The notes beneath the pieces were generated by a model that was given only the letters and a program-made list of their open reading frames with translations, did not search any database and was not told where the DNA came from. This document shows, piece by piece, positions 1-45,803 of a stretch of DNA of 45,803 bases. This DNA comes from Candidatus Pacearchaeota archaeon (GTDB taxonomy: Archaea; Nanobdellota; Nanobdellia; Pacearchaeales; UBA284). Location of the stretch: NCBI GenBank assembly GCA_026395795.1, contig JAPLYB010000043.1:1-45803 (forward strand). Direction: 5' to 3'. Position 1 is the stretch's first letter. The number at the start of each line of letters is the position of its first letter. The position numbers and the translations under genes were made by a program.

Positions 1-94
1 CGCTTATGCCAGCAACCTTTCTTGCTTGATAAACTGTTTTTCCATCAGCTAGCTTTCTAAGTGTCTCCGTTATCTTAGATTTGTTCAATTTCAT
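1..94 (-). CDS. Transposase-like protein, N-terminal fragment (cut by window edge)
   Basis: An ATG at 94 reads leftward to the window edge, giving 31 codons beginning MKLNKSKITETLRKL and ending in a helix-turn-helix-like segment (LADGKTVYQARKVAGIS). Short HTH N-termini of this kind open many archaeal transposases and integrases, but the catalytic part lies outside the window, so the family cannot be named. The same fragment occurs at the right end in the opposite direction, which supports a mobile, multicopy gene. Confidence 0.45.
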   Translation of the reverse strand, partial: MKLNKSKITETLRKLADGKTVYQARKVAGIS

Positions 95-141
95 AGGGCT
101 AACTAGAACAGCCTTATGAAATAGTTTCGGGATAATACAAT
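1..141. repeat. Left copy of 141-bp terminal inverted repeat
   Basis: Bases 1-141 are the exact reverse complement of 45663-45803; the match stops at base 142 (A here, C in the other copy). The repeat contains the first 94 nt of a transposase-like gene plus 47 nt upstream of it. I infer a multicopy insertion element at which the contig breaks on both sides. The length of exactly 141 also equals a common final k-mer size of de Bruijn assemblers, so the repeat may continue beyond the window. Confidence 0.9.
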
Positions 142-158
142 AAACCTTTAGATAAGAA

Positions 159-186
159 CATTTTTAAAAGAAAACGCTTTAAAAAT
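159..186 (+). promoter_or_regulatory. TATA-like elements before the pilin-like operon
   Basis: Two A/T boxes are visible, CATTTTTAAAAG at 159-170 and CTTTAAAAAT at 177-186. The second is about 25 nt before the GTG at 207, the usual archaeal TATA-to-start distance. GAGG at 195-198 could also act as a Shine-Dalgarno site for the same start. Confidence 0.5.
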
Positions 187-206
187 AATAAAGAAGAGGC
201 GCTAAT

Positions 207-929
207 GTGGCATCTATGAACTGGAATAAACAAGGAGTTACTCATTTTGAAATGATTGCAGGACTGATAATTTTTATCCTTGCGGTTTTTGGCAGTTTAG
301 CGCTTTATAATTCTTATTTTAAGAATTCTAATGGTTTGGAAAGAGCTAATCTTGATGTCTTTGAGAAAAACTTTATAAAACATTCTGATAATTTCACTAA
401 AGTCGAGATTTTTGTTGGAACAATTTCTAGAGATTGTTTTAACGTAAGTTTAAACTCTAATGTTAACGGAAGTTTTGAAGAACTTTATGTTCTTTCCAAC
501 AATACCAGGACTAATTTTTTGCTTGACGTAAACGGAGATATATCAATTGAAAATAAAAATTCTAATGTCTATGAGTTGTACTTATTTTCTTTCGATAGAG
601 AAGATAAACGTCTTACAAGTTCACCTTGTGAGAATGTTTTTGTAGATTATAGCATTCCTTTCACTGGAAAGATATTCTTTTCTGACACTCTTGAAGATTT
701 CAAAATGAATTATACTAATGATTATGATAACTTAAAGAAAAGATGGGACTTTCCAAATGATTTTTCTATGACAATTAAAGATGTCGAGGATGAAAAGAAT
801 ATCCTTTTCAATATGACAAGGACCAAACCAATAAATACAGAAATTTTATCAAAGAGTTTTATAATCAAGATATTTGATGAAAGTGAGAATAAGATAATAA
901 ACGCGATTGTAACTGTTCAAATATGGTAA
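207..929 (+). CDS. Type IV pilin-like secreted protein
   Basis: 240 aa. The N-terminus carries a class III (prepilin) signal: a short basic leader, then KQG|VTHFEMIAGLIIFILA, with Gly at -1, Glu at +5 and one hydrophobic helix. This is what archaeal prepilin peptidases cut, and similar 'KGV[ST]HFE' starts are common in DPANN pilin-like proteins. The rest is a polar, beta-rich ectodomain with two Cys. GTG at 207 is chosen because a TATA box lies 25 nt upstream and GAGG 9 nt upstream; ATG at 216 is the alternative. It overlaps the next gene by 7 nt, so the two are co-transcribed. No assembly ATPase or peptidase gene is in the window. Confidence 0.7.
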   Translation: MASMNWNKQGVTHFEMIAGLIIFILAVFGSLALYNSYFKNSNGLERANLDVFEKNFIKHSDNFTKVEIFVGTISRDCFNVSLNSNVNGSFEELYVLSNNTRTNFLLDVNGDISIENKNSNVYELYLFSFDREDKRLTSSPCENVFVDYSIPFTGKIFFSDTLEDFKMNYTNDYDNLKKRWDFPNDFSMTIKDVEDEKNILFNMTRTKPINTEILSKSFIIKIFDESENKIINAIVTVQIW

Positions 930-1339
930 GCTATTCAGGAAATAAAAAAGCGTGGGTCGCTATTGTTGAAGTGAGTGTTGCAATAGTTGTTTTATTTGCT
1001 TTTTTGCTCCTTACATTCAACCAAGAAAGCAAAAAGGAAACAAGTAGATTCAATGATTTGAATAAAGCAATATTATTTCAAGTAGAAGAAAATGAAACAT
1101 TTAGAAATCTTGTTTTTTCAGATGATGGGACCATAAGTATTGAACGGGACTTGCAATCTTTTTTGAAGAAATTTGATGCCAAGATAAACTTGAGTGTGTG
1201 CATAGCAAGTATTGAAGAACCATGTTCTATATCGGGCGTGCCTTCTAATAAAGATGTCATTTCTTATGAATTTTTTGTTGAAGGAAATAAAACAATTTAT
1301 GAACCTAGAAAATTAAGAGTATCTGTTTGGGAGGACTAA
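923..1339 (+). CDS. Second pilin-like / membrane-anchored protein
   Basis: 138 aa. A short basic N-terminus (NKKA) leads directly into one hydrophobic helix with an acidic residue near its start (WVAIVEVSVAIVVLFAFLLL), followed by a soluble domain with two Cys about seven residues apart. The layout is pilin-like, although the expected Gly before the cleavage site is Ala, so processing is uncertain. The ATG lies inside the end of the preceding gene (7-nt overlap), pointing to translational coupling and a shared pilus or surface complex. I do not recognise a named family. Confidence 0.6.
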   Translation: MVSYSGNKKAWVAIVEVSVAIVVLFAFLLLTFNQESKKETSRFNDLNKAILFQVEENETFRNLVFSDDGTISIERDLQSFLKKFDAKINLSVCIASIEEPCSISGVPSNKDVISYEFFVEGNKTIYEPRKLRVSVWED

Positions 1340-1342
1340 AAG

Positions 1343-1768
1343 ATGTATGAAACATTTGAACATAAAGCAGACATTGGAGTAAAGGGAACAGGGGATAATG
1401 TTGAAGAAGCATTTCAAGAAGCTGCTAAAGCACTGTTTTCAGTAGAAGTTCAGGTTTTGAATGTAGAGCCTAAGACTAAGATAAAAATAAGATGCGATGC
1501 CTCTAATCTAGAGGAACTTTTAGTTGAATGGCTGAATGCTTTACTAGCACAGGCATCAATCCATAATATGGTTTTCTCTAGTTTTTCACTTAAGATTAAC
1601 GCAAAAGACACTCAATATGAACTTGACGGATTTGCGGTTGGAGAAAAATTAAATGTGAAAAAACATAAACCTGGAATAGAGATAAAAGCCGCAACTTACT
1701 CTCAGCTTAAAGTATATCAAGAACTCGAAACAAAAAAATGGGTTGCACAATGTATTGTTGATGTTTAA
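1343..1768 (+). CDS. Archease (RtcB activator)
   Basis: 141 aa, the usual archease length. The start YETFEHKADIGVKGTGDNVEEAFQEAAKALF matches the family pattern F-E-H-x-A-D-I-G followed by the helix EEAF..AA.ALF; the conserved Asp/His residues in this segment bind metal in known archeases. Archease promotes guanylylation of the tRNA ligase RtcB, letting it turn over in tRNA splicing; RtcB is not in the window. GGGAGG at 1329-1334 lies 8 nt before the ATG and inside the upstream gene's end, so it is probably translated from the pilin-like mRNA. Confidence 0.88.
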   Translation: MYETFEHKADIGVKGTGDNVEEAFQEAAKALFSVEVQVLNVEPKTKIKIRCDASNLEELLVEWLNALLAQASIHNMVFSSFSLKINAKDTQYELDGFAVGEKLNVKKHKPGIEIKAATYSQLKVYQELETKKWVAQCIVDV

Positions 1769-1788
1769 GAATTAAGACACGCCCCAGT

Positions 1789-1798
1789 ATATTTAAAT
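1789..1798 (+). promoter_or_regulatory. TATA box for the small membrane protein gene
   Basis: ATATTTAAAT is centred 26 nt before the ATG at 1820, which predicts a leaderless transcript. Confidence 0.6.
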
Positions 1799-1819
1799 AC
1801 ATTAAATTATTAAGAAAAT

Positions 1820-2206
1820 ATGGCAAAACAGAAGAAAACAAAAGAGGTTGCGCCAAAAAAAGAAAGTAAATCTTCAGCAGATGATAGCAAGACATATGCT
1901 TTTTTAGCAACATTTCTTAGCATAGTGGGTTTTATCATAGCTTTTATCATAGCTTTAGTGACAAAGAAAGATGATAAGTATGTCATGCATTATGCAAAAC
2001 AGAGTCTTGTGTTATTCATCGCATGGATAATTGTGGGAGTAGTATCTATGGTTTTACGCCTTATTCCGATAGTTGGAGGCATAATCTCATGGCTGCTCTA
2101 TGCCCTAATGATTATCTTATGGATATTGAGTTGGGTTTACGCACTTTCAGGAAAAATCCAGTACATCCCAGTAATTGGACAGTTTGGCGATAAATTTAAC
2201 CTCTAA
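1820..2206 (+). CDS. Small multi-pass membrane protein (DUF4870/Tic20-like)
   Basis: 128 aa. A lysine-rich N-terminus (residues 1-28) is followed by about three hydrophobic helices: residues 30-47, then after KKDDKYVMHYAKQSLVLF a long hydrophobic stretch with GxIxxW-type turns. The motif 'H-Y-A-K-Q-S-L-x-L' after the first helix is typical of DUF4870/Tic20-like proteins, whose function in archaea is unknown. The TATA box 26 nt upstream supports this start. A T-rich tract follows the stop codon. Confidence 0.65.
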   Translation: MAKQKKTKEVAPKKESKSSADDSKTYAFLATFLSIVGFIIAFIIALVTKKDDKYVMHYAKQSLVLFIAWIIVGVVSMVLRLIPIVGGIISWLLYALMIILWILSWVYALSGKIQYIPVIGQFGDKFNL

Positions 2207-2220
2207 ATCACAAACAAAAC

Positions 2221-2254
2221 CTTTTTTAAATTTTATTTTTCTTTTTTAATTTTA
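2221..2254 (+). terminator. T-rich tract, likely archaeal terminator
   Basis: Runs of 5-6 T on the coding strand begin 15 nt after the stop at 2206. Archaeal termination typically uses such U-tracts without a hairpin. The rest of 2255-2410 holds nothing I recognise. Confidence 0.5.
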
Positions 2255-2411
2255 TGTAGTTGTATACGGTTTAGTATGACTTTTAATTTTGTTAGTACGA
2301 TAGAGTCTTACTGTTGGACAAGACTATATTTATGAGAAAAAAAGTTCTCGTTTTCCTAGCATAAAAAACTTTAAAAAGTAGATTTTATTAAAGATAAAAG
2401 AGAAATATTAG

Positions 2412-2446
2412 AGAGTTTTATAACAGGTGATAAAAAAGAAACATAA
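2412..2446 (+). promoter_or_regulatory. Promoter region and possible RBS of decarboxylase gene
   Basis: TTTTATAACA near 2416-2425 is about 27 nt before the ATG at 2447. AGGTGA at 2425-2430 resembles a Shine-Dalgarno site but at 16 nt spacing is too far to be convincing. Confidence 0.4.
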
Positions 2447-3625
2447 ATGGAAGAAAAAACGATTCTTAAGCTGATAAGAGAACACGGAACAGAACGAGCA
2501 TTATTTATTATTGATCATGCAAAGATAAGAGAAAATTATCAAAGATTCACAAAAAATCTCCCTCGAGTACAAGTTTATTATGCAATAAAGTCTAATTCAG
2601 AACAAGTGATTCTTAGAACACTTTTTGATAAGGGGGCGAGTTTTGACACAGCTTCTTTACACGAGTTTAGTCAAATTTTAAAATTACTAGAAAAGATGGA
2701 TGAAAAAGAGCGCGTAAGCTTCATTTATGATAAAGTAATTTTTTCAAATACAATAAAATCAGTTGAGACACTGCAATCAACCATGCCTTATCAGCCCCTG
2801 ATGACATTTGACAATCTTTATGAATTAAAAAAGATAAAAAAACACTGCAACACTGCAGGAGTTATTCTTCGTGTTAAAGTCCCAGACGTCGATTCTATGA
2901 CTCCAATGGCTTCTAAGTTTGGTGCTGCACCTGAAGAAGCAGAGAACCTGATAAAACAAGCAAAAAAGATGGGTTTGCATGTAGAAGGGATAAGCTTCCA
3001 TGTAGGCAGCCAATGTATTAACTTCCAAAATTATGTGAATGCTCTTTCCATTTCACATAAGATTTTTCAAAGTGCTGAAAAAAATGGATGGAAAATAGGG
3101 AGGAGAGATAATGGAAAAAAGATTATAGACCTGGGGGGAGGTTTTCCAGCATCTTACACACCAGACGTCCCAAAATTCGAAAAGCTTGCAGAAATCATCA
3201 ACAAGAATCTTAATGAATTCTTCCCTTCATATAAATTTGAGGTTATAGCAGAGCCAGGAAGATTTATGGTAGCTGATACAGCCACCCTTATTGTAAAAAT
3301 TATTGGAAAATCAACCAGAAACGGAAAGCTCTTTTATCACATCAACGACGGGCTTTATCATACGCTATCAGGGATTCCATTTGACCATATACATTATCAG
3401 TTTAAAACATTTGAAAAAGACAAAAATAAAGGTCCAGAAACAGCATGCACCATTGCTGGTCAGACATGTGACAGCATAGACGTTGTTCCATACGATGTGA
3501 TGCTCCCAAGTGACCTAGAGCCTGAAGATCTTTTGATTGTAGATAATGTTGGAGCATACACCCTTGCTTCCTCAACACATTTTAATGGTTTCCCTGGTGC
3601 AAAAGTCATTAACATAAACCAGTAA
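2447..3625 (+). CDS. PLP-dependent decarboxylase, ornithine decarboxylase-like (fold III)
   Basis: 392 aa. Family landmarks are all present: the PLP-binding lysine in YYAIKSN (K48), HVGSQC, the glycine loop DLGGGFP, the phosphate-binding EPGRFMV, and near residue 340 GQTCDSID, which matches the Cys-Asp pair of the eukaryotic-type ODC active site. The C-terminal DNVGAYTLASSTHFNGF also follows ODC rather than diaminopimelate decarboxylase. It would convert ornithine (possibly lysine or arginine-derived substrates) to a diamine for polyamine synthesis in the cytoplasm. Substrate is inferred from the CDS..D motif only; no other polyamine gene is in the window. Confidence 0.85.
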   Translation: MEEKTILKLIREHGTERALFIIDHAKIRENYQRFTKNLPRVQVYYAIKSNSEQVILRTLFDKGASFDTASLHEFSQILKLLEKMDEKERVSFIYDKVIFSNTIKSVETLQSTMPYQPLMTFDNLYELKKIKKHCNTAGVILRVKVPDVDSMTPMASKFGAAPEEAENLIKQAKKMGLHVEGISFHVGSQCINFQNYVNALSISHKIFQSAEKNGWKIGRRDNGKKIIDLGGGFPASYTPDVPKFEKLAEIINKNLNEFFPSYKFEVIAEPGRFMVADTATLIVKIIGKSTRNGKLFYHINDGLYHTLSGIPFDHIHYQFKTFEKDKNKGPETACTIAGQTCDSIDVVPYDVMLPSDLEPEDLLIVDNVGAYTLASSTHFNGFPGAKVININQ

Positions 3626-3653
3626 AGAAAACAGTTTTTTCTTTGAAGATAGA

Positions 3654-3662
3654 TTTTATAAG
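3654..3662 (+). promoter_or_regulatory. TATA box of the Memo gene
   Basis: TTTTATAAG is centred about 26 nt before the ATG at 3684, consistent with a leaderless mRNA. Confidence 0.55.
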
Positions 3663-3683
3663 TTATATCAACTTTATTACTAA

Positions 3684-4607
3684 ATGAGAAAAGCGATTGT
3701 TGCAGGGCAATTTTATTCAGCAGAAGAAGAGGAATTGAAAAAACAAATTGAATCTTGTTTTAAGAATAAATTTGGACCGGGGGGTATTAAAGGTCTAAAT
3801 TTAAATAATTCAAAAAGTCCTTCGATAAAATTGATTAGAGGTTTGATCTCCCCTCATGCAGGATATATTTTTTCAGGCGCATGTGCCTCACATGGTTTTT
3901 CAGAATTCCTTAAGTTAAAAAAAGAAAATCTTCCAAAAACATTCATTCTCTTGGGTCCAAATCATTCAGGGCATGCAAATTCATCTTTCTCTCTTTCACT
4001 GGAAGATTTTGAAACCCCTCTTGGAATTGTAAAAAACAACAAAGAATTAGGGAAAAAACTTTTAGAAAAATGCAAATCTGAAGGATTGATACAAGATGAA
4101 CTGGCTCATAAACATGAACACAGTTTAGAAGTCCAGCTGCCATTCCTCCAATATATTTACGAATTAAAAAAGACAGACTTTCAAATTGTTCCGATTGTCA
4201 TTTCAGCAAATAAGTATGAAGACTGCACGAATCTAGCAGAATCAATAGCCGAAGTTTTAAAAAAGATTAATGAAAAGAGCAAAGAAAATGTTTGTATCAT
4301 AGCATCAAGTGATTTTACACACTTTGGTTCAAACTATGGTTTCAAACCATTTAGCAAAAATATCAAAGAAAACCTTTATTCTCTAGATAACAAAGCAATT
4401 GACAGTATATTACAATTTAATTCAAAGGAGTTTTATGGAAAAGCAATGGAAACAACAATATGCGGCACATTTGGGATTATAATTTTAATTGAAATTCTCA
4501 AAAAATTAGGTGTTAAAAAGTCAAAATTGTTAAAATATTACACTTCTGGAGACATAATTCATGAATATGATTCTGCAGTCGGCTATGCAAGCATAATTTT
4601 TTATTAA
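3684..4607 (+). CDS. Memo family protein (AmmeMemoRadiSam system protein B)
   Basis: 307 aa, a little longer than the common 260-290. Conserved blocks are VAGQFY at the N-terminus, ISPHAGYIFSG, LGPNHSG, HEHSLEVQLPFLQ, SSDFTHFG, and TICGTFGI. The His of SPHAGY, the His of PNHSG and the Cys of ICGTFG correspond to the metal ligands described for Memo proteins. The family is related to extradiol dioxygenases and often sits beside AMMECR1 and a radical-SAM gene; neither is here. Cellular role is not established. A TATA box at leaderless distance supports the start. Confidence 0.9.
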   Translation: MRKAIVAGQFYSAEEEELKKQIESCFKNKFGPGGIKGLNLNNSKSPSIKLIRGLISPHAGYIFSGACASHGFSEFLKLKKENLPKTFILLGPNHSGHANSSFSLSLEDFETPLGIVKNNKELGKKLLEKCKSEGLIQDELAHKHEHSLEVQLPFLQYIYELKKTDFQIVPIVISANKYEDCTNLAESIAEVLKKINEKSKENVCIIASSDFTHFGSNYGFKPFSKNIKENLYSLDNKAIDSILQFNSKEFYGKAMETTICGTFGIIILIEILKKLGVKKSKLLKYYTSGDIIHEYDSAVGYASIIFY

Positions 4608-4756
4608 AGATTATAAGGAAATTATGCATGCGTCATCGTCTCATAAAAAGCGAGATATTTCTTAACAACCAACTGAATTTCAAAAACAACGTTAATCTTC
4701 ATTAATTATAAGTGTAATCTTAAATATAATCTATAAATATATTATCTAACAAAAAC

Positions 4757-4770
4757 ATATATTTATAAAT
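4757..4770 (+). promoter_or_regulatory. TATA box of the MFS transporter gene
   Basis: The core ATTTATAAAT lies about 49 nt before the ATG at 4815, so a leader of about 24 nt is expected; AGAGG at 4801-4805 then serves as ribosome-binding site at 9 nt spacing. Confidence 0.5.
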
Positions 4771-4814
4771 ATGTTCTCATTTTTTCTAAAACTTAAAAAA
4801 AGAGGTTGGAGAAT

Positions 4815-6317
4815 ATGGCAGAAACGCTTGTTAATAATGAAGATAATAACAGAAAAGGAAAGTATAATCTTGATTTCTTACGTGAGAGAGCAAGAGGAAG
4901 AAGACTAGAAGCTCAAAAAAGAATCCAAGAGTTAAAAAATGAGCTCAAAGGAGACTTTGAAAGTAAAAGAAAAGGTTCTAGGAAGATAAGTATCATCGAG
5001 GGTTCTTTTAACTCAGTTACAGATGGTGCAGGATCAAGATATATCAGCCCTCTTGCTTTATCAATGGGGGCAAGCAATGCGCAAATAGGTTTGTTAAGCG
5101 CTCTTCCGACACTAATAGGAAATTTTACTCAAATTTTTTCTTCAAAATATATGGAGAATCATTCAAGAAAGAAGCTCATGGTTTGGTCAGCCACTTTACA
5201 AGCAATAATGTGGCTTTTTATTCTGCTCGGAGTTGCCATGTTCTTTATTTTTGGTTTAGGACCATCAATAACAGTTAATTATCTGATTGTCATTTATACC
5301 ATACTAACCGCCTTAGGATGTTTCTACGGACCTGTATGGGCATCCTGGATGAAGGATTTAGTTGATCCAGATAAAAGTGGAAAGTACTTCGGAGCAAGAA
5401 ACAAAATAATCGGTTTTGTCTCACTGATAGCTATGCTTGTCTCTGGTTTTATTATGGATTATTTCAAGCAAACTAATATTTTCTTGGGTTTTTTTATTCT
5501 TTTCGGAATATGCTTCTTTGCTAGATTGATATCGAGTCAGATTCTTAGAAAGAAGTATGAACCAAAACTTAAAGTTGAAAAAGATTATTATTTCAGTTTC
5601 TGGCAGTTTGTCAAGAAGATGTGGGGAAATAACTTTGGAAAATTCGTAATCGCTTCTGGTCTTATAAATTTTGCAGTAAACATCGCTTCTCCATTTTTCG
5701 CAGTTTACATGCTGCAAACCTTGGGATTTAGCTATGCGACCTACACAATAGTGGTTGTAAGCTCAATTGTCGGAAACCTTATAGCCATGCCTCTTTGGGG
5801 AAAATTTTCAGACAGATACGGAAATGTTAAAACAATAAAAATTACAGCAGTTTTAACTGCCATTGTTCCAATAGGATGGTTTGCTTCGTTCTTCATATTC
5901 AAACAAGGCTCAGCAGGACTTGTTCCTTTCCTTGTATTCATAGAATTCTGCTCCGGTGTTATCTTTGCAGGTTACGGGCTGACACAGAGCAATTTCATCT
6001 ATGACGCTGTAACAAGACAGAGGATGGCTCTTTGCACAGCCTACTTCAATATCATCTCTGGAATCGGAGGATTCCTAGGAGCCATCATTGCAGGATTTAT
6101 AGCAAGCAACATTGTAACAGGAATATCAATATTCTTATTCATCTTCCTTGCCTCAGGAATACTAAGAATTCTTTTCTCCATCTTCTTTGTAAGAAAATTC
6201 AATGAAGTCAGGATGGTTGAGGGCTTTAAGTTTGTTGATTTCCATAAAGGAATTAAGAAGTTCACTCCAGAGCATCTCTGGAGATACTTAGATGTTTTGA
6301 ACTTTAAGTCAGAATAA
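4815..6317 (+). CDS. Major facilitator superfamily transporter
   Basis: 500 aa from ATG 4815, preferred over TTG 4806 because AGAGG then sits at 9 nt spacing. A charged, probably helical cytoplasmic N-terminus (about residues 10-60, rich in R, E and K) precedes about 12 hydrophobic helices. MFS marks are YISPLALSMGASNAQIGLLS in the first helices and GKFSDRYGNVKTIKI between helices 8 and 9, matching the family's G-x-x-x-D-R-x-G loop. The substrate cannot be read from sequence. It is monocistronic, followed by a small imperfect repeat. Confidence 0.8.
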   Translation: MAETLVNNEDNNRKGKYNLDFLRERARGRRLEAQKRIQELKNELKGDFESKRKGSRKISIIEGSFNSVTDGAGSRYISPLALSMGASNAQIGLLSALPTLIGNFTQIFSSKYMENHSRKKLMVWSATLQAIMWLFILLGVAMFFIFGLGPSITVNYLIVIYTILTALGCFYGPVWASWMKDLVDPDKSGKYFGARNKIIGFVSLIAMLVSGFIMDYFKQTNIFLGFFILFGICFFARLISSQILRKKYEPKLKVEKDYYFSFWQFVKKMWGNNFGKFVIASGLINFAVNIASPFFAVYMLQTLGFSYATYTIVVVSSIVGNLIAMPLWGKFSDRYGNVKTIKITAVLTAIVPIGWFASFFIFKQGSAGLVPFLVFIEFCSGVIFAGYGLTQSNFIYDAVTRQRMALCTAYFNIISGIGGFLGAIIAGFIASNIVTGISIFLFIFLASGILRILFSIFFVRKFNEVRMVEGFKFVDFHKGIKKFTPEHLWRYLDVLNFKSE

Positions 6318-6348
6318 GATCGTCAGAATAAGTTTAAGTCAAAATAAG
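6303..6348 (+). repeat. Short imperfect direct repeats at the MFS stop codon
   Basis: TTTAAGTCAGAATAAG (6303-6318, holding the stop codon) recurs with one mismatch at 6333-6348. The 14 nt between also contain GTCAGAATAAG. It looks like slippage or tail duplication. Confidence 0.6.
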
Positions 6349-6407
6349 GAGATATATTCTCAATTATCTTTTATAGTTGAGGAAAACAATGTCGTAAACT
6401 CATAGAT

Positions 6408-6842
6408 TTATTCTGAACTTTCAAAATAAGCTTCTCTTTTGGCAGGATCAAAAACCAGTTTAAATTTATTTTGCTCAATAAAATCAACACCCAAGATTGT
6501 TACTCCTGCTTTTCCACTAATTTCGTCTACCGGGATGTGAATCGGCATAATACAATCAAAATATTCTCCAAATTTAAGCCTAGCCTCCTGCAAAATTTTA
6601 GTTTTTACTTCTCCCCCACCCATACAGATAGGATATTTTTTGCTTTCTAAATCTTTAAATCTTATTGAAGAAACCCTCATTTTTTTTAAATCTATTAACC
6701 CCAAGATAGTTTCTGGGCTTCCTGTATCAACAATTGCTTCTACAGGCATGAATAAATGCGGTTGTTCCGATGTTACTAAAAGGTGTGCCATCGCCCTCAA
6801 ACCACCAGCGAAGTCATAAACTTGTAGGGGGATTTTTTTCAT
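6408..6842 (-). CDS. Retropepsin-like aspartyl protease
   Basis: 144 aa, the size of a single retropepsin-type domain that must dimerise. AIVDTGSPETIL (about residues 36-47) is the catalytic D-T-G loop with its hydrophobic lead-in. VTILGVDFIEQNKFKLVFDP near the end is the ILGxxFL strand-turn of this fold. The gene follows the small gene at 6846-7103 after a 3-nt gap and is therefore co-transcribed. The physiological substrate of these prokaryotic enzymes is unknown. I am confident of the fold and moderately confident of activity. Confidence 0.8.
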   Translation of the reverse strand: MKKIPLQVYDFAGGLRAMAHLLVTSEQPHLFMPVEAIVDTGSPETILGLIDLKKMRVSSIRFKDLESKKYPICMGGGEVKTKILQEARLKFGEYFDCIMPIHIPVDEISGKAGVTILGVDFIEQNKFKLVFDPAKREAYFESSE

Positions 6843-6845
6843 TTT

Positions 6846-7103
6846 TTATAGAAAAAGAGTAAAGCCTTTTGGATAAACAAACTCTATAAATAAATAAGCA
6901 GGATTTTCACCTTGTTTTTCTACAGCTTTTATTACCGTGTCAATATTTCTATCCGAGGCTATTAGCTTTTCATTAGATATGGCAACAAATTTGTCGGTAA
7001 AATCTTGTTCTCTGAGTTTATCAATATTCTCATGAAACCATCTACTATCTCTTTCAAATCCTTTCAATATTTGTAATTCTTGTTTTTGTTCCATTTTATG
7101 CAT
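6846..7103 (-). CDS. Small DUF5678-like protein
   Basis: 85 aa. The pattern WFHENIDKLRE...KFVAISNEKLIASDRNIDTVIKAVEKQGENPAYLFIEFV follows DUF5678: a helix with W-F, a K-[FY]-V-A strand, then a helix and an I-E-F/Y-V strand. These small alpha/beta proteins often pair with retropepsin-like genes, as here. A TATA box (TTTAAATATT on the minus strand, about 7122-7138) is 26 nt before ATG 7103, so that start is chosen over ATG 7094. A regulator, inhibitor or partner role is inference only. Confidence 0.65.
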   Translation of the reverse strand: MHKMEQKQELQILKGFERDSRWFHENIDKLREQDFTDKFVAISNEKLIASDRNIDTVIKAVEKQGENPAYLFIEFVYPKGFTLFL

Positions 7104-7142
7104 AGACTATGTGATTTTTAGAATATTTAAACTTTTATTTTT

Positions 7143-9224
7143 TTAACTCACATTCCCGTTTTTTTCTATCCTTATTCCGCCGTCTTGTCTTTTCTTGATC
7201 TTAACGAATTTGTTGTTAATCTTGACATAAGCAAACTTTCCACTCTTCTTTTTCTTCTTCACAATTATTATAGCAACAAAAACAGCTACAACCACTCCCA
7301 AAAATATAAGAATATACCACTTCCACTCAACCAATGTTCTTGTAAAAACTCCAAAATCAAAATTAAGAAAGGGCTTGCTTCCTAAAAGTCCGCCGGTTTT
7401 TGGTTCCTCAATAGAATTAAGCAGCAATGTAGCGGTATCATCAACTATTGATACTAGCGTTACTGAAAAATCATCATGTCCATTTCCATTCAAATCAAAT
7501 GTTTTTGTTTCATTAACTGCTAATGTTGTCGTTATAACTGTTGAATTTATTTCAAGTGTTACAGAAGAGTTTGTTATATTCTTGATAAATATTGTGCGAG
7601 TTGAATTATCTAAAATAAAATCGATTGTCTCATTTATCTCAAGATAATCAAAAGTCTTATTTTTAAGATAAGTAAGATTATTTCCAGAGTAAGCTGATTC
7701 GCTTAATGTTTTACAAGTGAAATTAGCTGTATTACATCCATAAGAACAATTTGTAACAACTTTCCATTCATCATTCAAGCATTGTTCAACATTTCCTCCA
7801 GAACATCTCTTCTCATTTGGAGGGCAATTGTCTTCTGTATCATCAGAGCTTCCTCCACTGCTTCCGCCACTACTTGAAGAAGAATAAGGATTTATTATTA
7901 TCGTTGTTGAAGAAGAATTATGTGAACGGCCAGAATAATCAAAACATCCAACCTTCCATTGATAAGAATCATCATTACTAAAAATGTATAAAAGTTCGGT
8001 TTCATTAGTACCATTCCCTATTGAAGAATACTGACTGTCTACTATTGAATCCTCAATGTATAAAGAACAATTTTTGATTCCTAAATTGTCTGTTACATTA
8101 TAAATAAATGTAACTGATCTTGTTCCACCAGATGTAAGGTTATATTCTGCATCTTCTTCAGGGGCTACAGATGTTACTACCGGATTTGTTGTATCAACTA
8201 AAAAAGTTCTGTTTGTAGTAATATTTGTACTTCCGTTGGTGTTATTACACCAAACAGTCCAATTATAATTTAATCCTTGGGAAATTTCTGCGATAGTTAT
8301 GTTGAGCCAGGTGTTATTTATATAACTTGAATTAGTGTAATTTGCTTGCCATGTTCCATTTATATTTGTCCATAACTGTATTGTTGAAACATTGTAACTA
8401 TCTGAACATTTGAAATCAAATGTAATTGATGAGTTAGTTGAATTATAACCGTTAACAGGATTTGTTCCTTGAGAAGCATTTAAGGCACTAAAACTGAATG
8501 TTCTGTTTGTTGTGATATTTGTCCTTCCTGCACTATCATTGCAGTACACCATCCATTTGTAATTTCTTGACTCATTAATCCCCGTTACAGTCACATTCAA
8601 CCAAGTGTTATTTGTGTAAGACCAATTAGAATAATTAGCAGCCCAGGTTCCTGTTGTGTTTGTCCACAACTGTATCCACGAAACATTGTAATTATCTGAG
8701 CAACTTATATTAAAATAAACCGTTGAACTTGAAGAATTATAATTATCAATAGGATTTGTACCAGATGCTATTGGGGCAATTGTGTCATTTACTGTAACAT
8801 TCAGATAGGAATTAATTGACCAACCAGTCGAATTTATTGTAATTATAGTTATATTATATGTTCCTGGAACAGAAATGCTAGCATTAAACCAGAAATATTT
8901 CAAAGTATTGTTCATTACTAATCCATTATTAGTCCAACTCAAGACATTAGAAACATTTGAAAAAGTATGACTTCCAGCATCTGTTCCGTTTGAACCAGCA
9001 ACAAATGTAAAACTAGAAGATAAATTAATACTCACTGTAGTGATATTCAAATCTTCTGTAGCATCTGTATTATTTACCGAGATATTGAACAAATTTGAAA
9101 TAGTTTGATTGACTGAAAAAGAATCCCCTCCAGTTGATGTTTTTACTATATGGTCTGCAAAGACAATTGTGACAGAAAAGAAAAATATTATGGCAAATAA
9201 TAATATTAATATATTCTTTTTCAT
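7143..9224 (-). CDS. Secreted, membrane-anchored surface glycoprotein (693 aa)
   Basis: A signal peptide (residues 1-23) is followed by an N-terminal beta domain, two tandem repeats of about 97 aa (about 150-345) with the signature IQLWTNTTGTWAANYSN, an Ig-like domain (about 346-440), a Ser/Gly linker, a Cys-rich knot (about 466-505, seven Cys), a module ending in DLNGNGHDDFSVTL (about 515-610), one transmembrane helix (about 635-657) and a Lys-rich tail. N-x-S/T sequons are very dense, so heavy N-glycosylation is expected. AGAGGA lies just before the ATG and a TATA box at 9281-9290 implies a leader of about 35 nt. Its repeats also occur in the 3315-aa protein of this locus. Role: adhesin or cell-wall component by inference. 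Confidence 0.8.
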   Translation of the reverse strand: MKKNILILLFAIIFFFSVTIVFADHIVKTSTGGDSFSVNQTISNLFNISVNNTDATEDLNITTVSINLSSSFTFVAGSNGTDAGSHTFSNVSNVLSWTNNGLVMNNTLKYFWFNASISVPGTYNITIITINSTGWSINSYLNVTVNDTIAPIASGTNPIDNYNSSSSTVYFNISCSDNYNVSWIQLWTNTTGTWAANYSNWSYTNNTWLNVTVTGINESRNYKWMVYCNDSAGRTNITTNRTFSFSALNASQGTNPVNGYNSTNSSITFDFKCSDSYNVSTIQLWTNINGTWQANYTNSSYINNTWLNITIAEISQGLNYNWTVWCNNTNGSTNITTNRTFLVDTTNPVVTSVAPEEDAEYNLTSGGTRSVTFIYNVTDNLGIKNCSLYIEDSIVDSQYSSIGNGTNETELLYIFSNDDSYQWKVGCFDYSGRSHNSSSTTIIINPYSSSSSGGSSGGSSDDTEDNCPPNEKRCSGGNVEQCLNDEWKVVTNCSYGCNTANFTCKTLSESAYSGNNLTYLKNKTFDYLEINETIDFILDNSTRTIFIKNITNSSVTLEINSTVITTTLAVNETKTFDLNGNGHDDFSVTLVSIVDDTATLLLNSIEEPKTGGLLGSKPFLNFDFGVFTRTLVEWKWYILIFLGVVVAVFVAIIIVKKKKKSGKFAYVKINNKFVKIKKRQDGGIRIEKNGNVS

Positions 9225-9280
9225 TTTCCTCTTTTCTTTATTGCTTAACTGATTAAACCACCTATATACTAAACAAAAAG

Positions 9281-9290
9281 ATATTTAAAA
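9281..9290 (-). promoter_or_regulatory. TATA box of the 693-aa surface gene
   Basis: TTTTAAATAT on the minus strand lies about 62 nt before the ATG at 9224, leaving room for a leader with the AAAGAGGA ribosome-binding site. Confidence 0.5.
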
Positions 9291-9358
9291 GCTTTTGCGT
9301 AACCGCTTTTGTGTAGCTATATGACCCCTAGAAGATTATCATTTCTTTATCCTTAGTT

Positions 9359-12300
9359 TTATCTCTTTTTATTTTGGGATTTTTTGTTCTTAGAAGATAC
9401 GATTATCACAATAACAAGAACGACGACAACAATTGCAAGCACAATTATGTATATCCATAAAGATACTCCTCCAATCTTGGCATTAATCCCTTGCCCCCCG
9501 CTTTTTTGAGTTCCGCCTTCATTTGTTACAATTGGCTTGGCAATCTCAGAAAGCGTTATGGATGCTTTTAGCTCACTTAAGCTGTTAAGCCTTACAGATA
9601 TGTCATTTATCCCATCGCCATTCAAGTCAAGGTTATATGGTTTGTTTACTGGCAAAGTAACAGTTATTGGAGTTGAAGCTATCTCAACAACAACAGCATC
9701 TGCTAAAACTGATTTGACAGTCAAAGTATGCCTAGTTGAATCAAGGATGAAAGAAATTTTATCATACTGTCCAACATTGCTAGTTGTCACGCCATTATCA
9801 TAATTGCTTAAGTCTCCCACATCAAAGACAGTTCCATTCACTGAAGGGGCTCCGCCACCACCTCCTCCGCCTCCACCGCCAGGCCCAGTGCTGCCTCCAC
9901 TAGTTTGTGCCATAGGTGCAAAGATTCCAAATGAAGTGACTGCTCCAGAATAAACTCGGTCATTACTTGTATCCACTCCGCTATCTCTTAACTCTGCCCA
10001 AGAGCTATCATACAAGAACATCTTAAATGTAGACTCTTGCAATCCACTAATTTCCGATGCTAAGTAACTGACATTCAAAGAGATTTGACTGGATCCAGAT
10101 AGACTGGTTACATTAATGAATTTGTCTATGTCCCCATATCCGCTAGGATTGTCTCCAGGAGAATCAGTCTTCTTAACAATTCCCACATCTACTGGAACAA
10201 AACTTATTATTGGACCCCCGATATTTAAATCATGCACTGTACTCACTCCATCATCAAGAACAGAATAAAAATCATAAAAGGTGTTGCTACTGGCGGTGTT
10301 GTCATTAAAATTGCTTGCCAATGTCCAATATGGCGCCAAACCAATAAAATTTGAATTTATTGTATTACCTGAAATATTTGCTCCAGCAACAGTCACATAA
10401 ATCCCATATAATCTATTTGAGTTCATAATACTGTCTGTAATGCTTCCTCCGATGTCCCATTGAGACAATATGCCCATAATAGTGTTATTGCTGGCATTGA
10501 CATTGTCAAATCTATTTTCAAAAGTTATCTGATCTGTTGTTGAATAAATTCCCAAGGAGTTATTGCTGGCATTGACATTTTGTACGGTGTTAAAATTAGA
10601 ATTATATTGATAAAATCCAAGGGTATTATTATCTAAAGAACAATTCACAAATGTATTATTATTAGAGCCATAATTTAATATTCCATAATAATTTTCTTCA
10701 GACACGATATTTGTGAAATTAGACCCATCAGTATTTATTATATACATTCCAGAACCAATTGTAACATTATCAACACTGGAATTATCAGCTCCGCACAACT
10801 CAAGTTCAGAAAGTTCTCGATCTTCTATTGTTGTATTTGTGTAATTATACAAGATAGGAAGGTCATCTGAACCAGTATTAGTTGATACATTATTTACACA
10901 ATATTCCTCATCAGATACCATAATCAAGAAATCTCCTACAGCATTATCCTTCAAAGTATTATTATACACATAATTATTTGCACCATCAGTTATGTAAATT
11001 CCCCTCATTGAATTGTTGTTAGCAAAACTGTTCTTTAAATTATTTCCACTAGAATTATATAAATAAAATCCTTGATAATTGTTAGAAGAAGTTACATTTG
11101 TAAAATTAGAATTATTAGTATAATAAACAAAAATTCCATTGTTATCCAATACACTTGAAGCTTGAACTCTTGTTCCGCTCAAACTAGAATTATCAGCGTC
11201 ACATAATATTATTTCAGAATAATTTCCATTCACATTAGTGAAAGCCGTGCTTCCATTAAACACAATTGGCTTTCCTCCAGAACCATTTGTGTTTATTACC
11301 TTACTAGCACAATCATCTATTGAATCTGGAGCAAATTCAATATCATATAATTCGTTTTCTTCAATCACACTATTGTTTAAAGTAAAATTAGCACTATAGA
11401 TATAAATTCCCGTTGAAAAATTAGTAATACTTGAAAAGTTCGTTATGATTGTCCCATTATATCCCACAATATCAATTCCATCACCATATACACTTCTGTT
11501 TCCTGTTATATTATAATGCGTAGCATTTCCACCAGAGATTGTTAAACCACTCGCCGCAACAGTAAAACATATTCCGCTATAATTCAAATTACGGTTAAGT
11601 ATACAAGACTCTGGAATATAATTTCCACAAGTATATGTCCATGTTGCTCCAACACATCCATATGTTGGTCTTGTGACTGTGTAGTAAACATCATCTGAGC
11701 CATTATTGCTTGGAGTTGCAGTATCATTTGCCCAGATTATCAAATGATAAGGTCCTGCAGCTTGAGTGAGAGTGATATTATCGCAGCTTGCAAGAGTAGT
11801 ATTTGTTACTCCGTTATTAAGAGAATACCAGCATTTGTCTACAGGTGTGCTGTCTTCATCTATGGCATTATAATCTATATCAATTACATTAGTTGTGTAA
11901 GTTGTATTCAAAGGACTTTGGATTGTAACCACTGGCGCAGCTTCTGAAATATATTCATCTGAATAAACTTGCAATGCAAATTCATTTATTGTTCCAGCTC
12001 CTCCTGCCCATGTATCTGCTACACTTAATTTCCAGGTTCCATTTGATTGCATTCCATTAAAAACATCCATATCTGTAACGCTATTGCAATCAATTCCATC
12101 TGGAGGAAGCTCTTTGTCAAACCACCAAGCTATGTAACCTGAGGAATAATAATAACTCCAAATACCTCTTCCATCAATAACAGGAGCCCATGGGTTCCAA
12201 CAACCACCAGCTCCTTGAATTCCAGAACCATTAAATAAAGTAACCTCTGTTCCATTAGGGGCAATTAATTTTATTAATGTATCATAGGTAAAGGCCTCGC

Positions 12301-14449
12301 TCACATCAACATAAACTTGCAAGTCATTTATTGTTGTACCATTAGCCGCTGGAATTGTTATTGTTGAATTAACCCATCGTAATCCTTGTCCAGAATCATA
12401 ATCTGGAATTGCTATTGAAGTGTCGTTATCATAAGTTTCACTTAACAAATCAGCATAATACGCACAGAAATCAGAAAAAATCCCATGATTTGCGTAAAAC
12501 GCTGTGCAGATATTAGTGCTATTTGGTGTTCCATCTAACATATTGAGATTGCCTCCATTAAGAATTTCATCAAATAAAAGAGTATAATCTAAGAACTCTG
12601 TGAAAGTTGTGGGAGTTGTTTGCATTACATACATGTACAACTTTTCTGCTGTTGCATTTCCAACCAATTGTCTAAAATCCCACAATGCACCAGAAAACAT
12701 CAAACTGTCATCATGAACTTCATAACTAAAATTATCTGGATAAACATAACTATTATTCAAATATCTCACCCAAGAAGCAGGCAAAATCTTATCTCCTTGC
12801 ATAGGATTATTATTAATTGTCGTTGCAAAATAATCTGAAAAGCCCTCACTCATTGCACCAGGCTGTAAAGCATATTCTAATACTGGGCTGTTATTATAAA
12901 CACTGTCTGTAACCCAATGAGTATATTCATGATAAATTATATCACTTCCAAGAGCAGTATTATTACAGCCAGTTGTTCCAGAACCATTTCCGAAAAACAA
13001 TTGATCAACCCCATAACCTCCGGGAACAAAACATGCATTGCAATTACTAGCACCCCCACCACAATCATAATACATGCTTGCTTCAACTGTTGCTTTTAAA
13101 GAATAATCAACTTCATCTAAATTAAATGGGGCAGTGCCGTTATTAAAATAATCATGAATTCTATTCATATGATAGAAAACATTAGATTCTGACTCATTTG
13201 TGGAGTTATCATTAGGAGCTGTCCAATTCCAGTCTACTGTAGAACCATTTGGCACACTCGTATTAGAAAAAACAGCATAATAACCTCCAGGAGCAACTTC
13301 ATTATAAACGTCTGCATAAGGTCCCATGAGGAAGGAATAAACAGTGAAATTAGAACCAACAAGCCCGTACACGGCATAATATCCAGATCCATTAGTCGTA
13401 CCACTCCCACGATAGCCACTAGTATTCTGAACGAATACAGAATCATCTTCAAATGGAACAAGCTCGTGGAGTTGTGTGGGATCATGAGCATACATTCTTC
13501 CTTTGACTGTTCCATTTACATCAAGAGAAACGAATCTTACAAGACTTTGCTTAGAAAGAATATCTCCTATTTGAGCATCTATAAAATAAAGAAATCCGTT
13601 GCTTGTTATCTGCCAAGATAATCTTCCTTCAAAGATTCTAAGCACTGGTTGATTTGAATCTGATTCTTTTTCAACACCTTCTCTAGTAAATGAATCTGTT
13701 TCATATGGCAATCCAGTATCTTCCTCTGCAATTCCTATTGCTTGTTCTTCATTTATCTCTGGGCGAGTAGACAAGTCCTTTATATTGTATATATTATAAG
13801 TAGCTAGAACAACCTCCTGCCCTTTCTTAACTAAAGTTACTTTACTGTTAAAAACAGGGATTCCTTGATACTCTTGACTATAAGAGATTATTTCCAAATC
13901 ATCTTTATTGTTTTTAATATCCCCCGTTAAAATTAGGGAGGTTATTATTCCTGTTTTTGATTCTATTGCAGTTTCAACTTTTGAAGCCCTATTTCCCAGA
14001 AATTTGAACTCTTCATTGTCTGTTGGTCTTTGAATTTTTTGTGATTCTATCAATTGCGATTCTGTCAACTCTGTTGTTTCAGTTGTTTTTTCAGAAACCC
14101 ACGCTTGATATCCCCTAATCTCTGTATTCGTTGTTTTTTCAGAATTATAAAAAAATGAGTCTTTTATCTTATCCTTGATAATATTAGTTACTAACTCATC
14201 TATTTGGCTATCAGAAATACTTGTATTTATTTTTGTGTTTGTGTTTTGAACATTAGTTTTTATCTCTGTTTGAGGTTGTTGGTCCTGGGAAAGAAGATAA
14301 ATTGTTTCATGAACAGGAGAAATAAATGTAACATCTGAAAGAATTCTTTTTCCAGAATCTTTAGAATTTTTATTTTCACTGAAAGCACCAGCAGTAAGTA
14401 CAATTACCGATAATAAAATCACCAGACCTACTATAAAAGCCTTCTTCAT
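9359..14449 (-). CDS. Secreted M36/M4-type metalloprotease with P-domain, beta-helix and C-terminal anchor
   Basis: 1696 aa. Order: signal peptide (1-23); FTP-like propeptide (about 165-260, YQGIPVFNSKVTLV); zinc peptidase with HEYTH at 507-511 and third ligand E535 in GAMSEGFSDYF, closest to fungalysin (M36); proprotein-convertase P-domain (about 673-833); Ig-like domain (about 835-930); NosD-like right-handed beta-helix of Asn-rich short repeats (about 960-1400); PGF-pre-PGF-like domain ending in SFGIFAPMAQ (about 1420-1515); nine-Gly linker; shared anchor module with DLNGDGINDISVRL; transmembrane helix (about 1662-1688); KR-rich tail. An active exported peptidase is likely since both zinc motifs are intact. 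AGAGGA lies just before the ATG and the TATA box is at 14481-14494. Confidence 0.88.
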   Translation of the reverse strand: MKKAFIVGLVILLSVIVLTAGAFSENKNSKDSGKRILSDVTFISPVHETIYLLSQDQQPQTEIKTNVQNTNTKINTSISDSQIDELVTNIIKDKIKDSFFYNSEKTTNTEIRGYQAWVSEKTTETTELTESQLIESQKIQRPTDNEEFKFLGNRASKVETAIESKTGIITSLILTGDIKNNKDDLEIISYSQEYQGIPVFNSKVTLVKKGQEVVLATYNIYNIKDLSTRPEINEEQAIGIAEEDTGLPYETDSFTREGVEKESDSNQPVLRIFEGRLSWQITSNGFLYFIDAQIGDILSKQSLVRFVSLDVNGTVKGRMYAHDPTQLHELVPFEDDSVFVQNTSGYRGSGTTNGSGYYAVYGLVGSNFTVYSFLMGPYADVYNEVAPGGYYAVFSNTSVPNGSTVDWNWTAPNDNSTNESESNVFYHMNRIHDYFNNGTAPFNLDEVDYSLKATVEASMYYDCGGGASNCNACFVPGGYGVDQLFFGNGSGTTGCNNTALGSDIIYHEYTHWVTDSVYNNSPVLEYALQPGAMSEGFSDYFATTINNNPMQGDKILPASWVRYLNNSYVYPDNFSYEVHDDSLMFSGALWDFRQLVGNATAEKLYMYVMQTTPTTFTEFLDYTLLFDEILNGGNLNMLDGTPNSTNICTAFYANHGIFSDFCAYYADLLSETYDNDTSIAIPDYDSGQGLRWVNSTITIPAANGTTINDLQVYVDVSEAFTYDTLIKLIAPNGTEVTLFNGSGIQGAGGCWNPWAPVIDGRGIWSYYYSSGYIAWWFDKELPPDGIDCNSVTDMDVFNGMQSNGTWKLSVADTWAGGAGTINEFALQVYSDEYISEAAPVVTIQSPLNTTYTTNVIDIDYNAIDEDSTPVDKCWYSLNNGVTNTTLASCDNITLTQAAGPYHLIIWANDTATPSNNGSDDVYYTVTRPTYGCVGATWTYTCGNYIPESCILNRNLNYSGICFTVAASGLTISGGNATHYNITGNRSVYGDGIDIVGYNGTIITNFSSITNFSTGIYIYSANFTLNNSVIEENELYDIEFAPDSIDDCASKVINTNGSGGKPIVFNGSTAFTNVNGNYSEIILCDADNSSLSGTRVQASSVLDNNGIFVYYTNNSNFTNVTSSNNYQGFYLYNSSGNNLKNSFANNNSMRGIYITDGANNYVYNNTLKDNAVGDFLIMVSDEEYCVNNVSTNTGSDDLPILYNYTNTTIEDRELSELELCGADNSSVDNVTIGSGMYIINTDGSNFTNIVSEENYYGILNYGSNNNTFVNCSLDNNTLGFYQYNSNFNTVQNVNASNNSLGIYSTTDQITFENRFDNVNASNNTIMGILSQWDIGGSITDSIMNSNRLYGIYVTVAGANISGNTINSNFIGLAPYWTLASNFNDNTASSNTFYDFYSVLDDGVSTVHDLNIGGPIISFVPVDVGIVKKTDSPGDNPSGYGDIDKFINVTSLSGSSQISLNVSYLASEISGLQESTFKMFLYDSSWAELRDSGVDTSNDRVYSGAVTSFGIFAPMAQTSGGSTGPGGGGGGGGGGAPSVNGTVFDVGDLSNYDNGVTTSNVGQYDKISFILDSTRHTLTVKSVLADAVVVEIASTPITVTLPVNKPYNLDLNGDGINDISVRLNSLSELKASITLSEIAKPIVTNEGGTQKSGGQGINAKIGGVSLWIYIIVLAIVVVVLVIVIIVSSKNKKSQNKKR

Positions 14450-14736
14450 TGTCCTCTTTTTCTATTTAATCAACAACTTTAGTATTTAAAAATGTTTTGC
14501 AATTTTCCTTACATAGAGTAGCAACTTTTTTAAACCTTCAAACACTCGCATTATCGAAGTAGTTGGTCAGTCAACTGTCTGATTTGCTCCCTAAAGGACA
14601 AGAACTAAGCATAAACATGCAATGAGTTCTTGAAAATCAGAGGAAGGTCCACTCACCAATTAAATAAAAAGCTGGTTGATGCAAATCAACTTTTCGCGAG
14701 AGAAAGCTCCGTAACAGAAACGACACAGCTTCCATC
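14450..14736. other. Intergenic region with promoter and a nested inverted repeat
   Basis: On the minus strand a TATA box (CATTTTTAAATACT, 14481-14494) and AGAGGA serve the metalloprotease gene. At 14579-14640 two nested inverted pairs (CTGATTT/AAATCAG and CAAGAACT/AGTTCTTG) could form one long stem in RNA or DNA. GTTGAT-GCAA-ATCAAC follows near 14674-14689. No tRNA or known RNA family is recognised. Confidence 0.45.
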
Positions 14737-15016
14737 GCACTAAAAAGTCCTCTGGATTTTTGGTGCGCCGGGAATTTTTATTTCCGTGCGATGTATGACG
14801 CATGCGCTGACAATTGAAATGGAAGACATGATGAAACGCTAAATTCATCGCTATGAATTTGGCGTGCCGAAAACGCGAAGCGTTTTCGAGCATGCTGAAG
14901 TTCACCGCAGTGAACGAGGAATGCGAATTTCATTCGCATTGGCGCCTCAGCTGGTGCAAGTTCAAAACGAACGCTCAGTCGGATGTTGACATGCCCACTT
15001 CACTTCGTGATGGGCA
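14737..15016 (-). repeat. Array of short hairpin units (copy B)
   Basis: At least seven perfect or near-perfect hairpins lie in 280 bp that is richer in GC than its surroundings: for example AAATTCAT-CGCT-ATGAATTT (14841-14860), CGAAAACGC-GAA-GCGTTTTCG (14868-14888), GTTCAC-CGCA-GTGAAC (14900-14915), AATGCGAA-TTTCA-TTCGCATT (14920-14940). The units differ in sequence but keep linkers such as GGCGTGCC and GAGCATGC. Read on the minus strand the array holds an open frame with SMLENASRFRHAK, resembling the leader peptides of copies A and E. It sits between two minus-strand surface genes, 26 bp after the stop of the upstream one. Confidence 0.75.
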
Positions 15017-15042
15017 ACAGAAAGTGGCCTATGCCAACTACT

Positions 15043-18000
15043 TCACCTTTTTTTATTACGTTTGTTCTTTGATCTTATACTCGCAAAGATTGCAACGAGT
15101 AATAGCAATACTACCACAAATATTATTCCAATCCACATCCAGATTGAAGGGGGGCTTGGTTTTTTAATCACTTCACATGTATTATTTTTGCATTCATACC
15201 CTGGTTCGCAGCCGCAATCATTGCAGCACCCACTCTCCTCTTCTATGACGCTGCATGTGCCGTCTCCGCACAATCCAGATTCTATTAATTCTTTCAAAAC
15301 AAGATTTGCTTTCCCTCCAGAAATATTCATAAGTGTAATTTCCAAATCATCATATCCATTCCCATTAAGGTCAATTTTTCTTGTTTCTCCAATATCTAAG
15401 ATGATTTGTATAACACCTGACCATATCATTAATGTAGCACTCTTATTTGTTAATGCAGTAACCTTGAGCAGATGATCCTCACCATTTGCTCCAAAGTTTA
15501 ATACTTCATTTAATCCAATTCTTACTGATCTTGATTTTCCATCCAGATGACCGATGGTGTAATTATATCCCGAAGGTTTGGTCTCGTTTGTTGCATTTGT
15601 CTGATTTCCTGAGCCACCGCCTCCACCTCCTCCGCCGCCGGGAGGATTACTAACAACTTCTGTAGAACTATAAGCAGCAAAATCTGTAAAATGCAATGTC
15701 CAAATAATTAAGTCAGCGCCAGTATTATTATAGCACTCTCTTACACTTAAATTCAATGTAGGATTTGTTAGATTATCACAAATTGTAGAAATGTCTGTAA
15801 AACTTGTTGAACCTCTTGCCCAAGCAGCCTTCTTTCCGCCCATTCCTCCAACAACGATTTTAACAGGACTTGAGAAGTTTATTTCAGTAGAAGAGCCCAA
15901 CGTAATAACTTTTTCTAATGTAGTTGTATAGCCTGAGATAGATGGTGCGTCTAATCCTGAAGTTGATTTTATAGTTGGTAATATGAACTCCCCAGTCCAA
16001 TCAGGACCACCCATTATTACGACATCTGATGAAATTTCTACTGTATAATTTGCAGAACTGCTAACTCTAGATAAATTCACATCACTTCCAAAACTTAGAT
16101 TCCCATCTGAATCTACTCTCTGACCCAGATTCAAAGTAATCAGGTCGTCTTCTGCTCTATCTGAAGGGATTGTTATTGTAGAGAGGCTTTGATTTTGTGG
16201 GAGAATTATCTCAGTTGTATTCTCTCCCACTGTAGGATTAGATTCATTCAAAATGGTCTGATTATCTTCCAATTCTTTAACAGTAAAAGTAATACTTCTA
16301 CTTGCAACATTATTAAGAGTGTCATTTGCATAAAAGATGAAAGTATAACTGCCATTTGTCAAATTATACGTTCCATTGTTAGCACTGACATTATCAGTTG
16401 TATTAGAATACCATAAACTGCTTACATTAGTCAAGTCAGTTGCACTAAAATTGACAGTTATATTCTGCACAGTAAAGTAACTTGTATTACCTGGAGAAAA
16501 CACAGTTATGTGAGGGGCAGTTGTGTCTTCTCTAAATGTCCTGTTATCTGTCATATTAGTATTTCCACTGGTATCATTGCAATAAACAAGCCATTTAATA
16601 TTTTGACTATCTGGAATTCCAGCTACAGTTATGTTAAGCCAAGTATTACTTGTATAGGATGAATTAGTATAATTTGCTGACCAATTCCCAGTAATATTTG
16701 TCCACAATTGAATGTAACTTACATCAACGTTATCAGAACATTTCATGTCAAATACAATTGAGTTATCTGTGTCATTATAATTATCAATGGGATTTGTTCC
16801 AACACTAGCTATCGGAGCAGTCAAATCAACATTCAATGTCCTGTTTGTTGTTATATTTGAATTTCCGCTAGTGTCATTGCAATAAACTGCCCATTTATAA
16901 TTTTGTCCCTGAGGAATTCCTGTTACTGTTATATTTAACCAAGTATGGTTTATGTAGCTCGAATTAGAATAATTTGCTGCCCAGGTTCCAGTTGTGTTTG
17001 TCCATAACTGAATTGTATTAACCCCCACATTATCGGAGCAGGTTATATCAAATGTAACATTTGAAGAATTTGAATTATAATTATCGACTGGATTTGTTCC
17101 GAAAGAAATTGTTGGGCTAGTTGTATCAACAGTGTACCAATATTCAGAAGAATTCACTTTATTAGTTGAATTATCAGTTGCTTGGACTTTTATTCTATGA
17201 ATACCATCTGATAAAGCATCCATTGTGATGTTTGTAGCAGTATTATTTGTCAAGATGCCTGTTTTATTTGCAATATCATTTATGAAAAAAGTATAACTAA
17301 TTGCCAAAGCAATATTATCTTTTAAAGTTATATTTACATCAAAAGTATTATCAGTTGTGTTAGTCATATTAGCCGGAGCATTTATTGTTGATGTGGGATT
17401 TGTTGCATCAAATGTAAAATAAAACATAGAAGTTGCGGTGTTATTTGCAGTATCATTACATAAAATTAAAACAGGATAAACCCCTGCAGTTAAACCACTA
17501 ACATTTGTAAAATTATAAGGGCTTGAAGTATCTATTGCAATATATTCTGTTAAATTAGTCCACATGCTGCTTACGCCAGTTCCAGCATCAGCACAAGTTC
17601 CATTAAAGTAAGGAGCATAATTGTAGTAAGAATTATTCGTTGGAGAATTATGGGTTACTGTTGGTGCATTTGTATCTAGAACAACATTTTTTACAGAAGT
17701 TCCATTTGAATTTCCCGCAGAATCATTGCACCATGAATAAAAGGTATAGCTTCCATCTGATAATGTTGTTTTATTGCTCCAATAATTATTTCCATCATTA
17801 CTGTCAAAAGTTGTATTTGTTCCATTCCAATTAAATACAATAGTGTTCTTGTTTGTGTCTGCACAAGAAACATTCACAAAAATCCATGTTCTTGAATAGT
17901 TTCCTGAATCAGTTGAGCTTGGATTATAAGCTATTGCCGGATTTGTTTTATCATATGTAAAATTAAATAGAACAGAGGCTAAATTTCCAGCAGAATCGTT

Positions 18001-21000
18001 GCAACTCAAGTTTACTATGTAGCCTTTTTCAGTCAAAGCACTTGTATTTGTAAAATTATAAGGTGAACTTGAAAGAATAGTTGGATACTCTGTTAAATTA
18101 GTCCATATTTTACTAAATCCAGAACCAGAATCAGTGCATGTTCCATTAAAATATGGAGCATAATTATAGTATGAATTATTGCTTGGTGAATTGTGAGTTA
18201 TTGTTGGTGCAGTTGTATCAATCCAGACAACATAAGAATTATTTAGCCGCATGTTCCCAGAAGAATCATTATCATAAACTTTTATTGTCTCATTTCCATC
18301 ACCCAAGCCAGTCAGAGCAACTGTTCCATTGCACCATCCATTTGAATATGCTATTGTTTGATTTGTTGCGTTTACATCTATGAAACAAGGAGATTGTGGT
18401 GTGTCTGCGTCTGTAACACTTATGTTCAAGGTCAGGGTATCTGTATTCTTCTTTAAGGTTGCGTTTGTATAGGATGGCAGAGTTATTGTCGGAGCTGTTG
18501 TGTCTGTGACATTCACCCACCAAGTTTCTGAACTTGAACTATAGTTTTGTGTTGCTGGATAAATTGCAGTTATATTCCACATTCCAAGAGAATTAAACAA
18601 AGTATAATTTGCTAATGGTGATGTCCCATTATTTATCAAAGTTCCATTTTTATACAAATAAATGTTTCCTTGAGAGGTATTAGTTGCATTAATCCAGACA
18701 GAATTTCCTAACTCTACTGTGATGTTTGATCGTGAATTATTCAAATATAAGATAACTACGCTGGTTGCTTTTGTAACACTTGCAAATAAACTAACTGAGC
18801 CAGAAGAATAATTTTCATTGCCAGTTACATTAAAGTCAAATTTATAGTAATCCGCCCCCAGAGTATAGTTAAGACTATTATTTATTTGAGTATCATTCCT
18901 GTATATTATAATAGTCCCCCCTGTTGTAGAACCAGAAGCATTAACCTGATTAGGATAGGCTATTGTTAAGTTGTCTGTTACCCCATTAAGCAAGGTAGTT
19001 ATTGTCGGATTCGCTTTGTTAATTGTATAGTCTAATGTTGTTGTTTGATTTGAATTTCCTGCAGAATCATTTGCCCAGAAAGAGTATGTATAATTTCCTG
19101 CTGTTAAACTTGAAAAAGTATAGGAATAGTTGCTTCCACTTCCAGAATTATCCATTGTATAATTACTCCCATTAAATATTAATATGGCCCTGCCAATGCT
19201 ATTTGTCTCATTCCAAGTTATATTAAATTGATAACTCTGGCTCGAAGAATAGGTTGCAGGAGATGTGGGAGAAGTGAGATTATTAGAGTATGTAGGAGCA
19301 ATGCTGTCGATAAAGAAGTATCTTGCAGAGGTCAAATTCAGGTTTCCATCACTATCGTTGCAATAAAAGGTTACATTATGACTCCCCTGAGTCATGCTAG
19401 AGTTAGTATAATTAGCAAGATTTCCAACAACAGTCATACTGGCATTAGCAGTTCCGTCTAAACTTAACCCACACCAACTACCTTGTTCACTCAAACTTAT
19501 GTTAAATACTATTGTTGTTGTATTATATGTCTGATTTAAAGGGGTGATTATTGTTATCATCGGAGAAACTGCACTTACAGTGACATTCCTTGTTCCAGTA
19601 TAATTAAAATTTCCAAGATTATCATAAGCAGTTGCATTAAAATAATAAACTCCATCTCCAAGAGAAGTGATATTCCAAAATAATGGAGAGGAAGTAGAAG
19701 TATTGCTTGAAACCAAGCCGCTAGAATTATATAAGTATATTGTTACATTCTTAAGACCAATTCCAGAATCAGAAGCAGTTGCATTTATTATTATATTCTG
19801 CCTATTAACTATTGTTCCCGAAGTTTCTGTTCCACTTTCGAAATCTACAATAGGGACAATGCTATCAATAAAGAAAGTTCTAGAACTGGAATTCATATTT
19901 CCAGCAGAATCATTTGCATATGCTACGACTGTGTGACTTCCTTGTGAGAAGTTATAAACCACGACAGCAGTATAAGTTAAATTGTCAGTTCCATTATTCC
20001 ACCATATTAAACTTGCATCAGAATTATTTGTAATATTAATTGTAATATTGGTTTGGGTATAATTTGCATTTGCGGGAGATATCCATGTCACATAAGGCAC
20101 AGTTCTGTCCAAAGTGATTATTCTTGTTCCTGTTGAATTCGGATTACCCCAAGTATCATTGACAGTTGCATTCAGTCTGTATGTTCCTTCGGGAAGATTT
20201 GTGAAATTAACAAAGAAATATCCACTAGGGTCCCCAGTCAAGTTAGTTGTGCTTGAGTTATATAATCCACTTGAATTGAATAAGAATATTATGATAGTAT
20301 CAATCATGTTTGAGTCATTAACACTGACATTTGCCCAGATGGAACTTCCAGAATAATTTCCTTCTCCAATTGTCGTAGCATTCACAAATTCTATATTTGG
20401 AGAAACATTTTCTGCAATGTCAAACGAGAAAGAATTCGAAGTTGTACTCGAACCCCCAGATTCATAATAAACAGTTAGATTGACTGTGTTAAATGCATTA
20501 TGGACTGTAGACAAGGCGCTGAAATTCACATATAATAAATAAGACTGATTCTGAGAAATTTGATTAACAGAAATGTTATTCCATGAAAGAGTATAGTTAG
20601 TATAGTTTATAGTATTTGGAATTACAGAAGCATTAGTGTAGTTATAACTAACATTAAACGCATCTACTATGCTTAAATTTGAGATGTTGACGCTTCCAGT
20701 ATTTGTTACATTGATTAAAAATCTGATTGTGTCTCCAAGATTCGGTCTTTGAGAGTTAAGTATCGTATTATTCAAACTGAAATTAGTGTTTTCCTGTTGA
20801 GAAGGGATTAAACTAAAATTCCCAGGAGTTAAAGAACCCCATCCTGCTCTGTCCACTGCCTCAAAAGCAAAAGTAAAATTCCCCTCGTTAATATTACTTG
20901 AAGTTACATTCAAATTTGTCAGATTTCCAATACCATACAGCGTTATATTCGTAAGATTCTCATAATACCATTCTCCGCTTGAAAAATTGCGTTTGTCTGT

Positions 21001-24000
21001 CTGTATCTTGAATTGTGAAGTTCCATTGATTATGGCAGAATTATTGAGTTGGCACCCATTCCCACATAACATATCGTTGCTTATTCCAATTAAGCTCTTA
21101 TTGCCATCCTGAGAGTCATTATAAGCCAGCCACCACCTGTAGGTAAGACATACACTTAAATTAGCACAAACTCCACCGCAGTCATAATTGCTTCCATCTT
21201 GAGCAAAGCATCCCGGCACAAGAATTGTTCCGTTAGTCCCATTAAAAGACCATTTATTGGATACACTTAATACAGAATTATTTAATTGATAAATCCTTTT
21301 CCCCCAAGTTCTATTAAAAGTTCCTTGCAATATCTCCTGACAAGCATCTTCTTGTTCTTCTCCACAAAATCTTCCCCATTCCATGATAGTTTTATTCGTG
21401 CTATTAAAGACATATGCTCTCACTTCATACAAGTAACCATCACTTATGTTTGCTCTAGCAAAAACATCATTAGAGTCAGAAGTATTTATCAATAAAATAC
21501 TTATATTCGGACTATGATTATCAATGATTATGTTACCTTTCAAAGAAGAAGCATTTCCTCCTAAACCTGTAGCATTGAGCATAACAGTATAATTTGCACA
21601 CTCTCCTGAACAATATTGAGAAGTGTACCAAGAACAAAGAGTTCCATTGACAGAAGAATTTCCAGAACATAAGGAAGAGTTAACTGGCCCGCTTAAATTG
21701 CTGATGCTCACATTCCAGTTTGTAAGATTTGTTCCGTTTACATATCCTGTGATATTCACAATTCCCGAAACAAATCCCATGTTATTTGCAACATCATTAA
21801 GCTCTGCGCTTAATCCTCCTCCACTTAAATTGAGATAATCTGTGGCATTATTAACAGTAATCCAAAAGTAATCCTGAGCCATAAACACAAGATTGTAATT
21901 TCCAGCTTCTGGAGTTTCAAAAGAAAGATTTAGATTATAGCTGCCATTTACATTATAAAGAGTTATCTCGGTCATATTCTCAAAACTCCATTCTATAGTT
22001 GAGAAGTTAAGTGTCTCAGACTGTGGTTTAAATTTAGAAGTTGCATTCTGGATTACAGTTGTATTTACCAAGCACCCTTCCTGAGAACATAATTGTGCAT
22101 TTGTTAACCCCAATAAAGTTCTATTCTCTGCTTGTGTACTCATATTATAAACAAGGGCCCATTTATACTCAAAACAAATACTCTGATTCGCACATAGCCC
22201 TCCGCAATCATAATTTGTTCCATTTGGAGCGAAACATCCTGGAACAATAGCTATATACGTATCACTATAATCTGTAAAAAATCCCCCTAAGACAACTGGG
22301 ACGTTACTTCCATTTAAAGAATAAGTATCCCACTGCCAAGAATAATTAAATTCTCCACTTCCTGGGGATGTACAATTTTCCTCACTTTTATTGCAAAGAC
22401 GAACATTTTCTGTAACAAGGAAGTTGTTCTCATCTAGTATGAGTCCATCAACTTGCATGAGGTAATTGTCTGAAATATTTGCATCCCCTGTCCATGATGG
22501 CGGCATCCCCATGGAAATAGTCGCGTTTATATCCCTAACTGAAGGAGGAGAATTATCAATTGTAATATTTCCTAAGAATGTGGAATTTGTGTGCCCAGCA
22601 GAGTCACTAGCATTTAAAATAAGAGTATAATTCTCGCACTCTTCCAAACAATATTTAGAAGTATTCCAAGAACAAAAAGTGCTGTTTACAATAGATATAT
22701 TAAAGCACAAACTTGAATTAACAACAATTCCAGAAGAGTTTTTAAGACTTATTGTCCAGTTTGCAAGATCTGTATCATTTACATCTCCTTTAATCTCAAC
22801 TGTTTCCCCAGCAAACAACATTATCTCTCCGCTTATATTCACGTAAGGAAGCGGAGTTCCGTCATAAGCTAAACTAGCTATGAACACATAAGGAGCTCCT
22901 CCTTCGCCACCAACTGAGAATGTTCTGTTGTCAGCCCAGCTGCTATTTGAAGAGTTATAAAAGGAACAATTTATATTCCAAACATAACTGCCATTGTTTA
23001 AAGAACTAAGACTAAAACTATTATTGCTATTATTCTCCGCAATCGTAATATTATAGCTTGTCTGGTTTAATGCCCATTCTCCTGTGAAGTTTCCCCAGAG
23101 AGAACAATTTACAGAGTCATTCCCCATCCCCATGCCCATAATACTATAATTAAAAACAAATGGCGGCGACACAAAATTGTACTCATCAGGAGGATATATC
23201 AATTCTATTGTTAAGTTTTCTCCTCCTTCACTGCAGTTTCCAATAAGAGTTACATTGCCACTCACATTCATCAACCAGCCCCCTGTTCCGTTTGTTATCT
23301 CCACTGTGTTAGTTCGATTCCCAGAGCCACCACTTGAAGTAAAATTTGCACGAATAGTATAATTTGCACCAGGTTCAAGATTTGGGATTGTCCAATAAAC
23401 ATAATGATCTGATACAACAGTCGGACTTGGGAAAGAATTTTGGAAGAAAAATCCTGTGCTTGGTCCAATTGTATCATTAATAGTAATATTTGTTAAATTG
23501 TGATCCTCATTATTTGTTACATTGATAATAAAGGGAATAGTTGAGTTACAGTTGACTGTTTCATTTTCCAAATATTTTACCACAGTTAAATTTACTGGAG
23601 GGGTATAATGGGTTATATTCCAAACCTCCTCCGCAAGATAAGATTTGTTACCTTCTACAGATTCAGTGCAATTTATTGTCCAGTTGTATTGCTCATCGTC
23701 AAGAGTTGCATTAATAGTTCCGTTGTAATTTGGAGTTTCATTGCTTATATATGGATGAGTTGGGTCAGTTTCATTATTCTCACCATCTAATACTAAAGTG
23801 CAGTTCCAGTTATACGAAAACATTCTAACCCTGGATATATTATACAGAAAACTAACATTATTATCAGAAGTTATATTGTTATCTGGAGGAGAGACCAGAT
23901 GAATTTTAATTAAAGGCACATCTACATTTATAGACTGCCCTTCTAATTTTCTTGCTTTAACCATTACATTGCCATGGGTATAACTCCGGTTATACTCGAT

Positions 24001-24990
24001 ATCAACGCCTGCCATGACTTGTAGAGGGTTATTAGTATTATTTTCTGGAATTGTAACACTTAATGTTCTGCTTTCAGTAGCATTTGGATTAATTGTAACA
24101 TTATTTTCCTCTGTGGAATTACCTCCATCTTCCCCGCCAATTTCAATGGAAAATGTAAAGTTTAGCGCCACAGATTCATTATTTGTAGCATTAATCTGTA
24201 CAGTTAATACATTGCCATTACTGTAATTTGTCTGGTTTAATGCTGAAACATTTGTGTATACTGTAACATTATAAATTGTTAAGTTAAGCCCTGTCTCTCC
24301 AGAAACATTTATGAGATTGTCAGGATATGTCCAATTTTCAATATTAACATCCATGGGTGAATTAGGACCATATTCTCCAAAAAGGCCTTCTCCGTGATGT
24401 AAGGAATATAATCCTTCTTCAATATTGCTAAAGTTGTAATATCCATTAACATCTGTAACAGCGTGATTTGGTGAACGACCCTCTTGCATCAGTGTTAAAT
24501 TATAATCTGCAACGCTATCATTATTTAGGTATTTTACATAACCTGCCAAATTATTTTGCACTCTGTTGAACGATAGGTTAGCAGTAGCATTGTCTGTCAC
24601 ATCAGAAAAATTCCAGCAAAAAACAGAGATATTATAAGCGCCCTCTTGCAGGAAGCTTATGCTCACATTAGCAGATTCATGCGAAATATCGTTGACCGGC
24701 AGCATTGATACTGGACCCAACTGAACTGAGCCGTTTTCGATAGTGTAGTTGCAGCTAGTGGCTGCAGACCCTGTTGATGCGTTGATTGCAGGGATTATTA
24801 TTGAAAAAGTCGTATTATCCATCTCTGGCTTGTGTATTGTAACTGTAAAAGTCTCAGCCAAAACAAAAAATATGCTGATTGATAAGAGTACTAAAGCAAT
24901 CATTAAAATAGTCAAAATTGACTTTGCTTTTTTGTTCTTGCTAAAAAGTTTTGTTTTCAGCAAGTTAAAAATCTCCTGATTTTTACTCAT
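15043..24990 (-). CDS. Giant surface protein (3315 aa) with beta-sandwich repeats and C-terminal anchor
   Basis: A cytoplasmic basic stretch and signal/anchor helix (about residues 22-45) is followed by a carboxypeptidase-regulatory-like domain (about 147-225), a DUF11-like domain (about 466-570), two Cys-containing repeats of about 340 aa (about 715-1050 and 1065-1400, each with a CFAxxGxNYDCGG motif), a second DUF11-like domain (about 1400-1500), many Ig-like repeats, two copies of the 97-aa IQLWTN repeat shared with the 693-aa protein, a domain ending in DLIIWTLHFTDFAAY (about 2990-3110), a Gly-rich linker, the shared module with DLNGNGYDDLEITL, an eight-Cys cluster, a transmembrane helix (about 3280-3303) and a KR-rich tail. 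Sequons are extremely frequent. A TATA-like box lies at about 25105-25116 and AGAGGA near the ATG. Probable adhesin or host-contact fibre; inference. Confidence 0.82.
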   Translation of the reverse strand: MSKNQEIFNLLKTKLFSKNKKAKSILTILMIALVLLSISIFFVLAETFTVTIHKPEMDNTTFSIIIPAINASTGSAATSCNYTIENGSVQLGPVSMLPVNDISHESANVSISFLQEGAYNISVFCWNFSDVTDNATANLSFNRVQNNLAGYVKYLNNDSVADYNLTLMQEGRSPNHAVTDVNGYYNFSNIEEGLYSLHHGEGLFGEYGPNSPMDVNIENWTYPDNLINVSGETGLNLTIYNVTVYTNVSALNQTNYSNGNVLTVQINATNNESVALNFTFSIEIGGEDGGNSTEENNVTINPNATESRTLSVTIPENNTNNPLQVMAGVDIEYNRSYTHGNVMVKARKLEGQSINVDVPLIKIHLVSPPDNNITSDNNVSFLYNISRVRMFSYNWNCTLVLDGENNETDPTHPYISNETPNYNGTINATLDDEQYNWTINCTESVEGNKSYLAEEVWNITHYTPPVNLTVVKYLENETVNCNSTIPFIINVTNNEDHNLTNITINDTIGPSTGFFFQNSFPSPTVVSDHYVYWTIPNLEPGANYTIRANFTSSGGSGNRTNTVEITNGTGGWLMNVSGNVTLIGNCSEGGENLTIELIYPPDEYNFVSPPFVFNYSIMGMGMGNDSVNCSLWGNFTGEWALNQTSYNITIAENNSNNSFSLSSLNNGSYVWNINCSFYNSSNSSWADNRTFSVGGEGGAPYVFIASLAYDGTPLPYVNISGEIMLFAGETVEIKGDVNDTDLANWTISLKNSSGIVVNSSLCFNISIVNSTFCSWNTSKYCLEECENYTLILNASDSAGHTNSTFLGNITIDNSPPSVRDINATISMGMPPSWTGDANISDNYLMQVDGLILDENNFLVTENVRLCNKSEENCTSPGSGEFNYSWQWDTYSLNGSNVPVVLGGFFTDYSDTYIAIVPGCFAPNGTNYDCGGLCANQSICFEYKWALVYNMSTQAENRTLLGLTNAQLCSQEGCLVNTTVIQNATSKFKPQSETLNFSTIEWSFENMTEITLYNVNGSYNLNLSFETPEAGNYNLVFMAQDYFWITVNNATDYLNLSGGGLSAELNDVANNMGFVSGIVNITGYVNGTNLTNWNVSISNLSGPVNSSLCSGNSSVNGTLCSWYTSQYCSGECANYTVMLNATGLGGNASSLKGNIIIDNHSPNISILLINTSDSNDVFARANISDGYLYEVRAYVFNSTNKTIMEWGRFCGEEQEDACQEILQGTFNRTWGKRIYQLNNSVLSVSNKWSFNGTNGTILVPGCFAQDGSNYDCGGVCANLSVCLTYRWWLAYNDSQDGNKSLIGISNDMLCGNGCQLNNSAIINGTSQFKIQTDKRNFSSGEWYYENLTNITLYGIGNLTNLNVTSSNINEGNFTFAFEAVDRAGWGSLTPGNFSLIPSQQENTNFSLNNTILNSQRPNLGDTIRFLINVTNTGSVNISNLSIVDAFNVSYNYTNASVIPNTINYTNYTLSWNNISVNQISQNQSYLLYVNFSALSTVHNAFNTVNLTVYYESGGSSTTSNSFSFDIAENVSPNIEFVNATTIGEGNYSGSSIWANVSVNDSNMIDTIIIFLFNSSGLYNSSTTNLTGDPSGYFFVNFTNLPEGTYRLNATVNDTWGNPNSTGTRIITLDRTVPYVTWISPANANYTQTNITINITNNSDASLIWWNNGTDNLTYTAVVVYNFSQGSHTVVAYANDSAGNMNSSSRTFFIDSIVPIVDFESGTETSGTIVNRQNIIINATASDSGIGLKNVTIYLYNSSGLVSSNTSTSSPLFWNITSLGDGVYYFNATAYDNLGNFNYTGTRNVTVSAVSPMITIITPLNQTYNTTTIVFNISLSEQGSWCGLSLDGTANASMTVVGNLANYTNSSMTQGSHNVTFYCNDSDGNLNLTSARYFFIDSIAPTYSNNLTSPTSPATYSSSQSYQFNITWNETNSIGRAILIFNGSNYTMDNSGSGSNYSYTFSSLTAGNYTYSFWANDSAGNSNQTTTLDYTINKANPTITTLLNGVTDNLTIAYPNQVNASGSTTGGTIIIYRNDTQINNSLNYTLGADYYKFDFNVTGNENYSSGSVSLFASVTKATSVVILYLNNSRSNITVELGNSVWINATNTSQGNIYLYKNGTLINNGTSPLANYTLFNSLGMWNITAIYPATQNYSSSSETWWVNVTDTTAPTITLPSYTNATLKKNTDTLTLNISVTDADTPQSPCFIDVNATNQTIAYSNGWCNGTVALTGLGDGNETIKVYDNDSSGNMRLNNSYVVWIDTTAPTITHNSPSNNSYYNYAPYFNGTCTDSGSGFSKIWTNLTEYPTILSSSPYNFTNTSALTEKGYIVNLSCNDSAGNLASVLFNFTYDKTNPAIAYNPSSTDSGNYSRTWIFVNVSCADTNKNTIVFNWNGTNTTFDSNDGNNYWSNKTTLSDGSYTFYSWCNDSAGNSNGTSVKNVVLDTNAPTVTHNSPTNNSYYNYAPYFNGTCADAGTGVSSMWTNLTEYIAIDTSSPYNFTNVSGLTAGVYPVLILCNDTANNTATSMFYFTFDATNPTSTINAPANMTNTTDNTFDVNITLKDNIALAISYTFFINDIANKTGILTNNTATNITMDALSDGIHRIKVQATDNSTNKVNSSEYWYTVDTTSPTISFGTNPVDNYNSNSSNVTFDITCSDNVGVNTIQLWTNTTGTWAANYSNSSYINHTWLNITVTGIPQGQNYKWAVYCNDTSGNSNITTNRTLNVDLTAPIASVGTNPIDNYNDTDNSIVFDMKCSDNVDVSYIQLWTNITGNWSANYTNSSYTSNTWLNITVAGIPDSQNIKWLVYCNDTSGNTNMTDNRTFREDTTAPHITVFSPGNTSYFTVQNITVNFSATDLTNVSSLWYSNTTDNVSANNGTYNLTNGSYTFIFYANDTLNNVASRSITFTVKELEDNQTILNESNPTVGENTTEIILPQNQSLSTITIPSDRAEDDLITLNLGQRVDSDGNLSFGSDVNLSRVSSSANYTVEISSDVVIMGGPDWTGEFILPTIKSTSGLDAPSISGYTTTLEKVITLGSSTEINFSSPVKIVVGGMGGKKAAWARGSTSFTDISTICDNLTNPTLNLSVRECYNNTGADLIIWTLHFTDFAAYSSTEVVSNPPGGGGGGGGGSGNQTNATNETKPSGYNYTIGHLDGKSRSVRIGLNEVLNFGANGEDHLLKVTALTNKSATLMIWSGVIQIILDIGETRKIDLNGNGYDDLEITLMNISGGKANLVLKELIESGLCGDGTCSVIEEESGCCNDCGCEPGYECKNNTCEVIKKPSPPSIWMWIGIIFVVVLLLLVAIFASIRSKNKRNKKR

Positions 24991-25309
24991 TTCTTCCTCT
25001 TTTTCTTAGTGTTTGGTATCTTCTGCGTGATTTCCTACAAGAACAGAATAATACGAAGATATTAAGCATACAATACCAAGTATATACTAAAGTATAATAA
25101 TCGTTCTTTAAAAATCTTTCGACAATTTTGGCAATGTGCACAAAATAATGAATGCTGTTAGAGAATATAATAAACAGCACTAATTTTTACACATAGCCGA
25201 CAATTTTTGCATCTACTAGTATTCTGAAGTAAATTTTTGGTTTGTCGTCGATAAGATTAAAAACACTAAAAATTGTTAATATTTTTTATCGTCAAATAGA
25301 TTCAGAAAG
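24991..25309. other. Intergenic region upstream of the giant surface gene
   Basis: It holds the AAAAAGAGGAAGAA ribosome-binding site just before ATG 24990 and, on the minus strand, GATTTTTAAAGAA (about 25105-25116) as the best TATA box, implying a leader of about 90 nt. I see no RNA gene or repeat in the remainder. Confidence 0.45.
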
Positions 25310-25432
25310 CTAAGCTCTTACCACTTTCAACAGCCTTAAAACAGAGTCTACTTCCTTTTCAATCAGATTAAGATTTATGTTTTTATATCCCTTAGAAATC
25401 CTTAGAAGAAGTTCATTTTTAACATTCTTCAT
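25310..25432 (-). CDS. Possible 40-aa protein at the end of the NTase cassette
   Basis: ATG at 25432 opens a 40-codon frame (MKNVKNELLLRISKGYKNIN...) ending in TAG, 18 nt after the stop of the preceding small gene on the same strand. Composition is helical and charged, like its neighbour. There is no clear ribosome-binding site, and it is too short to be sure of; it could be the remnant of a longer gene. Confidence 0.3.
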   Translation of the reverse strand: MKNVKNELLLRISKGYKNINLNLIEKEVDSVLRLLKVVRA

Positions 25433-25450
25433 GATTTGGCTCTTTATTTT

Positions 25451-25660
25451 CTAAGCATCTTTCTCTAGAAGAGGCGAGAGTTTAGGATTTATCTTTTCTC
25501 TATATCTCTTTGCAACATCAAAACTTGTTTTCAACTCTTTATTGTAACGAACCGCAATTTCTTTCTCTGTCTCAGAAACTGCCTTTTCCAAAATAGCATG
25601 AATAACTGCATTTGAAAGGTTTCCCACAAGTGAATTAATTAGCTTATTTCTGTTTTGCAT
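25451..25660 (-). CDS. Small helical protein coupled to a nucleotidyltransferase gene
   Basis: 69 aa, predicted almost entirely helical and rich in K, E and R. Its ATG lies 17 nt inside the end of the nucleotidyltransferase gene, so translation is coupled. The position matches a partner in an MNT-type two-gene cassette, but I see no HEPN R-x4-6-H motif, so I do not call it a toxin. Function unknown. Confidence 0.6.
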   Translation of the reverse strand: MQNRNKLINSLVGNLSNAVIHAILEKAVSETEKEIAVRYNKELKTSFDVAKRYREKINPKLSPLLEKDA

Positions 25661-26465
25661 TTTGCTTTGCAGCCTCTCTTAATATTCTATCGAATGTTTC
25701 TTTATAGAATCTTTCATAATTTCTTTCAAACTCTTTTCCTGCTGTGTTTTCCCTTATTTCTTCGGGCCGTGTTTTAAGCTCCGCCCTTATTTTTCTTGCA
25801 ATTTCATCTTGTTTTATTCTTTTTCCTTCAAGAAAAAGAGAAATTGAAACGAGATTTTTGACCAAATATTCTTTTTCTCTTCCATTATACTCCTGATAAT
25901 TTTTGATTAGATCCTTGCTTTTTAGAAGCTGCAAATCAAGAAACCTTGGAAGAATCTGTCTTTTATAATTAAAAACAATTCTTTCTCTTGAGATACACCG
26001 ACTTATCATGCTTTCATAAATAGGGTCTGTTTCCAGTCCAGAAATCAGTGTTTTTTTACTCAACATGATAATGTGAGTTTTTATTCCAACTGAGTTCATG
26101 ATTTGGCTTTCAATAGTCTCTTTTTTCCCATGATCTTGCTCTTCAGAGACAAGCACCAAGTCTATATCATTAAAATTAAATCCCTTTTCAAGAAGAGAGC
26201 CAGTTATAATTACATTCTCAAATTGAAATTTATCCAAAATTCCAAAGATCCGATTTATTATTTCCATTTTTATTGGCTCTATCCGGTTTATCCCATAGAA
26301 GAAAGGCTTCCTCAAATCTTTTTCTTGTTTTTTTAGTTGCCCTCGTTCTTCAAGAGAAATCAATCTCACAATGACATAATCTCCAATATTTAGACCGGAT
26401 CTGTTCTTCGGAATATAAATCTGATCCATCCTGCTTCCCTTACTTATCCTGCTTATTATTTCCAT
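25644..26465 (-). CDS. AbrB-like domain fused to a minimal nucleotidyltransferase
   Basis: 273 aa. Residues about 12-36 (SRMDQIYIPKNRSGLNIGDY) look like a SpoVT/AbrB-type swapped-hairpin DNA-binding element, with the I-Y-I-P-K strand and N-I-G-D turn. Residues about 85-110 hold the Pol-beta signature: VIITGSLLEKGFNFNDIDLV, i.e. G-S then D-I-D, which binds metal and nucleotide. The C-terminal third is helical and highly charged. A perfect palindrome separates the TATA box from the ATG, suggesting self-repression through the N-terminal domain. The whole looks like a toxin-antitoxin or regulatory cassette; activity is inferred. Confidence 0.7.
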   Translation of the reverse strand: MEIISRISKGSRMDQIYIPKNRSGLNIGDYVIVRLISLEERGQLKKQEKDLRKPFFYGINRIEPIKMEIINRIFGILDKFQFENVIITGSLLEKGFNFNDIDLVLVSEEQDHGKKETIESQIMNSVGIKTHIIMLSKKTLISGLETDPIYESMISRCISRERIVFNYKRQILPRFLDLQLLKSKDLIKNYQEYNGREKEYLVKNLVSISLFLEGKRIKQDEIARKIRAELKTRPEEIRENTAGKEFERNYERFYKETFDRILREAAKQNAKQK

Positions 26466-26466
26466 T

Positions 26467-26494
26467 GTTACGTAATATTACGTAACTTTATAAA
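26467..26494 (-). promoter_or_regulatory. Promoter with perfect 20-bp palindromic operator
   Basis: GTTACGTAATATTACGTAAC (26467-26486) is a perfect palindrome that ends one base before the ATG at 26465. The TATA box (TTTATAA on the minus strand, about 26487-26494) abuts it and is 26 nt from the ATG. A dimer bound here would cover the transcription start, the expected place for an archaeal repressor. Confidence 0.7.
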
Positions 26495-26495
26495 T

Positions 26496-26642
26496 CTTTA
26501 TTTTACCAGCATTTTACCCAAACCCCTTCTTTCTTTCTTTGAACTCTGACCCTTTTATCTTCTCTCAAATATCAATTTAGCCCTTTTTCTCTTCCCCATT
26601 TTCTTACCCCTTCTTTGTCGCTTTTTTTAAGAATATTTAAAT
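26496..26642. other. Pyrimidine-rich intergenic spacer with divergent promoters
   Basis: About 26510-26630 is strongly biased to C and T on the plus strand, with several short runs of T and C. It lies between divergent genes, so it is not a terminator. The plus-strand TATA box ATATTTAAAT (26633-26642) serves the gene at 26665. Confidence 0.5.
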
Positions 26643-26664
26643 AATCTCTGAACTAAAGTCTCAC

Positions 26665-26991
26665 ATGGAAGACTTGACTTTAAAACAATTAACAAAATTG
26701 ATAATAGAACAGGCAAAACAAAAAGGATTCGGCACCAAACCTGATGAGATTAATGTTGCAGAAAAGATTGCTTTGATTCATTCTGAAATTTCAGAGGCAT
26801 TTGAAGCCTATAGGAAGAATAATCTGGATGGGAAAGATGGTTTCAAAGAAGAACTTGGAGATGCAGTTCAAAGGATTTTGCATTTATGTGGAGTAATGGA
26901 TGTAGATATAAAAAAAGAGATTCTAAAAAAATTAGACTTTAATAAAGAGAGAAATTGGAATTGGAAAGAAATGAATGAAACACACAATTAA
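26665..26991 (+). CDS. MazG-like nucleotide pyrophosphohydrolase
   Basis: 108 aa, one MazG-type four-helix unit. EKIALIHSEISEAFEAYR (about residues 32-49) and EELGDAVQRILHLCG give the E-x-x-E ... E-x-x-D magnesium-binding pattern of all-alpha NTP pyrophosphatases. It should hydrolyse non-canonical or surplus dNTPs to NMP and PPi in the cytoplasm. The ATG is 27 nt from the TATA box, predicting a leaderless mRNA. The next gene has its own promoter. Confidence 0.85.
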   Translation: MEDLTLKQLTKLIIEQAKQKGFGTKPDEINVAEKIALIHSEISEAFEAYRKNNLDGKDGFKEELGDAVQRILHLCGVMDVDIKKEILKKLDFNKERNWNWKEMNETHN

Positions 26992-27013
26992 TCTGTTTAA
27001 ACAACAAGCAAAA

Positions 27014-27024
27014 CATTTTTAAAT
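27014..27024 (+). promoter_or_regulatory. TATA box of the Sec61-beta gene
   Basis: ATTTTTAAATT is centred 26 nt before the ATG at 27045. Confidence 0.55.
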
Positions 27025-27044
27025 TAAGAGAGATAACATAAAAC

Positions 27045-27209
27045 ATGGCAGATAATTCATTCCGGATGCCTTCTGGTTCAGGAGGTTTAGTAAGATATTC
27101 TGATGAATACAAAAGCAAGGTGCAGATTAAACCAGTTCATGTTATCATCATAATCACAGTAGTGGTAATTGCAGAGATAATTCTAATATTTGCTGGAAAA
27201 ACAGCATAA
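27045..27209 (+). CDS. Preprotein translocase subunit Sec61-beta (SecG)
   Basis: 54 aa, typical for archaeal Sec61-beta. The N-terminal MPSGSGGLVRYSDEY is the conserved cytosolic motif (P-x-S-G-x-G-L-x-R-[YF]-x-D-E), and residues about 31-50 form a single hydrophobic helix ending in FAGKTA. It is the tail-anchored small subunit of the SecYE-beta channel that exports proteins such as the surface proteins of this window. It is small, but motif, length and promoter distance all agree. Confidence 0.9.
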   Translation: MADNSFRMPSGSGGLVRYSDEYKSKVQIKPVHVIIIITVVVIAEIILIFAGKTA

Positions 27210-27252
27210 TAATCTCTTTGATTTTCGATTAAATTAAGTAAAGTACAACAAT

Positions 27253-27262
27253 CTTTTTATAC
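27253..27262 (+). promoter_or_regulatory. TATA box of the 164-aa gene
   Basis: CTTTTTATAC is centred 25 nt before the ATG at 27283. Confidence 0.5.
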
Positions 27263-27282
27263 TTCTAAGACATAGTCTTTAT

Positions 27283-27777
27283 ATGGAAGTGCAAGAAGGC
27301 TTGGGGGTTAGTGCTAATACGTTAATAGACAGGGCAGATTTAAGTTTGAGAACTGCAGACCATATGGCATATGTTATCTACCCTTTGTTAAAAGATGTAA
27401 AATTGATAAAGAAAGTGATTGAAGACCTGCGTTCCACAGCAACCAATGTCATAAATTCCTTGCTTCTTAATGAATATAATCACAAAAGAATCCCATATTT
27501 AAGAGACAGAGCTCAAAATCTTGAACTTTTTAAAAAGAATTTTTCAAGATTTGGGTTCACACAAGAAGAAATAAAAATCCTCATTATAATCTTAGATCTT
27601 GTAAAAAAAGAAAGAGAGGGTTCATTTGAATTCATAAGAGGAGACAAACTAGTGATAATGTCAAACGGGATGAGGGTCGACACAATAACCCTTGATCAAT
27701 TGAAAATTTACCTAACCTCTCTAAAAATAATAATTCAAAAAGCAAAGAACTATCTGAAAAAAGAAGTAATTTTATAG
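27283..27777 (+). CDS. Unknown helical protein, related to its downstream neighbour
   Basis: 164 aa, without signal peptide or membrane helix. Helices with an A-D-H-M-A-Y-V-x-Y pattern open the protein, and near the end GDKLVIMSNGMRVDTITLDQLKIYL forms a beta hairpin followed by a helix. The next gene has the same layout (A-E-H-L-F-Y-V start; NVAVIAMNGTKEVKVDMEKLKEW end), so the two look like diverged paralogues. I do not recognise a named domain. The TATA box supports the start. Confidence 0.65.
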   Translation: MEVQEGLGVSANTLIDRADLSLRTADHMAYVIYPLLKDVKLIKKVIEDLRSTATNVINSLLLNEYNHKRIPYLRDRAQNLELFKKNFSRFGFTQEEIKILIIILDLVKKEREGSFEFIRGDKLVIMSNGMRVDTITLDQLKIYLTSLKIIIQKAKNYLKKEVIL

Positions 27778-27889
27778 TGATGACTCAAAAATCGATAGGT
27801 ATTTATAGTTTCTGTTGTTATTAATAAATTAAATATTTAGAGTATATGCGTGAATAATAGAAAAGCAGAGGCGAATTCTACAAAAGAAT

Positions 27890-28327
27890 ATGTTAAGTGA
27901 AATTGAGAGAGAGAAAAGAATCGCGGAGCACCTGTTCTATGTCAGTTTAAAGTATACAAAAACAACAGATGTCATTCTTAATCTCCTTAATCGATGGAAA
28001 ACGATGATTGACATATCAATACAATATCTTTTAGAGAAGGCAAAGAAGGCAAAAAAATTCAAAACAGTTTCAGAAGCTCCAAAAGCAAAAGAGATACTTA
28101 TCAGAGAGATTTACAAAAAAAACAAGATAATCATTGAAACAATGGATATTTACAACCTTTTCAGAAAAATGCCTGGTTTAGACAAAATAAGAGAATCAGA
28201 GTTCAGAAAGAATGTAGCAGTAATAGCAATGAACGGGACAAAAGAAGTAAAGGTTGATATGGAAAAATTGAAAGAATGGAACGAGAAGATGAATATCTTT
28301 TTCAATGAAATTAAAAAAATAAAGTGA
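27890..28327 (+). CDS. Unknown helical protein, probable paralogue of the gene at 27283
   Basis: 145 aa, strongly basic and helical (many K and E). It shares with the preceding gene the aromatic HxxYV segment in the first helix and the hairpin VIAMNGTKEVKVDMEKLK near the C-terminus. Upstream, AAATATTTAG near 27832 could be the TATA box, leaving a leader of about 28 nt; GAGGCG at 27868-27873 is too far for a good ribosome-binding site. Function unknown. Confidence 0.6.
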   Translation: MLSEIEREKRIAEHLFYVSLKYTKTTDVILNLLNRWKTMIDISIQYLLEKAKKAKKFKTVSEAPKAKEILIREIYKKNKIIIETMDIYNLFRKMPGLDKIRESEFRKNVAVIAMNGTKEVKVDMEKLKEWNEKMNIFFNEIKKIK

Positions 28328-28386
28328 CAGTTTGATTCTATTCTTTTTTATAATAATCTTTTTATATACAAAAATGTTTGATAAAA

Positions 28387-28815
28387 ATGATTTATTTAGA
28401 AAAACCAAAAGATTTCAATCCTAGATTTGAGATAGTGAGCTGTTTTGTAGAGTTTTCTGGAGAGATTGTTTTACTTTTAAGACAAGACCACAAACCCGAA
28501 GGAAACACCTGGGGGGTTCCTGCCGGGAAATTAGAAGAAAAAGATTTAACACAAGCAGTCTTAAGAGAAATCAGAGAAGAAACGAGTCAGATTATAGATC
28601 CTAAAAAAATTTCATACTTTCAAGCAGTGTATGTTCGATATCCAACTTATGATTTTGTTTATCATATTTTTCATACAAACTTAGAACAAAAACCAGAAAT
28701 TCGGATCAATCCTAAAGAACATAAAGAATACAAATTAGTATCCCCACAAGTAGCTTTGACAATGCCATTGATACAAGACTTAGATGCATGCATAGAATTA
28801 TTCTATAAAACTTAA
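28387..28815 (+). CDS. Nudix hydrolase
   Basis: 142 aa. The Nudix box GKLEEKDLTQAVLREIREET (about residues 46-65) keeps the Gly, the central Glu and R-E-x-x-E-E needed for metal-dependent pyrophosphate hydrolysis, and is preceded by TWGVPAGKLE, typical of the fold. Substrate not predictable. ATG 28387 is chosen over the in-frame TTG at 28378 because TTTATATACA (28361-28370) then lies at leaderless distance. Confidence 0.85.
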   Translation: MIYLEKPKDFNPRFEIVSCFVEFSGEIVLLLRQDHKPEGNTWGVPAGKLEEKDLTQAVLREIREETSQIIDPKKISYFQAVYVRYPTYDFVYHIFHTNLEQKPEIRINPKEHKEYKLVSPQVALTMPLIQDLDACIELFYKT

Positions 28816-28870
28816 TTCTCTCATTTTGTTTCTTAATTTTAAACTTCTTACTCAAGTTCAGTAACAAAAA

Positions 28871-28880
28871 AGTTTAAAAA
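28871..28880 (+). promoter_or_regulatory. TATA box of the MinD-like gene
   Basis: AGTTTAAAAA is centred 26 nt before the ATG at 28902. Confidence 0.55.
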
Positions 28881-28901
28881 TGGGGTATTCTTAAATAATA
28901 C

Positions 28902-29660
28902 ATGGGAAGAGTAATATCAATAATTTCCGGAAAAGGGGGCGTAGGTAAAACAGTGAGTGCAATTAACATCGCTGCTTGTTTTAATAGAGCTAAAAAGAAT
29001 GCGGTGCTAGTTGACTGTAATTTCACAACACCAAATGTCGCTCTAAGTCTTGGCTCTCCAATTGTTCCTGTAACATTAAATCATGTTTTAGCTGGAAAAA
29101 AGAAGATTTACGAAGCAGTTTACAAACATTATTCTGGAACAAAGATAGTTCCTTCTAGTCTTTCTCTAAAAGCATTAAAAAATACAAATCTAGAAAACCT
29201 TCCAAGAGCAATAAGAGACTTGAAAAAACTCTCTGATATTGTAATAATTGATTCTGCTGCAGGATTGGGAAGAGAGGCTATGCTTTCTCTTGAAAATGCA
29301 GATGATGTCGTCATTGTCACAAATGCAGAGATGCCGGCTGTCACAGATGCCCTTAAAACAATCAAACTAGCAGAACAAATGAACAAAAATGTCCTTGGAG
29401 TCATAGTAACTAGAGTTAGAAATGACAACAAAGAACTAAAAATGGAAAATATTGTAAATCTTCTTGAAAAACCAATTCTTGGGATTGTTCCAGAAGATGA
29501 TCATGTTAGAGAGAGTATAATGGTAAGAGATGCTGTTGTTCATACAAAACCTAGAAGCAAGGCAGCTCAAAGCTATGGCAGAATCGCAGCAAAAATAGCA
29601 GGCGAGGATGCAGAAGATTTTGTTTCAAAAAACTTTTTCTCAAGACTTTTCAGACGATAA
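28902..29660 (+). CDS. MinD/ParA-family ATPase
   Basis: 252 aa. The deviant Walker A motif SGKGGVGKTVSAIN (residues 9-22) has the signature lysine. AVLVDCNFTTPNV is the switch I/A' region, DIVIIDSAAGLG is Walker B, and DDVVIVTNAEMPAVTDALKTI follows archaeal MinD. The C-terminus FFSRLFRR is a short amphipathic, basic tail able to bind membrane as in MinD. It likely positions membrane-linked machinery or divides cargo. No MinE or cell-division gene is next to it. Confidence 0.85.
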   Translation: MGRVISIISGKGGVGKTVSAINIAACFNRAKKNAVLVDCNFTTPNVALSLGSPIVPVTLNHVLAGKKKIYEAVYKHYSGTKIVPSSLSLKALKNTNLENLPRAIRDLKKLSDIVIIDSAAGLGREAMLSLENADDVVIVTNAEMPAVTDALKTIKLAEQMNKNVLGVIVTRVRNDNKELKMENIVNLLEKPILGIVPEDDHVRESIMVRDAVVHTKPRSKAAQSYGRIAAKIAGEDAEDFVSKNFFSRLFRR

Positions 29661-29877
29661 AAGTCATGAACAGTTAGTTTTAAAAACCATTTTCTCCTGT
29701 GATTTCTATGAAAAAGCAAACTAAACTAGCGAGGAGTGTTCATCACTCGTATTAATCCTCTTAGCTTTGCTTATAATCCAAAATCTTCTCAATTCATACC
29801 AAACAATTTAAATATAATTGCCGGTTCTATCCTCTTTTTGTGCTTAATCTATGACTATGGTATAACGCTAGAACTAA
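29661..29877. other. Intergenic region between minD-like and LAGLIDADG genes
   Basis: It holds a weak hairpin near 29731-29765 (GAGTG-TTCAT-CACTC). An upstream in-frame GTG at 29736 would extend the next gene by 58 codons, but it lies before that gene's TATA box. Nothing else recognised. Confidence 0.4.
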
Positions 29878-29887
29878 ATATTTATAA
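29878..29887 (+). promoter_or_regulatory. TATA box of the LAGLIDADG gene
   Basis: ATATTTATAA is centred 27 nt before ATG 29910 and decides that start over upstream GTG 29736. Confidence 0.6.
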
Positions 29888-29909
29888 AACCATGGTTCTT
29901 ATAGTTAAA

Positions 29910-31028
29910 ATGGATAAAAGAGTACGATTTTCTGAAGGAAATCAAAAAAAGTTACTTAAATATTTAAAGAAAAAAACGGGATTTGGCTGGAAAGAAATCT
30001 CTAAAAAATTAGAAGTTAACGAAAAAACCCTGGTTAAATCTTATATGTACGAATACTGTGATATTCCTTATAATCTTTTCAAAAAAATTTGTATGATCTT
30101 ATGTGAAAAAGAAGACAACGTTTTGAAAGAATACGGTGGCATTCTAAAAAAAGAAGAATTAATTATCGGAAGAAAAGTTTTTGGTGAGCAAAGAAAAATC
30201 TTAAATTTAATAAATGTAACTTACCCCAATAAAAATTTAAATTTAGATATATCAAACATAAGTTACAGTGGTTCTGATATAAAGAAAAAAGTTAAATTCC
30301 CTACAAGAATCACTAAAGAATTAGCTGAAGAAGTCGGAATGCACTTTGGAGATGGTTTTCTTTCAGCAAGAAAATATGATTACAGATTGAAAGGAAATCC
30401 AAAAAATGAAAGAGAGTATTATTTTAATGTTATAAAACCCTTATTTAAGGGGTTGTATAATATTGACGTCAACTTGAAAGAATTTAAGAGAAGTTTTGGT
30501 TTTGAAATTTACTCAAAAGCTTTGTGGAAATTTAAAGTTAAAACTTTAGGGATAAAACCTGGCAAGAAAGATAGTATAAGATTCCCAGAAATTCTTAAGG
30601 TAAATGATATAAAGATTCTTGGTGCATTTTTGAGAGGTTTGTTTGACACCGATGGTTGTGTTTCATTCAAATCAAAATATAGTTATAAAAATTATTATCC
30701 AACAATTGATCTTGCACTCACCTCAAAAGACTTGATAAAAGATGTTGCTGAGATACTATTTATGTTTGGATTTAATCCCGGTGTTTATTTCAATGAAAAA
30801 TACGGAAGAATATCTATTCGTGGAATTAATGCATTCAAAAGATACGAAAAATTTATAGGATGGAGCAGTCCTAAAAATTTAAATAAAGTAGATGAATGGA
30901 AAAAAAGATATCCAGAGCTAAATAAAAATGGCGAATGTAGCTCAATGGTTAGAGCGTCTGGCTGTGGCCCGGGAGACGGGGGTCCGATTCCCCCCTTTCG
31001 CCCTATAGAAGCAAAAGAGGTAAAATAA
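29910..31028 (+). CDS. LAGLIDADG homing endonuclease reading through tRNA-His
   Basis: 372 aa from ATG 29910. The N-terminal part (about 1-80) resembles a helix-turn-helix (FGWKEISKKLEVNEKTLVKSY). Two LAGLIDADG helices follow: ELAEEVGMHFGDG (about 137-149) and ILGAFLRGLFDTDG (about 236-249), each ending in the catalytic acidic residue, so it is a two-motif, single-chain enzyme. After YPELNKNGE (about residue 341) the frame is simply the translation of the tRNA-His gene and ends at 31028, just before hisS. No stop exists before the tRNA. Either the protein really carries this tail or translation is limited by tRNA processing of the transcript. It appears free-standing, not inside an intron or intein. 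Confidence 0.82.
   Translation: MDKRVRFSEGNQKKLLKYLKKKTGFGWKEISKKLEVNEKTLVKSYMYEYCDIPYNLFKKICMILCEKEDNVLKEYGGILKKEELIIGRKVFGEQRKILNLINVTYPNKNLNLDISNISYSGSDIKKKVKFPTRITKELAEEVGMHFGDGFLSARKYDYRLKGNPKNEREYYFNVIKPLFKGLYNIDVNLKEFKRSFGFEIYSKALWKFKVKTLGIKPGKKDSIRFPEILKVNDIKILGAFLRGLFDTDGCVSFKSKYSYKNYYPTIDLALTSKDLIKDVAEILFMFGFNPGVYFNEKYGRISIRGINAFKRYEKFIGWSSPKNLNKVDEWKKRYPELNKNGECSSMVRASGCGPGDGGPIPPFRPIEAKEVK
30930..31002 (+). tRNA. tRNA-His (GTG)
   Basis: The cloverleaf can be drawn by hand: G-1 opposite C73 (the histidine identity pair), acceptor GCGAATG/CTTTCGC, D-arm GCTC-AATGGTTA-GAGC, anticodon arm TCTGG-CTGTGGC-CCGGG with anticodon GTG, T-arm GGGGG-TCCGATT-CCCCC. CCA is not encoded (CTA follows C73). 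Oddities are a T-T mismatch at 6-67 and C instead of T at position 55. No intron. The gene lies 27 nt before hisS, whose product charges it, and is overlapped in the same sense by the endonuclease frame. Confidence 0.92.
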
Positions 31029-31029
31029 A

Positions 31030-32196
31030 ATGTCAGAAATAAAAGAAACTGTTAAAGGCTTCCGCGACTTCACAGGAGAAGAAGCAATTAAACGAGAGTT
31101 TATCAAACAACTTTTGATTAAAAAGTTCAAGACATATGGATTTCTTCCTGCAGAAACGCCCATAATTGAATTTGAAGAGTTTGTAAAGGGTCAAAATTCT
31201 CAAGATGAAGCAATATCTGATGTTTTCAAACTAAAAGATAAAGGAAACAGAGACCTTGCTCTAAGATATGAGTTTACATTTCAACTAAAAAGAATTGCAC
31301 AAAATCAAAAACTGCCTTTCAAAAGATATCAAATTGGGGAGGTATTCAGAGACGAGCCTGTTTCAGCAAATCGTTTTAGACAATTCACACAATGTGATGT
31401 TGATACAGTTGGATCGACTCTAAGAGAAGAAGCTGAAATCCTAAAGTTAATGTCAGAGATATTCAAAGAATTGAAAATCCCGGCTGAGATTCTAATAAAC
31501 AATAGGAAATTGCTCAATGAAATACTAGATTCTGAAAAAATAAAAGAAAAAGAACAAGTTATTCGAGAGATTGACAAACTAGACAAGCTTTCAGAAGCAG
31601 AAGTCAAAGAAAATTTAAAAAAGTATGGGGCAGAAAAAACCATTGCAATTTTCAAAAAACCAGAGTCTTACTTTTCTAAGTTCAAAGCATATGAAGAAAT
31701 TAAGAAATTAAAAGATTTTTGCAAGTTATTCGATGTGGAAGTCACATTCTCTTCAACGCTTGCCCGCGGGCTGTCATACTACAATTCAAGTGTCTTCGAA
31801 ATAAAACTCAAGGGGATTAAAGAAAGCATTGCTGGTGGAGGTTCTTATCTTTGCAATGGAAACCAAAGCACAGGAATATCATTCAGTTTAGAAAGGCTTA
31901 TCCCGCTTGTTCCTTTAGCTAAATCAGAAACCCAGTCAACAAAGTGTGTTCTAATTTCAATTAATCAAGAAGAAAAGTCAATAGAAACAGCACAGTTATT
32001 AAGAGAATCTGAGATTTCATGTGTAATTCTTGAAAAAATTTCAAAGGCTCTTGAATATGCGAATTCCCAGAGCATCCCTTTTGTTCTTTTTATCGGAGAA
32101 GAAGAGATAAAGAAAAAGAAGTTTAAGTTAAGAGATATGAAATCTGGCAAGGAAGAATTTCTTGGAGAAAAAGAGCTTGTAAAAAAGTTGAGCTAA
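31030..32196 (+). CDS. hisS: Histidyl-tRNA synthetase
   Basis: 388 aa, shorter than the usual 410-430, with a reduced insertion domain. Motif 2 is visible in FKRYQIGEVFRDE and FRQFTQCDVD; the HisRS-specific ARGLSYYNSSVFEI corresponds to the R-G-L-x-Y-Y histidine-binding motif; AGGGSYL replaces the usual GGRYD segment of motif 3. The C-terminal quarter is the anticodon-binding alpha/beta domain. AGAGG at 31016-31020 gives a 9-nt spacing to ATG 31030. Directly downstream of tRNA-His: enzyme and substrate may be made from one transcript. Confidence 0.93.
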   Translation: MSEIKETVKGFRDFTGEEAIKREFIKQLLIKKFKTYGFLPAETPIIEFEEFVKGQNSQDEAISDVFKLKDKGNRDLALRYEFTFQLKRIAQNQKLPFKRYQIGEVFRDEPVSANRFRQFTQCDVDTVGSTLREEAEILKLMSEIFKELKIPAEILINNRKLLNEILDSEKIKEKEQVIREIDKLDKLSEAEVKENLKKYGAEKTIAIFKKPESYFSKFKAYEEIKKLKDFCKLFDVEVTFSSTLARGLSYYNSSVFEIKLKGIKESIAGGGSYLCNGNQSTGISFSLERLIPLVPLAKSETQSTKCVLISINQEEKSIETAQLLRESEISCVILEKISKALEYANSQSIPFVLFIGEEEIKKKKFKLRDMKSGKEEFLGEKELVKKLS

Positions 32197-32199
32197 AAA

Positions 32200-32763
32200 A
32201 TGACCAAATTTTTTATAATTCATGGGGCGTATGGCAATCCAGAAGAAAATTGGTTTCCTTGGCTAAAAGAAGAGTTAGAAAAGCAGGGCGATATTGTTTT
32301 TGTTCCTAAATTTCCAACTCCCGAAAATCAAAGTCTTGAAAATTGGATGAAAGTTCTAAAAGATTATGAAAAGTTTATCGATGAAAACACCATTTTTGTT
32401 GGACACAGCATAGGTGTTGCATTTATTTTGAACATTTTAGAGAAATCAAACAAGAAGGTTAAAGCGTGCTTCTTTATTTCTGGATTTTTAAGTTTATTAG
32501 GAAACTCTGTTTTTGATAAAATAAATAAGACATTTATTGACAAAGGGTTTAATTGGAAAAAGATAAAAAACAACTGCAATAAGTTTTACATTTTTCATTC
32601 AGACAACGACCCCTATGTGCCTTTGAAAAAAGCTGAGAATCTTACTAATAAACTTGGAACAAAAGTAATTATTGTCAAAAATGCAGGACATTTTAATGAA
32701 GCTGCAGGATATAAAAAATTTGATTTACTTCTTGATTATATTAAAAAAGAAACAAATTTATAA
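32200..32763 (+). CDS. RBBP9/YdeN-like alpha/beta serine hydrolase
   Basis: 187 aa, the family length. FFIIHGAYGNPEENWFPWL opens the fold with the oxyanion loop, VGHSIGVAF holds the nucleophile Ser (G-H-S-x-G), HSDNDPYVP the acid and NAGHFN the catalytic His, so the triad is complete. Substrate unknown; such proteins are small intracellular esterases. It starts 3 nt after hisS ends, so it is in the same operon. Its stop codon lies within the TATA box (TTTATAAA, 32757-32764) of the following unit. Confidence 0.82.
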   Translation: MTKFFIIHGAYGNPEENWFPWLKEELEKQGDIVFVPKFPTPENQSLENWMKVLKDYEKFIDENTIFVGHSIGVAFILNILEKSNKKVKACFFISGFLSLLGNSVFDKINKTFIDKGFNWKKIKNNCNKFYIFHSDNDPYVPLKKAENLTNKLGTKVIIVKNAGHFNEAAGYKKFDLLLDYIKKETNL

Positions 32764-32764
32764 A
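32757..32764 (+). promoter_or_regulatory. TATA box over the hydrolase stop codon
   Basis: TTTATAAA is centred 25 nt before the ATG at 32786 that opens the hairpin-element leader frame, and 131 nt before the phosphohexomutase ATG. Confidence 0.55.
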
Positions 32765-32784
32765 GAAACTGCGCTCTTTCATTT

Positions 32785-32896
32785 CATGGCAAAAACAGAT
32801 AGTTTTTGGCACCCTAAAAAATCAGAAGATTTTTGGGGCACAGAAAATCCGCAAATTTTCAAGTGTGCCAAAAACCCGGAGGTTTTTTAGCATGGC
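32785..32896 (+). repeat. Four-unit hairpin element (copy C) at a start codon
   Basis: Four stems start at 32791, 32817, 32843 and 32870 (26-27 bp apart): AAAAAC/GTTTTT, AAAAATC/GATTTTT, GAAAAT/ATTTTC and AAAAACC/GGTTTTT. Linkers are GGCACCC, GGGGCACA and AAGTGTGCC. CATGGC occurs on both edges (32785-32790 and 32891-32896), like a target-site duplication that includes the start codon of the downstream gene. Sequence differs between units while pairing is kept. Confidence 0.8.
32786..32890 (+). CDS. Possible leader peptide (34 aa) encoded by hairpin element C
   Basis: ATG 32786 lies 25 nt after a TATA box and opens 34 codons, one K-x-x-x-F-like motif per hairpin (KTDSFWHPK, KSEDFWGTE, NPQIFKCAK, NPEVF). 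Its TAG ends one base before the ATG of the phosphohexomutase. It could be translated as a leader and couple to the gene, or simply be what the inserted element looks like in this frame. No function is claimed. Confidence 0.4.
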   Translation: MAKTDSFWHPKKSEDFWGTENPQIFKCAKNPEVF

Positions 32897-34256
32897 GCTT
32901 GTTGAATCATTTTCAGGCACGAGAGGAATTTATGGAACAGAGCTGACAGAAGAAGATATAAGAAAATATGCTCTTGTCTATCTAGAGTTTCTAAAAAAAA
33001 GAAGTCCAGATAAAAGTGAAAATAAAATAACAGTTGTAATAGGAAGAGACACGAGGCCTTCAGGAAAAGCGATTTTGAACACTTTTCTCAGATACTTAGA
33101 TTGCAATATTATAGAATTAGACATACTTCCAACACCAATTATCGAAAACGCTGTTCGAGAATTTCAAGCAGATGGCGGGATAATAATTTCTGGCTCGCAC
33201 AATGAACCAGAGTACAATGGGATTAAATTGCTTGACAAAGATGGCGCAATTCTTCGTCCGAAAGATATTGATTTTGTAATCAAGAGAGTTCATGAGGGTA
33301 ATTTTGAAAATAATGAAAACAGGAAAGAGAAGGGCATTATTAATAAAAAAAGAGAAGCAATACAATCATACAAAAAACTTTTGAAAGAGATTCTAAAAAC
33401 GAATAATATCAACAGTTCAAAAATTCTTGTTGATCCAGATGGCGGAGCAGGCATTTCAAGCAAGGACATATTTGATGAATTTGGAATAAATGCTAGTTAC
33501 ATAAACATAAAACCAATGGAATTCAATAGACTTATCGAACCCAATGAGTCTTCCTTAAAATATCTTGAAAAAGAAATAAAGAAACAAGGTTGTGATTTTG
33601 CAATAGGTTTTGATTGTGATGCAGACCGAGTTGAAGTTCTGTTAAATGATGGAACTCTTGTATCTGGAAATCATATTCTTGCATTGATTGTTGAAGAGAT
33701 TATATCAAATTCAAAAGAGAAAACAGTTATTGTAAACGATGCAACAAGTTATGTTGTAAAAGAGGTTACAGAAAGAAACCAAGGCACATTTAAAGAAGTG
33801 GAAGTAGGAGAAATAAATGTTGTTGATGAAATGTTAAATTCAAATTCTCTTATTTCCGGAGAGGGGTCAAATGGCGGAGTTATTATCTTTCCAACAAGAT
33901 GCAGAGATGGAATCCTAACAATATTGTTTTTATTGAAAATAATTTCTGAAAAAAACAAATCATTAAAAGAACTTATCAAAGGACTGCCAGAATATTATTA
34001 TATAAAAGAGAAAGTGAAGATAAAAGAAGATTTTTTAAAAACGAGAAATAAGATTAAATCTTACTACAAAAACAAAGATTTTAAGATTCAAGAAACAGGA
34101 GATGAAACAGGCGGATTGAAAGCATTAAAGGAGAATTCATGGGTTTGGTTCAGACAATCTAAAACAGAAGATAAAATACTGAGGGTTATAATTGATTCTA
34201 AAGATAAAGATACTGCTGAAGAACTCTTAAAAGAAGCAAAAAAGTTAGTAGAATAA
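32892..34256 (+). CDS. Phosphomannomutase / phosphoglucosamine mutase family
   Basis: 454 aa, full length. The four family loops are present: IISGSHNEPEYNG with the phosphorylated Ser, FDCDADRVEV as the magnesium loop (D-x-D-x-D-R), GEGSNGGVIF as sugar-binding loop and FRQSKTEDKILRV as phosphate-binding loop. It isomerises hexose-1-P/6-P, feeding sugar nucleotides for surface glycans, which fits the glycoprotein locus. ATG 32892 is preferred over GTG 32865, whose extension is hairpin-element sequence. The last hairpin overlaps this start codon. Confidence 0.87.
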   Translation: MALVESFSGTRGIYGTELTEEDIRKYALVYLEFLKKRSPDKSENKITVVIGRDTRPSGKAILNTFLRYLDCNIIELDILPTPIIENAVREFQADGGIIISGSHNEPEYNGIKLLDKDGAILRPKDIDFVIKRVHEGNFENNENRKEKGIINKKREAIQSYKKLLKEILKTNNINSSKILVDPDGGAGISSKDIFDEFGINASYINIKPMEFNRLIEPNESSLKYLEKEIKKQGCDFAIGFDCDADRVEVLLNDGTLVSGNHILALIVEEIISNSKEKTVIVNDATSYVVKEVTERNQGTFKEVEVGEINVVDEMLNSNSLISGEGSNGGVIIFPTRCRDGILTILFLLKIISEKNKSLKELIKGLPEYYYIKEKVKIKEDFLKTRNKIKSYYKNKDFKIQETGDETGGLKALKENSWVWFRQSKTEDKILRVIIDSKDKDTAEELLKEAKKLVE

Positions 34257-34405
34257 AGATGCTTTATAATTTGTTAAAGAACAACATCGCAAAAAGGTTT
34301 TAATTGATATCATAAAAAAGAGATAATAAGATGTCTCCAGAAATAACTTCGAGAATAATCCATACCAATTCAATTAATTTTAATATAATTTATATAACTT
34401 ATATT
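34257..34405. other. Convergent intergenic region
   Basis: A/T-rich spacer between two genes that end here from opposite sides. No RNA gene or repeat seen. Confidence 0.4.
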
Positions 34406-34846
34406 TTATCTTAGTTTTGCCAAAACAACAAGCGATGTGACTATTCCTATCAACGGCCCCATTACAAAACCATGCGGAGTGAACAGCAACGCTAAAACAC
34501 TGAACGCCAAAACAAAGACGCTTGCTTGTCTAAGGTCTATTCTCATGAAAGCAGAAGAAATTAACATCGCCAATCCTATGACCATATCAAGAACACCAAG
34601 CAAACTCACAAAGCTAGATGTGGGAAGTGCTGAAAAACCTCCAACTTGTTCTGGGAATATTACAAACAAGATAGATGCAATCAAAACAATCACACTAGCA
34701 ACGATGTTCAATGTGTAAGCTGTTGGGTAAAAACTGTCTACCACTCTTTTTTCTGGATTCTTTATTGAAGACATTGGCTTCACTACACTCTCTCTGTCTA
34801 CTCTAGATTTAGATTTAGCATTAAACCTCTTTTTCTTTTTTGCCAT
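34406..34846 (-). CDS. Unknown four-helix membrane protein
   Basis: 146 aa. A basic N-terminal tail (MAKKKKRFNAKSKSR, about residues 1-40) is followed by about four hydrophobic helices (about 46-64, 75-97, 101-119, 124-143) with short loops. No family recognised. Its ATG is preceded, after 2 nt, by the stop codon of a 35-codon frame inside hairpin element E; the only TATA box at a sensible distance lies upstream of that frame, so the mRNA probably begins there. Confidence 0.65.
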   Translation of the reverse strand: MAKKKKRFNAKSKSRVDRESVVKPMSSIKNPEKRVVDSFYPTAYTLNIVASVIVLIASILFVIFPEQVGGFSALPTSSFVSLLGVLDMVIGLAMLISSAFMRIDLRQASVFVLAFSVLALLFTPHGFVMGPLIGIVTSLVVLAKLR

Positions 34847-34847
34847 G

Positions 34848-34956
34848 TTTAAAAATTTCCTATTTTTGACAAAGAAAATCCATAAGGGTTTTCTGTGTCC
34901 AGAAATGTTTCTACATTTCTGAGCATGCTAGGAAATACAATTTCGTTTTCTAGCAT
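34848..34956 (-). repeat. Four-unit hairpin element (copy E)
   Basis: Plus-strand stems start at 34851 (AAAAAT/ATTTTT), 34874 (GAAAATCC/GGGTTTTC), 34901 (AGAAATG/CATTTCT) and 34928 (CTAGGAAA/TTTTCTAG), 23-27 bp apart. Linkers GTGTCC and GAGCATGC match copy B (GTGCC, GAGCATGC). It fills the whole space between a TATA-positioned ATG (34956) and the real start of the membrane-protein gene (34846). Confidence 0.7.
34849..34956 (-). CDS. Possible leader peptide (35 aa) encoded by hairpin element E
   Basis: ATG 34956 is about 24 nt from a TATA box (TTTTTAAA on the minus strand, 34977-34984). The frame begins MLENEIVFPSMLRNVETF, has a Phe at positions 8, 18, 27 and 35, and stops 2 nt before the next ATG. 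Similar starts are read in copies A (MFEKRKVF) and B (MLENASRF). Leader translation is inferred from promoter geometry only. Confidence 0.35.
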   Translation of the reverse strand: MLENEIVFPSMLRNVETFLDTENPYGFSLSKIGNF

Positions 34957-35016
34957 ATTTATCAAGGTAAAAAGACTTTAAAAATGTTTTTTATGCTAAA
35001 CAATTAAAAATTCTTA

Positions 35017-35682
35017 TCAGAACATATTTTTTGCTTCTTCAATTTCTTTAGATGAAATTGCACAGCCCTTAAACCTAGAAGCATATAATAGAGCTTCAAG
35101 AACTTCCTCTTTCTTTCCAGGAAGATCAATTATCCCCAGCTTAAACGCCATCAATGCTAGTTCACTTGATCTTATCAAATTGAAATCTTGGAAAGAAGCG
35201 TAATTATCCACTTTCGAGTCTATTCTTGCATGCAACTTGGTTTCCAGCAGTCTTTTCAGATTCCAAGGTGCCTCACATAACATCCTAGTCGTTCTTTCAT
35301 CTATAACAACGGCTTTCTTGTCAGCATCTATCTCTTTAAATAATGCCAGGCAGGATGCTTCTCCCGAATGTAAGATTTTCACAGCTCCCCTGTCTGAATG
35401 GAAGGTGGTATTCGCTGTCTCCAAGATTCTCTCCTCTTCTTTTTGTATAGCATTGTTATAATAGTGTGTAAGAACATTCTTTTCAAGAAGTTTTTTGATG
35501 AATAATGCCTCGAGCATAAATCTTTTTTCAGTTAGCGGTTTATCAATTATTTCTTGTTTAACAGAAGGAGCAATATAGAACTCTCCTTTAAATTTCTTTT
35601 TCAGGGGTTCAAGGATATAAAGAAGATCATTTAATGCAAGAGTAATTATTGCACTTGAATCAAAGATTAAAGCTTTTGTCAT
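35017..35682 (-). CDS. PIN-domain protein (putative RNase)
   Basis: 221 aa, longer than toxin-type VapC (about 130). ALIFDSSAIITLAL has the first PIN Asp, LHSGEASCLALF the conserved Glu, and KAVVIDERTTR another Asp of the metal site. The C-terminal 80 residues are helical. AGAGGA precedes the ATG, and the gene is last in a three-gene minus-strand operon starting at 36526. The extra C-terminal region and lack of an antitoxin gene argue against a simple VapBC toxin. Confidence 0.78.
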   Translation of the reverse strand: MTKALIFDSSAIITLALNDLLYILEPLKKKFKGEFYIAPSVKQEIIDKPLTEKRFMLEALFIKKLLEKNVLTHYYNNAIQKEEERILETANTTFHSDRGAVKILHSGEASCLALFKEIDADKKAVVIDERTTRMLCEAPWNLKRLLETKLHARIDSKVDNYASFQDFNLIRSSELALMAFKLGIIDLPGKKEEVLEALLYASRFKGCAISSKEIEEAKNMF

Positions 35683-35708
35683 ATATTCCTCTTTTGTTTA
35701 ATTAAACT

Positions 35709-35969
35709 TCACTTTCTGCTCTTAACTCTTCTCTTGGTCCTTGTAGTCTTTGCAGGCACAGTCTTTTTTTCAGAACACTTTGAAAAGATAAAGATATACA
35801 ATATCTCTAGAATTCCTAATGTGTTTGTTATCAAAAGCACTGTAAACCAGACAACACTTCTTTTTCTTGCTGACTTCCATAGAGCAACTCCTTTCCAAGG
35901 AACTGTCCACAACATCAACAAAAGAAATACCCACAAGGGCAAGTTTGTTATAAAGGTTGCAAATGTCAT
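35709..35969 (-). CDS. DUF5652-like two-helix membrane protein
   Basis: 86 aa. Two hydrophobic helices surround the motif WTVPWKGVALWKSARKRSVVWF; the second has NTLGILEILYIF. The pattern P-W-K-G-x-A-L-W and N-T-L-G-I-L-E-I-x-Y-I marks DUF5652, common in DPANN and CPR genomes. The C-terminus is a basic cytoplasmic tail. It overlaps the preceding gene by ATGA, so translation is coupled. Function unknown. Confidence 0.75.
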   Translation of the reverse strand: MTFATFITNLPLWVFLLLMLWTVPWKGVALWKSARKRSVVWFTVLLITNTLGILEILYIFIFSKCSEKKTVPAKTTRTKRRVKSRK

Positions 35970-36526
35970 TTTTTGAATAAGTCCTCTGTGAATTTAAATC
36001 TTTCTTTAATTGGTTTTGTTATCGTAAGGTTATCATCAGTTATAATCGGAGTTACAGCATATTCTGCTAACTCCCACTGCGTCACACCCAAAAGTCCGGC
36101 TGTTTCTGCTCTAGAGATCCCATGTTCATACATCCTAGATGCCTTGTTGATGTATGCTTTTCTGAATACTTCTCTGATATAATCCTTTAAGGGTCCAAAA
36201 ATATGTATATTTTTCCTCATCTTTATAATCTCTTTTCTGAATTTCTTCAAATTATTCTTTTCAACAGCCTCGCCTGCCTTTCGGACATGCATTCTTGTTC
36301 TTTCTAAAAATGTTTTCCAATTCTTAAAATGTGCAATCTGTTCTTTTTCAAAGATTTTTCCAAGAGCATATATAGTTACGGCCATCGCAATAGAATCAGG
36401 ATCCTGGTACATTGACGCAGCATGTATTGTCTGGTTTGAAAGCTCCTTTAAAGCAAGAATGTTCTCAGAATAAATTGCCTTGTCTACCTCTTTTAGTACA
36501 TTAATCACATGCTCTCTTTCTATCAT
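35966..36526 (-). CDS. Unknown helical protein with C-terminal HTH-like segment
   Basis: 186 aa from ATG 36526 (MIEREHVINVLKEVD). All helical; helices such as DPDSIAMAVTIYALGKIFEK and a C-terminal ISRAETAGLLGVTQWELAEY that resembles a helix-turn-helix. I do not recognise the family. The frame stays open upstream to 36643, through hairpin element A, and ATG 36628 is about 23 nt after a TATA box, so a form with 34 extra N-terminal residues is possible. First gene of an operon with the DUF5652-like and PIN genes. Confidence 0.65.
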   Translation of the reverse strand: MIEREHVINVLKEVDKAIYSENILALKELSNQTIHAASMYQDPDSIAMAVTIYALGKIFEKEQIAHFKNWKTFLERTRMHVRKAGEAVEKNNLKKFRKEIIKMRKNIHIFGPLKDYIREVFRKAYINKASRMYEHGISRAETAGLLGVTQWELAEYAVTPIITDDNLTITKPIKERFKFTEDLFKK

Positions 36527-36528
36527 TA

Positions 36529-36630
36529 TTAAAACTCCTGTTTTTATAACACTAAAAAATCCTTTGGATTTTTGGTGTGCGGGAAATCTTTTCCCTGCAT
36601 GCCGAAAAACTTTTCGTTTTTCAAACATGC
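36529..36630 (-). repeat. Four-unit hairpin element (copy A)
   Basis: Plus-strand stems start at 36531 (AAAAC/GTTTT), 36555 (AAAAATCC/GGATTTTT), 36581 (GGGAAA/TTTCCC) and 36604 (GAAAAAC/GTTTTTC), 23-26 bp apart. Linkers are GGTGTGC, TGCATGCC and AAACATGC. It occupies the space between ATG 36628, placed 23 nt from a TATA box, and the probable native ATG 36526, and is in frame with the gene. One hairpin also contains GGAG, which could serve as ribosome-binding site for ATG 36526. Confidence 0.75.
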
Positions 36631-36689
36631 AATACATAATCAAAGTATTTATTTAAACGTTTCTGAAAAAGGCATAGCGATGCGACAAG

Positions 36690-36699
36690 CTTTAAATAT
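36690..36699 (+). promoter_or_regulatory. TATA box of the AlaX gene
   Basis: CTTTAAATAT is centred about 25 nt before the ATG at 36720. Confidence 0.55.
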
Positions 36700-36719
36700 G
36701 AAAACCACTAGGAAAATTC

Positions 36720-37445
36720 ATGACAAACACACAAACACAAGTGCTGTACTTAGAAGATAGTTATCTCAAAGAATGGGATGCAGAAATAATAGAATTTATA
36801 GAAAACAACGAAAAACAGGTTATTCTTGACAAAACAGCGTTCTATCCACTTGGTGGAGGACAACCAAATGATGAAGGAAGTATCACAATAAATTCTGAAA
36901 AATATAAAGTGATTAATGTTAAGAAATCAGATGGGAAGATTGTTCATGAAATTGATCATGAAGGCATTAAAATTGGAGATAAAGTTCATTGCATTCTTGA
37001 TTGGGAAAGAAGATACAAGTTAATGAGAATGCACACTGCAGCCCACGTTCTCTCTGCAATCATAAATCAACAGACTCAAGCGCTTATAACAGGAAATCAG
37101 TTGGGTTTAGACAAAAGCAGAATTGATTTTGATTTAGAAAAGTTTGACAAGGGTCAAATGCATACATTTATCGAAATGGCAAATCAAGCCATCGCAAAGG
37201 GCGGAGAAATTACAGCACACACTATTTCAAGACAAGAAGCAGAATCAAGAGAAAATCTATGCAAGTTAGCAAAAGGCCTTCCTCCAGCAATACAAGAGAT
37301 AAGAATTCTAAAGATTAAGGACATTGACGAACAGCCAGATGGTGGAACGCATGTAAAAGACATCAAAGAGATAGGAAAACTCGTTTTTCTTGATGTTGAA
37401 AACAAGGGTGCAAAAAGAAGAAGGATTTATTTCACGCTTGAATAA
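36720..37445 (+). CDS. alaX: Alanyl-tRNA editing protein AlaX
   Basis: 241 aa, medium AlaX class (small editing domain plus N-terminal glycine-rich part). FYPLGGGQPND is the G-G-G-Q-P loop, MHTAAHVLSA the H-x-x-x-H zinc motif and QPDGGTHVKDIKEIGKL the second zinc segment, with Asp where AlaRS has Cys, a variant I have met in other AlaX proteins. It removes Ser (or Gly) wrongly attached to tRNA-Ala, in trans. Leaderless promoter upstream; the methyltransferase gene follows after 17 nt. Confidence 0.88.
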   Translation: MTNTQTQVLYLEDSYLKEWDAEIIEFIENNEKQVILDKTAFYPLGGGQPNDEGSITINSEKYKVINVKKSDGKIVHEIDHEGIKIGDKVHCILDWERRYKLMRMHTAAHVLSAIINQQTQALITGNQLGLDKSRIDFDLEKFDKGQMHTFIEMANQAIAKGGEITAHTISRQEAESRENLCKLAKGLPPAIQEIRILKIKDIDEQPDGGTHVKDIKEIGKLVFLDVENKGAKRRRIYFTLE

Positions 37446-37462
37446 TTCTGAACTTGAAGAAA

Positions 37463-38107
37463 ATGCAAACAAAAATCAAAGAAATCCCGAATCAAGAAGA
37501 AGTTTGGGATGAATTAGCAGAAAGTTGGAATGAAAGAAGGAAAGACCAAGGGTTAGGAGTTCTAAAGTTTATGCAAAATCTGAAAGGGAGTCTACTTGAT
37601 CTAGGTTGTGGATCTGGAAGACATCTCATAGAGAATGAACACATTACATTTTACTTAGTTGATTTTTCTCAAAAAATGTTGGATCTTGCTGAAAAAAGAG
37701 CAAGAGAATTAAAAATAAAATATAAAATGTTCAAGAAAGATGTTTCAGACATATCTTTTTTTGAAGATGATTTATTTGATGGAGCACTGTATATCGCAAC
37801 ATTACATTGTCTGACAACTAAAGAAAAAAGAGAAAAATCATTAAGAGAACTTTATCGTGTCTTGAAACCAAAAGCACAGGCGTTTATCGCAGTTTGGAAT
37901 AGAAATCACCCAAAATTTAAGAGATTTAAAAATAAAAAAGAAATTTTGCTAGCATGGTTGTATCAGGGCAAGAGAAATTTGAGGTATTATTATTTTTATG
38001 ATAAAGAAGAGTTAAAAGAAGATTTAGAAAAAATAGGTTTCAAAATTTTAAAGATTAAAGATGATCCAAAAGAAACTGGTTTGTCCTTTTTAGTTGAAAA
38101 ACCTTAA
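37463..38107 (+). CDS. SAM-dependent methyltransferase, possibly Trm9-like
   Basis: 214 aa from ATG 37463 (an upstream in-frame TTG at 37454 is less likely). VWDELAESWNERR opens, then the class I motif SLLDLGCGSGRHL, YLVDFSQKML (acidic end of beta 2), FDGALYIATLHCL and LYRVLKPKAQAFIAVW. The pattern, with RYYYFYDKEELKEDLEKIGF near the end, resembles Trm9/ABH8 methyltransferases that methylate carboxymethyl-uridine 34 in tRNA. An Elp3 gene, which makes that substrate, lies 1.3 kb away. Specificity is inference; the fold is clear. Confidence 0.8.
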   Translation: MQTKIKEIPNQEEVWDELAESWNERRKDQGLGVLKFMQNLKGSLLDLGCGSGRHLIENEHITFYLVDFSQKMLDLAEKRARELKIKYKMFKKDVSDISFFEDDLFDGALYIATLHCLTTKEKREKSLRELYRVLKPKAQAFIAVWNRNHPKFKRFKNKKEILLAWLYQGKRNLRYYYFYDKEELKEDLEKIGFKILKIKDDPKETGLSFLVEKP

Positions 38108-38172
38108 GTTTTTAAATTGCGAAGCCTTATTTTTATTAATGTAATATATAAGTTAAAAAATTAAAAGTTATA

Positions 38173-38838
38173 ATGAGCATGGCAAAAAAACAAACAAAAG
38201 ATATTAAGAAAAAAGACAAAGAAGAACATCTCAAAATTCTTGCGATCGGAGATCTTCATGGAGATACAAGACAAGCTGAAAAGCTAGCTGAAAAAGCCCA
38301 AAAAGAAAAAGTAGATTTGGTTGTTTTATCCGGAGATATAACACAGGCAGATCAATCAGCAGACTACCTTGTTGGACCCTTTGCAAAAAGGAAACTTAAA
38401 GTATTTATTATTCCAGGAAATCATGAGATTCTTGCTACAACAGACTTTCTTGCTAATGTCTACAAACCATATGTAAGAAGCATACATGGAGAGGGATTGA
38501 AATTAAAACACATGGGAATTTTTGGAGCAGGCGGTGCAAACATAGGGTTATTCCAAATGAGCGAGCATGAAATATATGATACTCTAAAAAAAGGTTTTGA
38601 TAAAGTAAAGGACATGAAAAAAAGAATAATGATCACACATGTGCATCCATCTGGAACATTAATGGCAAAATTAACAGATATCTTTCCTGGCTCAACAGGA
38701 GTGAGACACGCAATCGAAAAATTCCAGCCAGATATTGCAATCTGTTCCCACGTTCATGAAGCAGAGAATATTGAAGAAAAAATTGGCAAGACAAGAGTGT
38801 TTAATGTAGGCTCTAGAGGGAAGATCATCATAATCTAA
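38173..38838 (+). CDS. Calcineurin-like metallophosphoesterase
   Basis: 221 aa. All metal motifs are visible: AIGDLHGD (D-x-H), VLSGDIT (G-D), IIPGNHE (G-N-H-E), ITHVHPS and CSHVHE (G/S-H-x-H). The fold suits a small cytoplasmic phosphodiesterase of the YfcE/Icc group; the substrate is not readable. TAATATATAA (about 38143-38152) is 25 nt before ATG 38173. The following gene starts 17 nt downstream. Confidence 0.85.
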   Translation: MSMAKKQTKDIKKKDKEEHLKILAIGDLHGDTRQAEKLAEKAQKEKVDLVVLSGDITQADQSADYLVGPFAKRKLKVFIIPGNHEILATTDFLANVYKPYVRSIHGEGLKLKHMGIFGAGGANIGLFQMSEHEIYDTLKKGFDKVKDMKKRIMITHVHPSGTLMAKLTDIFPGSTGVRHAIEKFQPDIAICSHVHEAENIEEKIGKTRVFNVGSRGKIIII

Positions 38839-38855
38839 AGGGAGATTTAATTAAA

Positions 38856-39341
38856 ATGACAAAAACAGAACAAGTAAAGATGGGGAAATCTGTGATCGCT
38901 TCTGGTCCGATAATCATTCAAAATAAAAAGATGTTGGTTGTTCTAGATGACAAAGATCCTTTTCTAAAATTTCCAGGAGGTTCTTTATTCAAAGGCAAGA
39001 CGCTAAAAGAAACATGCATTCTTGAAACAAAACTGGAAATTAAGTGTGACATCGGAATAATTAAAGAACTCGAGCCAATGTTGCTTTGGAAATGCTTGAA
39101 AATCAAAGATTTTCGGCACCCCAAAAATGCGAAACATTTTTTAGGGAAGCCGCACACAGGAGAAAAAATTCCAGTTATTTTGATTCATTGGCTCGCAAAA
39201 ATAAAAAAAGGCCAGAAACCGAGCAAAGGAAAACACACAAAGAAGATAATCTGGATTGATTCTCACTATAAAGGATACAAACTTGCGCCAAATGTTCAGT
39301 ATTTCTTGAAGAAACTGAAGAAAGAAAAGAAAACTAATTAA
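38856..39341 (+). CDS. Degenerate Nudix-like protein carrying an in-frame hairpin insertion
   Basis: 161 aa. FPGGSLFKGKTLKETCILETKLEI aligns with a Nudix box but lacks the R-E-x-x-E-E core (L-E-T-K-L-E here), so catalysis is doubtful. Residues about 80-98 (KIKDFRHPKNAKHFLGK) come from a 57-bp element; without it the text would read LLWKPHTGEKIPVILIHW, a smooth Nudix-like join. A long basic tail ends the protein. GGGAG about 11 nt upstream of ATG 38856, and 17-nt spacing to the phosphoesterase gene, suggest an operon. Possibly a decaying or repurposed Nudix domain. Confidence 0.6.
   Translation: MTKTEQVKMGKSVIASGPIIIQNKKMLVVLDDKDPFLKFPGGSLFKGKTLKETCILETKLEIKCDIGIIKELEPMLLWKCLKIKDFRHPKNAKHFLGKPHTGEKIPVILIHWLAKIKKGQKPSKGKHTKKIIWIDSHYKGYKLAPNVQYFLKKLKKEKKTN
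39088..39148 (+). repeat. Two-unit hairpin element (copy D) inserted in frame in a gene
   Basis: Stems GAAAATC/GATTTTC (39098-39114) and AAAAATG/CATTTTT (39123-39141) are joined by GGCACCCC. GGAA stands on both sides (39088-39091 and 39145-39148), so the inserted length is 57 bp, exactly 19 codons. The frame gives KIKDFRHPKNAKHF, the same pattern as the other copies. Confidence 0.75.
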
Positions 39342-39409
39342 ATAAAAAAATTAAAAAACATAATAAAGAAAACACTGTATCAATCCCTTTTGAGGAATTC
39401 AAAAAGTTA

Positions 39410-40813
39410 TTATAATCCCTTTGAAACATACGGGCCATCGGGCTTATAATCTTGTTTATAAAAATAATCCCGGACACCAACACCAGAGATTATTATCATT
39501 TTTTTCATTTTAAATTCTTTCTTTGCTATTTTTTCGGCTTCTTTAAGAAGTAATTTCCCATAACCTTTATGTTGCCAATCTTTTTTTGAGTAAGTTTTGA
39601 TTAATAGTTGAGGACCATATGTATGCAATTCCCTGATGATCGCGGTTTCTTTATTAATTTCCGGTATAATGGGCTTACTAGGAATTCTCATTCTTAAAAG
39701 TGCAATTAAAATATGATTTTTTGTGTCTTCGTAACTTAAAAAAATTTCTTGCCCACTGGATGCTTTATAGTCTTTTCTGCACAGTTTAATTGAACCCAGA
39801 TCAACCTTTTTACCTTTTCTTAATGCAAAACCAACCTCTCTACATCTTATACACTTACATTCTAGTCCTCTCTTAAGCATCTCTTTTTCAATTATATTCC
39901 TTAAATCAATCTTGGTTGTTCCAGCAACAAGAAAATCTGGTGGAATTTCTCTCATAATTCTTGCAATTCTACAATATTCTGGAACCTTTATTTTTAATTT
40001 TATTAATAGTTCAATTAATTCCTTAGCAGTATACGGAGAATATTTTCCTTTATTATACAATTTTTCAAGTTCAGCCCCTCTGATCACTTGTGTTGGATAT
40101 ATTTTTATCCCGTCGGGTCTAAATTCTTTATCTGAAAACAATTTTTCAAATAGTTTAATATCTTTTTTTATACTAGAGCCAGGCAATCCTACCATTGCAT
40201 GATAAAACACTTTAAATCCAGCATCCTTCAATCTTTTTGTTGCATCAACCACATCTTTAACTTTATGCCCTCTTTTATTCTTCTTGTAAATTGCATCATC
40301 AACAGCCTGCACTCCTAGCTCAACTCTCGTACATCCAAACTTTAACATTCTCTTTATGTCTTTATCAGAGCAGACATCTGGTCTTGTTTCTATGCAAAGT
40401 GCAACACACCTATGTTTTGCAGTCTCATTAATTCTCTTTGCTTCTTCTAAATTCTTTGAAATCTTTTCATTTAAGGCATCATAACAAGATTTAACAAAAT
40501 CATACTGATATTTTTCAGGATAAGAAAGGAACGTTCCACCCATAATAATCAACTCGATTTTATCAGTCGGATGCTTCATAGCCTCAAATGCTCCAAGTCT
40601 TGCAACAACTTGTTTGTAAGGGTCATATCCAAGAGACATCGCCCTCATGATAGCTGGACTCTTAGGAGTATAACTCTGAGGAACATTAAGGGTCGGACAG
40701 AATACGCATGTTCCATGCACACAAGCCCTCGGTTTTATGACAACGGCAACAGGAGTTACGCCAGAGATAGTTTTGGTTGGCTTTCTCATAGTTATATGAT
40801 TAATTTTATCCAT
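39410..40813 (-). CDS. elp3: Elp3: tRNA uridine(34) carboxymethyl-forming radical SAM acetyltransferase
   Basis: 467 aa from ATG 40813, which lies 24 nt from the TATA box AAATATTTAAAT (40831-40842); in-frame TTG 40822 is rejected. The N-terminal TISGVTPVAVVIKPRACVHG leads into the radical-SAM cluster C-V-H-G-T-C-V-F-C; IETRPD, ELGVQAVDD and MVGLPGS follow archaeal Elp3. The C-terminal GNAT domain has QHKGYGKLLLKEAE for acetyl-CoA. It is shorter than typical Elp3 (about 520-550), lacking part of the N-terminal tRNA-binding extension. It adds the cm5 group on U34. Confidence 0.92.
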   Translation of the reverse strand: MDKINHITMRKPTKTISGVTPVAVVIKPRACVHGTCVFCPTLNVPQSYTPKSPAIMRAMSLGYDPYKQVVARLGAFEAMKHPTDKIELIIMGGTFLSYPEKYQYDFVKSCYDALNEKISKNLEEAKRINETAKHRCVALCIETRPDVCSDKDIKRMLKFGCTRVELGVQAVDDAIYKKNKRGHKVKDVVDATKRLKDAGFKVFYHAMVGLPGSSIKKDIKLFEKLFSDKEFRPDGIKIYPTQVIRGAELEKLYNKGKYSPYTAKELIELLIKLKIKVPEYCRIARIMREIPPDFLVAGTTKIDLRNIIEKEMLKRGLECKCIRCREVGFALRKGKKVDLGSIKLCRKDYKASSGQEIFLSYEDTKNHILIALLRMRIPSKPIIPEINKETAIIRELHTYGPQLLIKTYSKKDWQHKGYGKLLLKEAEKIAKKEFKMKKMIIISGVGVRDYFYKQDYKPDGPYVSKGL

Positions 40814-40830
40814 CTTATCCAAATCAATAA

Positions 40831-40842
40831 AAATATTTAAAT
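40831..40842 (-). promoter_or_regulatory. TATA box of elp3
   Basis: AAATATTTAAAT (plus-strand text) is centred 24 nt from ATG 40813 and decides that start. Confidence 0.55.
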
Positions 40843-40878
40843 TGTCTGTTTACAAAAAGAATAATTTTAGAAGTAATG

Positions 40879-41346
40879 TTAATCATGAGCTACATAAGCT
40901 AAGACAGTCAAAAAATCTCTTAATGGTTGTAATGGTCCATGGACTATTGCACGATAAATCTCAAATGCAGCTCCAACCGCGCATACGACTGCACCAGCCT
41001 TAAGATAACCTTTTATAAATTCCTCCTCTGACGCGCGTCTTCTGTAAACCTCTTGCATATTCCCTTCTAGTAGGGCTGCGCCGTCTGAACCCGGATAACC
41101 CCCTTCCCTTGTTCCTGTACTAAATTTCGTATAGCTCCCTGCTTTTTGGGTGTGTTCATCTGAATACGCTACACCAGGAAGCCAATCCAATACAAAACGT
41201 CCGACTGAACTTTTAGAAAGATTGTGAACTAGTCTCTCAGATAATGTTAATCTCGTACCATCATCTCCTGGTTTTCCTGATTGTGCTTCTAATCGCACTC
41301 GTTCTAATTCTCTTATTGCCCTTCGTTCACTGCCAGTTCTGCTCAT
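40879..41346 (-). CDS. Orphan Arg/Gly-rich protein with one hydrophobic helix
   Basis: 155 aa. Arg clearly outnumbers Lys (RRAIRELERVRLEAQ; VYRRRAS), unlike every neighbour, and Gly-rich loops occur in the middle (FSTGTREGGYPGSDGAALLEG). One hydrophobic segment lies near the end (YLKAGAVVCAVGAAFEIYRAI). No family recognised. A TATA-like ATATAAAAG about 30 nt upstream supports expression. The composition suggests recent acquisition or a lineage-specific gene. Confidence 0.5.
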   Translation of the reverse strand: MSRTGSERRAIRELERVRLEAQSGKPGDDGTRLTLSERLVHNLSKSSVGRFVLDWLPGVAYSDEHTQKAGSYTKFSTGTREGGYPGSDGAALLEGNMQEVYRRRASEEEFIKGYLKAGAVVCAVGAAFEIYRAIVHGPLQPLRDFLTVLAYVAHD

Positions 41347-41440
41347 TCCCCAGTAAGAAACTAGAGGTTTTTAATCTTTTATATTCTCAAAAACAACCTT
41401 GAATAAATTTAAAAATCTCTTCCTCTTTAACAAAGCAAAA

Positions 41441-41483
41441 GATATTTAAATGGACAATTGTTCATTATTTTGGACAGTTGTCC
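41441..41483 (+). promoter_or_regulatory. Promoter with two phased operator half-palindromes
   Basis: The TATA box GATATTTAAA (41441-41450) is followed by GGACAATTGTTC (41452-41463) and GGACAGTTGTCC (41472-41483). The two 12-mers match at 10 positions, are each nearly palindromic and lie exactly 20 bp apart, about two DNA turns. They overlap the predicted transcription start (about 41471). The adjacent wHTH protein is the obvious candidate to bind them. Confidence 0.65.
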
Positions 41484-41494
41484 AAAATATTAAA

Positions 41495-42040
41495 ATGGAA
41501 GAAAAAGAAAAAAACAGATTATTAGAATATTTTTTTGAAGAACCTGAAAGAGAGTTCCATGTCAGAGAACTAGCTAAAATATTAAAAAAATCTCCAACAA
41601 CTATTTCAAAATATCTTGGTCAATTAAAAAAAACAGGAGTTTTAGTTTCAGAAAGAAAATTAAGTCATCTCCTATTCAAGGCAAATCTAAATAGCTTCCA
41701 GTTTAAAGACTTAAAATTATTTTATAATATTAAGAATATAAAAGAATCTGGTTTATTAGGTTACCTAAATGAAGAACTAAACCATCCGCAGGCAATAATA
41801 CTATTTGGAAGTTTTGCAAAATCCGAGAACATCAAAAAAAGTGATATAGACCTCTTCATTATAACCTCGATTAAAAAAGAACTGGATCTTAAAGAATTTG
41901 AAAAGAAACTATGCCATGAAATTCAATTATTTTTGCATTCAAATAAAGAAGTTGAAGAAATGAAACAAAAAAAAGAGCCCTTATTAAACAGCATCATCAA
42001 CGGTGTTGTTTTAGAAGGCTATTGGGAGTTATTAAAATGA
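41495..42040 (+). CDS. Winged-HTH plus MNT nucleotidyltransferase (antitoxin-like)
   Basis: 181 aa from ATG 41495; ATG 41450 touches the TATA box and is rejected. Residues about 1-65 form a winged helix (FHVRELAKILKKSPTTISKYLGQLKKTGVL). Residues about 105-125 hold IILFGSFAKSENIKKSDIDLFII, the G-S-x9-D-x-D signature of minimal nucleotidyltransferases. It overlaps the HEPN gene by ATGA. In MNT-HEPN pairs the MNT protein neutralises the HEPN RNase, in some cases by adenylylating it. Self-regulation at the upstream paired sites is inferred. Confidence 0.8.
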   Translation: MEEKEKNRLLEYFFEEPEREFHVRELAKILKKSPTTISKYLGQLKKTGVLVSERKLSHLLFKANLNSFQFKDLKLFYNIKNIKESGLLGYLNEELNHPQAIILFGSFAKSENIKKSDIDLFIITSIKKELDLKEFEKKLCHEIQLFLHSNKEVEEMKQKKEPLLNSIINGVVLEGYWELLK

Positions 42041-42451
42041 GCTTCGAAGAATTTATCAAAAAAGGTTTGGTTAAAAAATCTTCAAAAGATCTTGCTCTAA
42101 TAAGATCTTTAATCATTTTTTCAAAGAGACCATAATTTTCTAAAAACTCTTCCAATTAATGAAATTTCTGCTAGAAAAATCATGACTGGCTATTATGATA
42201 TTTTAAGAAACATTTTAGAAGCAATGTCATCTTTAGAAGGTTATAAAATCTATTCACATGAAGCATTCACAGAATTATTAAAACTCAAAAATGAGGGGGT
42301 TATAGCTCAAAAGTTTGATAGATTCAGAAAAATAAGGAATGGAATAAATTATTATGCAAAAACTATAAGTCCAGAAGAAGCCAAAGAAAATGTATCTGAA
42401 ATAATTGAATTAGTTAAACATTTAAAAGCCAAATATCTATCTAATTTATAA
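42037..42451 (+). pseudogene. HEPN-domain partner, frameshifted
   Basis: ATG 42037 overlaps the MNT stop. The frame reads MSFEEFIKKGLVKKSSKDLALIRSL and stops at 42132-42134, just after a run of six T (about 42116-42121). One T fewer would join it to the frame that continues with QRDHNFLKTLPINEISARKI and ends at 42451, a typical HEPN length of about 137 aa. RFRKIRNGINYYAK resembles the HEPN R-N-x-x-x-[HY] motif, with Tyr instead of His. It may be a true loss of the toxin, a sequencing or assembly indel, or slippage; the downstream part alone (from 42182) could give 89 aa. Confidence 0.7.
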
Positions 42452-42454
42452 AAA

Positions 42455-43975
42455 ATGGACAAGCAAGATATAAGAAAGAAAGAAAGAAAAGAAGTTCAAC
42501 AGACTAAAACAGAGAAAAGCGAGAAGAAACAAGAAAAGATTACATTCAGCAAAAGCAAGGAAGAAGAATTTTCTCAATGGTACTCGGAGATAGTTGAAAA
42601 AGCAGAGCTTGTTGATTTAAGATGCAACATCAAAGGGTTTGTTGTCTTTCGACCATGGGCTGTCAGAACAATGGAAGTATTATATGATTTATTTGAAGAG
42701 GAATTACAGAAAAAAGGTCACGAGCCTGCCTGGTTTCCTGCACTAATTCCAGAATCAAACTTAAAGAAAGAAGAAGCACATGTTGAAGGCTTCGTTCCTC
42801 AAGTATTCTGGGTTACACAAGCAGGCAACACAATATTAGAAGAAAAAATGGCAATGCGCCCAACATCTGAAACAGCAATGTATCCCATGTATTCCCTCTG
42901 GATTAGAGGGCACAGCGATCTTCCATTAAAAATATATCAAAGAGCACAAGTATGGAGATATGAAACAAAAGCCACAAGACCATTAATCAGGTCAAGAGAA
43001 TTCTACTGGATAGAAGGACATGATTGTTTTGCAACAAAGGAAGAAGCAGAAGCTCAAGTTTTAGAAGATATCGACACAACAGAAAAAGTGATGCATCAAA
43101 AACTAGGAATTCCGTTCTTGCCATTAAGAAGGCCTTCTTGGGATATGTTCCCGGGAGCAGTTTATACTATTGGATCAGACACATTTACTCCAGATGGGAA
43201 AGTTATTCAACAACCATCAACACACTTACTAAGTCAGGAATTTGCAAAAACCTTTGACATAAAGTTCAAAGATAAGGATGGAAAAGATAAATATGTCTGG
43301 CAAACATGCTATGGTCCGTGTGTTTCAAGGATTCTCGCATCTTTAGTTACAACTCATGGAGACAACAAAGGTCTTGTTTTGCCATTTGCAGTATCTCCAA
43401 TCCAAACAGTCATTGTTCCCATTTACAGAACAGAGAATAAAGAAAAAGTAGTAAAAGAATGCAAGAAGCTTTCAGAAGAGATAAAATCACTCGGTATTCG
43501 AGTTAAAATAGATGAAAAAGAAGTTTCTCCAGGAAATAAATTCTACTTCTGGGAAATGAAAGGAGTTCCATTAAGACTAGAAATAGGAGAACAAGAGCTC
43601 AAGACAAGAGAATATACACTCTATTTAAGAGATGAAAATAAAAAGATGAAAATAAAAAATCTAAATGATCTAAAAAAACAAGGCGAGTTATTTGACAAGA
43701 GACTTAAAGACAAAGCAGACTTATTTATCAACAAAACAATTATCGCATGCAAAACAAAAGAAGAAATTAAAAAAGCTCTTGATGATAAGAAAATAGCAAG
43801 GATTGAGTTCTGTTCTATAGGAAAAGAGGGCATGGCCTGTGCTGAAACAGTCGAAAAAGATCTCGGAGCATTTGTCAGAGGAGCTAGACACGATAAAAAA
43901 GAGATTCCTAAAGGAAAATGCCTTTTCTGTGGAAAGAAAGCAACAGAAATAGTCTACATTGCAAAGAGCTACTAA
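42455..43975 (+). CDS. proS: Prolyl-tRNA synthetase, archaeal/eukaryotic type
   Basis: 506 aa. A Lys-rich N-terminal extension (about 1-30) precedes the class II core: VFRPWAVRTMEVLYDLFEEEL, the motif 2 region YQRAQVWRYETKATRPLIRSREF and EGHDCFATKEEA. The anticodon domain follows, and the C-terminal zinc-like domain ends in CLFCGKKATEIVYIAKSY, whose final Tyr is characteristic of this type. It starts 3 nt after the HEPN remnant and its stop overlaps that of the convergent HAD gene. Confidence 0.93.
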   Translation: MDKQDIRKKERKEVQQTKTEKSEKKQEKITFSKSKEEEFSQWYSEIVEKAELVDLRCNIKGFVVFRPWAVRTMEVLYDLFEEELQKKGHEPAWFPALIPESNLKKEEAHVEGFVPQVFWVTQAGNTILEEKMAMRPTSETAMYPMYSLWIRGHSDLPLKIYQRAQVWRYETKATRPLIRSREFYWIEGHDCFATKEEAEAQVLEDIDTTEKVMHQKLGIPFLPLRRPSWDMFPGAVYTIGSDTFTPDGKVIQQPSTHLLSQEFAKTFDIKFKDKDGKDKYVWQTCYGPCVSRILASLVTTHGDNKGLVLPFAVSPIQTVIVPIYRTENKEKVVKECKKLSEEIKSLGIRVKIDEKEVSPGNKFYFWEMKGVPLRLEIGEQELKTREYTLYLRDENKKMKIKNLNDLKKQGELFDKRLKDKADLFINKTIIACKTKEEIKKALDDKKIARIEFCSIGKEGMACAETVEKDLGAFVRGARHDKKEIPKGKCLFCGKKATEIVYIAKSY

Positions 43976-44577
43976 ATTTTAATTCCAAGTTTTCTAAATT
44001 CTTTCAAAAGATAGTTTACATTATGTTTCAAAGAATCGTAATAGATAATATTCATCCCTGCTTTTGAAACCTCTTCTAAAAATTTAGGATCATTATCAAT
44101 AAGCACTGAGCTTCCCTTATCTTTAAACTCAAGGATGAAGTTTTGCTTGAATTCATGAAGAATTGCAGAAACATAAACTTTATCAAAAACTGCCCATATA
44201 TCTAGAATTCTCTTTTCTTTTAATATATCAAAACGAAACTTTGAATTATTAGATATTAATCCAACCGAACAACTGGCTTTTATTTTGGGAAATAAATCAA
44301 AAACTGGTTTGTTTAATGGAACTCTTGAATACGCATTCCCCAATTGTTCAGGAGTTATCCTTACTCCCAGTTTACTAGAAAATTTTTCGAGAAATTCATC
44401 CACATTTTCCTCCCCCCTTATGAACGCTCTTCCATTTTCTTTAAAGATACTAAGAAGTTTCTCAACATCTATTCCTGTTTCTTTTGAAAGTTTTATAGAA
44501 ACTGCTCTTCCACCAGACTCACTTATAGCAAGAACGCCATCAAAATCAAAATAAATTGTTTTTATTGAGGTCGCCAT
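43972..44577 (-). CDS. HAD-superfamily hydrolase
   Basis: 201 aa. TIYFDFDGVLAISES is motif I (D-x-D), VGLISNNSKFR motif II (S/N), and SVLIDNDPKFLEE motif IV with acidic residues. A helical cap lies at about residues 18-85 (C1 type). A phosphatase acting on a small phosphometabolite is likely; substrate unknown. It begins 5 nt after the Nudix gene stops and is in its operon. The stop codon shares bases with that of proS on the other strand. Confidence 0.78.
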   Translation of the reverse strand: MATSIKTIYFDFDGVLAISESGGRAVSIKLSKETGIDVEKLLSIFKENGRAFIRGEENVDEFLEKFSSKLGVRITPEQLGNAYSRVPLNKPVFDLFPKIKASCSVGLISNNSKFRFDILKEKRILDIWAVFDKVYVSAILHEFKQNFILEFKDKGSSVLIDNDPKFLEEVSKAGMNIIYYDSLKHNVNYLLKEFRKLGIKI

Positions 44578-44582
44578 TTTAT

Positions 44583-45047
44583 CTAATGTTTGTAAACAGT
44601 TCCAGCAAGATAATTCTTCAAGACTTTTTCACTCGGGAAAAATAAAGGTCTAGGAAGGTCATTCAATGAGAACCATCTCCATTCTGTAATCTCATCTGGC
44701 TCCATCACCTTTGCTTCTCCCTCAAAATCCTCACATAAAAATCCAATTGTTACAAAATGAGCATCAGAAACAACATCGTTTGTCACACTAACAACTTTCA
44801 ACTTTTCCTTGTTAATCTTAATTCCGGTTTCTTCCAGAGCTTCTCGAAAAGCACCTTCTTCAAAACCCTCTCCAAAATCTAATTTTCCTCCAGGCATGGT
44901 CCATGTGCCTTCACCATGCATCAAACTAGATGCTTTTTCAGCATCTTCGTGTCTATGTCCAAGTAAAACTTTTCCTTCTTTTAACACCATCACGCCAAAC
45001 CCAACGCCCATCTTCTTCTTTCGCACTTCATTAGATTCATCTGTCAT
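44583..45047 (-). CDS. Nudix hydrolase (ADP-ribose/dNTP type)
   Basis: 154 aa. The box GGKLDFGEGFEEGAFREALE plus ETGI is a perfect G-x5-E-x7-R-E-U-x-E-E-x-G-U. GTWTMPGGKL before it and EITEWRWFSLNDLP after it resemble MutT/dCTP-type enzymes. Metal-dependent pyrophosphohydrolase of nucleotides in the cytoplasm; exact substrate unknown. A TATA-like TATAAATATT about 30 nt upstream of ATG 45047 drives this gene and the HAD gene. Confidence 0.9.
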   Translation of the reverse strand: MTDESNEVRKKKMGVGFGVMVLKEGKVLLGHRHEDAEKASSLMHGEGTWTMPGGKLDFGEGFEEGAFREALEETGIKINKEKLKVVSVTNDVVSDAHFVTIGFLCEDFEGEAKVMEPDEITEWRWFSLNDLPRPLFFPSEKVLKNYLAGTVYKH

Positions 45048-45117
45048 GAGATAGGATAAGAACTAGGATTTATTAATATTTATATCAAAAAGGATAATCC
45101 TTAGTTTAATTTACAAT

Positions 45118-45615
45118 TTACTTCAAATTCAAAGCATGCCAGTCATGGACTGTTTTGTAAGAATGCATCTCTTTCTTTGTGAACCATAAGCTGATTTCGT
45201 GTTCAGCATCTTTTTCAGCAGAAGCATGAATTAAATTTCCCACTTTTCCATCGTCTGCATTTGCATGAGCCTTAGACATATGCGCAAAATCTCCTCTTAT
45301 TGTTCCAGGGGCAGCTTCACTTGGATATGTGGCACCAACTATCTTTTTTACAACAGCTACAGCTTCAACACCTTCAATAACCATGGCAACAACAGGCCCT
45401 TCCCTGATATATCTAACTAGATTATCAAGAATTCTCTGATCATATCTTTGTTTGACATCCCAATAGTGTTTTTCAGCAAAATCTTTGTCAATCCAGCTCA
45501 TTTTCATTGCAATAATCTTTAAACCAGCATCTTCAAATCTAGAAAGAATCTTTCCGATAAGTGCTCTCTGAACTCCGTCTGGTTTAATCAAAACCAATGT
45601 TTTTTGCATTACCAT
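45118..45615 (-). CDS. ndk: Nucleoside diphosphate kinase
   Basis: 165 aa, slightly longer than the usual 130-150 owing to an insertion before the active site. LVLIKPDGVQRALIGKIL is the universal N-terminus, TIRGDFA the Kpn-loop-proximal motif, and NLIHASAEKDAEHEISLWF carries the phosphorylated His (usual N-x-I-H-G-S-D). It balances NTP and dNTP pools. ATG 45615 is 25 nt from the TATA box; ATG 45609 is an alternative. Confidence 0.93.
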   Translation of the reverse strand: MVMQKTLVLIKPDGVQRALIGKILSRFEDAGLKIIAMKMSWIDKDFAEKHYWDVKQRYDQRILDNLVRYIREGPVVAMVIEGVEAVAVVKKIVGATYPSEAAPGTIRGDFAHMSKAHANADDGKVGNLIHASAEKDAEHEISLWFTKKEMHSYKTVHDWHALNLK

Positions 45616-45634
45616 GAATTAAACTTGCAAGTTT

Positions 45635-45645
45635 AATTTTTAAAT
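45635..45645 (-). promoter_or_regulatory. TATA box of ndk
   Basis: CATTTAAAAATT on the minus strand is centred about 25 nt from ATG 45615. Confidence 0.55.
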
Positions 45646-45662
45646 GTTTGGATTAATTATTG

Positions 45663-45803
45663 ATTGTATTATCCCGAAACTATTTCATAAGGCTGTTCTA
45701 GTTAGCCCTATGAAATTGAACAAATCTAAGATAACGGAGACACTTAGAAAGCTAGCTGATGGAAAAACAGTTTATCAAGCAAGAAAGGTTGCTGGCATAA
45801 GCG
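45663..45803. repeat. Right copy of 141-bp terminal inverted repeat
   Basis: Exact reverse complement of 1-141. It starts 47 nt before the transposase-like ATG and runs to the window end. Confidence 0.9.
45710..45803 (+). CDS. Transposase-like protein, N-terminal fragment (cut by window edge)
   Basis: ATG 45710 opens 31 codons identical to those of the fragment at 1-94, reading out of the window. Only the HTH-like beginning is visible. The two copies face outward, so the sequence between them is not obviously cargo of a composite transposon. Confidence 0.45.
   Translation, partial: MKLNKSKITETLRKLADGKTVYQARKVAGIS

Follow-up and report, generated by a model that had tools for sequence, protein, structure and literature searches.

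The window, by which we mean the whole stretch of 45,803 nt that was analysed, belongs to the genome of a Candidatus Pacearchaeota archaeon (G000; other G numbers denote the relatives that were compared). At positions 32785-32896 it carries an array of four hairpins, which is one copy of a dispersed, multi-copy palindromic repeat family, located between a hydrolase gene and a phosphohexomutase gene. The features of the locus are as follows.

32757-32764, + strand: TATA octamer TTTATAAA, perfect score, 29 nt 5' of the leader ATG
32785-32790, + strand: first CATGGC, which is an outer joint of the array and the inferred position of the ancestral start codon (from the TATA at -29 and the G072 homolog)
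32786-32890, + strand: leader ORF of 34 codons, MAKTDSFWHPKKSEDFWGTENPQIFKCAKNPEVF, with its ATG in the first joint (translated from the sequence)
32790-32808, + strand: hairpin 1 (CAAAAAC/GTTTTTG)
32817-32834, + strand: hairpin 2 (AAAAATC/GATTTTT)
32843-32860, + strand: hairpin 3 (GAAAAT/ATTTTC), flanked by the joints GGCACA and GTGTGCC
32870-32887, + strand: terminal hairpin (AAAAACC-cgga-GGTTTTT), with a Shine-Dalgarno (SD) motif in its loop and 3' arm
32878-32882, + strand: predicted SD motif GGAGG, 9 nt 5' of the phosphohexomutase ATG
32891-32896, + strand: second CATGGC, which is also an outer joint of the array and contains the start codon now in use
32892-34256, + strand: phosphohexomutase (PGM/PMM) gene, Pfam PF02878, PF02879 and PF02880

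This layout agrees with an earlier note on the same DNA, which had reported CATGGC on both sides of the element with an ATG in each copy, a TATA box about 25 nt from the first ATG, and a 34-codon leader stopping one base before the gene. The octamer starts 29 nt from the leader ATG at 32786, its centre lies at about -25, and it overlaps the stop codon of the hydrolase gene upstream. The leader stop codon, TAG at 32888-32890, is one base 5' of the ATG at 32892. The assignment of this second ATG as the start of the phosphohexomutase was borne out by the Pfam matches and by the N-terminus, MALVESFSG, which aligns with MALVETFSG in G072 and with MALIESLSG in a genome named as Candidatus Woesearchaeota, whose homolog is 49% identical. 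The RNA of the element was predicted to fold at -32.7 kcal/mol, compared to -22.1 ± 3.1 for shuffled sequences (z -3.4; 0 of 200 equally stable), and an Rfam search matched the element to no curated family. The CATGGC repeat alone is weak evidence, because 16 of 219 called genes (7%) have a further copy of their start hexamer 30-175 nt upstream, and because CATG lies inside a joint of the family.

We estimated the extent of the family by searching G000 with the DNA of the element, which gave 57 matches. At least 70 arrays were found in the 211 kb of G000 that were inspected. These 211 kb were the stretches around matches, so the 70 arrays are a biased sample and no census; arrays were gathered by similarity to the 32785 copy and by exact matches to an end pattern, and all counts describe that sample. 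Each array consists of two to five short, AT-rich hairpins with GC-rich joints of about 6-8 nt between them. Examples of arms are AAAAATC/GATTTTT, AGGAAAT/ATTTCCT and CGAAAAAG/CTTTTTCG, examples of joints are GGCATGCC, GGCACGCC and GGGACGCC, and the outer flanks are of the ATGCT...AGCAT type. G000 contains 29 instances of the right-end pattern TTTTTNARCATG, compared to one of the reversed control. At 13 of these 29 right ends the ATG opens a real gene, and the genes opened by an array ATG include those for the phosphohexomutase, RFC-small (an identity assigned from sequence) and ribosomal proteins S8, L22 and L21e. A two-hairpin covariance model had at least about 102 matches in G000 (best E 1e-13) and matched 31 of 55 genomes of the order. 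The family is plentiful in G000, G004, G011 and G017, with zero matches in some genomes of the same taxonomic family. Across the order, the array load varied from 0 to at least 100 model matches (G004, L034; G010, L044; G011, L038; G017, L046). A literature search within a limited collection of papers found no account of this family.

A second example lies within the window itself.

34849-34956, - strand: leader ORF MLENEIVFPSMLRNVETFLDTENPYGFSLSKIGNF, followed by its stop, on a hairpin array
34406-34846, - strand: gene of unknown function, 146 aa, which starts at the end of this array; no Pfam match

The stop of this leader is at -5, AGGA lies in the terminal hairpin, and a TATA-like TTTTTAAA is found at -28 of the leader ATG. 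Chance, that is, a hairpin-rich spacer in which a 6-nt repeat and an open frame happen to coincide, could draw only on the recurrence of start hexamers upstream of 7% of genes, and can be set aside as already refuted by a multi-copy family with a common grammar, the 29 right ends versus one, and sister copies of the same geometry.

The RNA folds of four homologous copies had z values from -3.4 to -5.4. Hairpin 2 of the RFC-small copy is AGGAAAT/ATTTCCT; when aligned with BLAST/MAFFT, it differs by two compensatory changes of the G-C/A-T type. In the four-copy alignment, arm shifts throw the stems out of register. The RFC-small copy was predicted to fold into three arms, with the gene AUG in their closing stem. 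The 32785 copy has no such closing stem in its minimum-energy fold, so, going by these models, gating strength may differ between copies.

The history of the sites was assessed via the spacing between TATA octamers and start codons. Perfect octamers before gene ATGs in G000 peak at -29 (13 genes) and -28 (four genes), which, on sequence grounds alone, is the geometry of leaderless genes. The earlier note had proposed that the element entered a leaderless gene at its start codon and duplicated the target, and that an empty site should show the TATA box at the same distance from the gene itself. The insertion part of this proposal was supported. The closest homolog of the phosphohexomutase, in G072, is 60-65% identical and lacks an array. 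Its start region reads TTTATATA, 21 nt, ATGGCGCTCGTA, which places the TATA octamer exactly 29 nt before the gene ATG; in the window, the ATG at this distance is that of the leader. G072 belongs to another family and its gene neighbourhood either differs or is unknown, so this is a comparison of homologous gene starts and not of a proven orthologous site, for which insertion would predict TATA-29-ATGGCGCTTGTT 3' of the hydrolase gene. No relatives with the HisRS-hydrolase-PMM neighbourhood were found among 200 genomes of the order, and PMM was present in only three of 200 at E <= 1e-30.

The gene for RFC-small offers what is, as far as sequence comparison can tell, a stronger test of insertion than the phosphohexomutase and G072. 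In seven relatives (G005, G006, G007, G008, G010, G013 and G017), a perfect octamer, TTTATAAA or TTTATAAG, is located exactly at -29 of the gene ATG and there are zero arrays. In G000, the same spacing leads from the octamer to the leader ATG, and the array lies between the octamer and the gene. The gene for S8 had a different starting point. Relatives such as G001 and G008 read AAGGAG..ATGGTAGTA, while G000 reads AAGGAG..ATGGTA, then a two-hairpin array, then ATGGTAGTA, with ATGGTA (6 nt including the ATG) doubled at leader and gene. Judged by these relatives, S8 was probably SD-led before the array arrived. Insertion is not confined to leaderless genes, as the S8 array struck an SD-led start. 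Arrays at L21e were found only in G000 and G011, the site being empty in 18 relatives. Start-codon arrays at L21e and RFC-small thus occur in two families (L173 and L160 in G011; L236 and L082 in G000), by shared ancestry, transfer or repeated targeting.

Arguments on the transition from leaderless to SD-led initiation, and on the building of regulatory leaders from repeats, have so far relied mostly on comparisons of distant organisms. In the present case, relatives include both filled and empty sites and the TATA spacing marks where the gene originally began, which allows the switch to be traced gene by gene, including at genes for ribosomal proteins and the replication clamp loader. Start-codon predictions in such genomes need care, because two ATGs compete.

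We also considered that the arrays are conserved regulatory 5' elements, such as a cloverleaf-like RNA to which a protein or ligand binds, that belong to particular genes without any recent insertion. The presence of arrays at RFC-small and L21e in both G000 and G011, which are from different families, the arrays at Zn-ribbon genes in G000 (L088) and G007 (L218), and the strongly structured folds would all fit. However, the distribution is patchy, with RFC-small and L21e free of arrays in all other relatives examined, and the arrays of G000 and G011 at the same gene have no obvious similarity beyond the grammar. The spacing from TATA to leader equals that from TATA to gene in the empty relatives, as insertion predicts. 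We regard such an element as improbable.

Duplication of the target, the other part of the earlier proposal, could not be upheld at this copy. The tags around each hairpin match in inverted orientation (3.31, compared to 2.71 for the null) rather than directly (2.50 compared to 2.58), which makes GCATG(C) part of the element. CATG is its own reverse complement, and the direct and inverted readings coincide there. As the CATG of both CATGGC copies is a joint of the element, duplication cannot be demonstrated from the 32785 copy alone: at its CATGGC it is not provable, being indistinguishable from a GCATG(C) joint. Classical target duplication for all arrays was rejected (direct repeats 2.76, compared to 2.68 for the null). 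At gene starts, the exact run shared by the leader start and the start of its own gene was 4.96, compared to 3.93 ± 0.25 for permuted pairs (23 leaders; 0 of 5000 permutations, p < 2e-4), with runs of 9-10 nt at L102, L200 and L210. Inferred from such shared runs, duplication at gene starts is likely across the family.

Next, we compared arrays at gene starts with other arrays in G000 and six relatives (30 versus 20 arrays with a terminal hairpin). Gene starts were called by a simple codon model, and some pairs of arrays are homologous, so the counts are partly non-independent. An SD core was present in the terminal hairpin of 26 of the 30 gene-start arrays and two of the 20 others (Fisher p = 6e-8); in G000 alone the numbers were 10 of 13 and one of 13 (p = 0.001). 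The 16S rRNA gene is missing from the assembly, and SD motifs were called without the genome's own anti-SD. A qualifying leader, defined as an ATG ORF of at least 15 codons with a stop no more than 6 nt from the gene ATG, accompanied 23 of the 30 gene-start arrays, three of the 20 others and, after shuffling, a mean of 3.6 (maximum 10 in 200 shuffles). The remaining seven of the 30 had no qualifying ATG leader, so the leader is not universal. Leader stops were positioned at -5 (nine), +1 (six), -4 (four), +4 (three) and +5 (one) relative to the gene ATG. A start signal of its own, either an SD or a TATA at -28/-29, preceded 17 of the 23 leaders, where 5.4 were expected (p = 5e-7); L212 in G011, with GGAGGaaaagaaATG 5' of the leader, is a clear example. 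The genome G011, from another family, has about 17 gene-start arrays with the same pattern. The excess of SD motifs and open leaders at gene starts is thus directly visible in the DNA, as are the family itself and the ancestral initiation signals that now serve leaders. A second group of arrays (d ~38-46; L063, L065 and L067) ends about 40 nt 5' of gene starts, just outside the minimal archaeal promoter.

Part of this pattern is a property of the repeat. In two-hairpin arrays the grammar by itself leaves frames open in about 75% of cases, and stops close to the gene start are partly inherent in TTTTTNAGCATG. The coding bias of leader codons was no higher than that of the next frame (0.033 compared to 0.036), the terminal hairpin is read in any of the three frames depending on the copy, and a Pfam search of the leader peptides returned no match. 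A conserved leader peptide was rejected, given that frames differ among copies and Pfam was empty. With all three frames in use and no coding bias, the peptide is unlikely to matter, and on present indications its sequence probably has no function of its own.

We consider a translation-coupled leader the best explanation of the locus, with a probability of roughly two in three; leader translation and coupling are inferred. A copy of the array would have landed on the start codon of the phosphohexomutase gene, which was then leaderless. With the old promoter unchanged, the mRNA 5' end would be at the ATG in the first joint of the array. A ribosome would start leaderless on that ATG, read through the 34 codons, melt the hairpins and terminate one base short of the gene ATG, at which point it would just have opened the SD. 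The gene would then be started by reinitiation, or by new ribosomes binding the exposed GGAGG; without leader translation, the SD would remain partly paired in the terminal hairpin. By these steps, a leaderless gene would become a structured, SD-dependent, translation-coupled one. Importantly, the lineage is uncultivated and there are no transcript or ribosome data, and the transcription start and the melting of hairpins are likewise inferences. Transcription might instead begin inside the element, from a downstream promoter of the array's own, to which the AT-rich sequence lends itself. Yet the best TATA-like octamer 5' of the gene ATG matches only 6/8 and is at -36, and an mRNA without a leader would have no use for the terminal SD, which makes an internal promoter very improbable.

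The arrays could also be selfish palindromes of a benign kind, comparable to the Rickettsia palindromic elements (RPEs), whose ATG joints and open frames make insertion at a start codon tolerable. Leader translation would then be purposeless and the SD would have been acquired as a rescue. Consistent with this, the majority of arrays lie away from gene starts, two-hairpin arrays have most of their frames open wherever they lie, arrays are also found inside RNase P RNA and in frame inside an ORF, and leader codons have no coding bias. Such a reading does not account for the strong excess, in gene-start arrays over other arrays and shuffles, of leader ORFs that end at the start, nor for leaders retaining a TATA at -29 or their own SD. 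We judge it unlikely, without dismissing it.

The translation-coupled reading can be extended to the family as a whole: in this archaeal order, a mobile structured repeat with start-codon specificity would let the old signal drive the leader, bring or evolve its own SD and AUG, and repeatedly convert unrelated leaderless housekeeping genes into hairpin-gated, translation-coupled genes. This extension is held tentatively, at somewhat less than even odds.

Several known systems share features with the arrays. RPEs are dispersed palindromes with open frames that enter genes non-destructively, also in frame within ORFs (PMC10969869). The arrays are likewise palindromic, dispersed and multi-copy; RNase P RNA also contains an array, and another lies in frame in the ORF at 38856-39341, for which there is no Pfam match to anchor the host protein. 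However, RPEs form families defined by sequence, about 150 bp long and encoding a conserved peptide, whereas the arrays follow a grammar of hairpins and joints with variable arms, use all three frames and sit on start codons with a new SD and ATG. Short intergenic clusters of palindromes with many copies per genome are also typical of REP/BIME and of REPINs, which are mobilised by RAYT/Y1 transposases; we know of no comparable association of these with start codons. A Y1/RAYT transposase as the mover of the arrays was rejected, as its presence across genomes does not track array counts: Y1 transposase genes were absent from G004, G010 and G017 despite 47-91 array matches, and G000 had three matches. 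Similar to MITEs, the arrays are small, non-coding, multi-copy and patchy among relatives, but their outer ends have no terminal inverted repeats (3.17, compared to 3.26 for the null), the inversion being within each hairpin, and arrays in general, as distinct from those at gene starts, gave no signal of a direct flanking repeat.

Two further systems resemble the predicted leader. Translational attenuators such as the erm and mgt leaders have an upstream leader ORF, a structured start region and a stop beside the gene start. Array leaders are also upstream, with the start region in RNA structure and the stop adjoining the gene start, but they have no conserved peptide or stall sequence, and the same cassette is found on unrelated housekeeping genes. 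Some E. coli mRNAs have an AUG at the 5' end followed by the SD-led start of the real gene (PMC4965119). The arrays share an AUG at the mRNA 5' end, here inferred, upstream of an SD-led gene start; they differ in that repeated insertions of a structured repeat have apparently produced the archaeal arrangement, and in that the leader reaches the gene start.

Arrays were also observed in other contexts within the window. The archaeal RNase P RNA gene at 14558-15042 (+ strand, 485 nt, Rfam model 288) contains array sequences at 14733-14798 and 14826-14952. They lie within a peripheral insertion (215 nt, compared to 61 in the model), and the conserved core still matches. A two-hairpin array at 39098-39141 (+ strand) is in frame in the ORF at 38856-39341, where it encodes the segment LKIKDFRHPKNAKHFLG in an RPE-like manner; this ORF has no Pfam match. 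A three-hairpin array at 36555-36622 (- strand) is in frame at the start of a minus-strand gene ending at 36628, to which it would add an N-terminal extension beginning MFEKRKVFRHAGKRFPAHQKSKGFF. Separately from the arrays, a tRNA-His gene at 30931-31003 (+ strand) overlaps the 3' part of an ORF of 379-430 aa (29736 or 29892 to 31028), which lies just 5' of the HisRS gene.
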